Positions 1 through 64,000 of a stretch of DNA of 64,000 nucleotides are shown piece by piece. The notes beneath the pieces were generated by a model that did no database searches, was not told the origin of the DNA, and was given only the letters and a program-made list of their open reading frames with translations. The stretch spans positions 1 to 64,000 of the forward strand of contig JAABRU010000008.1 of the NCBI GenBank assembly GCA_011390755.1. The letters run 5' to 3'. The DNA is from Desulfobacteraceae bacterium. GTDB taxonomy: Bacteria; Desulfobacterota; Desulfobacteria; Desulfobacterales; Desulfococcaceae. The position numbers were made by a program, and so were the translations under genes. Each line of letters opens with the position of its first letter. The first letter of the stretch is position 1.

Positions 1-260
1 CTCCGCCCCGTAACGCATTTTTCCGGGGCTCCGCCCCGTACACAGTATGAGGCGGAGCCTCACCTCCGGCGTTACGGGGCTCCGCCCCGTAACGCATTTT
101 TCCGGGGCTCCGCCCCGTACACAGTATGAGGCGGAGTCTCACCTCCGGTGTTACGGGGCTCTGCTCCGTAACGAGTCCGGGTTGAAACTTTCATGCTTTG
201 TTGTGAGTCATAGCTCATGGCGGTTTATCAGAAGATGCATTGTATATTCAGCATTAAACC
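1..260. repeat. 79-bp GC-rich tandem repeat (ctccgccccgtaacgcatttttccgggg...), about 2 copies, running into an 'atgcttygytgtgagtca' repeat module
   Basis: Same text at positions 1 and 80; related text recurs at 31170-31380. Confidence 0.8.
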
Positions 261-275
261 TTAAAACAATTATTT

Positions 276-1982
276 ATGATGAAAGATATGAATTTTTCAC
301 AGGCCAGGACCTATCTGAAAAATATGCCCGTTTCTGTCAGTCGTTTTCAGATTATTTCCCATCTCCGTTCAGCAGCAGATCTGCAGGGCACGGAATCATT
401 CCAGCGAAAAGCTGCTGAAGAACTGCTGGAAGAAACCCGACCCGAAAATGCGGTTCCGGAAGTATACCGGGAATACCGCCCCATTGTCAGAGACGGCATC
501 CGTTTTCTCTTTTCCCGCCTGTCACCGGAACGGCTTTTTGCTATTATTGCAAATCAGCTTCTCATGAAAACCGGAAGCAGTACGCAGGAACGTCTGATCA
601 CACTGGCAAAAGAAATTCCCACCCTGCATAAACTGGGGCAAATCATTGCCCGCAACCGGAATACCGATCCCCAATGCAGAAAATGGCTGATTCAGCTGGA
701 AAACGGTCTGTATGGAACAGATGCTGCCGCTCTCCGGAAAGAAATCCGGAAAGAAATGGATAATTATCTGCATCCATATGAGATCAGAACAGATGCGGAA
801 ATTCTTTCGGAAGCCAGTGTCGGAAGTGTGATGGGGTTTGGGTGGACTGCCCCCCATACGGGGACAGCATCACGGGGTGTATTTAAAATCATCCGTCCGG
901 GGGTGCGGGAACATCTGACGGAAGAATTCCGTATTCTGGATGATTTGGCCCGATTTTTTCACCGGAACCGGGAAAAATATTCCCTGAAAAATTTCAAATT
1001 CATCGAAACATTTGCCGATATCCGGGATGCCCTGCAGGAAGAAATCAATCTGCGGGGGGAGCAGGAACATCTGCGCGAGGCCGCAGACTTTTACAAAAAA
1101 AACAAAAATGTACGGATTCCCCGTCTGCTGCCTTTTTCCACAGAAAATATAACGGTCATGGAATTTATGGAGGGGGAAAAAATCACGGATATCCCCATGC
1201 CGCCGCCTGTGCGCAGACAATGTGCCCGGATTCTTTTTGAAACCCTTATCTGGCAGCCGCTTTTTTCCCCGGAAGAAGCTCCTCTCTTTCACGGAGATCC
1301 CCATGCCGGAAATATTTACGGATGCAGGGATGCAAAGGGAAATCCCTCTGTGGTGCTGCTGGACTGGAGTCTGTGCGGCAGACTTTCCAAATCCCGACGA
1401 TTGAAAATGGTACGGCTTATCATCGGTATTCTGATGGAAAATGAGGATATAATTTTCCAGGCCCTTATACAGCTTTCCCGGGAAGCAGGGGAATTCCGGC
1501 AGGAGAGCCGGGTAAAAGGCATTGTCCGGGATATTCTGCGCAGCAGGGAATACGCCGATTGCCGTTTTATGGAAAAAGCCTTTTATTTTATTGACAGAGC
1601 AGCCATCCGGGGTATCCGTTTCCCCAAAAATCTGCTGCTTTTCCGCAAAAGTTTTTTTACCATAGACGGCGTTCTCCGCAGCGTTGATCCGGATTTCAGC
1701 ATGGATGCCTGCGTATTCCGTCTGATGGAAAACATGATGCTGGAAGAACTGCCCGGCAGATGGATGGGCATAATGATGCCGAGGGTGGATCGTGCTGAAA
1801 ATTACCGGAGTCTGTTATCCAACAAAGATTTGCAATTATTTGCCTTTCAGTTTCTCATGGAATACATGCGCAGGGGAATGGGCAGTTTTTCCGGACTGAC
1901 GGGGGCATATTTCTTTCCGGCAGTGACGGGAATTCTGCCTGGTAATATCAATACCGTTTCCTTAGGGAATTCGGCAAAATAA
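276..1982 (+). CDS. ABC1/AarF/UbiB-family atypical protein kinase
   Basis: 568 aa; FHGDPHAGNIYG and VVLLDWSLCGRL motifs typical of the AarF/UbiB family. Confidence 0.88.
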   Translation: MMKDMNFSQARTYLKNMPVSVSRFQIISHLRSAADLQGTESFQRKAAEELLEETRPENAVPEVYREYRPIVRDGIRFLFSRLSPERLFAIIANQLLMKTGSSTQERLITLAKEIPTLHKLGQIIARNRNTDPQCRKWLIQLENGLYGTDAAALRKEIRKEMDNYLHPYEIRTDAEILSEASVGSVMGFGWTAPHTGTASRGVFKIIRPGVREHLTEEFRILDDLARFFHRNREKYSLKNFKFIETFADIRDALQEEINLRGEQEHLREAADFYKKNKNVRIPRLLPFSTENITVMEFMEGEKITDIPMPPPVRRQCARILFETLIWQPLFSPEEAPLFHGDPHAGNIYGCRDAKGNPSVVLLDWSLCGRLSKSRRLKMVRLIIGILMENEDIIFQALIQLSREAGEFRQESRVKGIVRDILRSREYADCRFMEKAFYFIDRAAIRGIRFPKNLLLFRKSFFTIDGVLRSVDPDFSMDACVFRLMENMMLEELPGRWMGIMMPRVDRAENYRSLLSNKDLQLFAFQFLMEYMRRGMGSFSGLTGAYFFPAVTGILPGNINTVSLGNSAK

Positions 1983-2087
1983 TCTGGTCAAAGCAGGTCG
2001 GGCCCGCGTACTTCGGCTTCGCTCAGTAACCGCAGCGTAACCCGGCATTCATAAGGTTCCCCTCTTTCAGGGGACAATGCTACTGAC

Positions 2088-2228
2088 TTAGGCGATTTCC
2101 AAATAGAATGTAGCGCTTCCGCAGGAGTCTTAAACGGAAAGTCTGTAACCGGACTGCCGTCTGCCAGACACTGCCGGACTTTCAGTCCGGCACTCCTCCG
2201 GTACATTTTTTTCAGGAAATCACCTTAG
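2088..2228. mobile_element. MITE family C (IR GGYGATTTCC, flanked by TTA)
   Basis: TTAGGCGATTTCC ... GGAAATCACCTTA; same ends at 33299-33440. Confidence 0.7.
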
Positions 2229-2322
2229 AGCCTATCCGGAAACCTCTGAAACCGATTTTTGAAACCGGTGAAAACAGAGGTTCAGAAAATAACCGGAAGA
2301 CAGGTTTTCGGATCGGCTCTTA
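2225..2322. mobile_element. Short inverted-repeat element family E
   Basis: TTAGAGCCTATCCGGAAACCT ... AGGTTTTCGGATCGGCTCTTAA; related copy at 40650-40738. Confidence 0.6.
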
Positions 2323-2333
2323 AGGTGCAGGGG

Positions 2334-2410
2334 TGTATTGCATACGCCTTTCTGCCGGTGGCCGGGGCCTATGCAATACGCCTTTCTGCCGGTGGCCGGG
2401 GCCTATGCAA
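2334..2410. repeat. Tandem direct repeat ggggcctatgcaatacgcctttctgccggtggcc
   Basis: Adjacent near-identical copies; the core (tgcaatacgcc) recurs inside family F elements. Confidence 0.7.
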
Positions 2411-2515
2411 TACGCCCCTAGGGAAAAATATTCCTTAGGTCAGCAGCATTGCCCGCGGGGGGAGGGGAATTTTGGATCAGGGGATTTGACCCACTGCCAA
2501 TATTTTTTAATGCCA

Positions 2516-3676
2516 TCAGGCTGTTGCCTGCACAAAACGGATCACATCCTGCATTTCTTCGGGTGTCTGGGAATTGATGATATAGGCATAATTACCGCAT
2601 GAAGCGCAGAAACCCGCTTCAACAGGCCCGTGAAATACAATCAGATAACCGTATTTCTGCATAATATCCCGATGGGAATACATATAATTTTTGCTGAGTT
2701 TCCGGCCGATATAACCGCAGTGATAGGGCCGGGAGCAGGAAAAGGGAAAATGATTGTGCAGCAGAATTTCGGCCCAGCCGCGGTACACATCTATATTATT
2801 CGCATAATTGAACATATCTGTGGTAAATCCGCCGGGAGGCCCTGTATTCACTTCCAGCCCCACAATTTTATTTTCCGGGGTCCGGAAAAATTCAATATGG
2901 AAAAACTGTTCCCGGATATCAAATGCCCTGACAGTACTCCGACCGGCTTTTTCCAGATCTTCAGGAATTTCCCGCAGGGAATAATATGAAAAATCTTTGT
3001 TTTCTTTCAGGGTTTCCATAATGCCCTGGCTGTAAACATGAACTGTGTGAAAAACAATGCCGCCTTCCCGGTCCGTGAGACCGTCAAAAGAACAAAGCTG
3101 CCCTTGCGTACAGGCCTCCATATAATACCGCATAGAAGGCATAACCCGCAGAAATTTTTCCATTTCCGGATCAGTGTTAAAACGGAAGGTGGCGGCAGCG
3201 CCGGGTCCCCGATCCGGTTTGAAAATCACAGGATAACCTGTATCCCGTACAAAATTTTTTGCAGATTCAGCGTTTTTCAGCACTTTGCCTTTGGCAACCG
3301 CAACCCCCGCTTTCTGAAAAAGTTTTTTCATTTCGGATTTCCGGTTAAAACGCGCCAATCGGTGTATTTTAATTCCGGGAATATTAAAATCCGTCCGGAG
3401 GCGGGCTTCGCTTTCCGACAGGTATTCATTATGGGAGGTCACCCTGTCCAGACGGCCATAGGCATGGATAAAATAACCGCAGGTTCGCAGTAACTGTTCA
3501 TAATCCGCCATATTTTCCACCCGGTAATATTCTGTCAGGGCTTCTTTGAGTTCCTGCCGAAAATTATCATAATGCATCTCCCCGATTCCCAGTACATTTC
3601 CTCCGGCCTGATACAGCCGAAGGCAGAAAAGATAGTAAGCCGGATGGGAATCAGGAGATAAATACACGATATTCAT
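2516..3676 (-). CDS. ATP-grasp domain protein (carboxylate-amine ligase-like)
   Basis: 386 aa; GYPVIFKPDRGPGAAATFRF and GLEVNTGPPGGFTTDM resemble ATP-grasp nucleotide/metal-binding segments. Confidence 0.75.
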   Translation of the reverse strand: MNIVYLSPDSHPAYYLFCLRLYQAGGNVLGIGEMHYDNFRQELKEALTEYYRVENMADYEQLLRTCGYFIHAYGRLDRVTSHNEYLSESEARLRTDFNIPGIKIHRLARFNRKSEMKKLFQKAGVAVAKGKVLKNAESAKNFVRDTGYPVIFKPDRGPGAAATFRFNTDPEMEKFLRVMPSMRYYMEACTQGQLCSFDGLTDREGGIVFHTVHVYSQGIMETLKENKDFSYYSLREIPEDLEKAGRSTVRAFDIREQFFHIEFFRTPENKIVGLEVNTGPPGGFTTDMFNYANNIDVYRGWAEILLHNHFPFSCSRPYHCGYIGRKLSKNYMYSHRDIMQKYGYLIVFHGPVEAGFCASCGNYAYIINSQTPEEMQDVIRFVQATA

Positions 3677-3838
3677 GATGAATTCCTTTCAAAAACTATA
3701 AATCTTGTCATGTTTCCCTGTTCATGTTAATTATCACAAAAATTTGTTTTCTTCCATCAAAGACTTGAAAAGTGGAGAGCGGAAGGAAAATGCACGGCAG
3801 GATTGCCGGAAGAAACCTAATGTAAGAAAAGGATATTT

Positions 3839-4906
3839 ATGATGAAAAATGTATTTCAGCCCGGAGGATGCCCGACCCTGATCGGCAGTCTGCCCCTGGG
3901 CGATCACCAGAAGGCGGCCGCCATGGTGCAGCAGTATGTGCCGGAACTTCCCGTATGGATTCAACTGCCCATTTATCCGGAAGAAGGAATGATCTTTCAG
4001 TATATGCCCGGACTTCCGGGACTGACCGTAAACGAGGAACGCTCGTATCTGCATACCTCCCATGAAAATTTTTCAGATAATCTGCTGTCTTTTTACGATG
4101 AATATATGGCTGTGATTCAGGGAGAAAAAGATATAAACGAATCCCGCTTTGTGCTGAAAGCAGATACCGCCAGGGGGTTTTTTGCTCTGCTGGAAAAACT
4201 TGCGGAAAGCAGTCACCGCCCCCTTGCCCTGAAAGGTCAGGTTACCGGCCCTCTGACATTTGCCACTGCCGTAAAAGACCAGGCAGGCCGTTCGGTTTTT
4301 TATGATGAGCAGATTCGGGATGCAGCGGTAAAACTTTTGGCACTGAAAGCCGTATGGCAGGTAAAGCAGCTTTCTGTTTTCGGAGTTCCGGTCATTATTT
4401 TCCTGGATGAACCCGCACTGGCGGGCTTCGGTTCATCGGAATTTATCAGCATTTCAAGGGAGGATGTGAAAAATGCAATCAATGAAGTTATTGAAAGCGT
4501 TCATTCCGAAGGCGGTCTGGCGGGGGTGCATGTCTGTGCCAATACCGAATGGGATTTGCTCACGGATACGGATGTGGATATTATCAACTTTGATGCCTAT
4601 TCCTATTTTGACCGTTTTATCCTCTATGCCGATGCCATCCGGGCCTTTCTGAAAAAGGGAAATATCATTGCCTGGGGCATTGTACCCACCGGTAATCCGG
4701 CAGATATTGAAAAAGAAAGCCCCGAATCTCTGGCGGCCAAATGGGAAGAACAGATGCAGCAGCTGACGGCGCTGGGATTTGACCGGGCGGAGATTCTGAA
4801 GCAGTCTCTGATTACACCGAGCTGCGGAGCGGGTTCTCTCAGTCCCGAACTTGCCGAGAGGGTGCTGTTTCTTACAAAGGAAGTATCCGCGATTATCAGA
4901 AAATAA
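3839..4906 (+). CDS. UROD/MetE-like (cobalamin-independent methionine synthase II-like) protein
   Basis: 355 aa; GCPTLIGSLP, GLAGVHVCANTEW, IAWGIVPTG segments. Confidence 0.7.
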   Translation: MMKNVFQPGGCPTLIGSLPLGDHQKAAAMVQQYVPELPVWIQLPIYPEEGMIFQYMPGLPGLTVNEERSYLHTSHENFSDNLLSFYDEYMAVIQGEKDINESRFVLKADTARGFFALLEKLAESSHRPLALKGQVTGPLTFATAVKDQAGRSVFYDEQIRDAAVKLLALKAVWQVKQLSVFGVPVIIFLDEPALAGFGSSEFISISREDVKNAINEVIESVHSEGGLAGVHVCANTEWDLLTDTDVDIINFDAYSYFDRFILYADAIRAFLKKGNIIAWGIVPTGNPADIEKESPESLAAKWEEQMQQLTALGFDRAEILKQSLITPSCGAGSLSPELAERVLFLTKEVSAIIRK

Positions 4907-5008
4907 CAGACAAAACTCCGGACATGAACTCTTATTCGGGCAGACAATCCGCATTTCTGCCGCATACAGCTCATTTCCGGAGATGAAGCAGAAAAAGGAA
5001 AAAAATAT

Positions 5009-5854
5009 ATGACAGAAAAGACAGCATTCAGCGGTGCCGGCCGTTATGTTCTGGACGAAGAACTGGCAGCCATTGTCAATATTTCCATGTCCCTGGAAAT
5101 GCCTCTTTTATTAAAAGGGGAACCCGGAACCGGCAAAACCATGCTGGCCCATGCCATTGCCGAAAGTCTGAAAATGCCCCTGATTGTACTGAATGTCAAA
5201 TCCAGCATGAAACTGGTGGATGCCCTGTATCAGTATGATACCCTGACCCGTCTGAATGACAGCCGTTTCGGGGATTCCTCCAGGGATGTCAGTAATATTG
5301 AAGAATATATCAGAATGGGAAAAATCGGGCAGGCATTTGTTTCGGATATCAGGACGGTTCTGCTCATTGATGAAATAGATAAGGCCGATACCGATTTTCA
5401 GGATGATATGCTGGATGTACTGGATCAGATGGAGTTTGATATTATTGAAACGGATAAAAGTATCCGCGCCAGGCACCGGCCGGTGATCATCATTACCTCC
5501 AATGCCAAAAAAGATCTCTCCGATCCTTTTCTGGGGCGCTGCAATTTTCACCACATTGCATTTCCGGATCCCAAGATGATGCGGAAAATTATCCATGTGC
5601 ATTTTCCGACCCTGGATGAGGATCTGCTGGAAAGCGCGGTGCAAAGTTTTTATATCCTGCGGGATTTGGATGCAGTCGAGAAGAAACCGGCGACGCGGGA
5701 ACTCATCAACTGGCTCCGTGCCCTGAATGCCGATCCGGATTTCAGTCCCAAAAAACTCCGCAAAGGTGAAATTCCCTTTCTGGGGGTTTTATTCAAAAAA
5801 AGCGGTGATTATCAGCGGGCCGCCGGATTTTTGAACCGGCGGAAGCGATTCTGA
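5009..5854 (+). CDS. MoxR-type AAA ATPase
   Basis: 281 aa; Walker A GEPGTGKT, Walker B VLLIDEIDKAD. Confidence 0.88.
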   Translation: MTEKTAFSGAGRYVLDEELAAIVNISMSLEMPLLLKGEPGTGKTMLAHAIAESLKMPLIVLNVKSSMKLVDALYQYDTLTRLNDSRFGDSSRDVSNIEEYIRMGKIGQAFVSDIRTVLLIDEIDKADTDFQDDMLDVLDQMEFDIIETDKSIRARHRPVIIITSNAKKDLSDPFLGRCNFHHIAFPDPKMMRKIIHVHFPTLDEDLLESAVQSFYILRDLDAVEKKPATRELINWLRALNADPDFSPKKLRKGEIPFLGVLFKKSGDYQRAAGFLNRRKRF

Positions 5855-6071
5855 TGCCGACAGGGAATATGTGCCGGAATCTCTGAAAAACAGAAATATA
5901 CTGATCCGGTTTTGGTTTTTCCAAAAACGGAGTCAAAATCTAATAAGCTGTCCGCCGGACAGTTGCGCTTGACACTTGCAGCAAATTTCGTGCCCGGAAA
6001 AACCTAAATTGAATCAGTATACAGCACCGGATGCGGGAAAAAGGAATTCCGACTGTTCCAAATCCGCATGG

Positions 6072-6761
6072 TCAGCGGGAAAGCATGGCCCGCATCATAT
6101 CTCCTGCATTTTCAGCATGGTCTGCAATAGATCCCAGAATTTCGCTCAGACGGATCAGGTGAAATACCGTCACCGGGTCCTTTTCCATCTGGAAAATTTT
6201 CCGTTTGACCGCATCCTCGACTTTATCGGCCGCATCCTCCTGTTCCCGGAGATTCCGGATAATATCCTTGACAGCAACCCGGTGTTTATCCGAATAATTT
6301 TTAAAATAGGTCTGCGCTTCCGTTACCATCCGGCTCAGTTCATCCACCGGATCAATGACCGAATCAATGAGCAGAAAAAAATCTTTATGATATTTTTCCG
6401 GAATGCCGGGCTCCTCCCGGTAGGAAATCCAGTCCAGGGCATCTTCCAGGGCATCCAGCACACTGTCCTGTTCTCTCAGATAACGGAAGAGCTGGAATTT
6501 ATCCACCGGCATCAGGGTTCCGACAGGAAGATGCCCACGGATACGGCGTTTGACGGCATCCGCCTCACTTTCCATGCGGATAACTTCTGCCCGCAGGTTT
6601 TCAAATGATTGGCAGTTATGCACCATATGGCATTCAATGGCATGTTGAAATACCCAGGCGCATTCTTTTACTTTTTCCGCATGTTCCTGTAAACCGTTAA
6701 AGGGAGAAGTTACAAATAATGACAAAAGCGGAATTCGCATCTGATACCTCCGTATTATCAC
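6072..6761 (-). CDS. DUF47/TIGR00153 PhoU-like Pit accessory protein
   Basis: 229 aa; directly upstream of the Pit transporter, typical pairing. Confidence 0.85.
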   Translation of the reverse strand: MIIRRYQMRIPLLSLFVTSPFNGLQEHAEKVKECAWVFQHAIECHMVHNCQSFENLRAEVIRMESEADAVKRRIRGHLPVGTLMPVDKFQLFRYLREQDSVLDALEDALDWISYREEPGIPEKYHKDFFLLIDSVIDPVDELSRMVTEAQTYFKNYSDKHRVAVKDIIRNLREQEDAADKVEDAVKRKIFQMEKDPVTVFHLIRLSEILGSIADHAENAGDMMRAMLSR

Positions 6762-6884
6762 TCGGCATGGTAAATGCCGTATTTCTTATAATCCAACACA
6801 GGTTGCCAACTATAAACCTGAGCAGCTGATTTTTCGTTCCGCCAACTTTCGGGTATACTGTATAAATATGAAAGTCCCCTGCAG

Positions 6885-7062
6885 AGACACACGGTGTGCG
6901 TCTCTGCGGTGTATTCTCATGCTTCGCTGTGGGGCAGGGCTCATGGCCGTTTATATGAAAGTGTCTGCGAAAAACCGGCCTCCGCCTTAATTTTCGCACT
7001 CCGCGCATCTTTCATGCTTCGCTGTGAGTCAGGGCTCATGGCAGTTTATATGACAAGCTGTA
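6885..7062. repeat. Repeat family D (atgcttcgctgtgagtcagggctcatggcagtttatatga modules)
   Basis: Reverse-complement relatives at 20165-20660; same orientation at 31235-31380. Confidence 0.75.
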
Positions 7063-8272
7063 ATATTTTAAAAATAATCATGCTGGTCAATGCCGCGGCC
7101 GGAACGGTCAGCACCCAGTACAGCACAATCTGCAGTACGATTTTGAAATTAACGGCTTCCAGGCCGTGGGCAAGACCCACCCCCATTACACCGCCCACAG
7201 CCGCATGGGTGGTGGAAACCGGCAGACCGAGTTTTGATGCAATCAGCACGGTGGTGGCAGCCGCAAAATCCACTGAAAATCCGCGGGTATTGGTCAGTGT
7301 GGTAATTTTGGTACCCAGTGTTTCCATTACCCGGTGTCCGGCCATGGCAATGCCGCAGGCAATGCCGACACCGCCGAAAAGAAGGAGAAAGAGGGGAACC
7401 GGAACCTGGGCCTCCACACTTCCGGTTTTCACCAGAAAGTAAATAACTGCCAAAGGGCCGATAGCATTGGCCACATCATTGGCTCCCTGGGCAAGGGCAA
7501 CATAGCAGGAAGTGCCGATCTGTATGCGTCTGAAAATTTCCTCCACGCCGTTTTCCTGTTTTTTTTTAATATAATACTTTATTATCATAGAAAAAAACAT
7601 CCCCAGCAGCGCGGCGGTCAGCAATGCCGCAGCCAGTGCGCTTTGAACACTGATGGAAAGTTCTTTGCCCAGAGGTGTTTTAAACAGAAAGGATAAAACA
7701 ACAACAAAAACAGACAGCCCGATAAAAAAAGGCGAAAGTTTCATTGCCCGGCCAAAAGCATCCCGTTTTGCAAGGATGAATTTTACAATTATTTTGAACA
7801 TGAAAAAGGCAATGATAAGACTGAAAAAGGGGGAAATGATCCAGCTCATCACCACAGCCCCCAGTTTTCCCCAGTTAATGACCGAAAAACCGCCGGCCAT
7901 AATACCGAAACCGATCATGGCCCCCACAATGGAATGGGTTGTGGATACGGGCAGGGATTTCCAGGTTGCAAAGGAAACCCACAGGGCAGAGGCCAGCAGC
8001 GCGGCCAATGCACCGAGCAGTGTCAGGTGGGGATCGCTGAGGATATGGGTGGAAACAATCCCTTTCCGGATGGTGTTGGTAACATGGGAGCCGATAAAGG
8101 TGGCCCCCAGTACATTGAGAATGCCTGCAATAAATATGGCCTGACGCACGGTAATGGCCTTGGCCCCGACAGCAGAAGCCATGGAGTTGGCCACATCATT
8201 GGCCCCGATATTCCAGGACATATAAAATCCGAAAATATAGCCGATAATCAGTACAGAGTTGTATTCAAACAT
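7046..8272 (-). CDS. Inorganic phosphate transporter, Pit family
   Basis: 408 aa; GANDVANSMASAVG and GANDVANAIGPL duplicated signatures. Confidence 0.93.
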   Translation of the reverse strand: MFEYNSVLIIGYIFGFYMSWNIGANDVANSMASAVGAKAITVRQAIFIAGILNVLGATFIGSHVTNTIRKGIVSTHILSDPHLTLLGALAALLASALWVSFATWKSLPVSTTHSIVGAMIGFGIMAGGFSVINWGKLGAVVMSWIISPFFSLIIAFFMFKIIVKFILAKRDAFGRAMKLSPFFIGLSVFVVVLSFLFKTPLGKELSISVQSALAAALLTAALLGMFFSMIIKYYIKKKQENGVEEIFRRIQIGTSCYVALAQGANDVANAIGPLAVIYFLVKTGSVEAQVPVPLFLLLFGGVGIACGIAMAGHRVMETLGTKITTLTNTRGFSVDFAAATTVLIASKLGLPVSTTHAAVGGVMGVGLAHGLEAVNFKIVLQIVLYWVLTVPAAALTSMIIFKILQLVI

Positions 8273-8531
8273 TATTTTCCTTTATGCATCCGGTTTCCGA
8301 ATTATATCTTTCGGTGGCGGGCCGAAAAGGCTGATTCTCCTGCCGGGGCGTATTGCATACGCCCCGGCAGTCATACATCTGATTCATCAACCCGTTTGAC
8401 CCACTGCCATATCTTTCTTTATCCACGGGGAATAATCCTGCTGTCTGCCGGAATCCGGGGAAGGAGATGCAGAGGCTTCCATCTGTATTTCCAGCACTTT
8501 CCCGCATGGAAAGCCGGATGAAAAAAGCCGT

Positions 8532-8903
8532 TCAGGGGCAGACCAGAGCAAATGCATTTTTCAGAATTTCAATTCTGGGATTTTTTCCTGATGCAATCAG
8601 GGAAACAACATCAAACCTTGCGCTGCAGTGCATCTGACCGCTTGTTTTCATATACCAGAGCGCTGTTTTGGAAATTTTCTGCTGTTTCCGGTAATTGACA
8701 GCATATTTCGGATGTCCGAAACTGCCGGAACGCCGGGCTTTCACCTCGACAAAAACAAGTGTTTCCCCGTCTTTGGCAATAATATCTATTTCCCCTGTTT
8801 TTGTCCGGTAATTCTGCTTCACTATTTCATAGCCATGCTGCCGGAGCAGTTTTGCAGCCGCGTCCTCACTGCTTTGGCCGAATTGCCGCCGGTCATCTGA
8901 CAT
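8532..8903 (-). CDS. yraN: YraN/UPF0102 endonuclease-like protein
   Basis: GEIDIIAKDGETLVFVEVKAR motif; next to rnhB. Confidence 0.92.
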   Translation of the reverse strand: MSDDRRQFGQSSEDAAAKLLRQHGYEIVKQNYRTKTGEIDIIAKDGETLVFVEVKARRSGSFGHPKYAVNYRKQQKISKTALWYMKTSGQMHCSARFDVVSLIASGKNPRIEILKNAFALVCP

Positions 8904-9507
8904 ATTCTTTTACACCTTTGAAACTGCGGCGGTGAATGGGGCAGGGACCGAATGCGGCTATGGCTTTTTTATGGGCAGGGGTCGGATATCCTTTATGGCG
9001 GGAAAAACCGTAATCCGGGTATTTCTCATGATAATGCAGCATGATACGATCTCTTTCCACTTTGGCTATCACAGAGGCCGCTGCAACGGAAATACTTTTC
9101 GCATCGCCTTTAATCAGGGGCATCTGGGGGATAGGACAGGAGGGAATGCTGATTTTGCCGTCAACCAGCAGATAATCCGGTTGGGGGTCCAGTCTTTCCA
9201 CAGCCATTTTCATGGACTTCAGAGAAGCCTGCAGAATATTGATCCGATCAATTTCCCCAGCTTCAAGTACAGCGATTCCGATACTCACTGCATGATGCCG
9301 AATCACTTCATACACTTCTTCTCTTTTTTTGGGGCTCAGTTTTTTGGAATCTGTAATGCGGGGATCGCAAAAGGCGGGAGGTAAAAGGACAGCAGCAGAA
9401 ACAACCGGACCGGCCAGTGGCCCCCGACCGGCCTCATCTGTTCCTGCAATCAAAGAAAAACCTTTGTTCCTGGCCTGATTTTCAAATGTCCGCATAAAAA
9501 ACGGCAT
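8893..9507 (-). CDS. rnhB: Ribonuclease HII
   Basis: AGTDEAGRGPLAGPVV signature. Confidence 0.95.
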   Translation of the reverse strand: MPFFMRTFENQARNKGFSLIAGTDEAGRGPLAGPVVSAAVLLPPAFCDPRITDSKKLSPKKREEVYEVIRHHAVSIGIAVLEAGEIDRINILQASLKSMKMAVERLDPQPDYLLVDGKISIPSCPIPQMPLIKGDAKSISVAAASVIAKVERDRIMLHYHEKYPDYGFSRHKGYPTPAHKKAIAAFGPCPIHRRSFKGVKEYVR

Positions 9508-9515
9508 CTGTATTA

Positions 9516-9866
9516 TCAGTTCACAAATCTGCGTTCTTTGATACGTGCGGCTTTTCCGCGCAGATTCCGCAGATAGTAAATCTTGGAACGGCGGACCCGG
9601 CCTCTGGTCAGCACTTCGATTTTATCAATCACAGGCGAATGCAGCGGAAAGATACGTTCGACTCCCACACCGTAGGAAATTTTCCGCACAGTAAAAGAAG
9701 CATTGGCCATGCCTTTGCGTTTGCTGATGACGACCCCTTCAAATGCCTGAATACGTTCTTTTTCGCCTTCCTTGATTTTCACATGCACCCGGACCGTATC
9801 CCCCGGAATAAAATCGGGAATATCCAGACGCATCATTTCTCTTTCAATATCGGCAAGTGTTTTCAT
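9516..9866 (-). CDS. rplS: 50S ribosomal protein L19
   Basis: [29 protein letters not shown]. Confidence 0.97.
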
Positions 9867-9984
9867 TTGTTTTCCCCCTATTTAATTTGAAAATTTACAA
9901 CAGTTTTATTCATCATTTCCGGATCATTTTCCGGACAGGGAACCCCGCTTTCTGAAACTGCGGAAACCGGATGAGCCAAAATAT

Positions 9985-10620
9985 CTATACAATCTCCCGA
10001 TCCCCCAAAAGCCGGTCCAGAATAACAGAAACAGCCGATCTCACAGAAAGATGATTGTAATCGCTGTTTCCTTTGACCGGTTCCAGAATATGGTCTGCAG
10101 CAGAAATAAAATCTGATGAAATCCCCCATGCAGTGCCAAAAACCAGCAGGCAGGGCCTGTCATCCTGCAGTATTCTCCGAAATGCCGGAAAAGACAGACT
10201 GCCGGAATACGCTTTGGCAGAGGTGACAATCATGCGGGGTTCCTTCTTTCTCTCTTTCCGGATATCCGCCTGCACTTTTTCTATTGAATCGGCAATGCGG
10301 ACGGTTTCCAGAGCATCCCGTCTTGCCGGGTTGTACCGGCCTCCGCCCCCCTCTGTCCAGTGTAAAATCAGTTTTTTCACCAGCAGCTGCTGATCCTCCA
10401 AAGGGGTTACCACATAAAAGGAAGAGACAGCATAGGTTCTGGCGGCCCTTGCAATATCATGCAGATCCAGATTGGTCACAGCCGAAGCAATGGTTTCCCC
10501 TTTTTTATTGACAACCGGATAATGAATCAGTGCCAGGTACAGATTGCGGGAAGATGCGGATTTCAGGCCCATGTCTTTCGCATCATGTTTATCCGGCACA
10601 GTATCCGCTGATATATTCAT
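9985..10620 (-). CDS. SPOUT-type SAM-dependent RNA methyltransferase (Methyltrn_RNA_4-like)
   Basis: 211 aa; overlaps trmD; LYLALIHYPVVNKKGETIASAVTNLDLHDIARAARTYAV. Confidence 0.8.
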   Translation of the reverse strand: MNISADTVPDKHDAKDMGLKSASSRNLYLALIHYPVVNKKGETIASAVTNLDLHDIARAARTYAVSSFYVVTPLEDQQLLVKKLILHWTEGGGGRYNPARRDALETVRIADSIEKVQADIRKERKKEPRMIVTSAKAYSGSLSFPAFRRILQDDRPCLLVFGTAWGISSDFISAADHILEPVKGNSDYNHLSVRSAVSVILDRLLGDREIV

Positions 10621-11387
10621 GATTGCGCTTCCCTTTCCTGAAAAGCTATCAGTTTTGCAATGTCATCCTGCCATTTTTTCAGAATCCGCACTTCTTCCCT
10701 GTGCAGTTTTCCGGTTTTCAGTAAATCCGGTCTTTTCAGAAAAGTCCTTATCAAAGAATCTTCCAGTCTCCAGCGTTCGATCTGCTGATGATTTCCGGAA
10801 AGCAGCACTTCCGGCACACTTTCCCCTTCAAAAATTCCCGGTCTTGTGAAATGCCCGTGTTCCAGCAGACCGCGGGAAAAAGAATCATTTTCGGCAGAGT
10901 TTTCGCATCCCAGCACACCCGGAATAAGGCGGCTGACCGCATCAATGACCACCATGACGGCCGGTTCCCCGCCGGTGAGAACATAGTCTCCGATGGATAA
11001 CTCCCCATCAGTAAAATTCCGGCAGATCCTTTCGTCAATGCCTTCATAACGGCCGCAGATAAAAATAATTTCTTTTTCTCCGGCCATCTCCCTGGCTACA
11101 GACTGGTCAAACTTTCTGCCCTGGGGTGTCATCAGTATTGTCTTTGCATCCGGGGCATTTTCTTTCACAGAACGGATGGCCGCTGCCAAAGGTTCGGGTT
11201 TTATGACCATGCCGCAGCCCCCCCCGTAAGGGCGGTCATCTGTTGTCCGGTGCCTGTCTTTGGCAAAATCGCGGATATTTACGGCAGATGCGGAAATATG
11301 CCCCTCTTCCAGGGCACGGCGGATAATACTGTTTTCCCAGAAAGAAGTAAAAATTTCAGGAAAAAGCGTAATAACGGTAAAGTGCAT
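10617..11387 (-). CDS. trmD: tRNA (guanine-N1)-methyltransferase
   Basis: MHFTVITLFPEIF, GRYEGIDERI, SIGDYVLTGGEPA. Confidence 0.97.
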   Translation of the reverse strand: MHFTVITLFPEIFTSFWENSIIRRALEEGHISASAVNIRDFAKDRHRTTDDRPYGGGCGMVIKPEPLAAAIRSVKENAPDAKTILMTPQGRKFDQSVAREMAGEKEIIFICGRYEGIDERICRNFTDGELSIGDYVLTGGEPAVMVVIDAVSRLIPGVLGCENSAENDSFSRGLLEHGHFTRPGIFEGESVPEVLLSGNHQQIERWRLEDSLIRTFLKRPDLLKTGKLHREEVRILKKWQDDIAKLIAFQEREAQS

Positions 11388-11394
11388 TTTCTTT

Positions 11395-11913
11395 TCAGCC
11401 GACAGGCAGTCCTTCGGGCAGATCCACCCGCATAATCCCTGCTTCCGGATTAATTTCGGACACCACGGCCGCCAGTGCGGGAATCAGGGTTTCCTTTTTC
11501 CCATCTTTCACGACATACACGTCATTGCTGCCTGTAGAAATAATGGATTCCACTTTTCCCAGAAAATCTTCGTTTTTGTCATACACGGCAAGACCGATCA
11601 GGTCCGACCAGTAATAAGAGTCTGCCTCCGGAAGCGGGAGCCGGGATTTTTCAATGTACAGGCCGTAACCGATCATGCTTTCGGCACGGTTCCTGTCATT
11701 GATGCCTTCTATACGAAGGCGCAGTCCCTTGTTATAAGGAGTGATCTGCTCTACCGTATAAAAGCATCCTTCTTCTCCGCCTCTTTTCAGCCAGAGTTTC
11801 ATCCCGCTGCGGAAAATATCATCGGATTCCGCATAGGAACAGGCCTTCAGGTTTCCTCTGATGCCATGAACACCGACAATCCGGGCAATAAGAAGAAAAT
11901 TTTTGTCTGACAC
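11395..11913 (-). CDS. rimM: Ribosome maturation factor RimM
   Basis: VGVHGIRGNLKA, YWSDLIGLAVYD; gene order. Confidence 0.94.
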   Translation of the reverse strand: MSDKNFLLIARIVGVHGIRGNLKACSYAESDDIFRSGMKLWLKRGGEEGCFYTVEQITPYNKGLRLRIEGINDRNRAESMIGYGLYIEKSRLPLPEADSYYWSDLIGLAVYDKNEDFLGKVESIISTGSNDVYVVKDGKKETLIPALAAVVSEINPEAGIMRVDLPEGLPVG

Positions 11914-11917
11914 TGTA

Positions 11918-12148
11918 TTATTCCAGAATTTCCAGAACCGTCCGCTTTTTTACCTTGGCGGAAGCAGCACTCAGAATTGTACGCATGGCTCTTGCTGTCC
12001 GCCCCTGTTTCCCAATAACCTTTCCCAAATCCTCTTTTGCCACTTTCAGTTCCAGAACGGATGTCTGGTTTCCCTCTACTTCTTCAACACTTACCTGTTC
12101 AGGATTATCAACGAGTGCCTGGGCAATGTATTTTATCAGCTCTTTCAT
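11918..12148 (-). CDS. khpA: KH-domain RNA-binding protein
   Basis: [22 protein letters not shown] motif; 76 aa. Confidence 0.93.
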
Positions 12149-12194
12149 AGCTCCGCCTCCTTTTACGGTTGTTGAGAATCAGGGTCGGGATCAG

Positions 12195-12449
12195 CTAAGC
12201 CGGATTCGAAAAAACACCCTCTTTTTTCAGAATATTTTTCACGGTATCCGTTGGGACTGCGCCCTGATCCATCCAATATCTGACGCGTTCGTTTTTAATG
12301 CTTACCTCTGCCGGATCCGGAAGAGGATTATAAGTGCCGACGGTTTCCAGAAATCTTCCGTCTCTGGGGCTTTCACTGTTTGCGACAACGATACGGTAAA
12401 AAGGTCTTTTTTTTGCGCCGTGTCTGGCAAGTCTGATTTTAACTGGCAT
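12195..12449 (-). CDS. rpsP: 30S ribosomal protein S16
   Basis: [25 protein letters not shown]. Confidence 0.97.
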
Positions 12450-12476
12450 CTGTCTGTATTTTCCTCCGATACAATG

Positions 12477-13817
12477 TCAAAAGGGCAGCATTCCGCGGCC
12501 GAAACCGCGCATACCGCCTTTGTTCAGTTTTTTGATCATTTTCATGACCTGTGTATAATTTTTCAAAAGCCGGTTCACATCCTGCACTTTGGTTCCGCTG
12601 CCACCGGCAATCCGCTTGCGGCGGCTCCCATTGATAATATTATGATGGGAGCGTTCATAGGGTGTCATGGAATTAATAATGGCCTCAATGCGCACCAGCT
12701 CTTTTTCATCCACTTCAAGATTTTTCAGCTGTTTTACTTTGTTCATCCCCGGAATCATGCCGATCAGATCGCTCAGGGAACCCATTTTCCGGATCTGCAC
12801 CATCTGATCCCGGAAATCTTCCAAAGTAAACTGATTTTTCCGCAGTTTTTTTTCCAGTTCCGCGGCTTTTTCCTCATCCACAGCGTCCTGGGCTTTTTCA
12901 ATCAGGGAAAGTACATCTCCCATGCCCAGAATACCGGAGGCCATCCGATCCGGATGGAAGGCTTCCAGCTGGTTTGATTTTTCCCCCACCCCGATAAATT
13001 TTACAGGTTTACCGGTAACGGATTTGATGGAAAGTGCCGCACCGCCGCGGGCATCGCCGTCGGTTTTACTGAGAATAACCCCGCCCAGATCCAGTGTATC
13101 ATCAAATGTCTTGGCAATATTGACAGCGTCCTGCCCGGTCATGGCATCGGCCACCAGCAAAATATCCGAAGGCCGGACCTGATCCCGTATCCGCACCAGT
13201 TCCTGCATGAGTTCTTCATCCACATGCAGTCGTCCGGCCGTATCCAGCAGCAGGGTATTACATCCTTCTTTCTGAGCGGCTGTACGGGCCAGACGGCAGA
13301 TTTCCACCGGATCCATCCCGGTTTCGGAAGGGAAAACCGGAACATCGAGCTGCTGCCCCAGTTTTTTCAGCTGCTCTATGGCCGCGGGGCGGTATACATC
13401 GGCAGGCACCAGAAAGGGTTTTTCCCCTTTTTTCCGCAGATACACTGCCAGTTTTCCGGCAGTGGTTGTTTTTCCCGATCCCTGCAGACCGACCAGCATC
13501 AGGGAAACCGGTTTGGGCCCGGCAAGATTCAGTTCCTGATGCTCTGATCCCATGAGTCCGGTCAGCTCATCCCGGACAATTTTGACCACCTGCTGCCCGG
13601 GTGTCAGGCTTTTCATTACTTCCTGCCCCAGAGCCCGTTCTTTCACATCCCGGATAAACTGTTTTGCCACCCGGTAGTGAACGTCCGCCTCCAGCAGGGC
13701 CATCCGGACTTCCCGGAGACCTTCTTCAATATTTTTTTCGCTGAGCTTTCCGTGTCCTTTGAGTTTTTTGAACACGGAATCCAGTCTGCCGCTCAGATTA
13801 TCAAACATATTACACAT
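12477..13817 (-). CDS. ffh: Signal recognition particle protein Ffh
   Basis: GLQGSGKTTTAGKLA, LLDTAGRLH, Met-rich C-terminus. Confidence 0.97.
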   Translation of the reverse strand: MCNMFDNLSGRLDSVFKKLKGHGKLSEKNIEEGLREVRMALLEADVHYRVAKQFIRDVKERALGQEVMKSLTPGQQVVKIVRDELTGLMGSEHQELNLAGPKPVSLMLVGLQGSGKTTTAGKLAVYLRKKGEKPFLVPADVYRPAAIEQLKKLGQQLDVPVFPSETGMDPVEICRLARTAAQKEGCNTLLLDTAGRLHVDEELMQELVRIRDQVRPSDILLVADAMTGQDAVNIAKTFDDTLDLGGVILSKTDGDARGGAALSIKSVTGKPVKFIGVGEKSNQLEAFHPDRMASGILGMGDVLSLIEKAQDAVDEEKAAELEKKLRKNQFTLEDFRDQMVQIRKMGSLSDLIGMIPGMNKVKQLKNLEVDEKELVRIEAIINSMTPYERSHHNIINGSRRKRIAGGSGTKVQDVNRLLKNYTQVMKMIKKLNKGGMRGFGRGMLPF

Positions 13818-14098
13818 CCTGTCATAAAAAACGAAATCTTAACATTCTAATTTGCAATGAATTGTATGTCAAGTAAAAAATAATTCCCTTAGGCCCCTCC
13901 TCCGACGGCACGGGTTCAGGGGCAAAAATTTTTCAGGGGCACTGACTGCCGGAAAGGGTGACTGACAGAATCATGCTTTTACACCGGATTATAACCTTCT
14001 GCGCGCTTCATCACAAGTAATATTTCTGATCCAGTCCATTTTTTTCTTGCCAGTCTGCCCCGAAGATGTATAAAATAATGTATATTGCCGTTTTCGGT

Positions 14099-14130
14099 AA
14101 TGACAATTATCAAAAATGACAATTATCAAA
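14099..14130. promoter_or_regulatory. Tandem 16-bp operator-like repeat AATGACAATTATCAAA x2
   Basis: Two exact adjacent copies 30 bp upstream of pilC; each holds the near-palindrome TGAcAATTaTCA. Confidence 0.55.
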
Positions 14131-14161
14131 TATCAGGCATCAGAAACCGGGGAGGAAAACA

Positions 14162-15370
14162 ATGAAGGAGTTTTTATATAAAGGAAAAAACAAAAGAGGG
14201 GTTCTTGTAAAAGGGATTATTGAAGCGAACAGTCTGGAATCCGCCAAAAACATGGTAAGCAAGAAAGGGCTTGTCAATCCCAAAGTCGGTCTAAAGCCCA
14301 AAGAACTGTACGAATATGTACCGGCTTTGGCCCCTTCGGTAACCAGCAAAGACGTTATTATCTTCTGCCGTCAGTTTTCCACCATGATTGATGCGGGGCT
14401 TCCCATTATCCAGTGTCTTGATCTGCTGGCTTCCCAGGCGGAAAACCCGACGTTTAAAATGATACTAAAGCAGGTCAAAGAGGATGTGGAAGGCGGCATG
14501 ACTCTGGCCGACGGTCTGAAAAGACATCCCAATGAATTTGATCCCCTGTTTGTAAATATGATTGCAGCGGGGGAGGCCGGCGGTATTCTGGATACCATTC
14601 TGCGCAGACTGTCTGAAAACCTCGAAAAAGCGGCAAAACTGAAAGCCAAGGTCAAAAGCGCCATGATGTATCCCACAATCACCATCTGCGTTGCCGTTGC
14701 CGTGGTCATGGTTATCATGGTTTTTGTTATCCCCGTATTTCAGAAAATGTTTGCGGAAATGGGGGCGGCCCTGCCCCAGCTGACGCAGATTGTTATCAAT
14801 ATCAGTGATTTTGTCAAAGCCAATGTGATTTATATGGGGATCGGGGCCGGGCTGCTCGGTTTTGCCTTTAAAAAATATTATGCCACGGGAAAAGGTCGCC
14901 GCACAGTAGATGCCTTTGCCCTGACCCTTCCGGTGATGGGGATGCTGATCCGGAAAATTGCCGTGGCCAAATTTACCCGGACCATGAGCACCATGCTGGC
15001 CAGCGGTGTTGCCATTATGGATGCTCTGGATATTGTGGCCAAAACTGCGGGCAATATGTCGGTGGAACTTGCCATTTATGATGTCCGTTCCGGTATTTCC
15101 GAAGGAAGAACCATGGCGGACCCTCTGCTGGAAAGCGGGGTTTTCCCGCCCATGGTCTGTTCCATGATCGCGGTGGGAGAACAGACAGGCGCTTTGGATT
15201 CCATGCTGGAAAAAATTGCGGATTTTTATGATGATGAAGTGGATGAGGCAGTAAACAATATGACGGAAATGATTGAACCGGCCATGATGTGTTTTCTGGG
15301 AGTTGTTGTCGGCGGACTGGTCATTGCCATGTACCTGCCCATTTTCTCAATGGCAGGCGGTGTCGGATAA
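14162..15370 (+). CDS. pilC: Type IV pilus inner membrane protein PilC / type II secretion F family
   Basis: 402 aa; duplicated T2SSF domains (FCRQFSTMIDAGLPI ... FTRTMSTMLASGVAIMDAL). Confidence 0.93.
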   Translation: MKEFLYKGKNKRGVLVKGIIEANSLESAKNMVSKKGLVNPKVGLKPKELYEYVPALAPSVTSKDVIIFCRQFSTMIDAGLPIIQCLDLLASQAENPTFKMILKQVKEDVEGGMTLADGLKRHPNEFDPLFVNMIAAGEAGGILDTILRRLSENLEKAAKLKAKVKSAMMYPTITICVAVAVVMVIMVFVIPVFQKMFAEMGAALPQLTQIVINISDFVKANVIYMGIGAGLLGFAFKKYYATGKGRRTVDAFALTLPVMGMLIRKIAVAKFTRTMSTMLASGVAIMDALDIVAKTAGNMSVELAIYDVRSGISEGRTMADPLLESGVFPPMVCSMIAVGEQTGALDSMLEKIADFYDDEVDEAVNNMTEMIEPAMMCFLGVVVGGLVIAMYLPIFSMAGGVG

Positions 15371-15397
15371 ATAAAAAAAGAAGTTTTCCGGCATAAA

Positions 15398-15428
15398 GAC
15401 TTCCGGAGTTTCCGAAACTCCGGAAGTC
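15398..15428. terminator. Perfect hairpin GACTTCCGGAGTTTCCGAAACTCCGGAAGTC
   Basis: Inverted repeat between pilC and the kinase; followed by A-rich rather than T-rich text. Confidence 0.4.
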
Positions 15429-15467
15429 TGTACGAAAAAAAATCCCCTGGAAAGAATCGCTTCATTC

Positions 15468-16766
15468 ATGAACCGGCGCACCGATACATACATTGATTTT
15501 TATCATAAGCTTAAGTGGCTGATGTTTTTCCGTGTGCTCTTTACCACTTTGCTGCTGGGATCAACCATTGTTCTGCAGATAGGCGACGATATCTCTCCCC
15601 TCAGCCGTCCCATGGTGGTTTTGTATGAACTGATTGCAGGTCTGTATTTCCTGTCATTTCTGTATTCCCTGATTATCCGCCGGATAAAAAAACTGCCACT
15701 CTTTGCCTATATGCAAATCAGCATTGATGCCTGCCTTGTCACCCTGATTATTTTTCTTACGGGCAGTTTTTCCAGTCTGTTTTCTTTTCTCTATCTGGTT
15801 GTCATTATTTATGCCAGTATGCTGCTTTTCCGCAAAGGCAGTATGGTAATGGCCGCCGTCTGCAGCATTCAGTACGGCATACTGGTGGATCTGGAGTATT
15901 ACGGTATCCTGACACCCTTCGGTATGGAAGATAATCTTCTGGCACAGAATTTTCCCTGGAGTTTTGTACTTTACAAAGTGCTCATTATTATGGTTGCCTG
16001 TTTTGCAGTGGCATTTCTGAGCGGTTTTCTGGCAGAACACGTCCGGGCAAAAGAAAAAGAACTTGTTGCCATGGAGGCCCGCGTCAAGCGGGTGGAAAAA
16101 ATGGCGGCCATCGGGGAAATCGGACCTCGACTGGCCCATGAAATCAAAAATCCGCTGGCCTCCCTGCGGGGTTCCGTACAGCTGTTACAGGAAAGCGGAA
16201 GCAGTGATCCCCTCCATGAAAAACTGATGCAGATTGTATTAAGAGAAGCCGACAGGCTGAATCTTCTGGTCGGGGATTTTCTGCTTTTTGCCAGACCGCC
16301 TGCCCCGAAATCCGGCAATATTGATCTGGGAAAACAGATGCATGAAATCCTCACGGTTTTCGAACAGGACAGAGAAAGATGCCGGGGAATCCGTATTTCC
16401 AGAGAAATCGAAGAAAATGTCCGTGCTGAAATGGATGCGGATCATCTGCGCCAGGTTTGCTGGAATCTGCTTCTGAATGCGGCCGAATCCATAGCAGGGG
16501 AAGGTTTCATTCATGTCAGTATGCACAGTATCCGGGAAAACAGGGAAAAATATGCGATTGTATGCATCCGGGATAACGGATGCGGTATTCCGTATGACAA
16601 AGTCCAGACGATTTTTGACCCTTTTGTCACAAGCAAAAAAAACGGAACCGGTCTGGGGCTTTCCATTGTGCACCGGATCATGGAATCGGGCAATAACCGT
16701 CTGGATGTGGAAAGCAAAGTCGGAGAAGGCACTGTTTTCACCCTCCGTTTCCGGCAGGTCCGATGA
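15468..16766 (+). CDS. Membrane sensor histidine kinase (PilS/NtrB-like)
   Basis: 432 aa; N-terminal TM segments, LAHEIKNPLASLRGSVQLL H-box, DNGCGIPYD, GTGLGLSIVHRI. Confidence 0.92.
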   Translation: MNRRTDTYIDFYHKLKWLMFFRVLFTTLLLGSTIVLQIGDDISPLSRPMVVLYELIAGLYFLSFLYSLIIRRIKKLPLFAYMQISIDACLVTLIIFLTGSFSSLFSFLYLVVIIYASMLLFRKGSMVMAAVCSIQYGILVDLEYYGILTPFGMEDNLLAQNFPWSFVLYKVLIIMVACFAVAFLSGFLAEHVRAKEKELVAMEARVKRVEKMAAIGEIGPRLAHEIKNPLASLRGSVQLLQESGSSDPLHEKLMQIVLREADRLNLLVGDFLLFARPPAPKSGNIDLGKQMHEILTVFEQDRERCRGIRISREIEENVRAEMDADHLRQVCWNLLLNAAESIAGEGFIHVSMHSIRENREKYAIVCIRDNGCGIPYDKVQTIFDPFVTSKKNGTGLGLSIVHRIMESGNNRLDVESKVGEGTVFTLRFRQVR

Positions 16767-16891
16767 AAAAAGATCGGCTTCCCTGAATTTCTTTGACTTT
16801 TCCGTTCATCTGCCCTATTCTGCATATCAGGGACAGGAGACGGGAAGGTTCTGCCGCACAGGCAGAAAAAACTTCAGAAAGGGGGTTTTTC

Positions 16892-17083
16892 ATGGAAAGA
16901 GAAGATATTATCCGGATTGTGGAAGGTCTGAAACTGATTGAGGAAGGTGTGGAAAAAATTCAGAGCGTCATGCGGGCCAAAAAAATCAAATCCTTAAAAG
17001 ATGTGGCCGCCGAACTTATTCCGGTTTTTCAGCAGGATGACAATTCCCTGAGTGATTCCGTTATCAGACATCTGAGTCATTGA
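16892..17083 (+). CDS. Small 63-aa conserved-looking hypothetical protein
   Basis: ATG with upstream gaaaggggg; ends before a hairpin; MEREDIIRIVEGLKLIEEGVEKIQSVMRAKK. Confidence 0.6.
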   Translation: MEREDIIRIVEGLKLIEEGVEKIQSVMRAKKIKSLKDVAAELIPVFQQDDNSLSDSVIRHLSH

Positions 17084-17118
17084 TCCGGACGCGGGTATCC
17101 TAATCTGTCTGTATAAAC

Positions 17119-17153
17119 CCTGCCGGTTTTTTTATCATAAAAAAACCGGCAGG
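17119..17153. terminator. Bidirectional Rho-independent-type terminator
   Basis: CCTGCCGGTTTTTTTATCATAAAAAAACCGGCAGG. Confidence 0.75.
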
Positions 17154-17156
17154 TTC

Positions 17157-19829
17157 TTGTTTTTCATAAAACAGGAAGTCATGACACCGAAATTCCCATC
17201 ATATATCCGTTTCTTATTTCTGCTCCCCCTCATCTTATTTCTTTTTACATATTCAGCGGCTGTTCAAGCCGCGGAAAACGGTGCTCCCGAACCGCCCCCT
17301 TCCCCCGCAGCAGCAGAAGAAAATGCCAGAATTTCAGCCGAATTTGAAAAAATCAGAACCTATGCGGAAACGGGACTGATATCCGAGAAAGAAAATATTT
17401 CCCGACTTCAGAATCAGCTGTCGGATATTGAGAAACTTGCCAAATCGGTTGAGAATGAGATGAATCTCTATGAGATTCAGCTGTCCAACCACTCCAATCT
17501 GCTGCTGCAGCCGGAAACCCGGATTGATGCCCTCATCAAAGCCCAGTCCCAGCACCATACCGCACTGAAAAAAACCCTGGAATATATTCATGACATGCAG
17601 GCCGGACTCGGTCTGATTACCCGTCAGCAGCAGCAGGCCGCGGATCAGTACACGCTGAATATGGGGCAGATGGCGGCACTGACAGAGGGAGTACCGCAGG
17701 AACTTCAGAACGGGGATCTGATAAAAGATCTGAAGTCGCTGACGGCCCTGATAGAGCAGAAACAGGATTTGCTGCAGCGTATCCGGAATCTGCATGAAAA
17801 AATGTCCGATCATTTGCTGAAAAACCGGAAGCATCTGACAGTTTTTTCCGGGAAAATTGAAAAAATTATTGCTGAAAAAAAGAAAAAATCCCTTTTTCTG
17901 CGGGAAAAGAATTCCATACACGCGCTGAATGCGGGAGAAATGAAAAAAGAATTTTTCGGCCTGCCCGGGCAGATCATGCAAGCCCTTTCCGACGCATACC
18001 GGCAGATGACTGCTTCCGGTTTTTTTCCCTTTATTGCCCCGCTGTTCCTTTTGCTGCTTTTTGAATTCATTCTTTTCCGTTTCCGTTTTTACTGCTATTC
18101 CTTTGCACAGCGGCATCATCTGGCGGATTATTATCCCTGGCGCAATTTTGTGCTGCTTTTTTTCTGTGAATCCCTTCCCCTGGGAGGCGCGGCCTTTTTT
18201 ACCGCGGTATATGCCCAGGTCAGAAATCTGAATACCTATCTTTCTGTGTTCAATATGATAATAGCGGTTCTTTATGTATGTTTATGGACCAGGTGGGGAC
18301 TGGATTTTCTGCGTTTATGGAATACGCTCCGGTCAAACAAAATTCCCGCGTCTTTGCAGCAGCATCTGAATCATCTGCTCAGACTCATCCGCTTTTTTAT
18401 GACAGTCATTATTCTGCTGATATGGGTCAACGGGTCCGAAAGCACTCTCCTGCTTCCCCTCCGCATATTTTTTTATCTGGTGCTTCTGATTTCCTGTCTG
18501 ACTTTCTGGCGGGAATACCGGAAACATTTTCCCCTGTCCGAAAGCAGAAATATCCGGAAATTCCTGGGGCACAGAATGACGGCAGGTCTTTCCTACAGCA
18601 TCCCCTTCGGCAGTATTTTTATGGAAATCGCGGGATTCGGCAATATGGCCAATTTCTGGTTTGCCTCCTGGTCCCTTACATCTGTGGGGCTGCTCTGGAC
18701 ATGGATTCTTTTTTATCTGCTGCGGGAATGGGGGGAAAAATTCAAGGACACAAGCCTGGTGACCTCCACGGAAAAAAAGAACAGGCGACCCCTGCAGTGG
18801 CTGGGTATTCAGTTCAGCTGGCTTTTGTGGATTCAGTTTCTTTTTTTCATCCTTTCCTTTGCCTGGCATCCTGATAAAACGGTGATTATCAGCAGTTATT
18901 TTGACTTTCTCCGTATGCCCCTGCCCGTTGCGAATTTTAACATCACGATTCTCGGAATTTTTTATACGGTGATTGCCCTTTTGATTACCCATGCGGCCGT
19001 GCGGATCTGGCGGATGCTGCTGGGAAAAAAAGTGCTGGTTCACAGCGGTTTTGATTCCGGTCTGAAAAACTCCATCATTGTTGTTTCCTCTTATCTCTTA
19101 TGGTTTATGGGGATTCTTGTCATATTAAATATTCTCGGTGTGGAGGGACAGTCCCTGGCCGTGGCTTTCGGCGGTCTCGGTATCGGGCTGGGTTTCGGGC
19201 TTCAGGCAATTTTCAATAATTTTATCAGCGGAATCATCATGCTGTTTGAGCGTCCCATTCAGGTGGGGGATGTGGTGGAGGTGAACAATATCTGGGGCGA
19301 GGTGAAAAAAATCAATGTGCGCTCAACAGTTGTCAAAACCTATGATTATGCAACGCTGATTATTCCCAATTCGGAAATGATCAGCAATCAGCTCACCAAC
19401 TGGACTTTTCAGGACAACCGCATCCGCCGCAATGTGTATGTAGGGGTGTCCTACAGCAGTAATGTGGAGCTGGTGCGGGATACACTGCTGGAGATCGTCC
19501 GGGCAATGCATACGGTTCTCAAATATCCTGCACCGGATGTTCTTTTCAAAGATTTCGGGGACAGCTCTCTGCTTTTCCATCTCCGTTATTATACGGATGT
19601 GGATGACGGACTGAGCACGGATTCTCTGGTGCGTTTTGAAATTATCCGTCTTTTCCGGGAAAGAAACATTGAAATTCCCTTTCCCCAGCGGGATCTGCAT
19701 CTGCGTTCCGCAGACAGTCCCCCGATAGGGAATGCGGCAAAAAATTTTCCGTCTGCCCGAAAGGCAGATGACAGTCCGGATTCCTCTCCGGATTTTTCCC
19801 AAATCCTGCCTGAAAAACCTGCCGGATAA
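17157..19829 (+). CDS. Large MscS-family mechanosensitive channel (MscK-like architecture)
   Basis: 890 aa; signal peptide, coiled coil, many TMs, C-terminal GLGIGLGFGLQAIFNNFISGIIMLFERPIQVGDVVEV. Start could be 17181. Confidence 0.9.
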   Translation: MFFIKQEVMTPKFPSYIRFLFLLPLILFLFTYSAAVQAAENGAPEPPPSPAAAEENARISAEFEKIRTYAETGLISEKENISRLQNQLSDIEKLAKSVENEMNLYEIQLSNHSNLLLQPETRIDALIKAQSQHHTALKKTLEYIHDMQAGLGLITRQQQQAADQYTLNMGQMAALTEGVPQELQNGDLIKDLKSLTALIEQKQDLLQRIRNLHEKMSDHLLKNRKHLTVFSGKIEKIIAEKKKKSLFLREKNSIHALNAGEMKKEFFGLPGQIMQALSDAYRQMTASGFFPFIAPLFLLLLFEFILFRFRFYCYSFAQRHHLADYYPWRNFVLLFFCESLPLGGAAFFTAVYAQVRNLNTYLSVFNMIIAVLYVCLWTRWGLDFLRLWNTLRSNKIPASLQQHLNHLLRLIRFFMTVIILLIWVNGSESTLLLPLRIFFYLVLLISCLTFWREYRKHFPLSESRNIRKFLGHRMTAGLSYSIPFGSIFMEIAGFGNMANFWFASWSLTSVGLLWTWILFYLLREWGEKFKDTSLVTSTEKKNRRPLQWLGIQFSWLLWIQFLFFILSFAWHPDKTVIISSYFDFLRMPLPVANFNITILGIFYTVIALLITHAAVRIWRMLLGKKVLVHSGFDSGLKNSIIVVSSYLLWFMGILVILNILGVEGQSLAVAFGGLGIGLGFGLQAIFNNFISGIIMLFERPIQVGDVVEVNNIWGEVKKINVRSTVVKTYDYATLIIPNSEMISNQLTNWTFQDNRIRRNVYVGVSYSSNVELVRDTLLEIVRAMHTVLKYPAPDVLFKDFGDSSLLFHLRYYTDVDDGLSTDSLVRFEIIRLFRERNIEIPFPQRDLHLRSADSPPIGNAAKNFPSARKADDSPDSSPDFSQILPEKPAG

Positions 19830-19941
19830 TTTTGCGGATATGCGGGTTTCTCCTGTAAATTTTTTTAAATGTTTACATATGTTCACTTAGTTTTCGATAG
19901 TTTTTTATCGTGTCTGATGGTTTAATAAAGCACAATATACT

Positions 19942-20064
19942 CAGCAGATCGAAAAATTTCCGGAGGAGTGCAAAAATTGTATTTTTGCATGGGGCAGCCG
20001 GGAACTGCTGCCGTGCAGCAATATAATTTTGCACTCCGGGACATTCGTAAAACCGTATCTGCTG
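19942..20064. mobile_element. MITE family A copy 1 (IR CAGCAGATCGAAAA...), 5-bp TSD ATACT
   Basis: ATACT at 19937-19941 and 20065-20069 flank inverted ends CAGCAGATCG / ..ATCTGCTG. Confidence 0.75.
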
Positions 20065-20164
20065 ATACTGTGTTAAGTTTTTCTGTTATGGGAAATGATG
20101 ACAGGGAGGACTGCCATCCGCCCTTACAGCGATTCCCTGGTTGTGTTATTCATAATAAAGGGCC

Positions 20165-20660
20165 ATGATATGCAGTCACAGCGAAGCATGAAAGCTGCGC
20201 GGAGTGCGAAAATTAAGGCGGAGGCCGGTTTTTCGCAGGCACTTTCATATAAACACTCATGACCGTGGGGTCACAACGAAGCATGAAAATACACCGTAGA
20301 GACGCACGGTGTGCGTCTCCGCAGAAGACGCACGCCGCAGAGAGACGCACGCCGTGCGTCTCTACAGGGACTTTCATGTAAACGGTCATGAGTCATGACT
20401 CACAGCGAAGCATGAAAGCTGCGCGGAGTGCGAAAATGAAGGCGGAGGCCGGTTTTTCGCAGACACTTTCATACAAACGTCCATGAGTTATGACTCACAA
20501 CGAAACATGAAAGGTTGGGTTAGCGAAGCGTAACCCAACAATATCAAGTATTTGTGTCGGGTTACGCTTCGCTGACCCGACCTGCGGTGAAAGACTTCCA
20601 TGTAAACGGTCATGATCGCCGGGTCACAACGAAGCATGAAAGTTTCAACCTGTTCCCGGG
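20165..20660. repeat. Repeat family D array: five 'tcacarcgaagcatgaaa' copies separated by interchangeable cargo modules
   Basis: Copies near 20174, 20271, 20399, 20494, 20625; ends also share acttycatrtaaacggtcatga. Confidence 0.8.
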
Positions 20661-20739
20661 CTCCGGCAGTGTGTGAGGCTGCGGAGGTTTGCGAAAATTA
20701 AGGCCGAAGAGCCGAATTTTTTTCAGATAAAATAATGCT

Positions 20740-20755
20740 TGGCATAAAATTTGCA
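20740..20755 (+). promoter_or_regulatory. Sigma-54-type promoter TGGCATAAAATTTGCA
   Basis: -24 GG and -12 GC separated by 10 bp; matches TGGCAY-N5-TTGCW. Confidence 0.55.
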
Positions 20756-21574
20756 AAATATTTTGGCAGGAATTGCTTTTGGATTCTGCTGTATTTTTTC
20801 CGGAGGTCTGCGGCAAAGGGGCGTTTTGTTTTTTTTTGATAAATCCCATGCACTGATATGGCAGAAACACAGGGGCACGGGGCCTCTGTATCACCGGGGA
20901 TGCGGGATTTTTACAGGCTTCTGCAATAAAAAAAATCAGACTGCTTATGCAGCAGCAGGATTTTGCGGCATTTTTTCACCTAATTTGGGGATTTTGGGGG
21001 CAGAGTGATTGAAAAAGCTGAAAAATGCTGTATATTTATATGATAAGTGCATTGATAAAATATCTGCCCCCTGTTTTCCTGCTGAGATCAGATTCTGCTT
21101 TCCTGTCCGGCTATGATATCATAATATATATCCTTCCTCCTGCGCGGTTTTTCTCAACAGTATGATGATATTCAGAATACAGGAACACCGGGGTCTTTGG
21201 GCAGATGGTGTATATTGCCCGGAAATTTTTTTCTTATCCCGACATGTGTAAATACAGATAAATTTTACAGTTTTTTCAGATTGTTGAATTTTATGTTTTT
21301 ATAATGACAAAAATTGTCACAATATTTGCAAAAAATGTTATGTTAAAACCGGATCGCAGGCAGATAACTGTGTGATATAAAAAATAAAATATTTTGAAAA
21401 AATGATGGCGGAAGCCAAAATAATAATCTGAAATAATAATATAATCTGTATTTTTGCCTGTCAGGCATACCAATTATACAAAAAGTTAATCCGGCATTAA
21501 ATGCAGCATAGGGGAATAATTCTTGCATATGCTTATACTGTCCGGATGTAACCCAAACGCTAAGGAGTAAAAAA

Positions 21575-22195
21575 ATGGAGAAAGCCTTTTCAGGATTCAA
21601 TCCCAAATCAAAAGGGTTCACTTTGCTGGAACTGATGGTTATTGTTGCGATTGTCGGCCTCATGGCTTCCATGGCCTTCAGTTATTATACAGGAACCCCC
21701 AGGGAGCGTATGCGGAGTGCATCCAGGGATGTGGTGTCCCTGATGCTTTCTGCAAAGGTCAATGCCAGAAAAAGCGGCAAAATCTGGTATGTGCAGTTTG
21801 ACACAGGCAGTCCCGGAAAATTTACTCTCTATGAAAGTGATGGTAACAATATTGATCCCGCAAATGATACTCCGCATAGCACAGTTGAACTCTCCAAATA
21901 TACGGGCGTTACCTTCGGTTCCGGGCATGGAAAAGACACCGCAAAGAAAACATACACCAAAATGGATGACGAGACCGTGGATATTCTCTATGATCCGGGA
22001 CCGGACAGCATAGATGACGGCATAACCGTATCGGACAACCGCTTTGTTTTTGATCCGGAGGGTCTGGCCAATACAGCTTCACTGGGTGCGGTTTATCTGA
22101 AAATAGGGAACGGGGATACAATGGTGGTGGAGCGCATGACCGCGGCCGGATTGATAAAAACCCGGCAGAATTTTGACGGTAACTGGAAAGAATAA
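21575..22195 (+). CDS. GspH/FimT-type minor pilin
   Basis: Prepilin motif KGFTLLELMVIVAIVGLMA; operon context. Confidence 0.88.
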   Translation: MEKAFSGFNPKSKGFTLLELMVIVAIVGLMASMAFSYYTGTPRERMRSASRDVVSLMLSAKVNARKSGKIWYVQFDTGSPGKFTLYESDGNNIDPANDTPHSTVELSKYTGVTFGSGHGKDTAKKTYTKMDDETVDILYDPGPDSIDDGITVSDNRFVFDPEGLANTASLGAVYLKIGNGDTMVVERMTAAGLIKTRQNFDGNWKE

Positions 22196-22216
22196 TAAAA
22201 ACAGGGGGATAAAGAT

Positions 22217-22639
22217 ATGGAAAACAGCATAGTCACAAAAAAGACAAAAGACAGAGACCAGAGCGGTTTTTCACTTATTGAAGTGATGATAGCGATGGTC
22301 ATTGTCAGTTTCGGTGTTTTGGGGACAGGTCTGATGCAGCTTACGGCAATCAAAGGCAATGCTTTCAGTATGAATGTTACCGAAGCCAATGCCCTGATTG
22401 CCAATAAGATTGAGGATTATAAGGGAAAGGCCCGGACAGATGACTTTGATGCAATCAAATCCGAGGCGGAAAAAGAGGTGAAGATGCATTCGGACGATCC
22501 CACAGTGTATAAACTCAGGACTGTTGTGCAGGATAATACACCCGAAAATGATTTGAAAACCGTTACTGTGGAAGTAAAATGGCAGAACAAAGGTGTGCAT
22601 TCCATCGCATGTCAGACAATTATTTCACAAGGAGACTAG
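22217..22639 (+). CDS. pilV: PilV-like type IV pilus modification protein
   Basis: QSGFSLIEVMIAMVIVSFGVLGTGLMQLTAI. Confidence 0.88.
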   Translation: MENSIVTKKTKDRDQSGFSLIEVMIAMVIVSFGVLGTGLMQLTAIKGNAFSMNVTEANALIANKIEDYKGKARTDDFDAIKSEAEKEVKMHSDDPTVYKLRTVVQDNTPENDLKTVTVEVKWQNKGVHSIACQTIISQGD

Positions 22640-22641
22640 AA

Positions 22642-23805
22642 ATGACACATTATTTAAAAAATAACAAATCCGGTTTTACCATGATCGAACTGCTGGTTTC
22701 CCTTGCCATTTTTTCCGTTGTCATTGTCGGCATGGTGGAGGTGTTCGGCAGCAGTTTCCGATCCTATGCGGTGCAGGGGGATCTGGTGGATTTACAGCAG
22801 AATCTGCGCATTGCCAAATCCATGATTGAACGGGATCTGCGCATGACAGGGAGCCAGGTCTCAGATAATTTTAACATGATGGGAAAAGAAGAAGTTATCC
22901 CTATTACTTTTGCCAACGGAGGTACAGGGAGTTCGGATAAACTGACAATTGAGTATATTGACTGGGCAGAAGGCTGCGGGACAAACACATCTTCCCTGCA
23001 GTCCTGTGACAGCCTGCCCATGCTGCTTCTGGCAGATAAATTTCTTGCTACCAGTTCCACCAATTTTTCCATTGCCGACAATGATGATGACGACAACACC
23101 AACCTTGCTGTGGAAGGATGGGATGAGGGATGTTTTTGCGGAGGGACGGAGTATGAAAGTCCCAAATTCGGTTTTATGGCGCTGATTATTGATGCAGAAG
23201 ATTCCAATAAAACCGGGACCTTTGTGGTTACGGGTGTAACACCGCATAAAAAAGACAGCACGGTGGCAAACGGCCCCAATGCCAAATTTGATCTGAATCA
23301 AAACGGATCAATTGACTCAGGTGAAACATTTGACAACAAGCTGGTAAATGATTTCAGTGAAAACAGCACCATCCGTTTCTTCCATCCCGAATTTGCAAAG
23401 GCCGCCACTTATGAACTCACCAAAGAAGGCGCGCTGCTGCGCAACGATGTTCCCATTGCCGAAAATGTGGAAGACCTGCAGTTTGCCTTCTGCGGCGATT
23501 TTGATGAAGACGGAACCGCCGACTGCCCGGCAGATACCACAAAAGGAGAATGGATTTACAAAGACAGTCAGTTGGAATCTAAAACCGATGATGACGGCAA
23601 TACGTATATGGATCTGAGTGATGATAACAAAGAAAATGTAAGATTTATCCATATCAGTATTCTTGGAAAAACCGAAAATACCCATGGAGAAAAAATATCC
23701 GGCAAACGCCCCGCCCTGGGAGACCATCCCGGAAGCAGCAGCGAAGATCATTACCGCAGGCGGCTGATACAGTCAACCATTCAGTTGCGCAATATTGCAT
23801 TATAA
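22642..23805 (+). CDS. pilW: PilW-like minor pilin
   Basis: KSGFTMIELLVSLAIFSVVIVGMVEVF; start set at MTHYLKNN. Confidence 0.85.
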   Translation: MTHYLKNNKSGFTMIELLVSLAIFSVVIVGMVEVFGSSFRSYAVQGDLVDLQQNLRIAKSMIERDLRMTGSQVSDNFNMMGKEEVIPITFANGGTGSSDKLTIEYIDWAEGCGTNTSSLQSCDSLPMLLLADKFLATSSTNFSIADNDDDDNTNLAVEGWDEGCFCGGTEYESPKFGFMALIIDAEDSNKTGTFVVTGVTPHKKDSTVANGPNAKFDLNQNGSIDSGETFDNKLVNDFSENSTIRFFHPEFAKAATYELTKEGALLRNDVPIAENVEDLQFAFCGDFDEDGTADCPADTTKGEWIYKDSQLESKTDDDGNTYMDLSDDNKENVRFIHISILGKTENTHGEKISGKRPALGDHPGSSSEDHYRRRLIQSTIQLRNIAL

Positions 23806-23824
23806 TGCGGCAAGGAGGATTGAA

Positions 23825-24475
23825 ATGATGAAGATATACAGCAATGGTATAAAAAATGAAAAAGGGGCGGCCATTCTTGCCACAATGATTACACTGATGG
23901 CCCTGACAGTCATCGGTATTGCAGCCACCCGCATGACTTCTTTTGAAAACGCAGACAGCGGAACCCAGAAAAGAAAACAGTCGGCCTTTTATGCGGCCGA
24001 GGCCGGGCTGGAACACGGAAAAGCCGTACTGAATAAAATTCTGGAAACACAAACCAAATTTGAGGGATGGGATTTTATCCTGGATGGAAAAACAACAGTG
24101 GACGGTTCCACATTGGCCAAGGCGAAAGGGACGGATTTTACAGACGGCGTGCCCCTGCTTTCCGATGTTTCCTTTTTTAACGGGAAATATACCTACAATG
24201 TAAGAATATGGAACAACGAAGAAGACAACGGTGGTGCCGAAGACGACACAGACAACACGGTTACCATGCGCTCCCAGGCCGAAGGGAAAAACGGTGAATT
24301 TGCCGCCGTGGAAATTTCCCTGGGAGCCGGAATGGGCGACGGCAGAACCCGGATTGCCGAAGAAAATATTGCACAGAAGCACGGCGGACCCATGAAACAG
24401 GGCAGCAGCAATGATGCGGAAGCCGTAGTAACCCAACAGATTGACGGTACTGCAAATTATCAGCTGAACGGCTGA
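23825..24475 (+). CDS. pilX: PilX-like minor pilin
   Basis: EKGAAILATMITLMALTVIGIAATRMTSFE; RBS aaggaggattgaa. Confidence 0.85.
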   Translation: MMKIYSNGIKNEKGAAILATMITLMALTVIGIAATRMTSFENADSGTQKRKQSAFYAAEAGLEHGKAVLNKILETQTKFEGWDFILDGKTTVDGSTLAKAKGTDFTDGVPLLSDVSFFNGKYTYNVRIWNNEEDNGGAEDDTDNTVTMRSQAEGKNGEFAAVEISLGAGMGDGRTRIAEENIAQKHGGPMKQGSSNDAEAVVTQQIDGTANYQLNG

Positions 24476-24548
24476 TTCAGGTGATTTCCCTTGCAGTTTT
24501 TATGCGGACCATTTTTCAGAAAAATAAATTATATTGAAGGAGGAGATT

Positions 24549-27500
24549 ATGAAAAAGAATCATATGCGGTCGTGCAGAACCCTGTGCGGCATGTCGCTTT
24601 TGTTTTTTATTCTGATGACAGCCGGGGGCGCATGGGCCGGAACCGAAATTACCGGCTGTGCCAATAATGCAAAAAAACAGTATAACGGCTATTTTGATCC
24701 CGGAGATTTTGAATTTGACGATGTGCAGCCCGGGGAAAGCAATAAAGGGCTGAACCTGCTTACGGGCAAAGATGCCATTAACCCCAACAGTATCATCATT
24801 CCCAAGGAGCAGGAAGTATTTGCCACCTACTTCTTTGAAGGAGCCGGTTATCAGTCTGACTTCGGATGGTTTCTTTACAGCGATGCCGTGGATAACAATG
24901 AAACCCCGGAAGATAAAAGTGACGACACCTTCATCGGATGGGATGCCCTGCTGAAAAAAGATAAGGATTTAAGGGCGGCAGGCAAAGACGGGGTTCTGCA
25001 TCCCATATTTATTAAAATCAATGATGATAAAAAAGATTCCACCTGGGAATCGGATAACAATTCAAAAGGGGTATTTGATAAGGCATCATATGGCACCGGC
25101 GGGGATTTTCCCGTGGACAATGAGGCCAAAATTGCAGACATCTCACAATACAACGACGGTTCGGATATTCCTTTTCTTGTCAATAATGACGGTGTTGTAA
25201 CCCCCCTGGATATGAAAAAATCTTTGGGAAACGGTGCAAGATTTGCCCCTGACACGGAAATTGTTTTCTTTCTGGCCGCCAACCACCGCTGGGATGCAAC
25301 AGGAAAAGCCAGCAGCACATTTTTCACCAAAACCGACTGGAACCCGGATCATCAGGTAATGAAGTGGAAATTCAGACTGTACAGAGAAAACTGTGCGAAT
25401 AATGACAACAGATGTGCTGAAATTTTTGAATGTTTTGACGATGCACGGGATATGGACTGTTTTGATGACTGCGCTAATGATGATATGGACTGTATAAAGG
25501 GCTGTTATAAAGATGATGCTGTGGCGGCCTGTAAATCTGCTATCAAAACATGTTTTGAAACAGACGGCTGCGATTTTAAACCCTGGTATATTACAAGTAA
25601 TAGAATGGTTCCCGAGGACAAGGAAATCGCTGCTTCTGCAACCGATCCCGGATGGCTGGACTTTGATCGTACAGATTACACATATAAGTCGGGCAAAAGC
25701 GTATCGCATTCCATCAGAAACAAAAATCACAGTAAATATCCGGGCCTTGTTTACGATCTTCAGTTGGAGGAAGTAAAATTTGATCCCATGGATCCCCCAA
25801 GTCCGCTGGTCGGGCCGGCAAAATTTAACCGGCGCTTCAAGCTGGGGGTGTCCGGCGGGGAATCCTGGAAAACAGATAACGGCTGGCTGGCTTCGGATGC
25901 TGTAAACCGTATGAATAATATCTTCGGTGTTTTTCTGGATGCAGATGATACCAGGATTATCAACTTTACCAACGGAGAAAAATATCCCCACGTCATTGTC
26001 GGCGCGCCCAAAGATGATCCCACCCAATGGGTGCTGGGATGGGATGACCAGCCCGGAACCGGCTGGACAGACCAGGATTTTAATGACATGGTTTTCCGTA
26101 TTGAACTGGAAGTTATGGGTGTGGCCAAACTCAAAGAAACCAAGGCCATTGTCCCCCCCGAAACCCTGACCGGCGAACAGCCCAATTATACGGCCGTATC
26201 CGTCCGGGTAAAAGATTTCATGCCCGATGACTGCGGTTACGGAGCCACCAAAATTGATTATTATGTTGCCTTAGACGGCGGAGTAAATGACGATTCCTGG
26301 ATCAAAGTGGAATGGGACGCGGTGTATGAATATAATCCCAATAACGAAAGAGTGGGAAATAAAATTGAAAACTGGGAAACCGGAAATCCCGAATACACCT
26401 TCCGGGAAGGCCGGGTGGATTTGGCGGATATGGGGGTCACCGGCAATCAGCTGGTATGGAAGGCCGAAATGAGCAGTAAAAATGAAACCTGCGTTCCTGC
26501 CATCATAGATGTGGAAATTGAAGGGGATGTGGCCATCAATGCCTATTTCTCCCGTTCATCCCCCACAGTACGCACCAATGTGGTCTATTCCGGAACCTAT
26601 GAAACCCCGGATTCTTCCTGGGAAGACAAATATATGCGGGGCCATGTGGTGGCCACCCGGATATATGATCCGGCCGATCCGGGAGAAAGAGATGAACATG
26701 GAAATGCGGGGGAATCCAAAACAGACAGAAGTTATCTCTGGGATGCCGGGGTGCAGTTGAACGCGCAGGAACCTTCGGCACGGAAAATTTATTATCCCGA
26801 TATAAGCTATCATATCGTAACAGATGAAGATGCCGGAAAAGTAACATTTACCAGCACCCAGACATATGAAGGGGAAAAACTGGACAACACCGTCATACAG
26901 GCCGGTTCTGTCATTATCACGGACGGCAACGAGGTGTTTACCGACAGCCACACCAATCAGTTGGTCGGGGATAAAGGCGGCAGCGGGTGGATTAACCGCT
27001 TTACCGGGGATTTTAAACTGACTTTCGGCGAAGAGTCCACGCCCGGAAATGAAGTGAGGGCATCTTACAAATATTACGAAATGAAACAGGCCCTCAAGAG
27101 TTTTGACACCACCAATGTCAATACAACGATGCTGAACCTGACAAATGAATATATCATTACCGACAGCGGAAAAATATATACAGACGATCTGGACGGTGAC
27201 GGGGCTTTTGATGTGACCAAGGATAAAAATTTTCTGGTCAACTGGACCCTCGGTTATAAAGACGGAAGCAGCACAAAAAAACCCTGGATACTGGGAGCCG
27301 TGGATCATTCCACCCCGGCCCTGGCCCATGCCCCCGGCAAGGCCGCCTGGTATGATAATCTGGATGATACGGAGAAAACTGCATATCAGAAGTTTATGAA
27401 AGACAATATCAACCGTCTTTCCCTGCTGCTGGTCGGGTCCAGGGACGGTATGCTCCATGCCTTTAATGCCGGGCATTTCCGCTGGTACAGTGATACGGAT

Positions 27501-28817
27501 GATGTTACAAAGGACGAAAGCGGTAATAACCCGAAAACCCCCTTTCAGGAATACAGAGGATATTTTGAATGGGACGGTGATTCGGATCTGGCCAATAAAG
27601 ATCATACTTACGGAAACGGAAATGAAGAATGGGCCTTTATTCCGGCCAATCTGCTGCCCCGTCTGAAAAACAATTTCAGAAAATCCGGCAGTCAGGCATA
27701 TGTGGACGCTTCCCCCGCGGTGGTGGATGTGTATGTCGGCGGTGCATGGAAGAGCCTGGTGCTCAGCGCGCTGGGCAACGGCGGGGATACCATTTTCTGT
27801 CTGGATATTACCTCCCCCCTGTCACCGAAATTCATGTGGGAATTCCAGGATCCGGATCTCTACCGAAGCAAATCCTCCCCGGCCGTGGCACAGGTGGGCA
27901 AAGTACTGCTCAACGGTGCATCCAAATGGGTCACATTTTTCGTATCGGGCGCACCGACCATGTGCTCAAACGATGCCGACGATGAATACTGCTATCCTTC
28001 TGTGTTTATGATTGATATGGCAGACGGTCGGGTGATCAAAAGAATCTTCCTGAATTCCGAATCCGAAGGAATGGGCGGTGTGCCCAGCGGACAGCCGGCC
28101 ATAATGGATTTGGACGGCAACGGATTTGCCGATGCCATGTATGTGGGAAGCAACAAAGGATTTATGTATAAAATCACCCTGCCGGATGAATCCGGTTCTG
28201 TGGCCGATATTGATGACTGTGCAATAAACGACAAAGTGCTGCCCATCTATGCATCCCCGGCCATAGTGAAAAACGAAGACAAGACAGTGGATATTTTCTT
28301 CGGCACCAGTGACAATCCCTATGAAAACGGAGATATGCCGCCGAATACCATCTACAGTTTTTATGTTTACAAAGACAAAGCCGCAAAAGGAACATGCGCG
28401 AAGGCCGAAGAGATATGGAAGCTGGATATGCCCGCGGGTCACCGCATCTTTGCCTCGGCCTTTGCCGCAGCCGGAAAAGTATATTTCGGAACATCCACCC
28501 AGGATACCGAAGATCCCTGCAGTCCTTCCCAGGCAAGCGGTGAAGGAGAGAAAAAAGGTCGGCTCTATATGCTGGATGTGGGCAGTAAAACCAAAGATTA
28601 TGTGGAAGTGGGTAATATCCGAAGCACTCCCATGGTGGATGACGGGCATCTCTATTATAAAACCATGGACGGAGACGCTTCCGGCGCCGAAGGCGATCTG
28701 AACTCCATCGGAGATGGTATTTATAATGACAAACCCTCAGAACTGGAAATTGGCGGTTCACTTTCCCCGCAGGTGCAATGGTGGAGAGAGGTTACTAAAA
28801 AAGCAGATTTGGAATAA
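24549..28817 (+). CDS. pilY1: PilY1-like pilus-tip/adhesin protein with DUF4114-like segment
   Basis: YPHVIVGAPKDD...TDQDFNDMVFRIELE; C-terminal propeller LLVGSRDGMLHAFNAG ... EEWAFIPANLLPRL; RBS gaaggagg. Confidence 0.88.
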   Translation: MKKNHMRSCRTLCGMSLLFFILMTAGGAWAGTEITGCANNAKKQYNGYFDPGDFEFDDVQPGESNKGLNLLTGKDAINPNSIIIPKEQEVFATYFFEGAGYQSDFGWFLYSDAVDNNETPEDKSDDTFIGWDALLKKDKDLRAAGKDGVLHPIFIKINDDKKDSTWESDNNSKGVFDKASYGTGGDFPVDNEAKIADISQYNDGSDIPFLVNNDGVVTPLDMKKSLGNGARFAPDTEIVFFLAANHRWDATGKASSTFFTKTDWNPDHQVMKWKFRLYRENCANNDNRCAEIFECFDDARDMDCFDDCANDDMDCIKGCYKDDAVAACKSAIKTCFETDGCDFKPWYITSNRMVPEDKEIAASATDPGWLDFDRTDYTYKSGKSVSHSIRNKNHSKYPGLVYDLQLEEVKFDPMDPPSPLVGPAKFNRRFKLGVSGGESWKTDNGWLASDAVNRMNNIFGVFLDADDTRIINFTNGEKYPHVIVGAPKDDPTQWVLGWDDQPGTGWTDQDFNDMVFRIELEVMGVAKLKETKAIVPPETLTGEQPNYTAVSVRVKDFMPDDCGYGATKIDYYVALDGGVNDDSWIKVEWDAVYEYNPNNERVGNKIENWETGNPEYTFREGRVDLADMGVTGNQLVWKAEMSSKNETCVPAIIDVEIEGDVAINAYFSRSSPTVRTNVVYSGTYETPDSSWEDKYMRGHVVATRIYDPADPGERDEHGNAGESKTDRSYLWDAGVQLNAQEPSARKIYYPDISYHIVTDEDAGKVTFTSTQTYEGEKLDNTVIQAGSVIITDGNEVFTDSHTNQLVGDKGGSGWINRFTGDFKLTFGEESTPGNEVRASYKYYEMKQALKSFDTTNVNTTMLNLTNEYIITDSGKIYTDDLDGDGAFDVTKDKNFLVNWTLGYKDGSSTKKPWILGAVDHSTPALAHAPGKAAWYDNLDDTEKTAYQKFMKDNINRLSLLLVGSRDGMLHAFNAGHFRWYSDTDDVTKDESGNNPKTPFQEYRGYFEWDGDSDLANKDHTYGNGNEEWAFIPANLLPRLKNNFRKSGSQAYVDASPAVVDVYVGGAWKSLVLSALGNGGDTIFCLDITSPLSPKFMWEFQDPDLYRSKSSPAVAQVGKVLLNGASKWVTFFVSGAPTMCSNDADDEYCYPSVFMIDMADGRVIKRIFLNSESEGMGGVPSGQPAIMDLDGNGFADAMYVGSNKGFMYKITLPDESGSVADIDDCAINDKVLPIYASPAIVKNEDKTVDIFFGTSDNPYENGDMPPNTIYSFYVYKDKAAKGTCAKAEEIWKLDMPAGHRIFASAFAAAGKVYFGTSTQDTEDPCSPSQASGEGEKKGRLYMLDVGSKTKDYVEVGNIRSTPMVDDGHLYYKTMDGDASGAEGDLNSIGDGIYNDKPSELEIGGSLSPQVQWWREVTKKADLE

Positions 28818-28868
28818 GAAATAAGGCTGCTTTGGGGCTTATCGCCTAAGGCATCTGTCGGAAAAATA

Positions 28869-28915
28869 AAAATCTCCGTATCGGGAATCATCACCCGATA
28901 CGGAGATTTTTTTTT
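28869..28915. terminator. Strong Rho-independent terminator
   Basis: AAATCTCCGTATCGGGaatcatcaCCCGATACGGAGATTTTTTTTT. Confidence 0.88.
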
Positions 28916-29071
28916 GCAGCCGGGGAAGGATACATTTTACAGGTGCGTCAGGGCTGTTACCTGATGCACCGCCTCAATACCATTAAGTTAAGGGCGGAGG
29001 AGTCCCGAACTGAAAATTTGGGACAGTGAAATGATGGGGAAAATCCGGCCAGAATTCCGTTTCACTTCCGG

Positions 29072-29494
29072 TCATTGAGCCTGCCGAAATGCGGCACTCC
29101 AAAATCTTGTTAAAAGAAAACGATAAATAAGTTCATCAATAAAATCCTTACCGGAAGGTTCAAGGAAATTTTCAATTAAATTTTTTATTGCTTCTGTTTT
29201 ATCATCTTCGTTTAAATGATTTGAAGCCTTATCAGATATACCGGCAGCGGTGATAAGGGATGAGCGTATTTCAGAAATATGTAATAACTGTGATGGTTTT
29301 TTCGTTCTTCTGCTTATAGATTTCAGAACTTTCGCTTCTTCAGCATAAGAGGTTGCCTTTCTGTTTTTTTCCAAAACCAGTGCAACGAAACCGGCACGGG
29401 TCTGTTCGTAGGGTGTTACCAAAGAGTCTGCTGAATTGAGATGATTTTTATAATTCAGGTTTTTCAATTGGGTTTTCTCCAGATGTAAACACAT
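29072..29494 (-). pseudogene. AvaI/BsoBI-like type II restriction endonuclease, 3'-truncated
   Basis: NHLNSADSLVTPYEQTRAGFVALVLEKNRKATSY...NLIENFLEPSGKDFIDELIYRFLLT resembles the recalled N-terminus of BsoBI; switches to unrelated repeat text after YRFLLT. Confidence 0.75.
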
Positions 29495-30421
29495 TTTCTT
29501 AATATTTCAAGACCATGTACACCCATTTGCTGACTGCTGTTTCCTTTACCGTTTGGCAGTACCAGTATATTTTCAATATTAAAACCAATACTTTCAGCAA
29601 TTTTTGACAAAATTAAATCTACTGAAATACTTGCTCCTGCATATCGTACATTGTCATTTACCATAAAAATTATTCCACCTTTTTTTAACAATCTGAAACA
29701 GTCCTGTATTACACAGACCATTTCATAAAAATATCCCTTAACCATTCTGGGTATACCGTTATTATTAAATTCTTTAACAGATTTTTTATATTCAAGATAT
29801 TCCAGAATTGATTGCAATAATTCATTTTCTCCACATGATTTAATTGCCGCATCCCAATTTTTGTTATAGTTTAGAAGATTTTTTTCACGATTTTCAACAG
29901 TGCAGCTTAACATTTTCTGGCGTAAATCTGTAAGTCCCTGTTCATTAATCCCCTAACATGGCATGTTCAAGAGCATATGTTCTCGTGTAGTCGTAACGGT
30001 TACAGTAAGGCGGAGATGTAATTATAGCCTGATATTTTAAATTTTGAAGTTTTGGTAATATGTTAAAACATGAATCAGAATATAATATAATATTTTTATA
30101 GTTGATATTTTTGCAGACTGTGTTTGAAAAAAGATCGAGTTGAATATTTGCATTGCTTACGTCATTAATTATTTCGTCAAGTTTTGAGATTATTGCCTCA
30201 TCGAATGTATAAATTTTGCCTTTGTCAAATGTGTTTTGTCCTTTTCTTCTTCCGGAGCGATAATCCCAGCGAAGAAATTGTCCGTCTTTTCTGGTATAGC
30301 TTATAGATTCTAAAATGCATAGTAATGCAAAGAATAAAATACCACTGATATTTTTATTTTCTTCATTTGATAGAAGAATTTCCTGAAAAAAGAGGACTGA
30401 CGTTATCAGGTGAGAAAACAA
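29464..30421 (-). pseudogene. Site-specific DNA methyltransferase (amino-MTase type), frameshifted and 5'-truncated
   Basis: IITSPPYCNRYDYTRTYALEHAMLG then a G-run frameshift, then INEQGLTDLRQKMLSCTVENREKN... in another frame. Confidence 0.78.
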
Positions 30422-31168
30422 AAATCAGCCACATAAACGGCGGATTTGATTTTCTTGGATTCAACATACGAAAATACAAAGGAACGCTGTTGACAAAACC
30501 GTCAAAATCAGGCATTGCATCAATAAAAGAGAAAATCAGGGAAACCGTAAAAACCAATAAAACAGTTAAAACTCAGGCCCTGATAAAAAAACTTAACCCT
30601 GTAATAAGGGGCCGGGGAAATTACTTCCGGCACTCAGCCGGTAAAAGGACTTTCACCGGTATTGACCATGCAGTATTTGAAATGACGTGGAAACGGGCAA
30701 AACGGAGACATCCCGGAAAATCTCCTAAATGGATTAAATCCAAATATTTTCAGCAGGAGAAAAACAGGAACCGGGTATTCAAAGAAAAAAGAAACAGACA
30801 TTCATTATTTAAAATGGATTCTATCCCTGTTCGGCGACACATAAAGGTTAAAGGGGAGGCGAACCCCTGTGACCCGGAATGGTACGAATATTTTACAGAA
30901 CGTGCCATGAAACTCCGAAAGCAAAACATCAGAACAGGACAGGATATTCTGTGGACAGAACAAAAAAGGCATCTGTCCGGCATGTCAGACCGAACCCGAC
31001 AAAGGGGAGGAATGGCACACACACCACCTGAAACCAGAAAGTAAAGGGGGGTAGGGACAGCCTGGAAAATCCTGTTCTGCTGCACTCCGTATGCCGCAGA
31101 CAGGTTCATGCAAACCCGAATACAGGATATTTATTGCCGGATGCTTCCCGGCATCTTATCAGGGCCTG
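30358..31168 (+). pseudogene. Group II intron reverse transcriptase/maturase remnant with HNH domain
   Basis: GFDFLGFNIRKY, LIKKLNPVIRGRGNYFRH, FEMTWKRAKRRHPGKSPKWIKSKYF; HNH text (GICPACQTEPDKGEEWHTHHLKPESKGG...LENPVLLHSVCRRQVHA) recovered across two 1-nt frameshifts. Confidence 0.85.
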
Positions 31169-31169
31169 A

Positions 31170-31380
31170 GTCGTATGAGGCGGAGCCTCACCTCCGGTGT
31201 TACGGGGCGGAGCCCCGTAACGGGTCCGGGGAGAGATTTTCATGCTTCGCTGTGACCGTCAGTCATGGCCCTTTATATGAAAGTGTCTGCGAAAAACCGG
31301 CCCTTCGGCCTTATTTTTCGCACTCCGCGCAGCCTTCATGTTTCGCTGTGAGTCACGTCTCATGACCGTTTATATAAAAA
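31170..31380. repeat. Repeat: gcggagcctcacctccggtgttacggggcggagcc followed by family D modules
   Basis: Shared with window start (1-250), 6885-7062, 20165-20660. Confidence 0.75.
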
Positions 31381-31477
31381 TGGTGAATGGTATCATCAGA
31401 TTCGGATGATCAGGAAAAGTAAATTTCTCGTATGCTTCAGGTATCTGCATCTGCAGCATACATTCAGGAGAAAAATC

Positions 31478-32314
31478 ATGGACATGGAAACCCTGCGTTT
31501 CAGTTATGAAAGTCATCTGTTCCGGGCCATTGTAGCCCGCTTCGGACCGGTTCCGCTGGTAAATCATGATCATTCCAAGCAGCTTCTGAGTGCCCGTCGC
31601 CGGGATCTGCTGGGAGATGCGGTGCGCGTTACCGAAGACCTGCTGCCGGAGGTTCATACAATCTGGCAGGATTGTCTGAATAAACTGGAAGGGGGATTGC
31701 AGGGAGAACTTTTTGTCCGGCAGAGTCCCGAATACAATGCCAGTGTTTTTGCCCATGAAAAACGATTTGATATTCTTATCCATTCGGCACTGCTCAATGA
31801 TTTTTCCTTTGATGAACTCCGCTTTGTCTTCGGTCATGAGCTGGGGCATGTGGTGTTTCAGCATTCGCAGTTTCCTGTGCGGGATCTCTATCCTTTGGTC
31901 AAAGACCGGGACCCCGAAGGCAGTGTGATGCTGCTGCGCTGGTCCCAGGCCGCGGAAGTTTCGGCAGACCGTATCGGCATGTTGTGCTGCGGGCAGCTGG
32001 GAGCGGCAGCCACGGCCCTGTTCCGCACGGCCAGTGGTCTGAGCGGAATGGATGAAAACCGGGCACTCCGCGCCTTCCGGAATCAGTACAGCGAACTGGA
32101 AGTCCAACTGCGTTCTGCCGCAGACCGGGCCGCCTGGGTGCGCACCCACCCCATGATTCCCATCCGTTTCAAAGCCATTGAACTGGCAGCCCTGGATCTC
32201 ATTGCCCTGGGAAAAGGAAGCGGCGGTTTCAGCGCAAAAGGATTTCAGCGCATTGATCAGCAGATTTCCGCCACCCTCGAGTCTCTGGAATTCCGGCCCC
32301 ATTTTCCCCATTAG
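31478..32314 (+). CDS. M48-family metallopeptidase
   Basis: HELGHVVFQH zinc motif; RBS caggag before ATG 31478. Confidence 0.85.
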   Translation: MDMETLRFSYESHLFRAIVARFGPVPLVNHDHSKQLLSARRRDLLGDAVRVTEDLLPEVHTIWQDCLNKLEGGLQGELFVRQSPEYNASVFAHEKRFDILIHSALLNDFSFDELRFVFGHELGHVVFQHSQFPVRDLYPLVKDRDPEGSVMLLRWSQAAEVSADRIGMLCCGQLGAAATALFRTASGLSGMDENRALRAFRNQYSELEVQLRSAADRAAWVRTHPMIPIRFKAIELAALDLIALGKGSGGFSAKGFQRIDQQISATLESLEFRPHFPH

Positions 32315-32584
32315 TTTAGTGGACGCACCGCTCTGCATATTCAGGGCCGGTCTTCGCGGGTGATGAGTGCGAAAGCCTGGCGGAGCGGTCTTTCCCTGCA
32401 TTCCTTCGGAGCACGGGCGAAAAATAAATTTCGCACTCCTTTCTCAAAGACTATGTTATACTCACCACTGCCATAATTTGCGTATCTTATTTACCACGAA
32501 AGACACGAACCACACGAAAATTTTGTGTGGTTCGTAGTTTCAGAATATGGCGGTGTGCAGTATACATTACAGAATAAACAGTTT

Positions 32585-32870
32585 CAGTAGTTCGAAAAGT
32601 TTCCCCCGGATACAGTTTTACGGCTGTCCCGGAGTGCAAAAATTGTATTTTGCACCACCGCATCTCCCGGTTGCCCCATGCAAAAATACAATTTTTGCAC
32701 TCCTCCGGATACGGTTTTACGGCTGTCCCGGAGTGCAAAAACTGTATTTCTGCACCGCAGCATCTCCCGGTTGCCCCATGCAAAAATTGTATTTTGCACC
32801 ACCGCATCTCCCGGTTGCCCCATGCAAAAATACAATTTTTGCACTCCTCCGGAAACTTTTCGATCTACTG
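32585..32870. mobile_element. MITE family A copy 2, internally amplified, 5-bp TSD AGTTT
   Basis: CAGTAGTTCGAAAAGTTTCC ... GGAAACTTTTCGATCTACTG; AGTTT on both sides; repeated gcaaaaattgtat/atacaatttttgc modules. Confidence 0.8.
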
Positions 32871-32984
32871 AGTTTATATTCTCTCTTTTTCCATCCTTCA
32901 CAAAGACGGGAAAAGGAGATTTGAGTTCAGTATTCAACTATGGTATGCAGAAAATATCCTACCCAAAAGAGGTGTGATGACGAA

Positions 32985-33200
32985 TACACAGAATTTTTCT
33001 GAAAATTGGAAAAGTCTTTATCCTTTGTCAGTATCGGCATTTCATATATTTCGGAAACAGCGCAGATCAGAAAGTCTGTATTTGAACCCTGAACTCCCTT
33101 TTTCCGGTTTTTATTGTAAAATGCCGCAGCACATTCATATATTTCCGTCTGTAAGGCCATATCCGGAAAATGCGAAAGATGGTTCTTTCGGCACTCAGCA
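32985..33200 (-). pseudogene. C-terminal half of PIN-domain toxin
   Basis: HLSHFPDMALQTEIYECAAAFYNKNRKKGVQGSNTDFLICAVSEIYEMPILTKDKDFSNFQK. Confidence 0.75.
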
Positions 33201-33298
33201 AAAAATAACTGCCCCGTTTCATCTGATTGGGGGACGGAATGCACAGTTTCTGTTTATCCGCAGAATATTTCCGGAGGATTTATTTCTTACCGGGTCCC

Positions 33299-33440
33299 TT
33301 AGGTGATTTCCGAACATGAATGTACCGTCTCTGAAGGAGTCACAGACGGAAAGTCCGGAAGCGGACTGTCATCTGCCGGACACTGCCAAACTTTCAGTTC
33401 GGCACTCCTCCGGTATTATCTTTTTCAGAAATCGCCTTAA
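33299..33440. mobile_element. MITE family C copy inside the PIN toxin gene
   Basis: TTAGGTGATTTCC ... GAAATCGCCTTAA. Confidence 0.75.
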
Positions 33441-33618
33441 ACAGCCTGAACTGTTTTTCAGATCGGACACCGGAGAGAATTTCCTGGCGGATCGGACCGA
33501 TCATCTGTACCCGGACTTCCCGGATGAGTTCCCGCAGCTCACGGACATAGGGATCATCAACGAAAGCCTTCCTCCGAAGAGCAGGAGACCATACACATGT
33601 ATCTGCGATCACCTTCAT
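33439..33618 (-). pseudogene. N-terminal half of PIN-domain toxin
   Basis: MKVIADTCVWSPALRRK...RQEILSGVRSEKQFRLFK then runs into the element. Confidence 0.78.
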
Positions 33619-33815
33619 GAACGGTTCCGTTGTGTTTTATCGTCATAATCGGCATCAAAATCAATTTTTCCGAACAGATCAATTACTTTCATCTGTTTCC
33701 GTCGCCGGATATATTCTGTAAGTGCTTCCCGGACTGCTGCTGTTTTATTTTTATGATTTCCGATCTGTTTTGCCTGCTCAATTAACTCATTTTCAATAGC
33801 GAGATTTACGGACAT
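33615..33815 (-). CDS. VapB-like type II antitoxin (66 aa)
   Basis: MSVNLAIENELIEQAKQIGNHKNKTAAVREALTEYIRRRKQ; SD ggaggtgcc; overlaps toxin start. Confidence 0.85.
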   Translation of the reverse strand: MSVNLAIENELIEQAKQIGNHKNKTAAVREALTEYIRRRKQMKVIDLFGKIDFDADYDDKTQRNRS

Positions 33816-33880
33816 GGGGCACCTCCTTTTTATATCTGATTTTACACTGCTGTTTACGGAATCAAGGAGAAAAAATATGC

Positions 33881-33922
33881 GGAAATAAAAAACCGGCTGC
33901 TCCGCAGGGGGAACAACCGGTT
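33881..33922 (-). terminator. Terminator downstream of etfA
   Basis: Minus-strand AACCGGTTGTTCC...GGAGCAGCCGGTT followed by TTTTATTT. Confidence 0.6.
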
Positions 33923-34062
33923 CAAAAAGACAAAAAACTGTCAGGAACTTAGGTACTCGGCAAAAAATAAACCCTCTGAAACTGTCCGGCAGAAACATGC
34001 CAAACCTTTGTTTCGTCTCTGCTGACGGGGCGAACCGGGGGAATTATCTTTTTCTGAGTACC

Positions 34063-35022
34063 TTATCCCTCGACGGCCTCGGTCAGTTCGGGCAGAAATT
34101 CCAGGATGTCGGCCACGATGCCCACGTCGGCCAGTTGGAAAATGGGGGATTTGGGGTTTTTGTTGATGGCCACGATAAAGGGGGCACCTTTGATGCCGCC
34201 CATGTGCTGGAAGGAGCCGCTGATACCGCAGGCCAGATAGACCTTGGGGCTGACGGTCTGACCGGAGGTTCCCACCTGGCGGGATTTTTCCAGCCATTTG
34301 GCATCCACAATGGGCCGGGAGCAGGAAACATCGGCTCCCATGGCTTTGGCCAGTTCTTCCACAATTTCCAGGTTGTCCTGATCTTCAATACCGCGACCCA
34401 CGGAAACCAGCACTTCGGATTTGGTGATGTCCACATCTCCGACTTCGGCTTCCACCACTTCCAGAAAACGTCTTTTGCTGCCCAGGTCGCCCGCATCACC
34501 GGATTTATCCGTTACACTTCCGCCTGCGCCTTTGCTTTCATCGGGCTGGAAGGCCCCTCCCCGGATGGTAATAACGGCTCCGCCGGAAATATCCGCATTC
34601 ACATGGGTGCTGACCATACCGCTGTATTCCTGGCGGATGAGTTTCAGATTGTTTCCGTCCGTCCCTTCAACACCCACCACATCGGCAACATAGGCCGTGT
34701 CCAGTTTTACGGAAAGGCCGGGTCCCAGATCCATGCCGAAGGTATTGTGGGGAAGCAGGATAACCGCGCCTTTGGGAAGAATATTCACCAGGGCTTTGCG
34801 AACCACTTCCGCGTTGGGATAGGCCAGATCTGCACTGTCTATTTTCCAGACTTCTTTGTAGGAGGCAGCCGCTTCTGTGCAGACTGCGTCAATGCCGGAA
34901 CCGCATACAATGGCGGTTACGGAAGCCGAAGGATCAATCGCCTGTGCGGCCACGGCCAGTTCCAGGGCAGAATCGTCCGCCACTCCGTCTTTATGAATGA
35001 TATATGCAAAAATCTGAGCCAT
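34063..35022 (-). CDS. etfA: Electron transfer flavoprotein alpha subunit
   Basis: 319 aa; LACGISGSFQHMGGIKGAPFIVAINKNPKSPIFQLADVGIVADI. Confidence 0.95.
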   Translation of the reverse strand: MAQIFAYIIHKDGVADDSALELAVAAQAIDPSASVTAIVCGSGIDAVCTEAAASYKEVWKIDSADLAYPNAEVVRKALVNILPKGAVILLPHNTFGMDLGPGLSVKLDTAYVADVVGVEGTDGNNLKLIRQEYSGMVSTHVNADISGGAVITIRGGAFQPDESKGAGGSVTDKSGDAGDLGSKRRFLEVVEAEVGDVDITKSEVLVSVGRGIEDQDNLEIVEELAKAMGADVSCSRPIVDAKWLEKSRQVGTSGQTVSPKVYLACGISGSFQHMGGIKGAPFIVAINKNPKSPIFQLADVGIVADILEFLPELTEAVEG

Positions 35023-35813
35023 TATTTCAACCCTCCTTTGGCTTTGAGCATTTCAATGAGTTTCTCAATGATTTCCTCGGTGCTGCCTTCCAGAATCTCG
35101 GCCCCCTCACCCATATCAGGCACAAAATAATCCAGGCGTTTCACTTTTGCGGCGGCCTCGCCCACAGATGCGGCATCAATGCTCAGATCGCCTGCGCCGT
35201 GAACCGGAATATCAAGGGAGGCCACTTTGCGGATACCGCGGATACCCACATAGCGGGGTTCATTGATACCGGTCTGGATGGAAAGCACACAGGGCAGGTC
35301 TATTTCGTTCATCTCCTGGTTGCCGCCTTCGATTTCCCGGCCCACTTTGATTTTGCTGTCATCAAGAACTTCAATTTTGTTTACCAGGGAAGCGTAGGGC
35401 ATATCCAGCATGGCCGCCAGCATACCGCCGACCTGTGCCGCTCCGCCGTCAGCCTGGGCACCGGTCATGATCAGATCGTAACTGCCTTTTTCAATTTCGG
35501 CTTTCAGGATGGTGGCCAGTCCTTTTCCGTCGGAACCTTCAAACGCGTCGTCGGAAAGCAGGATGCCCTCATCCGCGCCCATTGCCATTTCTCTTCTCAG
35601 AATTTCTTCGGATTCATCATCGCCCACTGTGATAACGGTGACTTTCCCGCCGACTTTGTCCCGAATCTGAATGGCCTCTTCCACAGCATAGTTGTCCCAT
35701 TCATTGACAGAGTAAACCAGATCATCGCGTTCGATATCCGATCCGCTGCTGTTGACTTCAATTTCATTTTCAGAGGTGTCGGGAACCCTCTTCACACATA
35801 CCAGAATGTTCAT
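35022..35813 (-). CDS. etfB: Electron transfer flavoprotein beta subunit
   Basis: MNILVCVKRVPDTSENEIEVN; DLIMTGAQADGGAAQVGGMLA. Confidence 0.95.
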   Translation of the reverse strand: MNILVCVKRVPDTSENEIEVNSSGSDIERDDLVYSVNEWDNYAVEEAIQIRDKVGGKVTVITVGDDESEEILRREMAMGADEGILLSDDAFEGSDGKGLATILKAEIEKGSYDLIMTGAQADGGAAQVGGMLAAMLDMPYASLVNKIEVLDDSKIKVGREIEGGNQEMNEIDLPCVLSIQTGINEPRYVGIRGIRKVASLDIPVHGAGDLSIDAASVGEAAAKVKRLDYFVPDMGEGAEILEGSTEEIIEKLIEMLKAKGGLK

Positions 35814-35897
35814 ATTTCCCTCCAATTTTAAATGTTGAATGTTTAATGCTGAATCCTTTGCCATTCAACAGTAAACATTTATCATTAAACATTATTT

Positions 35898-37961
35898 TTA
35901 CAGATGTCTCTGAATCAGTTCCACCAGGTCAATGGCTTCCATCTCTCCTTCCAGTCCGCTGGTTTTGATGGCATCTTCCATGTTGACCATGCAGAAGGGG
36001 CAGGTCGTGACAATGACATTTGCCCCGGCTTCTTTGGCCATTTCCACCCGGAGCTGGCCCATGCGCTGTTCCTCCACAGGTTCGTAAAAAAGCATCAGAC
36101 CGCCGCCGCCGCAGCAGAAGGAGCGGTCACGGGATTTTGTCATTTCCACACGCTTCATGCCGGGGATGGCATCCAGCACGTCTCTGGGAATATCGTACAT
36201 GCCGTTGTGCCGTCCCAGATAACAGGGATCATGGTAGGTATAGACTTTGCCGTTTCCGTCCCCGCTTTTCAGACTGATTTTGCCGGATTTCACGGCTTCG
36301 GCAATATATTCGCTGATATGATAGACCGGGGGCAGATTTTTATAATCCTTTTTTAGGGCATTATAGGTATGGGGATCGGCTGTCACAATGCGTTTGGCAC
36401 CGGATTCTTTTATATTTTCGGTATTTTCCTCTTTCAGGGTCTGGAAGAGCATTTCCTCTCCGAAACGGCGTACCTCATGCCCGCTGTCTTTTTCCAGTTT
36501 ACCGAGGACTGCGAAATCCGTACCCGCGGCGGTCAGCACTTTGGCCGCGGATTTGGTGATTTCCTGGATCCGGTCGTCATAGGAGGAAATACTGTCCACA
36601 AAGAACAGTGTTTCGGCGGTATCACCTTTTTCCACCAGTTTGACACTGCATTCTTTTTTAAATTCCTTATCCGCTGCCCATGCACTGCGTTTCTTTTCCA
36701 TTTTTCCCCAGGGATTGCCGCGTTTTTCCAGTGCGCTCAGGGGTTTCTGCAAAGACTGGGGCACATTTCCCTCATCCACCATACCCCGGCGGATATCTAC
36801 CATTTTATCAATATATTCAATGGTGAGCGGGCACTCTTCCTCACAAGCGCCGCAGGTGGTGCAGGACCAGATTTCATCTTCCGTATAAATACCGCCAATG
36901 AGGGGTTCCTCTGCTTTGAAATTCCCTTTCAGGGGATAATGGCTGAATGCGTAATCCCTTGCTTTTATGGTGATAAAGCGGGGGGAGAGAGGACGGCCGA
37001 CGGCATTGGCCGGGCACTGGTCCGAACAGCGCCCGCAGTCTGCGCAGGAATAAAAATCCAGCATATGCTTCCAGGTGAAATCTTCAAATTTTTTCACTCC
37101 GAAAGATTCCAGATCGTCCAGCTGATCGTCTTCCACACCCCATTTGACGGGTTTAACTGTACCCTTGTCCAGTTTCATGAACCAGACATTGAATATGGAG
37201 GTAATAACATGGAAATGTTTTCCCAAGGGCAAAAAGCAGAGGAAGGAAAAGAAAATCAGGTCATGGATGTAATAACAGACCACATGGAGAACCTGCAGGG
37301 TTTTCAGGGAAACCGGAGACAAAGATACCCTGAATATCCAGGCCAGGCTCAGAGGAGCCAGACATTCGGCATGAACACCTTTCTGAACAGCAGCGGCCGC
37401 CAGGCTGGCTTCAAAAAGACTTTCGGAAATAATCAGACCGCAGATCATGCAGAGAACAAAAACAGCCTCACTGGTATGGTCTTTGCCGTATTTTTCGGGC
37501 ACGGCATAGCGTTTGGGTTTTACCACGATTCTGCGGTATGCAGCGATGACACATGCCACCAGTACCACTGTGGCCGCATAGTCTTTCAGAATATTATAGA
37601 TATGCCCCAGACTGCCGCCGAAACCCGGCATGACAAAATCTTCGGAAATTCCGATAATCACCAGGGAGGCCGAACGGACAGAGAGAATAATAAAACCGGC
37701 AAAAAGCATAATATGCACAATACCGGCGGTGCGGTAACGGGGATGTTTCCACTGGGCCAGCCAGTATTTCAGCAGGCGGTATGCCCGCTCCCGGATACGG
37801 TTAAAACGGAAATCCGGATTGGCAAATGCCAGGGGGGCGACTCTTTTGGCCATAATATAGGTAAAGAGTGCAACTCCGATTACCGGGATCAGAACAGAAA
37901 AAATGACGGTCGGAATGCCAAGAAGTGAAGCCTTGGCAGGAGAGATCAAAGCAGGTTCCAT
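35898..37961 (-). CDS. Membrane (Fe-S)-binding oxidoreductase (HdrD-like, CCG domains), likely ETF-linked quinone reductase
   Basis: CADCGRCSDQCP, CTTCGACEECP, CCGGGG; N-terminal TMs; next to etfBA. Confidence 0.9.
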   Translation of the reverse strand: MEPALISPAKASLLGIPTVIFSVLIPVIGVALFTYIMAKRVAPLAFANPDFRFNRIRERAYRLLKYWLAQWKHPRYRTAGIVHIMLFAGFIILSVRSASLVIIGISEDFVMPGFGGSLGHIYNILKDYAATVVLVACVIAAYRRIVVKPKRYAVPEKYGKDHTSEAVFVLCMICGLIISESLFEASLAAAAVQKGVHAECLAPLSLAWIFRVSLSPVSLKTLQVLHVVCYYIHDLIFFSFLCFLPLGKHFHVITSIFNVWFMKLDKGTVKPVKWGVEDDQLDDLESFGVKKFEDFTWKHMLDFYSCADCGRCSDQCPANAVGRPLSPRFITIKARDYAFSHYPLKGNFKAEEPLIGGIYTEDEIWSCTTCGACEEECPLTIEYIDKMVDIRRGMVDEGNVPQSLQKPLSALEKRGNPWGKMEKKRSAWAADKEFKKECSVKLVEKGDTAETLFFVDSISSYDDRIQEITKSAAKVLTAAGTDFAVLGKLEKDSGHEVRRFGEEMLFQTLKEENTENIKESGAKRIVTADPHTYNALKKDYKNLPPVYHISEYIAEAVKSGKISLKSGDGNGKVYTYHDPCYLGRHNGMYDIPRDVLDAIPGMKRVEMTKSRDRSFCCGGGGLMLFYEPVEEQRMGQLRVEMAKEAGANVIVTTCPFCMVNMEDAIKTSGLEGEMEAIDLVELIQRHL

Positions 37962-38014
37962 ATTCTTACCTTTTGTCTCCTTTCATGTTAATGCATTTAA
38001 AGTTTATAAAAGGG

Positions 38015-38038
38015 AAATGAATGAGTATTCATTCATTT
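38015..38038. promoter_or_regulatory. FadR/TetR-type operator AAATGAATGAGTATTCATTCATTT
   Basis: 10-bp perfect arms; close to recalled Bacillus FadR consensus WTGAATGAMTANTCATTCAW; upstream of the Fe-S/etfBA operon. Confidence 0.65.
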
Positions 38039-38424
38039 CTTTACACGCTGCTTTTTCCCCTGTCAAGGGAAAAATTGATTTTCTGATATATCTTTCCGTA
38101 CTGCGCGGGATTCTGCATTCTCCGCGCTGCCGTTTTTCCGCTTCCGGAAACAGATAAAGTGTTTTGAAACCTGTCGCAAAACCGGCTGCCGCCGAATCAC
38201 CCTGCCTCCCGGTCTTTTGCATACACTGCCGCAGTGCTTAAGATAATTATTTTGGACAGGCCGGGGGGAAATGCAGTGAATCCCGGCATCCTGAATCTGT
38301 TGGACTTTGTACCTCACTCCAACCTGCATGAAACCCAAAATCCATTTTCTTAAACACTGTATATTTCTCCTGAGAAAAAATATTTTACAGATCACGAAAA
38401 AAAAGATTGACAATTACATCTGAA

Positions 38425-38442
38425 TAAATGAATATTCATTCA
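38425..38442. promoter_or_regulatory. Second FadR-like site TAAATGAATATTCATTCA
   Basis: One mismatch to TGAATGA-N4-TCATTCA; same intergenic region. Confidence 0.55.
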
Positions 38443-38602
38443 TTTTAATACAGCCGTCAGAAATCAGATATTTTTAGGATATACGATTGTTTTTATTTGT
38501 TTAATACCTGCTGCACTGTGGACAGTCTGTCATGAAAATAAATTCATACATCCCTGCGCCCTTTATGCCAGTATCTCTCCGTATATCCCTGATGAAAAAG
38601 AG

Positions 38603-38727
38603 GGTGGTGGGTCAAATCAGTTGATTTTTTCTGTAAGGGCCTATTGCATACGCCCCGAAGCCGCTCATTACGGGCCTATGCCCCTGCAGTCAGATATTTA
38701 ATGCATCAGCCTTTTTGACCCACTGAC
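38603..38727. mobile_element. MITE family F (IR GGTRGTGGGTCAAATC), 8-bp TSD AAAAAGAG
   Basis: AAAAAGAG at 38595-38602 and 38728-38735. Confidence 0.75.
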
Positions 38728-38947
38728 AAAAAGAGAAGGCGGAAAAACACTGTGTTTTGGCTAAAATTTTATTTTTCCATAAAAATATAAACGCGTCACA
38801 AAGAAACAGTCTCTTATCCGAGCGAGCGCTCAATCATGCGTTATCATATGTCCTGTTTCTTTGTCAAGTATTTTATAGGACCCCGAAGATGAATCGGGGA
38901 AATCCTTATTGCCGGGAAATAAAAACATTTCAAAGGAGGAACGGTTT

Positions 38948-40648
38948 ATGGACAAACCCGCATATCAGGACAAACCCTGGCTGCAGCAGTATGAAAAAGA
39001 GGTGAAACCCGCATTGGATTATGAAGAAAAATGCCTGCCGGATTTTCTGAAACAATCCGCGGAAAAGTATCCGGACACAGATGCATTGATTTTTCAGGGG
39101 TACCGGCTCACATATAAAGAGCTTCAGGACATGACCGACCGTTTTGCAGCGTGTCTGCATGATTTCGGTATCCGCAAAGGGGACAGGGTGGCCATTCTTC
39201 TGCCCAACCTGATTCCCTGCGTGGCGGCCTACTATGCGGCTATGAAAATCGGTGCGGTGACGGTGATGAACAATCCCCTGTATTCGGACCGGGAGCTGAA
39301 TCACCAGTTCAATGATTCGGAGGCAAAAGTGCTGATTACCCTGGATTTGCTGGGAAACCGCATGATAGATCTGCGGCCCAAAACCAAAATCCGCCAGATT
39401 GTGTATACTTCCATCGGAGATTATCTGCCTTTTCCCAAAAACCTGCTTTTCCCTTTTGTGGGGAAAAAGAAAAAACTGGCCGCGGATGTGAAATCCGCAG
39501 AAAATGTATACAAATGGAAGGATATGATTGCCAAATATCCGCCGCAGGTGCCGGAAACAGATATTTCTTTTGAAGATACGGCCATGTTTCAGTACACCGG
39601 CGGCACGACCGGTGTGTCCAAAGGCGTGATACTCACCCATGCCAACCTGAGCAGGCAGGTGCAGCAACTCGCTGGATGGTTTCCCGAATTCAGTTCCGAG
39701 AGAGAAATCCTGCTGGGTGCCCTGCCTTTTTTCCATGTATTCGGCCTTTCCACGGCCATGAATCTTTCCATATACATGGGATGGACCGATATTCTCATCC
39801 CCAAACCCCAACCGGAGCAGCTGCTGGAGGCCATTGCCAAATTCCGGCCCACTTTCGCGCCCCTGGTTCCCACCATGTATATCGGCCTGCTGAACCATCC
39901 GGATATTCAGAAAACCGATATCCGATCCATCAAAGGCTGTTTCTCCGGCAGCGCGCCCCTGCCTGTTGAGGTTATCCGGGATTTTGAAAACAAAACCGGG
40001 GCTGTCATTGTGGAAGGCTACGGGCTGACGGAAACCACACCCGTTACCCATGTCAATCCCTTTAATAAGGACAAACGGAAAATCGGCAGTATCGGTCTTC
40101 CCATTGCCGACACCGAATGCCGCATTGTCAGTCTGGAAGACGGGGAAAGCGACATGCCTTTGGGCGGGGAGGGTGAACTGCTGATCCGGGGGCCCCAGGT
40201 GATGAAAGGCTATTGGAATATGCCGGGGGAAACCGATGCGGTGCTGACCAAAGAGGGATGGCTGCATACGGGTGATATTGCCAAAATGGATGAGGAGGGA
40301 TATTTCTATATTGTGGACAGAAAAAAAGACCTGATAATTTCCGGCGGGTATAATGTGTATCCCCGCGATATTGACGAGGTCTTTTTTGAACATCCCAAAG
40401 TGCTGGAAGCCTGTTCCGTGGGCATTCCCCATCCGCACCGGGGGGAGGCCGTAAAGGTTTTCGTGGTACTCAAAGAAGGGGTAAAGGCAGACGCGGAAGA
40501 ACTGATGCAATACTGTCAGGGCAAACTGGCCAAATACAAATGGCCCACGGAAATCGAATTCCGGGATGAGCTGCCCAAGACCAATGTGGGGAAAATCCTT
40601 CGCAAAGATCTGCGGGAAGAGGAACTGGCAAAACGCAAATCAGAATAA
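38948..40648 (+). CDS. fadD: Long-chain fatty acid-CoA ligase
   Basis: FQYTGGTTGVSKGVILTHANL, VEGYGLTETTPVTHVNP, KTNVGKILRKDLRE. Confidence 0.93.
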   Translation: MDKPAYQDKPWLQQYEKEVKPALDYEEKCLPDFLKQSAEKYPDTDALIFQGYRLTYKELQDMTDRFAACLHDFGIRKGDRVAILLPNLIPCVAAYYAAMKIGAVTVMNNPLYSDRELNHQFNDSEAKVLITLDLLGNRMIDLRPKTKIRQIVYTSIGDYLPFPKNLLFPFVGKKKKLAADVKSAENVYKWKDMIAKYPPQVPETDISFEDTAMFQYTGGTTGVSKGVILTHANLSRQVQQLAGWFPEFSSEREILLGALPFFHVFGLSTAMNLSIYMGWTDILIPKPQPEQLLEAIAKFRPTFAPLVPTMYIGLLNHPDIQKTDIRSIKGCFSGSAPLPVEVIRDFENKTGAVIVEGYGLTETTPVTHVNPFNKDKRKIGSIGLPIADTECRIVSLEDGESDMPLGGEGELLIRGPQVMKGYWNMPGETDAVLTKEGWLHTGDIAKMDEEGYFYIVDRKKDLIISGGYNVYPRDIDEVFFEHPKVLEACSVGIPHPHRGEAVKVFVVLKEGVKADAEELMQYCQGKLAKYKWPTEIEFRDELPKTNVGKILRKDLREEELAKRKSE

Positions 40649-40649
40649 A

Positions 40650-40738
40650 CGACTATCGGAAAACCTCCGAAACCGGTTTTGGGAAACGGTGAAAACAGGG
40701 GCAGAATACCGGAAGACAGGTTTTCGGACAGGTGCTGA
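40650..40738. mobile_element. Family E element copy 2
   Basis: CTATCGGAAAACCTCCGAAACCGG...ACCGGAAGACAGGTTTTCGGACAGG. Confidence 0.55.
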
Positions 40739-40879
40739 GGGGGCCGCAGGGACAGATTTCAGGTGATTTCCTGAAAAAAATGTACCATAACCGAGTGCCA
40801 AACGGAAAGTCCGGCAGTGTCTGACAGCGGACAGACTCTCACCGGCTTTCCGTCTGTGCTTCCTTCAGAAAGCGGTACT

Positions 40880-40948
40880 CAATGTCATTGACTTAAGCAG
40901 AATATTCCCCTCCCCCGGTGGGAGGGGAGTCTTAATCAATGACATTGA
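40880..40948. mobile_element. MITE family B copy 1, 69 bp, 10-bp TSD AAGCGGTACT
   Basis: CAATGTCATTGACTTAAG ... CTTAATCAATGACATTG with AAGCGGTACT on both sides. Confidence 0.82.
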
Positions 40949-40957
40949 AGCGGTACT

Positions 40958-41053
40958 TATACCAATCCCGATAAATAACCTTCCATACAAAAGTCCGGCA
41001 AATGCTCATTTACTAAGGAATCCGATGGCAGATTATTAAATGGGATTGGTATT
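40958..41053. mobile_element. Short element family G with IR ATACCAATCCC
   Basis: TTATACCAATCCC ... TGGGATTGGTATTA. Confidence 0.6.
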
Positions 41054-41236
41054 ACACCAATTTTTAAATCCGTACCCCTCTGACTCCTTACAGGGCACAT
41101 TGCATACGCCCGGCATGAGCGGCTTCGGGGCCGTATGCGATACGCCCCTGCAGGAGTGACTTAACCCGTCATTCAAAACCTGACAGAGCAGTAGTACATT
41201 CATATTTTAAAAATGCCCTGTGCTGCCCCCCCTGTT

Positions 41237-41758
41237 TCATGATTTCCGCGATGCAAACATATGAATCAGAATGCCCAGCAGGATAAAAATGATGCCGGGA
41301 ATGATAAAAGGAACCGCGCTGCCTCTTTTTTTCTCCACTGTCATCAGAAAGGATTTACAGGGGGGGGCTGAGCATTCCAGCGAAAAATCCAGATAATATG
41401 TTCCTTTGTCCAGCAGAATTTTATAATCATAAGCGTCTTTTTTTTCCGACCATCCTCCTTCCGAATCATAACCGGTTTCTGCCCAGAGTTCATCCCCGAA
41501 ACCGAAAAGCGGTTTTTTGTTTTTATCCAGCACCTCTCCGGAGATATGACTCCAGTGTCCGTAGGGCACACTTTGCCGTATGCCGATTTTATATACACTT
41601 CTGTCTTCACTGACCTCCAGAGGACCGAAAAGGGGTGCATCGGGCGGAAGGGATTTCATAACTGTGTCCCCGTCCGGAAAAGCCAGAAATCCCGCACTGA
41701 TCAGACAGAGAATACCGAAAAAAAGTAAAGCGTTTCCTATTTTTCTTCCTCTGCTCAT
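41237..41758 (-). CDS. Membrane-anchored hypothetical protein (173 aa)
   Basis: N-terminal and C-terminal hydrophobic segments; complete ORF. Confidence 0.6.
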   Translation of the reverse strand: MSRGRKIGNALLFFGILCLISAGFLAFPDGDTVMKSLPPDAPLFGPLEVSEDRSVYKIGIRQSVPYGHWSHISGEVLDKNKKPLFGFGDELWAETGYDSEGGWSEKKDAYDYKILLDKGTYYLDFSLECSAPPCKSFLMTVEKKRGSAVPFIIPGIIFILLGILIHMFASRKS

Positions 41759-41784
41759 AATATCCTCATTTCATATAATAATTT

Positions 41785-41910
41785 CAATGCCGTTTCCTTA
41801 AGCAGAAAATCCCTCCGGAGGGAAGGGGAAACATGCTCTGTTATCAGTTGATTTTTCCACCCTCCCCCTGCCCCTCCCTGAGGGAGGGGAGTCTTAAGGA
41901 AACGGCATTG
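41785..41910. mobile_element. MITE family B copy 2, 10-bp TSD ATAATAATTT
   Basis: ATAATAATTT-CAATGCCGTTTCCTTAAG ... CTTAAGGAAACGGCATTG-ATAATAATTT. Confidence 0.82.
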
Positions 41911-41923
41911 ATAATAATTTGAA

Positions 41924-42163
41924 TTACTTGCCTGCTCCCGGGCCGCCGCCGGTACGGGAGGGGCCGTATGCACTGCCGCTTCTGACACTGGATGCACCGT
42001 AATATTTTGGGCCTCCGAAATACAGGCCGGAAGGGGCATAGGCGCGGCCGCCGATGTATCCGGCATAGCCCCATCCCCTGAAACTGAGGAACATCATACA
42101 TGCGTATGCAATGGCAAGAATTAGCAGAATTCCGATGACAATGCTTCCTTTCTGATTTTGCAT
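41924..42163 (-). CDS. Small Gly/Tyr-rich single-TM protein (79 aa)
   Basis: N-terminal TM then YIGGRAYAPSGLYFGGPKYYGASSVRSGS; upstream of the inferred 41237-41758 gene in the same direction. Confidence 0.55.
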   Translation of the reverse strand: MQNQKGSIVIGILLILAIAYACMMFLSFRGWGYAGYIGGRAYAPSGLYFGGPKYYGASSVRSGSAYGPSRTGGGPGAGK

Positions 42164-42194
42164 TGCTTTTTTCTCCTTTCCGATCCGCGATATT

Positions 42195-43040
42195 TTATCC
42201 CAGGGTAAAATGCAGAATTACGGCAAAACTGATCATCACGGTAATCTCCAGCAGGGCCGCCCCCATGTTCTGATCTGTCTGAATTTCATGGTTCAGGGGA
42301 GAACCGGGGATGATGATTTTATCAAAAAAATAGCGGATGGCCGGCAGAAGGATAAAAATCAGCAGGGAATCCGCTGCAAATACATACAGATTATAGGACC
42401 AGCTGACAAAACTGCCGGAGGCCCCTTTCATCAGAATAATGCCGATGGCAATCATGGCCCCGCCGAAGGCCACACCGGCGGCCACATTATCTTTTTCAAT
42501 TTCATCATGAATATTAAAAGGTGTCATCCGGTCATAAAGCCAGGTGAAGACAATCAGGGCTATCTGCCCCAGAAAATAAAATGCCAGTGCCGTGTGCGGG
42601 CCCCCGCCCTGGCCATGCACCGCTCCGGCAATAATCATACCCGAAGCCATATAGGAACCGAACTGCACGGCCCCGGTTCCCGCGTTTCTGTCTTCAATAA
42701 TTTCTTTTACATTGGAAAAGCGGTAAAGAATCAGTTTGTCATTGATGACATGGGACAGATTGAGCAGGGCAATCCCCATCAGGGAATATCCGCCGACACT
42801 GAGGATATCCTGATAAATCCCCCTGGAAGGCCCCAGATAGGCCCCGATAAAAATGGCACTTACTGCCCCGAAATAACCGGCCACACTGACGGCCAGGGCC
42901 ACATTGTCTTTGGCAGTCAGCTCTTCGTCCAGTTTGTAGGGGGTCAGCATATCATTGACGATTTTGGAAAACAGCAGCACAAACACAAACAGTATCATCA
43001 GACTGCCGCCGTGCAGAATCTGATATGACATATTTTCCAT
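42195..43040 (-). CDS. DUF350-family membrane protein
   Basis: Repeated KDNVALAVSVAGYFGAVSAIFIGAYLG / KDNVAAGVAFGGAMIAIGIIL segments. Confidence 0.8.
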   Translation of the reverse strand: MENMSYQILHGGSLMILFVFVLLFSKIVNDMLTPYKLDEELTAKDNVALAVSVAGYFGAVSAIFIGAYLGPSRGIYQDILSVGGYSLMGIALLNLSHVINDKLILYRFSNVKEIIEDRNAGTGAVQFGSYMASGMIIAGAVHGQGGGPHTALAFYFLGQIALIVFTWLYDRMTPFNIHDEIEKDNVAAGVAFGGAMIAIGIILMKGASGSFVSWSYNLYVFAADSLLIFILLPAIRYFFDKIIIPGSPLNHEIQTDQNMGAALLEITVMISFAVILHFTLG

Positions 43041-43221
43041 CCGGCATTCCCTTCTTTATCTATTTTGTTTTGTTATAAAAATATTCCGGCCCCATCCGCA
43101 GATTTTCATTTGCCCTTTTTTATAAATATTATTTTTTTATTGATTTTTCAATATATTTTTTTTATTGATATTTTCAGTATATTTTTTATAACAGTTCCTC
43201 ACACAGAAATCTTTCCGGCTG

Positions 43222-43359
43222 GGTAGTGGGTCAAATCCGTTGATGCCCCAGGTTTCCTGTCGCAGGGACGTATTGCATACGCCCGCCGGGGAGCGGCTCT
43301 CATCCGGGCGTATGCAGTACGCCCTTACAGGGGGGAATCAGCGGATTTGACCCACTATC
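43222..43359. mobile_element. MITE family F copy, 138 bp, 8-bp TSD TCCGGCTG
   Basis: TCCGGCTG at 43214-43221 and 43360-43367; ends GGTAGTGGGTCAAATCCG / CGGATTTGACCCACTATC. Confidence 0.8.
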
Positions 43360-43518
43360 TCCGGCTGAATGCAAAACTTATGCAAATCATTTCAGGAATC
43401 CTTGAGTATCCCGGCATATCCTGCTATAGATTTACAGAAAATACATTTCACGGTTCAGTTTCCGGTTCTTTTATCCCCGTTTTTTTATCCAATGACCTGC
43501 AAAAAACAGGAGCGCACC

Positions 43519-46500
43519 ATGTTTCACAAAATTCTTCTTCTTCTTTTCTTATCTTTTCTGGCAATTCAGCTGATGAGGGTTTCCGAATCCCGCGCACAGC
43601 AGAATAAAACGGATGACCCCGTGCAGCAGAAAGCAGAGAAAGCATTTAAAGACGGCAATTTCAATGATGCCCTTTCCCTGTTTGAAAAACTCTGTACATC
43701 TCCGGATACGGATCCCCGGCAGGTGGGGAATGATCTGAATATGGCCGTTGCCTGTCTGGCCCGCCTGAACCGGGTGGATGAGGTGGATGATTTCCGGGAA
43801 AAGGTGATCGCTATTCACAAAGAGAACTGGCGGCTGCTCTATGCGGCTGCAAAGAGTTACCTGGATTTTCATCATTACGGTTTTATAATCGGGGGAGAGT
43901 TCAAACGGGGCGGACACCGGGGCGGCGGAAAATATGTCAATGCCTTTGAAAGGGACCGGGGAAGGGCTTTGCAGCTTATGGAAGATGCCCGGAAACTCCT
44001 GCTTTATGCGGCTGCGGAAAATGACGGGGAGAGAGCGGAACGCGCGGATTTCTATCTGGCCTGTGCGGATGTGCTGCTGCGGAACCGGGGATACAACTGT
44101 GCTTGGCAGTTGCAGTATCTCACGGATCTGAAAACACTGCCCGACTATACTGAAGACAATTATTATGACTGCGGACAGACCCGCGGCGCGCCTGTGGATC
44201 CGGAGGGCAATCCCATATATTACTCCATGCCGGAATCCTGGGAAGCCGCGGAAAATGACGGGGAACGCTGGCGCTGGCTGCTCATGCGGGCCATTGATGC
44301 GGATGCGGGATATACCAATACGGTCATGCAGCGTTTTGCCGGATTTCTTCACGAGCAGTTCGGTGTGCAGACCATGCAGAGCGGCATTTCCCCCTACCGT
44401 TTTGAAGCCCCGGAAGATAGCGGTACGGGGAAAAAAGAGGAAAGCGGCACCTATGCCCTGCACACACTGGGGGAAAATGAGACCATCGCCAGGCTGGCCA
44501 CGGGAATTAAACGCTTTCAACTGCCCGATGAATTCAATTTCATCCGCATTTACCGGGATACGGGCAGCAATCAGTCCCTGGCGCAGATTTTTGAAAACCG
44601 CCGCCAGTATGCCAAAGCTGCACAATTCTGGCAGCAGGTCGGAAATTCCGACAAAGTAAAACAGATTACCGCCAACTGGGGCGCATTTGAACCGCTCATG
44701 ACCCAGCCCGCGGGAAAAGGGGCCACCGTGGATTACCGCTTCCGCAACGGTTCCCGCGTGCGTTTTGCCGCCTATCCGCTGAAAATCGAAACCCTGCTCA
44801 AAGACATCAAAGATTATATCCGCTCCAATCCCCGGAATGCGGAATGGTATAAGGAAAATCCCGACAGTATCGGGTACCGCATTGTAGGGGAAGATGAGGA
44901 ACGCTATGTGGACCGGCAGATTGCGGAATGGTCTCTGGATCTGCGCCCCCGCACCGGGCATTTTGACAAACGCATTACCGTAACCACACCCCTGCAGGAA
45001 GCCGGAGCCTATCTGCTCAAGGCCCGCATGGAAGACGGCAATATCAGCCGCATTATCATCTGGATAGACAATACGGCCATTGTCCGCAAGAATCTGGATC
45101 AGGGCATTCTCTGGTATGTGGCCGATGCGGTGAGCGGAAAACCCGTGGAAAAAGCCAATGTGGAATTTTTCGGATACCGCCGGGACTGGCAGAACAAGGT
45201 GACGGGGAATCATACGGAGATTTCCGATTTTGCCGAATACACGGATAAAAACGGTCAGATTATCTTCAGTGAATCCGGCAAAGACCAATCGAATCACCTG
45301 CAGAACAATATGAACTGGCTGGCCATTGCCACCCATCCGGACGGACGGCTGGCCTATACGGGATTCGCTTCTGTCTGGTATGCCCGGCATTATGACCAGG
45401 AATATCATGAAAACAAGGTTTTTACCATTACCGACCGTCCGGTTTACCGTCCGGGCCAGGCTGTCAAATTCAAATTATGGGTGCGGAAGGCCCAGTATGA
45501 ACGGGAGGATATTTCGGATTTTGCAGGCAGCAGTTTTCCCCTGTATCTGAGCAATCCCCAGGGGGAAAAAATATGGGAAAAGACACTGAAAGCAGATGAA
45601 TGGGGGGGGATTTCCGCGGAATATGCCCTGCCCGAAGATGCAGCGCTGGGGGTTTATCAGATATTCATTCCCGGACACGGGGGGGGACATTTCCGGGTGG
45701 AGGAATACAAAAAACCGGAGTTTGAAGTCACTGTGGAAGGCCCGGAAGAGGCCGTGCGCCTGGGAGATACGGTAAAGGCAAAGATCACGGCCCGATATTA
45801 TTTCGGTGCGCCCGTCACCCATGCAAAGGTGAAATACAAAGTGCTGCGCCATACGCAGGATACCCAGTGGTATCCGCCCGGCCCCTGGGACTGGCTTTAC
45901 GGTGCGGGATATGCCTGGCTGGCCTATGACGCGCCCTGGTATCCGGGATGGCGGGAATGGGGCTGCCGCCGTCCCCTGCCCTGGTGGTGGCATCGGTCTT
46001 CTCCCCCGCCCGAACTGCTCATGGACAATGAGGCGGAAATCGGCCCGGACGGAAGCGTGGAGATTTCCATTGATACGGCTCTGGCAAAGGAACTGCACGG
46101 GGATACGGATCACCGTTATGAAATCACCGCGGAAGTCACAGACCTTTCCCGGCGTACCATTGCGGGAAAAGGCAGTGTCACGGCCGCGCGCAGTCCTTTC
46201 AAAGTCCATGTATGGACCGACCGGGGATATTTTCGCAGCGGGGATACGGTTCATGCCTCATTTTCCGCCAGAACGCCCGAAGGCAGCGAGGTGGAAGGAG
46301 AATCCCTTGTCCGCCTTTACCGGATTTCCTATGAAAATGAAAAACCCGTGGAAACCGAAATGCAGGAATGGAACATCGCAAAAGGGGAAAAACGGGAATT
46401 ACAGATCACCGCGGCCGCGGCCGGTCAGTACCGCCTTTCCTGCACCGTCACGGACGGGAAAGGGCAGCAGATGGAAGGGGGCTATCTTTTTACGGTGCGG

Positions 46501-49500
46501 GGCGAAGGCTTTGACGGAAAGGATTTCCGTTTCAACGCGCTGGAACTGATTCCGGACAAAAGCGAATACGCGCCCGGAGAAAAAGTGCGACTCATGATAA
46601 ATACGGACCGGCCCGGCTCCACTGTGCTTCTTTTTATCCGCCCGGCCAACGGGGTCTATCTGCCGCCCCGCATCATCCGCATGACAGGCAAAAGTGCGGT
46701 GGAAGAAATCGAAGTGATGAAAAAGGACATGCCCAATTTCTTCATTGAGGCCCTGACGGTGGCAGGCGGCAAGGTACACAGCGAAGCCAGGGAAATTGCG
46801 GTTCCGCCGCAGAAACGGGTGCTGCATGTGGAAGTCCTGCCCTCTTCGGAACGCTATAAACCGGGGGAAAAAGCGGAAATCAAAATAAAAATCACCGATC
46901 ACAGGGGCGAACCCTTCCGGGGTTCCACCGTGCTGACGGTTTATGACAAGGCTGTGGAATATATTTCCGGCGGTTCCAATGTGCCGGAGATCAAAGCCTT
47001 TTTCTGGAAATGGCGCAGACATCACAGTCCCGTGACCGAAAGCAGTCTGGGCCGGGTCTTTCAGAATCTCTATAAAGAAAAAGAGATTCCCATGCAGAAC
47101 CTGGGCATTTTCGGGCATTCCGTGGCTGATGAGGATGTGGAAACCTGGGGAAACGGCAGATTGGATAAAAATCAGCGCATGAAATCCGCCCCCAGAGGTA
47201 TGATCGGGGCGGCCATGCCCGCACCTTCTGCCGCTCCCATGCCGGAAGCCGCAGCCGATATGGCTTTTTCCGCGAAAGAGGAAAAATCCCGTGAATCGGC
47301 TCCCGCAGAAGCCGAAGCTGCGCCGGAAATGGCCGAACCGCTCATCCGCACACAGTTTGCGGACACGGCCTTCTGGGCGGATTCCGTGACCACGGATAAA
47401 AAAGGCATGGCAAAAATCACCTTCACCATGCCGGAAAACCTTTCGGGCTGGAAAATCCGCACCTGGGCCATGGGACACGGAACCGCAGTGGGAGAGGGTA
47501 CAGCCGAAACCGTGACCGCCAAAGACCTGATGGTGCGGCTGCAGGCCCCCCGTTTTTTTGTGCAGAAGGATGAAGTGGTACTGTCCGCCAATATCCACAA
47601 TTACCTGGAAAATCCCAAAGAAGTAAAAGCCCTTATGGAACTGGACGGCCCCTGTCTCAGCCTTATGGGGGAGAAAAACCGGACCGTTACAGTTGAACCC
47701 AACGGCGAAATCCGGGTGGACTGGCGGGTGTCCGTGCTGGAGGAAGGCGAGGCTGTGGTACGCATGAAAGCCCTTACAGATGAGGAATCCGATGCAATGG
47801 AAATGCGTTTCCCGGTCTATGTCCACGGCATGGACAAGATGATTCCCTTCTGCGGTGTTATCCGGCCCGAACAGCAAAATGCCGTGATTACAATGGAAGT
47901 GCCGGAACAGCGGAGACAGGAATCCGCGCGGCTGGAAATCCGTTATTCCCCCACCCTGGCCGGGGCAATGGTGGACGCGCTGCCCTATCTGAGCGATTAT
48001 CCCTACGGATGCACCGAACAGACCCTGAACCGCTTTGTCCCCACGGTCATCACCCTGAATGTGCTGAAAAAAATGGGGCTGAATCTCAAAGATATTCAGG
48101 AAAAACAGAGCAACCTCAACGCGCAGGAAATCGGTGATGATAAGCAGAGAGCCGCGCAGTGGAAAAGATTCCCCCGGAATCCCGTATTTGACGAAAGCGA
48201 AGTCATGAACATGGTCAAAAGCGGTGTGCAGCGCCTGACGAATATGCAGTTATCCGATGGCGGATGGGGATGGTTTTCCGGATGGGGGGAACATTCTTAC
48301 CCCCATACCACGGCGGTGGTCGTCCACGGATTGCAGATGGCAGAGAAAAACGGCGCGGCCGTGGTTCCCTCTGTCCTTCAGGAAGGCATTCACTGGTTGA
48401 AAAATTTTCAGGAAGATCAGGTACAACGCCTCATCAACGGACGTAAAGAAGGGAAAAAGAAAGACCCCTGGAAAGCCCATGCGGACAATATGGATGCCTT
48501 CATCTATATGGTGCTGGCCGATGCGGGACAGGAAAAGGGGGAAATGCGGGAATTTCTCTATGAGGACCGGAACCATGTCTCTGTTTACGGAAAAGCCATG
48601 TTTGCCCTGGCCCTGCATCAGCAGGGGCATAAGGACAGGGTGGATATGCTCATGCAGAATATTTCCCAGTATCTGGTGCAGGATGAGGAAAACCAGACGG
48701 CTTACCTCAATCTGGGCAATGATGGATACTGGTGGTACTGGTACGGCAGCGAAACCGAAGCCCATGCCTATTACCTCAAACTCCTGAGCCGGGTGGAACC
48801 CCAGGGAGAAACAGCTTCCCGGCTGGTCAAATACCTGCTCAACAACCGCAAAAATTCCACCTACTGGAATTCCACACGGGACACGGCCCTGTGCATTGAA
48901 GCCTTTGCCGACTATCTGGAAGCCACAGATGAGGGAAAACCGGATATGACCGTGGAAATCCTGGTGGACGGAAAAGTGAAAAAGAGTGTCCGCATTACAG
49001 CGGAAAACCTGTTCTCATTCGACAATCAGTTGCTCATCACCGGCGATGCGGTGACAACAGGGGAACATAAGGTGGAACTGCGCCGCAAAGGCAAAGGGCC
49101 GCTGTATTTCAACGCGTATCTCAGTTATTTCACCCTGGAGGATTATATCACCAAAGCCGGGATGGAAATCAAAGTGGAGCGGCAGTATTACCGACTCCGG
49201 AAAATGGAAAAAAGCGTGAAAGTGGCCGGTGCAAGGGGGCAGGCTTTGGATCAGAAAGTGGAAAAATACGAACGCATCCCTTTGGGAAACCTGGCCCTGC
49301 TGAAAAGCGGGGATCTGGTGGAAGTGGAACTGCTGATCGAAAGCAAGAATGATTACGAATACATCATCTTTGAAGACATGAAAGCCGCAGGATTTGAGCC
49401 GGTGGAAGTCCGCAGCGGATACACGGACAATGCCATGCGGGCCTATACGGAATTCCGGGATGAAAAAGTGGCCTTCTTCGTCCGCTCCCTGGCAAGGGGA

Positions 49501-49635
49501 AAACACAGCATGGCCTACCGGCTGAGAGCGGAAATCCCCGGAAAATTCAGCGCACTGCCCGCCAGAGGATACGCCATGTACGCACCCGAACTGCGGGGGA
49601 ATTCCGATGAGATAAAGTTGCGGATTGAGGATTGA
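43519..49635 (+). CDS. Bacterial alpha-2-macroglobulin family protein
   Basis: Signal peptide MFHKILLLLFLSFLAIQL; MG-like domains; thioester PYGCTEQ; Ala/Pro-rich bait-like region. ORF-track start 43369 rejected. Confidence 0.9.
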   Translation: MFHKILLLLFLSFLAIQLMRVSESRAQQNKTDDPVQQKAEKAFKDGNFNDALSLFEKLCTSPDTDPRQVGNDLNMAVACLARLNRVDEVDDFREKVIAIHKENWRLLYAAAKSYLDFHHYGFIIGGEFKRGGHRGGGKYVNAFERDRGRALQLMEDARKLLLYAAAENDGERAERADFYLACADVLLRNRGYNCAWQLQYLTDLKTLPDYTEDNYYDCGQTRGAPVDPEGNPIYYSMPESWEAAENDGERWRWLLMRAIDADAGYTNTVMQRFAGFLHEQFGVQTMQSGISPYRFEAPEDSGTGKKEESGTYALHTLGENETIARLATGIKRFQLPDEFNFIRIYRDTGSNQSLAQIFENRRQYAKAAQFWQQVGNSDKVKQITANWGAFEPLMTQPAGKGATVDYRFRNGSRVRFAAYPLKIETLLKDIKDYIRSNPRNAEWYKENPDSIGYRIVGEDEERYVDRQIAEWSLDLRPRTGHFDKRITVTTPLQEAGAYLLKARMEDGNISRIIIWIDNTAIVRKNLDQGILWYVADAVSGKPVEKANVEFFGYRRDWQNKVTGNHTEISDFAEYTDKNGQIIFSESGKDQSNHLQNNMNWLAIATHPDGRLAYTGFASVWYARHYDQEYHENKVFTITDRPVYRPGQAVKFKLWVRKAQYEREDISDFAGSSFPLYLSNPQGEKIWEKTLKADEWGGISAEYALPEDAALGVYQIFIPGHGGGHFRVEEYKKPEFEVTVEGPEEAVRLGDTVKAKITARYYFGAPVTHAKVKYKVLRHTQDTQWYPPGPWDWLYGAGYAWLAYDAPWYPGWREWGCRRPLPWWWHRSSPPPELLMDNEAEIGPDGSVEISIDTALAKELHGDTDHRYEITAEVTDLSRRTIAGKGSVTAARSPFKVHVWTDRGYFRSGDTVHASFSARTPEGSEVEGESLVRLYRISYENEKPVETEMQEWNIAKGEKRELQITAAAAGQYRLSCTVTDGKGQQMEGGYLFTVRGEGFDGKDFRFNALELIPDKSEYAPGEKVRLMINTDRPGSTVLLFIRPANGVYLPPRIIRMTGKSAVEEIEVMKKDMPNFFIEALTVAGGKVHSEAREIAVPPQKRVLHVEVLPSSERYKPGEKAEIKIKITDHRGEPFRGSTVLTVYDKAVEYISGGSNVPEIKAFFWKWRRHHSPVTESSLGRVFQNLYKEKEIPMQNLGIFGHSVADEDVETWGNGRLDKNQRMKSAPRGMIGAAMPAPSAAPMPEAAADMAFSAKEEKSRESAPAEAEAAPEMAEPLIRTQFADTAFWADSVTTDKKGMAKITFTMPENLSGWKIRTWAMGHGTAVGEGTAETVTAKDLMVRLQAPRFFVQKDEVVLSANIHNYLENPKEVKALMELDGPCLSLMGEKNRTVTVEPNGEIRVDWRVSVLEEGEAVVRMKALTDEESDAMEMRFPVYVHGMDKMIPFCGVIRPEQQNAVITMEVPEQRRQESARLEIRYSPTLAGAMVDALPYLSDYPYGCTEQTLNRFVPTVITLNVLKKMGLNLKDIQEKQSNLNAQEIGDDKQRAAQWKRFPRNPVFDESEVMNMVKSGVQRLTNMQLSDGGWGWFSGWGEHSYPHTTAVVVHGLQMAEKNGAAVVPSVLQEGIHWLKNFQEDQVQRLINGRKEGKKKDPWKAHADNMDAFIYMVLADAGQEKGEMREFLYEDRNHVSVYGKAMFALALHQQGHKDRVDMLMQNISQYLVQDEENQTAYLNLGNDGYWWYWYGSETEAHAYYLKLLSRVEPQGETASRLVKYLLNNRKNSTYWNSTRDTALCIEAFADYLEATDEGKPDMTVEILVDGKVKKSVRITAENLFSFDNQLLITGDAVTTGEHKVELRRKGKGPLYFNAYLSYFTLEDYITKAGMEIKVERQYYRLRKMEKSVKVAGARGQALDQKVEKYERIPLGNLALLKSGDLVEVELLIESKNDYEYIIFEDMKAAGFEPVEVRSGYTDNAMRAYTEFRDEKVAFFVRSLARGKHSMAYRLRAEIPGKFSALPARGYAMYAPELRGNSDEIKLRIED

Positions 49636-49841
49636 CCATATTGAAAATAGGGTAGTGGGTCAAATCCGTTGATCCGGAATCCGAAATTTGAACGGGTTCC
49701 CAAGCTCCGGCTTGGGAACCCGTGTCCCGGAAGCTCCGGCTTCCCGGAACAGGGCAAGCGTGAGCCTGCCCTCCCTGCGTTCCCAGGCAGGAGCCTGGGA
49801 ACGAGGTAAAATTACAGATTATCATTAAATAAAGGTGAAAT

Positions 49842-50141
49842 ATGACAGAAGAAAAAATCCCTCCCATTCATCCCGGAGAAACCCTTTGGGGAGAATTTTT
49901 GGAACCTATGGGAATAAGTCTGAGCCAGACTGCAAAATCATTAAGTGTGCAGGAATCGCTTATCAATGATATTGTACAGTGTAAAAAATCTGTTACAGCA
50001 GATATTGCCCTCCGTCTTGGAAGATACTTTGGAATGTCTCCCCAATTCTGGATGGGATTGCAGAACCATTATGATTTGGCAATTGCTGAAGATGAATTGG
50101 AAAATCGGTTTGAGCAGGAAGTAGAGCTTTATGCAGCCTGA
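49842..50141 (+). CDS. HigA-family XRE antitoxin, no adjacent HigB
   Basis: IHPGETLWGEFLEPMGISLSQTAKSLSV...FWMGLQNHYDL. Confidence 0.9.
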   Translation: MTEEKIPPIHPGETLWGEFLEPMGISLSQTAKSLSVQESLINDIVQCKKSVTADIALRLGRYFGMSPQFWMGLQNHYDLAIAEDELENRFEQEVELYAA

Positions 50142-50180
50142 CTACAATAAAACTGATACCGCTCAATCGGAAGTGTAACA

Positions 50181-51209
50181 ATGTCTGATATTTCAAAACC
50201 CCATGACAGATTTTTCAGGGAAACATTTTCTCATCCTGATGTGAGCAGTGATTTTCTGAACAATTATCTTCCGCCGGAAGTTGTCAGACATATTGATACC
50301 AAATCCATTGAACTGATAAAGGATTCATTTATTGACAATGAACTCCGGGAGCATTTTTCAGATATTCTCTGCAAGGTTCGTCTTTTTAGCGGAGGCTATG
50401 CATATGTTTACACTCTTTTTGAACATAAAAGCTGGCCCGATTCCCTGGTAGCATTTCAGCTTTTACGGTATATGACCAGGATATGGGAGCAGGATTTCAG
50501 AAACTATGAGGCTGAAAAAAAGAAGAAAAGGAAAAAAGGAGACAGAAAAAAATCAGACCCGTTCCGTCCTGTTCTGATTATCCCCGTTGTCATTTATCAC
50601 GGACAGCAAAAATGGAATATCTCTGAAAAATTTAGTACATTATTTGACTGTGCCCCTGAACTGGAATTTGGTATCCCTGATTTCAGTTATATCCTTTGTG
50701 ATCTTTCCCGGTATGAGGATCATGAAATCAGGGGAATGCTTATGCTGAAAATCGGTCTGCTGGTTATGAAATATATTTTCAGGGAAGATTTAACAAACCG
50801 ATTACCGAAAATTTTAAGCCTTTTTCAAGAATTAATGAATCAGACCACCGGGGTGGAATATCTGAAAACAGTGCTTACTTATCTTGCAGGGGCAACAGAT
50901 AGAGTAAGTGAGGAAGAACTGAGCAGGGCGCTTGCATCAGCCCTGAATCCAGAAGGAGGTGAGCTTATGGCTACACTGGCGGAAAAATGGATTAAGGAAG
51001 GGGAAAAGAAAGGGGAAAAGAAAGGGGAAAAAAAAGGTTTGCTGGAAAGTATAGCGGTCAATCTTGAATGCAAGTTCGGAAAGGATGGTTTGAAACTTTT
51101 GCCTGAAATTAAGAAAATTCATGATGCTGGAATACTTTTGACAATCCAAAGAAGGCTGTGGACAGCAGATACTCCCGATGATTTGCTGAAAACTTATAAG
51201 AATATTTGA
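50181..51209 (+). CDS. Rpn-family (PD-(D/E)XK, transposase_31) nuclease, full length
   Basis: PHDRFFRETFSHPDVSSDFLNNYLP; YVYTLFEHKSWPDSLVAFQLLRYM; VLIIPVVIYHGQQKW. Confidence 0.9.
   Translation: MSDISKPHDRFFRETFSHPDVSSDFLNNYLPPEVVRHIDTKSIELIKDSFIDNELREHFSDILCKVRLFSGGYAYVYTLFEHKSWPDSLVAFQLLRYMTRIWEQDFRNYEAEKKKKRKKGDRKKSDPFRPVLIIPVVIYHGQQKWNISEKFSTLFDCAPELEFGIPDFSYILCDLSRYEDHEIRGMLMLKIGLLVMKYIFREDLTNRLPKILSLFQELMNQTTGVEYLKTVLTYLAGATDRVSEEELSRALASALNPEGGELMATLAEKWIKEGEKKGEKKGEKKGLLESIAVNLECKFGKDGLKLLPEIKKIHDAGILLTIQRRLWTADTPDDLLKTYKNI
50967..51209 (+). CDS. Putative internal-start 80-aa Rpn short product (gene within gene)
   Basis: In-frame ATG preceded by AAGGAGGT with 6-nt spacing. Confidence 0.65.
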   Translation: MATLAEKWIKEGEKKGEKKGEKKGLLESIAVNLECKFGKDGLKLLPEIKKIHDAGILLTIQRRLWTADTPDDLLKTYKNI

Positions 51210-51270
51210 GAGTCTCTCCAGATTTAAGTGAAATTTATCTTATCAAAAGCAAAAAAAGGTAAATGAGCTT

Positions 51271-51588
51271 ATGGCTACACTGGCGGCAAAATGGATTGAG
51301 AAAGGGGAAAAGAAAGCTTTGCTGAAAAGTATAGAAACTGGTCTTGAATGCAAGTTTGGAAAGGATGCTCTGAAACTTTTATCTGAAGTTAAGAAAATTA
51401 ATGATCCTGAAGTACTTTTAGCAATTTGCAGAAAGTTGTGGGAAACGGATAATCCTGATGAATTACAGAAAGCTTTAAATGAAAATATCCAGGGCAATTG
51501 CATTAAAAAAATCAAGAAATCAAAATTTTTAAGAGATAATCGTTATCCCATCCTGCTCTCAGACGTTTGGCTTTTATACCAACATTAA
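51271..51588 (+). CDS. Free-standing paralogue of the Rpn C-terminal domain
   Basis: MATLAAKWIEKGEKKALLKSIETGLECKFGKDALKLL aligns with the internal Rpn product, roughly 60% identical by eye. Confidence 0.7.
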   Translation: MATLAAKWIEKGEKKALLKSIETGLECKFGKDALKLLSEVKKINDPEVLLAICRKLWETDNPDELQKALNENIQGNCIKKIKKSKFLRDNRYPILLSDVWLLYQH

Positions 51589-51617
51589 GTTCTTTTTCCT
51601 GTTTTAACAAATTAAGT

Positions 51618-51697
51618 CAGTAGGGTGGGCAGAAGCGAAGCGCTGCCCACCGCATGTGCAGGCGGTGGGCACGGAAAAGCATGTGCCCACCCTACTG
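51618..51697. repeat. Palindromic repeat agtagggtgggcagaagcgaagcgctgcccaccgcatgtgcaggcggtgggcacggaaaagcatgtgcccaccctac, copy 1
   Basis: Near-exact second copy at 52040-52118; partial at 51832-51870. Confidence 0.85.
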
Positions 51698-51886
51698 AAC
51701 TGGCAAGCCCCGCCGAAGTGCCAAACTGTAAGTTTGGCACTCCAACGAAGCGTTTCCCGCTTTTGAGTCAGTCCGGGACGCGGGAGCGTCCAAAACTGCG
51801 TTCCCACGCTGGAGCGTGGGAACGATCAATGTGCAGGCGGTGGGCACGGAAAAGCATGTGCCCACCCTACATCTGCATAATCGTGT

Positions 51887-52035
51887 TCAGACACCCACCC
51901 GCGCAAGAATAGCCCTGATGACTGCTCCGCTGTTGTAGTCAACTGCCATTTCTATCAGCTTTTCTTCATCCCGTTCACCGTTCAGAATGGCTTCAATGGA
52001 CGCAACAAAATTGGGAACTTGTCCACGCCAGCTTT
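51887..52035 (-). pseudogene. Remnant 3' end of a second CHAT/TPR-type paralogue
   Basis: ILNGERDEEKLIEMAVDYNSGAVIRAILARVGV* vs intact IWAGERDEEKLIEDLDYTDGIIIRAILERLGV*. Confidence 0.8.
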
Positions 52036-52039
52036 CAAG

Positions 52040-52118
52040 TCAGTAGGGTGGGCAGAAGCGAAGCGCTGCCCACCGCATGTGCAGGCGGTGGGCACGGAAA
52101 AGCATGTGCCCACCCTAC
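52040..52118. repeat. Palindromic repeat copy 2
   Basis: See 51618-51697. Confidence 0.85.
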
Positions 52119-52134
52119 ATCTGAATAATCGTGT

Positions 52135-55100
52135 TCAAACACCCAACCGCTCAAGAATGGCCCGGATGATGATTCCGTCTGTGTAATCCAAATCCTCAAT
52201 CAGCTTTTCCTCATCCCGTTCTCCTGCCCATATTTTCCGGATGGGTTCGGCGAGCATAAAACCGGCCTGCTGTAATTGCTCAAACGCTGCTTCCACCTGC
52301 TGCCGTGCTTCCTCATCCCCCCCACATGCCCCCGCCACCATTTCAATGACAGGTTTGAACTGCTCCAGAATCCGCCCCACCTGATGCTGTGTTCCCATGA
52401 AATTTTCCTGCGCCTCCCGCGACAATCGCCGGTATTCACGGGCCTGTTCGCTTTGTTCCTGTTTTTCGGCAATTTCGGCGAGAACGGTGTAGGTTTTCCA
52501 GATTTCTGCTGCGCCGGGGTCAAGGGTTATGTCAATTGCCAATGCCTGCTCGGCCAGTTGCCGCGCTTCGGCCAAACGAGCTACAGATAGCCGGGTGGGG
52601 TCGTTTTGGAGCAGGTCGGCGAGGTTGCTGGCGGCTCTGGATTCTCTTATCCGATCTCCGACCTTTCGGCTGCCTTCCATTGCCCGGCGATACCATGTTT
52701 CGGCTTCGGCCATGCGTCCGGCATTTTGCATCGTAGCTGCCAAATTGGAATAGGTTGCTGCGGCTCCGGCCAGGTTGCCCAGGCTTTCACTCAGGCGGGC
52801 GGATTCCCGGTATGCGCTTTCGGCTGCGTCCCATTGTCTGGCTCTGATATACAACATGCCCAACTGGAGCTGCGCTGTGGCTTCCAGTGCCGGTTCCTTG
52901 AGGCTGCGGAAGGTTTTCAGGGCCTCCTGATAGCGTTTTTCGGCTTCTGCGAGATTGCCTTCCTGCATGGCAAGGGTTCCGATTTGGAATTGCAGAGCAG
53001 CAACAGAACGGTCATCGTTTAATTTTGTCACTATTTCCAATGCCGCCTCATACGCAGCCCGCGCTCCGGCAAAGTCGCCCATATCTGTCAGCGCGGTCGC
53101 CAGATCACTTTGCAGCACACCGGTCTGTCGGCGCACACCATCGCTTTGTTCCAGTTTTTCACCCAGGACGATTCCTTCGCGGTATATGTTTACGGCCTCG
53201 CCCGTGCGACCGGAATCTCTCAGGCAGCGGCCCAGTCTGAGCAGAGTAAGGCTTTGTTCGTGGCTTGGTTCATCCCCCATTGTTTTGAGGATATTCCGGA
53301 ACAGATCCTCGGCTTCGCTGTGGCGACCGGCATTGTACAGTGCCTCTCCTTTGCCGGACTGGGCCAGAAACCAGGCTCTGCTTCCGGGTGCGGCTGCTTT
53401 TTCTGCCCGTTGGTTGAGGTCGTCCCGGTCACGGAGCAGGCCGAAATAGTTGAGGAACAGGTTGACATTATCAACGAAATCCACTGCATTTTCTTCCCCG
53501 GCTGCCAATGCGGCTTTTACGGCAAAGAGCAGGTTGGGGAGTTCGTTCATAGCCACAGAGCGGGAGCCGCCTGTATTTTTGGCAAACGGTTCATAGAGTT
53601 TGCGGGACAGGCGGTAATACGCGGCACGGTGACGCGCGGACAGGCTGTTTTTTTCCGGTTCCGGCAGCCGTTCCCACAGGGCCGGGGCCAAAGCCGGGTG
53701 GAATTTCAGGTACAGAGCGCTTACGCCGGGCAGTCGTTCCGCCCGGATCAGCCCGGAGTTTTCCAAAGCCTGCCGCAGTTGCGGCCATGTGGTGAGTAGC
53801 GTAACCTCCAGCAGCACATCCTCCATCGCTCCCCCATGAAACACCCCCAGCCCCGGCAGCCATTTGCGGGCTTCGGGGGACAGGCGTTCGAGGGAAAGAT
53901 GCAGAGACACGCGCAGGTTTCTGTGCGGTGTATCATCCGGGGCCTCGGCCAGCAGGTTTTCCAGGCGTTCGCCCAGTTCTGCGGTTTTGCGGTTTTTCAA
54001 CTGATACGCCAGCAGGGATACAGACAGGGGATGGAAATCCACTTTTTTGAACAATTCCAGCAGCCCGTGGCGTTTTGGCAGAGTGATATGCGCTGAGGGC
54101 CGGGGCGACAGTTCCCACAGGGCAGCGAAATAAGACAGGGCATCCTGTTCGGACAGTCCGGAAAGGGGCAGGTACTGATGCTCCCGTGTGCCTGCCGGGG
54201 AATATTCGGGATGCTCCAGAAGATTCTGCCTTGTGGTGATAAGCACCCGTGTCTGACCGGCACGGGACCAGCGCGCAGCCGCGTCCAGCAGCGCGGTCTG
54301 GCGGTTTTCCTTTTCATCCCGCAGGCTTTCCAGATTGTCCAGAATCAGCAGCGCGGGCAGGGTTTTCAAAACCTCTTCGGCTTCTGCGGCATTTGCAAGG
54401 CTCTTTTCCAAAGCCGCGGAAAGGGAACTGACCGCAAAGGAAAGCGGATCAACCCCCTGAAACGCGGAAAAATCCACAAAACAGCATCTGCGGAACATGC
54501 CGGAGCGCAGCAGCCACCGCCCGGTTTCGGCAGCCAGTGCGGTTTTGCCCTGTCCCCCGAATCCGGTCACGCTGATGCGCCGGGTTCCGGATACAAAGGC
54601 CCGTTCCGCAAACCACAGTTCCCATGCCCGGCCCTGAAACCCGTGTTCACAGGGTTTCGGAAGCCCCGACCCCCCATCACAGGGGCGAACCTTGTGTTCG
54701 CCCCGGTCTTCCGCCCTCAGCAGGGAAATATCCGCACCGCCCTGGTACAGGGCAGGCAGAAACCAGTCATACAGGCGCAGGGTGAAAACATCCTGCTCTC
54801 CCCTGCGCCGCTGCCCCCGTTCCGGATTTCTGTACAGATGCTGCCGGGCCTCATCCAAAGCCGCTCCCACGCCCGTATGATCGCCCAGCCGCGCATAAAA
54901 CTCACCGAAAAGCCGCCGGGTGGTTTCCACCAGCACGGTATGACTCATGGCAATCACGCAGGGCAGACCGACCTGGGTAAGCCGGGCCGCGACACCGTTG
55001 ATGGCCTTTGTTTTCCCGGTCTCTTCCTCACTGCCTGCCTGCTTCTGCTGCCCCAGGGCCGCGGACTGGCACGCGGACAGCACAGTGAGGGACACTTTCT

Positions 55101-55971
55101 GATTCGTGAGCATTTCCCCCAGGGTTTCCGCGGTAATCAGGGCTTCTTCGCCTTTGTCATCCTCAAACAGCAGGTACCCGGTATCGGGTTTCAGGGCATT
55201 GCCCGCGTTACGGGTGGCCGCGGCCGGATCGCTTTTCACGGCTTTGCGGATCATGGCCCCCTGTGTATCAAACACGCCGTGGCCGTCAAAATGCAGAATA
55301 TCCACAGCCGCCTTGCCCCGGTGTTCCGGCCCCTGGCATCTGAGCCGCCGGGTCAGGTTGTCCAATGTGGCCGGGCGCAGAAATTCCACTGTCACACGGC
55401 CCGGCGCGTTCTCATCCAGGGCATCCATGACCGCGCGGGCATCGGCACGGGGATCAAGAAAACCGGCCCCGGCCGGACGGCTGACCACAAAAAGCAGATG
55501 CAACCGGTCTTTGGGTTCCGGAATGAATTTACGGCCCGTGCCGCCCGCGCCCGTAAGACGGCGGCGCACGGCAATATGGGGATATTCATGCACCAGATGT
55601 TTTCCGTCCTTGCAGAGCAGTTCCCAGGGCAGGGACAGCACGGCAGGAGAGGCCGCATCTATGGTAATGAGTCCGCCCGCGTTATCCAGTCCGTCATAAA
55701 ATTTCCAGAACAGGCGTTTGGCATGGTCATTTCCCAATGCGGCCTGAAACAGGGCCTCTCCCCAGGTTTTGAAATTTTCCACAATGCGCCCGGCTTTTCC
55801 ATCATCCAGGTCAGCCGTCCACTGCGTACCATACACCTCCAGATACCAGCGGATGTCATCCCGGTCTGTTTCCGTTATGGGATTCACAAAATCCAGAGCG
55901 GCGCGTTCCCCGGCAAATTCGGCCATCACCTGTTTTTCATTGGGAAAAGAAATAATCAGTTCGGCAGTCAT
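52135..55971 (-). CDS. CHAT protease - STAND NTPase - TPR protein (1278 aa)
   Basis: HFDGHG and LSACQSA catalytic His/Cys; P-loop GFGGQGKTALAAE; ALLILDNLESL; TPRs (YNAGRHSEAEDLFRNIL, ...). Confidence 0.9.
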   Translation of the reverse strand: MTAELIISFPNEKQVMAEFAGERAALDFVNPITETDRDDIRWYLEVYGTQWTADLDDGKAGRIVENFKTWGEALFQAALGNDHAKRLFWKFYDGLDNAGGLITIDAASPAVLSLPWELLCKDGKHLVHEYPHIAVRRRLTGAGGTGRKFIPEPKDRLHLLFVVSRPAGAGFLDPRADARAVMDALDENAPGRVTVEFLRPATLDNLTRRLRCQGPEHRGKAAVDILHFDGHGVFDTQGAMIRKAVKSDPAAATRNAGNALKPDTGYLLFEDDKGEEALITAETLGEMLTNQKVSLTVLSACQSAALGQQKQAGSEEETGKTKAINGVAARLTQVGLPCVIAMSHTVLVETTRRLFGEFYARLGDHTGVGAALDEARQHLYRNPERGQRRRGEQDVFTLRLYDWFLPALYQGGADISLLRAEDRGEHKVRPCDGGSGLPKPCEHGFQGRAWELWFAERAFVSGTRRISVTGFGGQGKTALAAETGRWLLRSGMFRRCCFVDFSAFQGVDPLSFAVSSLSAALEKSLANAAEAEEVLKTLPALLILDNLESLRDEKENRQTALLDAAARWSRAGQTRVLITTRQNLLEHPEYSPAGTREHQYLPLSGLSEQDALSYFAALWELSPRPSAHITLPKRHGLLELFKKVDFHPLSVSLLAYQLKNRKTAELGERLENLLAEAPDDTPHRNLRVSLHLSLERLSPEARKWLPGLGVFHGGAMEDVLLEVTLLTTWPQLRQALENSGLIRAERLPGVSALYLKFHPALAPALWERLPEPEKNSLSARHRAAYYRLSRKLYEPFAKNTGGSRSVAMNELPNLLFAVKAALAAGEENAVDFVDNVNLFLNYFGLLRDRDDLNQRAEKAAAPGSRAWFLAQSGKGEALYNAGRHSEAEDLFRNILKTMGDEPSHEQSLTLLRLGRCLRDSGRTGEAVNIYREGIVLGEKLEQSDGVRRQTGVLQSDLATALTDMGDFAGARAAYEAALEIVTKLNDDRSVAALQFQIGTLAMQEGNLAEAEKRYQEALKTFRSLKEPALEATAQLQLGMLYIRARQWDAAESAYRESARLSESLGNLAGAAATYSNLAATMQNAGRMAEAETWYRRAMEGSRKVGDRIRESRAASNLADLLQNDPTRLSVARLAEARQLAEQALAIDITLDPGAAEIWKTYTVLAEIAEKQEQSEQAREYRRLSREAQENFMGTQHQVGRILEQFKPVIEMVAGACGGDEEARQQVEAAFEQLQQAGFMLAEPIRKIWAGERDEEKLIEDLDYTDGIIIRAILERLGV

Positions 55972-56008
55972 TTATCACCATCCTTTGCAACCCGTTCCCA
56001 CGCAGAGC

Positions 56009-56276
56009 GTCAATGGCGTTACGTTAAGGGACAAGGTAAACCCCGTAGGGGTGTAAGATAATAGCCCGGCAATTTATTGCCGGGATCGGAATTATTATGA
56101 AAATCAGTCCCGTAGGGACGGCAGAAAAGACGGACGTGATTCTTCCGTCCCTACGGGACTCTGAAATGTTTTCTCTGTGATTCCCGGCAGTAAACTACCG
56201 GGCTATTCTCTTTCTGTCCCTACGGGACAGGGTTGTGTAAATCTGCTTTTTCCTTTTAACGTAATGCCATTGATGT
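56009..56276. mobile_element. MITE family B-like element between the CHAT gene and its upstream partner
   Basis: CAATGGCGTTACGTTAAG ... TTAACGTAATGCCATTG; interior cccgtagggac hairpins. Confidence 0.65.
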
Positions 56277-56302
56277 TCTGCGTGGGAACAAGAGAAGATA
56301 AC

Positions 56303-56758
56303 TCACATTTTCTTACTGTCAGCATCCGCTTTGGCTTCCATGCAGAAGGCTTTCACACCCAGATGGATTACCACCACCCCGCAGGACAGGGCCAGCACCT
56401 GAACCGCGTTCCCGGAAAATCCCATCGCCACCAGAATGGCCGCAAACTGTTTCAGAACCTTTTCATTGGAAAGATCGCCCCATTTCTTCCACTGCTGATT
56501 CAGCACACCGCCCTCTTTGCATACATCATCATGCGCGGCCTTTCGGAATTTCTGCCAGAAAGAATCGGGCGACTGCCCGGCCTCCGTAACCGCCTTTTCA
56601 ATAACCTGGGATTCCTTTTCCGGAACCGGCATAGGCATTGATTCATGGCCCTGGCGAATCCATTTTGTCTGTACAGCATCACCGCCCGCGGCCAGTTCAG
56701 CCAGCCGGGCATCCATTTCACGGGATAAACGGTCAATCTCTTCAGGGGAAAATGTCAT
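56303..56758 (-). CDS. Small protein with C-terminal hydrophobic segment, upstream of the CHAT-STAND gene
   Basis: 151 aa; soluble N-terminal half, then VLKQFAAILVAMGFSGNAVQVLALSCGVVVIHLGVKAFC. Confidence 0.7.
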   Translation of the reverse strand: MTFSPEEIDRLSREMDARLAELAAGGDAVQTKWIRQGHESMPMPVPEKESQVIEKAVTEAGQSPDSFWQKFRKAAHDDVCKEGGVLNQQWKKWGDLSNEKVLKQFAAILVAMGFSGNAVQVLALSCGVVVIHLGVKAFCMEAKADADSKKM

Positions 56759-56793
56759 TATCGGACCTCCGGATTTTATAGGGTTTCTATAGT

Positions 56794-56958
56794 CAGCAGA
56801 TCGAAAACTTCCTGAATTCCCCCTCTCCCCGGGCGGGAGAGGGCAGGGGTGAGGGGGATAAACGGCTGATTTTTCACCCTCCCTGCCCCTCCCTCAGGGG
56901 AGGGGAGTCTGAAAGCAGAAGCATTGCCGGCCGGAAACAGAATTTTTTCGATCTGCTG
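56794..56958. mobile_element. MITE family A copy 3, different interior, 5-bp flanks ATAGT/ACAGT
   Basis: CAGCAGATCGAAAA ... TTTTTTCGATCTGCTG. Confidence 0.75.
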
Positions 56959-57149
56959 ACAGTGTTTTTATAGCATTTAAGGTTGCTGAACCGGTAAAAA
57001 GTCATTTTTCCGGAATTCAGTCTTAGTAAAAACAGTATGTTAAGCTGCTGAAATCCCCGTATTCCGAACTTTTTACATATTCATCAAAGTTATTTCCTGA
57101 AAAAAAATACCAGAGGAGTGCCAACTGAAAGTGCGGAACACAACCTGAC

Positions 57150-57755
57150 CTACCGTCTGCGGGCAGAAATCTCCCCGGCAATTTCCCTGCTGAAACGCAG
57201 CAGCAGACGGCTTTGGGCCGCAACTATATCCGTATACTCCCCACCGGCAACCTTTTCCTGCAAAAAAGATTTTTTCAGAACCGTCCCCCCTTTTGTATCT
57301 GTCAGCGCCCAGGTCAGAGCCAGCACGGCTTTTCCCCCGACGTTTGCGTCAAACCGCTGCAGCTTGAGACGCAGACAGTACCGGGGGGCCGAAAAATCCC
57401 GCCAGGGATAAGACAGCACCTGATCCGAATGCAGCAGCACCGCCAGGTTTTCTGCCAGTACCCGCAGAAAATCATCGGACAGACTGCCTCCCCAGCGGTG
57501 GAATTCAGCCAGATGCAGGCGGTTTTCCCCTGAGCGGGTGACAATCTGGGAACGATCCAGCATCCTGGGAATTTCCAGAGGGCCGATACCCAGAGAAATT
57601 TTTTCCCCGCTGTTTTTCTGTGAAAATGCTGCCCCGTCTCCGGCCAGGGAAGTCAGGGTATAGAACTGCACCGGGGGAGCATTTCCCAGACAGGATGCAA
57701 GGAAAAGGGGCAGGCAGAAAATCAGTCCGTATTTTTTATATATTTTTACTTTCAT
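57150..57755 (-). CDS. pqiC: PqiC-like ABC-type transport auxiliary lipoprotein
   Basis: Lipobox LASC; PPVQFYTLT; overlaps the pqiB-like stop. Confidence 0.82.
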   Translation of the reverse strand: MKVKIYKKYGLIFCLPLFLASCLGNAPPVQFYTLTSLAGDGAAFSQKNSGEKISLGIGPLEIPRMLDRSQIVTRSGENRLHLAEFHRWGGSLSDDFLRVLAENLAVLLHSDQVLSYPWRDFSAPRYCLRLKLQRFDANVGGKAVLALTWALTDTKGGTVLKKSFLQEKVAGGEYTDIVAAQSRLLLRFSREIAGEISARRR

Positions 57756-59482
57756 TGATTTTTATCCTTTCCGTACAGCAGGGCTTCGGGATGCCGTTCC
57801 AGGTAATCGGCCACCAAGCGCACCGCGCGGGCAGCATCAGCCAGTTCCGTCATCATACGTTTCATATCCGCATACAGAACAGAATCTTTGTTTACTATAT
57901 TTCCCACATCTGTCAATGCCGAATGCAACTGCGGGGTCACCTTGCGATCCACCTGTTTCAGTGTATGCTCCAGATGACCAAGGCTTTTATCCAGACTGAT
58001 CGCTGCCTTTTTCACTTCCGGACTCAGCTCCCTATTGATCTGCACTGCAAACTGCTTCAGTTCTTCCAAAGACTGATCCAGGGCTGCCAGGGACCTTTTC
58101 AGTTCCCCGGAATTTACCGCTTCATTTGCCCCCCGGACAAATTCACCCAAATCCTTTCCAATCTGTTCCAGGGGAAACCGCTCTATCTTGCCAAGCAGAT
58201 GGGTCAGACTGCTGGTCACTTCATCCAAAGGGGCGGGGATAGTGGGAAAAAGCGGATACCTTCCCTCCCACCGGATACTCCGGTCGGGAATATTTTTATA
58301 AAAATCCAGGGAGATAAGCAACTGGCCGGTAATCAGGTTTCCGCTGCGGAGCTGGGCGCGCAGTCCTTTTGCCACCATATCATCAATGATTTTCTGTCTG
58401 CTGCTGTCCGCGGGGATGCTGCCGGTATAAGTGATCCGATCTGTTTCGATCTCCGTCAGTACCGGAATGCGGATTTCCTGACTGTCATAATTAAATTCCA
58501 GACTCACATCCACGACCTGCCCGATACGGATTCCTTTCAGTTCCACGGGCGCGCCTGCGGTCAGCCCCCGCACCGAACCGTCAAACTGCATGAGCCATTT
58601 TTCTTTTTTGGCATATTTTTTTTCCGATGCATTTTCAAGGGTTTCATAAAGCGGAAAAACATCATTTTTTTCGGCCTCCCCTCCCGGTTCCAGATTCACA
58701 GGGGTGTCAAATGCAATACCGCCGAGCATTATGGTCATAAAAGATTCGGTATTGACTTTGATACCGTTGGCATCCATCACAAAATCCAGTCCTCCGGCAT
58801 TCCAGAAACGGGTATTTTTTTTTACTCTTTTATGATGGGGATCCCGGATAAATATTTTGATATTTACGGCCCTGCCCTCTTCATCCAGGTAATATGCCAC
58901 CACCTGCCCGACTTCGATTTGCCGGTAATAGACCGGAGAGCCGATGTCCAGGGAGGCCAGGCGGGGAGCCTGTAACAGAAAATGGGCACCGGGCAGATCC
59001 TCTGTCACAATGGGCGGGGTTTCCAGTCCTTTGAAATGTTTTTGCAACTTTCCGGGCCTGCCCGGATCAATGCCGATATAGGCCCCGGAAAAAAGGGTGC
59101 TGAGTCCCGACACCTCTCCGGCGGCCACGCGGGCGCGCACCACCCAGAAACGGGTATTTTCCGACAGCATACGTTCGGCATCTTTTACAAATTCCGCTGT
59201 TACCTCCACACCGGACAAATCGTCATCAAAGCGGATTTTTTCCACCCTGCCGATTTCCACATCTTTGTATTTGATTTTTGTTTTTCCGGCTTCCAGACCG
59301 TCCGCACTTTGAAAAGATATGGTCACTGCCGGTCCCTGCTCTGAAACACTTTTCCACACCAGCCAGACACCGATGATAACTGCCACAATCGGCACAAACC
59401 AGACAAGGGAAATACTGTTCTTCTTTTTTTCCACAACTGCTTCCGGTATGGTATCGGAAATATCCGTCTGTTTTTCAGTCAT
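57752..59482 (-). CDS. pqiB: PqiB-like MCE-domain protein
   Basis: VWFVPIVAVIIGVWLVWKS; repeated MCE motifs (GLEAGKTKIKYKDVEIGRV; GLTAGAPVELKGIRIGQV). Confidence 0.9.
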   Translation of the reverse strand: MTEKQTDISDTIPEAVVEKKKNSISLVWFVPIVAVIIGVWLVWKSVSEQGPAVTISFQSADGLEAGKTKIKYKDVEIGRVEKIRFDDDLSGVEVTAEFVKDAERMLSENTRFWVVRARVAAGEVSGLSTLFSGAYIGIDPGRPGKLQKHFKGLETPPIVTEDLPGAHFLLQAPRLASLDIGSPVYYRQIEVGQVVAYYLDEEGRAVNIKIFIRDPHHKRVKKNTRFWNAGGLDFVMDANGIKVNTESFMTIMLGGIAFDTPVNLEPGGEAEKNDVFPLYETLENASEKKYAKKEKWLMQFDGSVRGLTAGAPVELKGIRIGQVVDVSLEFNYDSQEIRIPVLTEIETDRITYTGSIPADSSRQKIIDDMVAKGLRAQLRSGNLITGQLLISLDFYKNIPDRSIRWEGRYPLFPTIPAPLDEVTSSLTHLLGKIERFPLEQIGKDLGEFVRGANEAVNSGELKRSLAALDQSLEELKQFAVQINRELSPEVKKAAISLDKSLGHLEHTLKQVDRKVTPQLHSALTDVGNIVNKDSVLYADMKRMMTELADAARAVRLVADYLERHPEALLYGKDKNQ

Positions 59483-59523
59483 TGTTTATCCTATGTGATT
59501 CATATGTTTCGCAGACACCAGAC

Positions 59524-59710
59524 CAGCCACAAATTGCACAAATTGCACGAATTACGGTTTGTACGATTCGTGCAGATTCGTGTCATTCGTGGCTGGCATC
59601 AGGACAATCCGCAGCATTACGCAGAAAATGAAATATTGCAGTCACAAATTGCAAAGATTGCACGAATCAGGGTTTGTACGATTCGTGCAGATTCGTGTCA
59701 TTCGTGGCTG
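59524..59710. repeat. Two ~70-bp direct repeats (cacaaattgca...tttgtacgattcgtgcagattcgtgtcattcgtggctg)
   Basis: Near-identical text at 59524-59595 and 59641-59710. Confidence 0.85.
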
Positions 59711-59994
59711 ATCAGGAATTTTTTAAAATTATATCAGGCAGCTTCCATTTTTTTGTCAGAAAATCTGTATTTGCCCAGTACAAGAATTGCATCATGAACC
59801 AGGGCATTTTGACCTGCAATATGAACCGGGGATTGATTTTCAGAATGGATAATATAACGGTTTAATAATGAATCCTCAAAAAATCAGCCCCCCTGTCCGG
59901 GAAAAGCCTGTGGTGCATAAGCAATTAAAAACACATGATTTATGCCAAATAACACAGGATATGAATTCCGGATTTTTTGCGGGAGCATCAGTAT

Positions 59995-60137
59995 CAGTGG
60001 ATCGAAAAGTTTCCCCCGGATACGGTTTTACGGCTGTCCCGGAGTGCGGAAACTGTATTTCTGCACCGCCGCATCTCCCGGTTACCCCATGCAAAAATAC
60101 AATTTTTGCACTCCTCCGGAAACGTTTCGATCTGCTG
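59995..60137. mobile_element. MITE family A copy 4, 5-bp TSD AGTAT
   Basis: AGTAT at 59990-59994 and 60138-60142; CAGTGGATCGAAAAGTTTCC ... GGAAACGTTTCGATCTGCTG. Confidence 0.82.
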
Positions 60138-60356
60138 AGTATTACTGTCAATGGATATTGCAGACAATTGCAGTGCATATGATCAGTTTCAAATGACTTC
60201 GCAGAACATTTGACACAGAAACACGGATGCTTTATTTCATCCGGAATCATGTTTAGGGACACGGAAAAAATAAAAAATCCCGTAGGGACGACACATACCG
60301 CCCGGAAATTTATTTCCGGGCGGGCGGCGGGATAATTATTTTTTTTTCCGAATCCC

Positions 60357-63300
60357 TTATTTCAGATGATGTATAAACAGTACATTTCCGTCCAGATGTT
60401 TTTCTGCCAGTTCCAGCAGATGGCGGTGGTGGGTAAAGAAGATAACCTGAGTTTTCAGGGAGAGTCCGGCCAGTACTTCCAGAGTGGCCATTGCCCTTTC
60501 ATCGTCAAACTGTATGAGAATATCATCCGCGATAAAGGGCAGCGGTTCATTTTTTTCCATCCGGATTTCCAGCGCGGCCAGGCGCAGGGCCAGGTAAAGC
60601 TGATCTGCCGTGCCTTCACTCATGCCCTCCACCGCTACACTTTCCTGCCCCCCGGGGCGCAGACCCGCCAGCACCGCCTCGTTTTTATCATTGAATTCCG
60701 TGCGCAGTCCTGCAAAAGATCCCAGGGTCATGCGGGAAAACAGCTCTGCGGAGCGTTTGAGAATCGGGCCCTGGTTCTTTTCCCGGTAACGTTCTATGGC
60801 GTGGCTGAGAATCCGAAAAGCCAGCCGTATCCGCACATAATGCTCGGCATCCCTTTCAATACCGGCCAGGATGCTTTGTCCGTATTCGGCCAGTTCCGCT
60901 GCCTTTGCATCCCCGTCCTTTCTGTTCAGTTCATTTTTCTCCTTACCTATACTTTGATCCAGTCGGGATTTTTCCGCATCCAGCTCCCTGATTTCTTCCG
61001 TCAGCTGCCCGATGCGCGGGGGGATGCTGTCCGGATCAATGCTTCTGGCATCCCGGACAAAGTCTTCAACAGCCATCCCCGCGCTCAGTTTTTCCAACTG
61101 CACCCTGCTTTCTTCCAGACTTTTTTCCACCTGCCGCCGTTTTTCCGATGCTTCTTCCGCCGCGGGCAGCTGTGCATAATCTTCACATCCCGCGGTTTCG
61201 CACATGCTGCGGAGCAGGGCATGGACGCGGTTTTTTTCCTCTCCGGCCTTCTGCAGCCGTTCTTCTTCCCGGAGGATCTGTTTTTTTAATCCCTGTTCTT
61301 CGCTGCGGACTTCCAGGGCGCGGTTCAGGCGTTCACTGAGCTCGGAAACAGCCTGCTCCGGGGGCATATTTTCCAGATCCGGGGCCGTCCGGGAAAGAAG
61401 TGCCGCCACATTTTCATCAAAAGATTCCGTATCCCGCGCAATCACCCGGATACGCTGTTCCAGCATTCCGGCCTCTTTGATTTTGGCAAAAAGACTTTGC
61501 AGATCTTCGAGCATGGCCTGTGCCTGTGCCGGTTCCGCATGGGCATCCAGTCCCAGGGGCAGAAGGGCCCCGGCCCAGTCCTGCCGCCACTGCGCCCACT
61601 GCTCTTCCAGATGTTCCACGCTCCGACGGGTTTCGGCCAGTTCGGATTCTTTTTCACTGTGTTCCGCGAGCAGTTTTTCCTGCTGACGCTCTTTGGTTTC
61701 CAAATGCTCCGCTATCTGCAAGGCATGTCGGATAAGAAGGGAAAGACTTTCTGTTTCATCCGCGCTTTCTCCGATTTTTTCCAGTCCCCTGTGCAATTCT
61801 TTCCGGCAGTTTTCCACCAGGGCAGCCAGCTGTACGGCAGCCTCTTTCTGCATACGCAGTTCGCGCAGCTGTGCAGCCAGACTGCTCTGCTTCTGCATCC
61901 AGGCCCGCATTTCCCTGGGTGTCAGGGGAGAAATGCCGCTTTCTTTCCACAGTTCTTTCCATTCCTGCTGAAGACAGGTCAGCTCTTCTTCCGCTTTTTG
62001 ATTTTTTTCCTGCAAATCACACAGCCGGGCTTTTTCTTTCTCCAAATCGGCCAGCAGTCCGGCTTTTCGGGCTACCCGGTCGGCTTCGCGGCGGAGGCGG
62101 TCTCCGGTTTCATCAGCACTGCGCACCTGTTTTTCATAGGCATCTGTTTCTTCCGGTTCCGGCAGGCGGTCCGCGCCTTTTTCCAGATTCCCGCGAATCT
62201 TTTCCCAGATACTGTCCCGGGTTTCCCTGGCAATCCGCAGATCTTTTTCGGTGGGTACTTCTCCGCCCAGCTGCAGTTCCTGTATCAGGGATTCATTTTC
62301 AGCGATTTTTCCCTGTGCTGCCTCCCCCTCTTTCCGCAACCGGAAAAGATGATCTTCGGCTGCTTTCAGACGGTTTTCAAAAATATCCGTACTTTCAGGC
62401 AGGGGAAGGGGCAGCATTTCCAGTTCTTCGGCCCTTCCCTGCCACAGGGGCAGCTTTTTCAGGCTTTTCTCCGCTTCCTTTTCCGCTTTGCGGATTTCTT
62501 CTTCAAGGGATGCCAAACGGCTTTCGGAATCTCCGTGTGCGCGGACATCTTCAATGATTTCCCGGAGCAAAACCGTATTATATACCTTTTCTTCTTCCGG
62601 GGGAGAATCCGCATACTCCTGATGTAGCCGCCTTTTGATCCGCTCCAGATTTCCTTTCCGTTTTTCCAGTTCTTCTGCAATATGCTCCCCGCGGGTTTTC
62701 AGTTTTTCATAAACAAGTCCCATTTCCCGTATGCGGATCACATCTTTTTTTTCCGGCCGCAGAGCCTCGGCCTCTTCCAGTGTCATATCTTTCCGCAGAT
62801 TCCGAAGAATCTCATGGGCATCGGAAAGCACATCACTGTGTTTCGGTTCCAACTGCCCGCGTTCTCTGACAATTTTGCGCACATTTCCCGTTTGCTGGTT
62901 CAGTGCATGGATGGCGACGGCCTGAGCGATGATGTCTTCGGGGACAGAGAGTGTTTCCAGCGTTCCGAGCAGTTCCGCCAGATGTGCCTGTGCCTGCGTT
63001 TCGGCATTCTCTGCCATGCGGAGATCTGCAAATGCCCTGTAGCGTTTTTGGGCAAAATCTTCGGGCAGCAGCAGGGCATGAGCCAGATCGCGGTACGCAT
63101 CCATCAGTTCCGCCCGCCGGGAAATAACGGGAAGTGCTTCGGCAAAGCGTTCCAGACGGTTTCTTTCCCGCATTTTTTCTGCCAGTGCGGTTTCACATTT
63201 TTCTTTTTCTTTTTCTGCTTTCACACGGGCTTTGTAATGCAGATCCCATTCCTGTGCGGAAAGCTGTACTTCCCGGATACGTTTCTGTGTCTTCCGGAAT

Positions 63301-63866
63301 TCGCTGATGCCTTCATTGATCCGGGGTTTCTGCCCCGCGGGTTTGAACAGACTGTCGGCTTCCGCCTGTAAATCGCTCTGCACAGTGCGGAAACCGGAAA
63401 TCCCGGACCCGGCAGAGAAAAGAATCTGCCCGATATTTCCGCCGCCCCGGATAATCTCCTCCCCGCCCTGCACCAAAGCAGGATGGTCAATACCGAACAT
63501 AAGGGTAAAGAGATTTTCATCAGCCCCGCCCAGAAAAGACAGCAAAAGAGCCTCATCCAGCGGTTTCTCATCTTCCGCATCCCGGAGCGTGTTGGCCCGG
63601 CCTTTCCGTCGGATAAAAGACAGTGTGCTGCCGTCTTTTTTCTGTAATGTACCGCCAATACGCATTTTGCCGTAAGGATGGATAAAATCATCGGAGCTGC
63701 GGGCCGGAATGCCGAAAAGCATCTGCCGCAAAGCCCGGAGTGCAGAACTTTTTCCGGCTTCATTGGGGCCGTAGATAATATGCAGTCCCTCTTTGCCTGC
63801 ATCCGGCTGCAGTACCCTGTCACTGAAAGGCCCGAAAGCCCTGAGGTCCAAACGGAGGATTTTCAT
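60357..63866 (-). CDS. YhaN/SbcC-like AAA ATPase with long coiled coil
   Basis: 1169 aa; IIYGPNEAGKSSALRALRQMLFG; VEGMSEGTADQLYLALRLAALE; LPFIADDILIQFDDERA. Confidence 0.9.
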   Translation of the reverse strand: MKILRLDLRAFGPFSDRVLQPDAGKEGLHIIYGPNEAGKSSALRALRQMLFGIPARSSDDFIHPYGKMRIGGTLQKKDGSTLSFIRRKGRANTLRDAEDEKPLDEALLLSFLGGADENLFTLMFGIDHPALVQGGEEIIRGGGNIGQILFSAGSGISGFRTVQSDLQAEADSLFKPAGQKPRINEGISEFRKTQKRIREVQLSAQEWDLHYKARVKAEKEKEKCETALAEKMRERNRLERFAEALPVISRRAELMDAYRDLAHALLLPEDFAQKRYRAFADLRMAENAETQAQAHLAELLGTLETLSVPEDIIAQAVAIHALNQQTGNVRKIVRERGQLEPKHSDVLSDAHEILRNLRKDMTLEEAEALRPEKKDVIRIREMGLVYEKLKTRGEHIAEELEKRKGNLERIKRRLHQEYADSPPEEEKVYNTVLLREIIEDVRAHGDSESRLASLEEEIRKAEKEAEKSLKKLPLWQGRAEELEMLPLPLPESTDIFENRLKAAEDHLFRLRKEGEAAQGKIAENESLIQELQLGGEVPTEKDLRIARETRDSIWEKIRGNLEKGADRLPEPEETDAYEKQVRSADETGDRLRREADRVARKAGLLADLEKEKARLCDLQEKNQKAEEELTCLQQEWKELWKESGISPLTPREMRAWMQKQSSLAAQLRELRMQKEAAVQLAALVENCRKELHRGLEKIGESADETESLSLLIRHALQIAEHLETKERQQEKLLAEHSEKESELAETRRSVEHLEEQWAQWRQDWAGALLPLGLDAHAEPAQAQAMLEDLQSLFAKIKEAGMLEQRIRVIARDTESFDENVAALLSRTAPDLENMPPEQAVSELSERLNRALEVRSEEQGLKKQILREEERLQKAGEEKNRVHALLRSMCETAGCEDYAQLPAAEEASEKRRQVEKSLEESRVQLEKLSAGMAVEDFVRDARSIDPDSIPPRIGQLTEEIRELDAEKSRLDQSIGKEKNELNRKDGDAKAAELAEYGQSILAGIERDAEHYVRIRLAFRILSHAIERYREKNQGPILKRSAELFSRMTLGSFAGLRTEFNDKNEAVLAGLRPGGQESVAVEGMSEGTADQLYLALRLAALEIRMEKNEPLPFIADDILIQFDDERAMATLEVLAGLSLKTQVIFFTHHRHLLELAEKHLDGNVLFIHHLK

Positions 63867-64000
63867 ATTTTTTCTTTCATCTGTCTGTTTTTATGGCAGA
63901 GGATCAAATCGCCTGATTTTTTTGTAAGGGCGTTCTGTGTAATGTAACATCCCCTTTGAAAAAAAATCCGGAGATGAAAAACGGAACCACAGATTCACAC

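Follow-up and report, generated by a model that had tools for sequence, protein, structure and literature searches.

The locus studied here, on contig C277 of an assembly of 379 contigs, raises the question of why a gene encoding a large receptor-like CHAT protease lies next to a gene encoding a small protein with a hydrophobic C-terminal end, and whether the two act together. The features of the large gene, given in positions of the window (the whole stretch of 64,000 nucleotides that was analysed), are as follows:

52135-55971, minus strand: CHAT-NACHT-TPR gene, 1278 aa (ORF and Pfam)
54763-55644, minus strand: CHAT protease domain, residues 110-403 (Pfam)
55279-55281, minus strand: invariant His231 of HFDGHG (alignment of relatives)
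55069-55071, minus strand: invariant Cys301 of SACQS (alignment of relatives)
54328-54564, minus strand: NACHT/STAND NTPase core, from the P-loop GFGGQGKT (residues 470-477) to the Walker B motif LLILDNLE (541-548)
52381-53370, minus strand: eight TPR repeats, residues about 868-1197, predicted sensor
52138-52380, minus strand: C-terminal tail of the protein, residues 1198-1278

The initial annotation had described this product as a 1278-aa CHAT/P-loop/TPR protein, which was borne out by the ORF coordinates, Pfam and the invariant motifs. Pfam placed an N-terminal domain, CHAT, NACHT and many TPR matches in that order, with CHAT (PF12770) scoring 86.7 bits against a curated cut-off of 24 and NACHT a marginal 27.1 bits against 26.7. 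The NACHT, with both Walker A and Walker B motifs, sits between the CHAT effector and the repeats, as in NLR-like receptors. The His/Cys dyad of the CHAT domain is intact, H231 and C301 being invariant in the family, and HFDGHG and SACQS were kept in every full-length relative listed, including four CHATs without an adjacent small gene; GFGG(Q/M)GKT was likewise common to every full-length relative listed. A structure model of residues 1-440 was of low confidence (pLDDT 57), and a fold search with this model gave the activated SAVED-CHAT filament 8tl0 as the best PDB match (E 2.7e-5), together with separases, as would be expected of a CHAT fold.

The small gene and its product comprise the following parts:

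56303-56758, minus strand: small partner gene, 151 aa, upstream of the CHAT-NACHT-TPR gene and on the same strand
Small protein, residues 2-25: conserved N-terminal helix
Small protein, residues about 26-62: variable linker
Small protein, residues 63-98: conserved W/C motif region, FW..F.KAA..D.C.E.GVL..QWKKWGDL
Small protein, residues about 99-140: hydrophobic C-terminal half, with invariant His132 and Cys139

Both the coordinates and the Kyte-Doolittle profile, which peaks at 2.08 over residues 121-139 (window of 19), agree with the earlier description of a 151-aa upstream protein on the same strand with a hydrophobic C-terminal segment. Such a C-terminal stretch was present in all relatives scored (1.87-2.64, above the usual transmembrane threshold), in a family whose members measure about 139-156 aa. 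The structure model was all-helical but poor (pLDDT 55), and an amphipathic-moment test found none of the helices significant after allowing for six tests. Among 12 Nostoc-group orthologues, dN/dS was 0.69 in the linker (residues 26-62), compared with 0.11 in the N-terminal helix, 0.11 in the W/C motif and 0.18 in the hydrophobic part. A conserved membrane half behind a loosely constrained linker is the pattern that would be expected of a membrane effector, and a membrane tether would fit too. The protein had no Pfam, NCBIfam or PADLOC family match and a PDB search returned no convincing relative, supporting its assignment to a family previously undescribed in the libraries searched, in line with the earlier remark that the partner is not a described effector. 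Flavobacterium matches (L083 and L084) proved to be methyltransferases sharing a GDLSNKKVL stretch, and weak matches in five genomes without the CHAT (G030, G037, G063, G088 and G125; E 1e-3 to 1e-2, 27-35% identity) were set aside. The source genome holds the small gene in a single copy, which leaves its other CHAT genes without this partner.

Several further elements mark the immediate surroundings of the two genes:

55994-56289, strand not applicable: MITE-like element, 296 bp, with 34-bp inverted ends (91%), between both genes
51887-52018, minus strand: orphan C-terminal tail of a second CHAT-NACHT-TPR gene, 43 codons and a stop
51614-51695: 82-bp REP-like repeat, copy 1
52037-52118: REP-like repeat, full copy 2
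about 51829-51870: REP-like repeat, half copy

The intergenic gap of 331 bp is mostly made up of the MITE-like element, and the spacing minus this element would be about 35 bp, comparable to that of relatives. Downstream, the segment 51890-52000 aligned to residues 1243-1278 of the CHAT protein with 62-64% identity (E 5e-6) in a reading frame open for 43 codons (51890-52018) before a stop. The remnant of a second paralogue that had been proposed is thus real (62%, E 5e-6), while comprising no more than the C-terminal tail; REP-like repeats flank it on both sides, and a full-length parent was found nowhere else in the assembly. As L062 likewise carries an extra copy of the tail immediately downstream of its own CHAT gene, tail or gene duplication and loss may recur at this place.

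Members of the small family were found in other Desulfobacterales, with 74% (G004), 73% (G026/L062), 56% (G123/L068) and 44% (G095/L064) identity to the window protein, as well as in the cable bacterium Electrothrix gigas, many heterocystous cyanobacteria and two further, more distant cyanobacteria. Wherever the contig allows, the neighbour of the small gene belongs to the same CHAT-NACHT-TPR subfamily, the exception being the Desulfobacterales MAG G123, where a matching CHAT was found neither nearby nor elsewhere in the assembly. Desulfobacterales, Electrothrix, G400, G553 and some Nostoc have the tandem order, in which the CHAT gene lies downstream of the small gene on its strand (gap -55 to 665 bp by longest-ORF starts, most relatives showing an overlap or a gap up to about 100-200 bp), and most Nostoc have the two genes tail-to-tail (gap 181-900 bp).

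The surveyed genomes are related to one another and some are MAGs. Among 220 Nostocaceae genomes, 24 carried both genes, 3 the CHAT only, 4 the small gene only and 189 neither, giving totals of 28 for the small gene and 27 for the close CHAT, counted at E<1e-80 or as a 93% remnant (Fisher p 8e-25, a significance inflated by genome relatedness). The two genes adjoin by coordinates in 23 of the 24 two-gene genomes, with one gap reaching about 2.4 kb, and lie at contig ends in the remaining one. Among the small-only genomes, three have copies that are truncated or partial, and in the fourth the small gene lies on a 3-kb contig (L065), next to a CHAT tail. L069 and L082 show decay of both genes together. 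Among the CHAT-only genomes (G606, G624 and G729), the copies of G624 and G729 reach or come near contig ends. In addition, G196, G598 and G599 hold a second CHAT paralogue that is unlinked and has no small gene beside it; these genomes have the small gene elsewhere, which leaves G606 as the clean case of a CHAT without a partner. Such intact CHATs, in G606 and the three paralogues, would therefore have another role or a partner in trans.

These observations establish the pairing of the small gene with this CHAT subfamily. A missing neighbourhood link to CHAT/STAND genes had been named in the initial annotation as grounds for refutation, and the comparison revealed linkage in two phyla and two orientations, with joint decay in two genomes. 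Moreover, the pairwise distances of the two proteins were correlated (r = 0.93, 23 pairs), and the CHAT subfamily formed a single clade (support 99/99), which a long branch separates from the nearest other CHATs. In the small-protein tree, the Desulfococcaceae member HSG9 grouped with cyanobacteria (95/92), and in the CHAT tree it fell outside the other Desulfobacterales, suggesting that the gene pair has been transferred between phyla.

The predicted sensor evolves in a manner different from the rest of the large protein. Among close Nostoc-group orthologues, CHAT and NACHT were mostly 92-97% identical, compared with 76-80% for the TPR part. Variable columns were first seen to recur with the repeat and the inner-face set was then tested, so that the choice was not wholly blind; this set consisted of TPR positions 2, 5, 9, 12 and 13, which we take from the TPR literature to be the concave (inner) face, over eight repeats (40 codons). 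In 12 Nostoc-group orthologues, mean entropy was 1.36 bits at the inner-face positions against 0.35 elsewhere, a value reached by 0 of 20000 rotations of the repeats, and dN/dS was 1.46 at inner-face codons, 0.61 in the other TPR codons, 0.13 in CHAT and 0.22 in NACHT, as approximate values from a pooled pairwise Nei-Gojobori count rather than a site model. Three comparisons on data outside the choice of positions agreed with this: a second, tandem-type Nostoc clade (inner-face dN/dS 1.48 vs 0.49), the window protein against G004 (inner-face identity 35%, rest of the TPRs 65%) and the paralogue without an adjacent small gene (CHAT identity 97-99%, inner-face positions 30-52%). Ycf3, a housekeeping TPR control from 12 Nostoc-group genomes, showed zero replacements at the same positions. 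Diversification of the sensor is largely confined to the TPR inner face, and what is newly seen here is this hypervariable face beside a conserved CHAT, NACHT and membrane half. A search of open-access papers found neither the small partner nor diversification of the TPR face in any bacterial CHAT-NACHT protein described.

As for how the variation arises, dS was also higher at the inner-face codons (0.285 vs 0.148) and was raised across the paralogue's whole TPR part, so that recombinational exchange of TPR segments probably contributes besides selection. DGR-type mutation was unsupported, since the variation extends across eight repeats (about 1 kb) and no one set of adenine-rich codons stood out; no reverse transcriptase was noticed when the ORF tables of the loci were read by eye.

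Considering that the pair travels between distant, mostly filamentous bacteria and carries a fast-evolving recognition face, it is probably a suicide-type non-self alarm, likened by its build (caspase-like protease, STAND and repeats) to animal or fungal immune receptors. The specific proposal, in which an NLR-like protease cuts its partner and frees a membrane-active half, is one to which we would give an even chance of being right; the intact CHATs that lack an adjacent small gene and the G123 small gene that lacks a matching CHAT weigh against it. From the sequences we infer that the concave face of the TPR superhelix would bind a ligand, presumed to be a non-self protein, from a phage or otherwise, or an allelic marker of self, upon which the NACHT/STAND core would drive ATP-dependent oligomerisation and the N-terminal CHAT protease would be switched on. 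The activated protease would then cleave the small partner, most likely within its fast-evolving linker (about 26-62), and release its C-terminal half; this conserved, W-rich helical part, embedded in the membrane, would perturb the membrane so that the cell stops or dies. The first annotation had already suggested that the small protein may be the substrate or membrane effector of a suicide-type defence system. The former part is consistent with the conserved membrane half, the fast linker and a small gene almost never intact without the CHAT gene; the latter gains indirect support from the diversifying TPR face, with no phage link or defence island found. Among eight window proteins scanned with PADLOC none had a convincing match, the neighbourhood of the locus was not recognisable as a defence island, and a plasmid search with both proteins retrieved no copies.

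A rather unlikely reading that nevertheless deserves weight is that the small protein is a membrane sensor or tether, as has been proposed for EACC1, anchoring the CHAT-STAND protein or sensing membrane damage, with the substrate elsewhere or the protease cleaving itself. The gene layout matches that of published EACC1-caspase pairs (PMC7159879) and the hydrophobic tail is strongly conserved, as a tether would require; however, a charged linker that evolves fast between two conserved ends resembles a cut site more than a signalling stalk, and the CHATs without the small gene retain every motif, though both points are compatible with a tether.

Instead of phage defence, the pair could also serve the recognition of kin or signalling during development in filamentous bacteria, which we consider improbable. 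Its distribution leans to filamentous lineages (Nostocaceae and cable bacteria), and HetF-type CHAT proteins, which act in heterocyst formation, offer one parallel, fungal NLRs in hyphal incompatibility another. The TPR face moreover diversifies as do the repeats of fungal NLRs (PMC4986451). On the other hand, patchy presence (28/220 Nostocaceae) suits a mobile defence module over a core developmental gene, the apparent cross-phylum transfer suggested by the grouping of HSG9 with cyanobacteria (95/92) suits a mobile module better, and several hosts are known from MAGs.

Similarly improbable is an inhibitor or antitoxin that keeps the protease off until infection removes it, since inhibitors of soluble proteases do not usually have a membrane tail and intact CHATs of the same clade occur without an adjacent small gene (G606, the clean case, and the G196, G598 and G599 paralogues), even though tight linkage and joint loss of both genes would agree with it. 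That the genes are accidental neighbours, co-inherited without a joint function, can hardly be maintained: the surveyed genomes are related and their counts therefore not independent, but the linkage spans two phyla and survives inversion of the gene order, and the small gene degrades where the CHAT does.

Should the proposed protease-partner alarm hold, the ligand-binding face of a bacterial NLR would preserve, in readable form, the traces of an arms race or of self/non-self typing. Through the 40 hypervariable TPR positions, the targets of bacterial NLRs, and whether filamentous bacteria employ these receptors against phages or to recognise kin, become directly testable by sensor swaps, for which receptors sharing about 95% identity in their protease parts are available.

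Among known systems, the EACC1-caspase pair (Kaur et al. 2020, System 4) is the nearest described bacterial layout, with a 5' gene for a small protein with one strongly conserved membrane helix and a 3' gene joining a caspase-superfamily domain to STAND and repeats, mainly in multicellular bacteria (PMC7159879); EACC2 has been described as well (PMC8195603). The present pair shares the 5' small membrane gene and the 3' caspase-superfamily gene in its tandem lineages, the order being convergent in most Nostoc. EACC1 has been described as one helix bearing a glycine patch and alpha+beta extensions, and occurs mostly in actinobacteria (PMC7159879), whereas the hydrophobic part here is C-terminal and the protein predicted to be all-helical. 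EACC/EAD models were absent among the Pfam matches of 19 members at E<=1, in a library in which a VMAP model from the same publication is present and the EACC1 model perhaps not.

In Craspase (type III-E Cas7-11, TPR-CHAT Csx29 and Csx30), a TPR-CHAT protease likewise has a genetically linked partner, and Csx29 cuts Csx30 at non-conserved sites (PMC11106740, PMC10028731), a precedent for the cleavage proposed here. The large protein here differs in lacking CRISPR parts and in bringing a NACHT/STAND and TPR sensor of its own, and its partner is unrelated to Csx30 by the searches made; Cas7-11 and Csx30 were absent from the ORFs around the pair, while true Craspase loci are present on other contigs of the same genome. 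Avs sensors bind conserved phage proteins, in contrast to the diversifying sensor face here. A STAND-class NTPase between effector and repeat sensor is shared with bNACHT and Avs proteins (PMC10907252, PMC12169576), but here the effector is a CHAT protease, and a membrane partner is linked to it. Fungal NLRs also combine a STAND core with superstructure repeats, and their TPR, ANK and WD repeats show positive selection at predicted interaction surfaces (Dyrka et al. 2014, PMC4986451); the present receptor is bacterial, its repeats are not near-identical, and it has an N-terminal CHAT effector and a membrane partner in trans.

Bacterial gasdermins with a linked protease, and fungal gene pairs in which a gasdermin is under the control of a CHAT protease carried by an NLR or repeat protein (PMC12881547, PMC10197012), are alike in their two-gene build and receptor-type CHAT with TPRs or NLR parts, and a Podospora TPR-bearing CHAT protease has been shown to activate a fungal gasdermin (PMC12881547). 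In these pairs, cleavage activates the neighbouring protein, which acts on membranes, and the same is suggested for the present partner by analogy. A gasdermin identity was not supported: the partner gave no Pfam, PADLOC or PDB sequence match and its low-confidence model is helical, so that this protein of about 139-156 aa, with its predicted all-helical fold and hydrophobic C-terminus, is not recognisable as a gasdermin. As the tests made do not support membership of either family, the resemblance to CHAT-gasdermin and EACC1-caspase pairs would be a functional one. If the proposal is true, gasdermins would be joined by a further type of membrane executioner that a CHAT protease controls, and the pair may, as a tentative suggestion, represent a new pyroptosis-like class in bacteria, in which a self-contained NLR-caspase, its TPR face diversifying as in fungal NLRs, would release a membrane executioner from a new family other than gasdermins, one that has passed between phyla among mostly filamentous hosts.

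In the Nostocaceae genome G606, which holds an intact CHAT gene, the position taken by the small gene in close relatives is occupied by a 236-aa gene for which no Pfam family was found; this gene is a possible replacement partner. Within the window itself, a MITE-like element, which also contains a second, 21-bp palindrome, separates the two genes of the pair. In addition, the orphan CHAT tail of the window (51890-52018) has a counterpart in another Desulfobacteraceae MAG, and both could be old tails left by C-terminal exchange. Toxin-antitoxin-type genes were also observed in the neighbourhood of the pair at three loci (L101, L068, and L130). These features are as follows:

L127 10404-11114 (G606): 236-aa gene, upstream of the intact CHAT gene
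Window 55994-56289 (between the small and CHAT genes): MITE-like element, 34-bp inverted ends
L062 6710-6838 (Desulfobacteraceae MAG): the second such orphan tail, which lies downstream of a CHAT gene and resembles window 51890-52018
L101 8762-9266 (G400): YafQ-like toxin and adjacent small ORF, between the small gene and the CHAT gene
L068 11179-11613 (G123): PIN-domain gene adjacent to the solitary small gene
L130 4760-5221 (G610): PIN-like gene, upstream

Across the whole genome to which the window belongs (G000), 16 CHAT matches were detected, and several of these lie in open frames that are very long, the longest having 2791 codons. At one locus (L147, contig C229), Pfam analysis revealed an operon in which the genes for an ECF sigma factor and a zf-HC2 zinc-finger protein are accompanied by one for a CHAT protein that has a membrane segment, and similar layouts were recognized by reading at L145 (C33) and L148 (C1). 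These operons are possibly protease-controlled sigma/anti-sigma switches.

Craspases are rare, and the same genome harbored two apparent type III-E Craspase loci (L149, C375:1-8276; L150, C294:55500-66500). One of their two gRAMP/Cas7-11 genes encodes 1656 aa (1401 bits), and the other, incomplete in the stretch taken, scored 531 bits. A 537-aa protein in L150 matched Csx30 (E 4e-12). In both loci, a CHAT gene lies upstream of the gRAMP/Cas7-11 gene, and the two CHAT proteins differ from each other.
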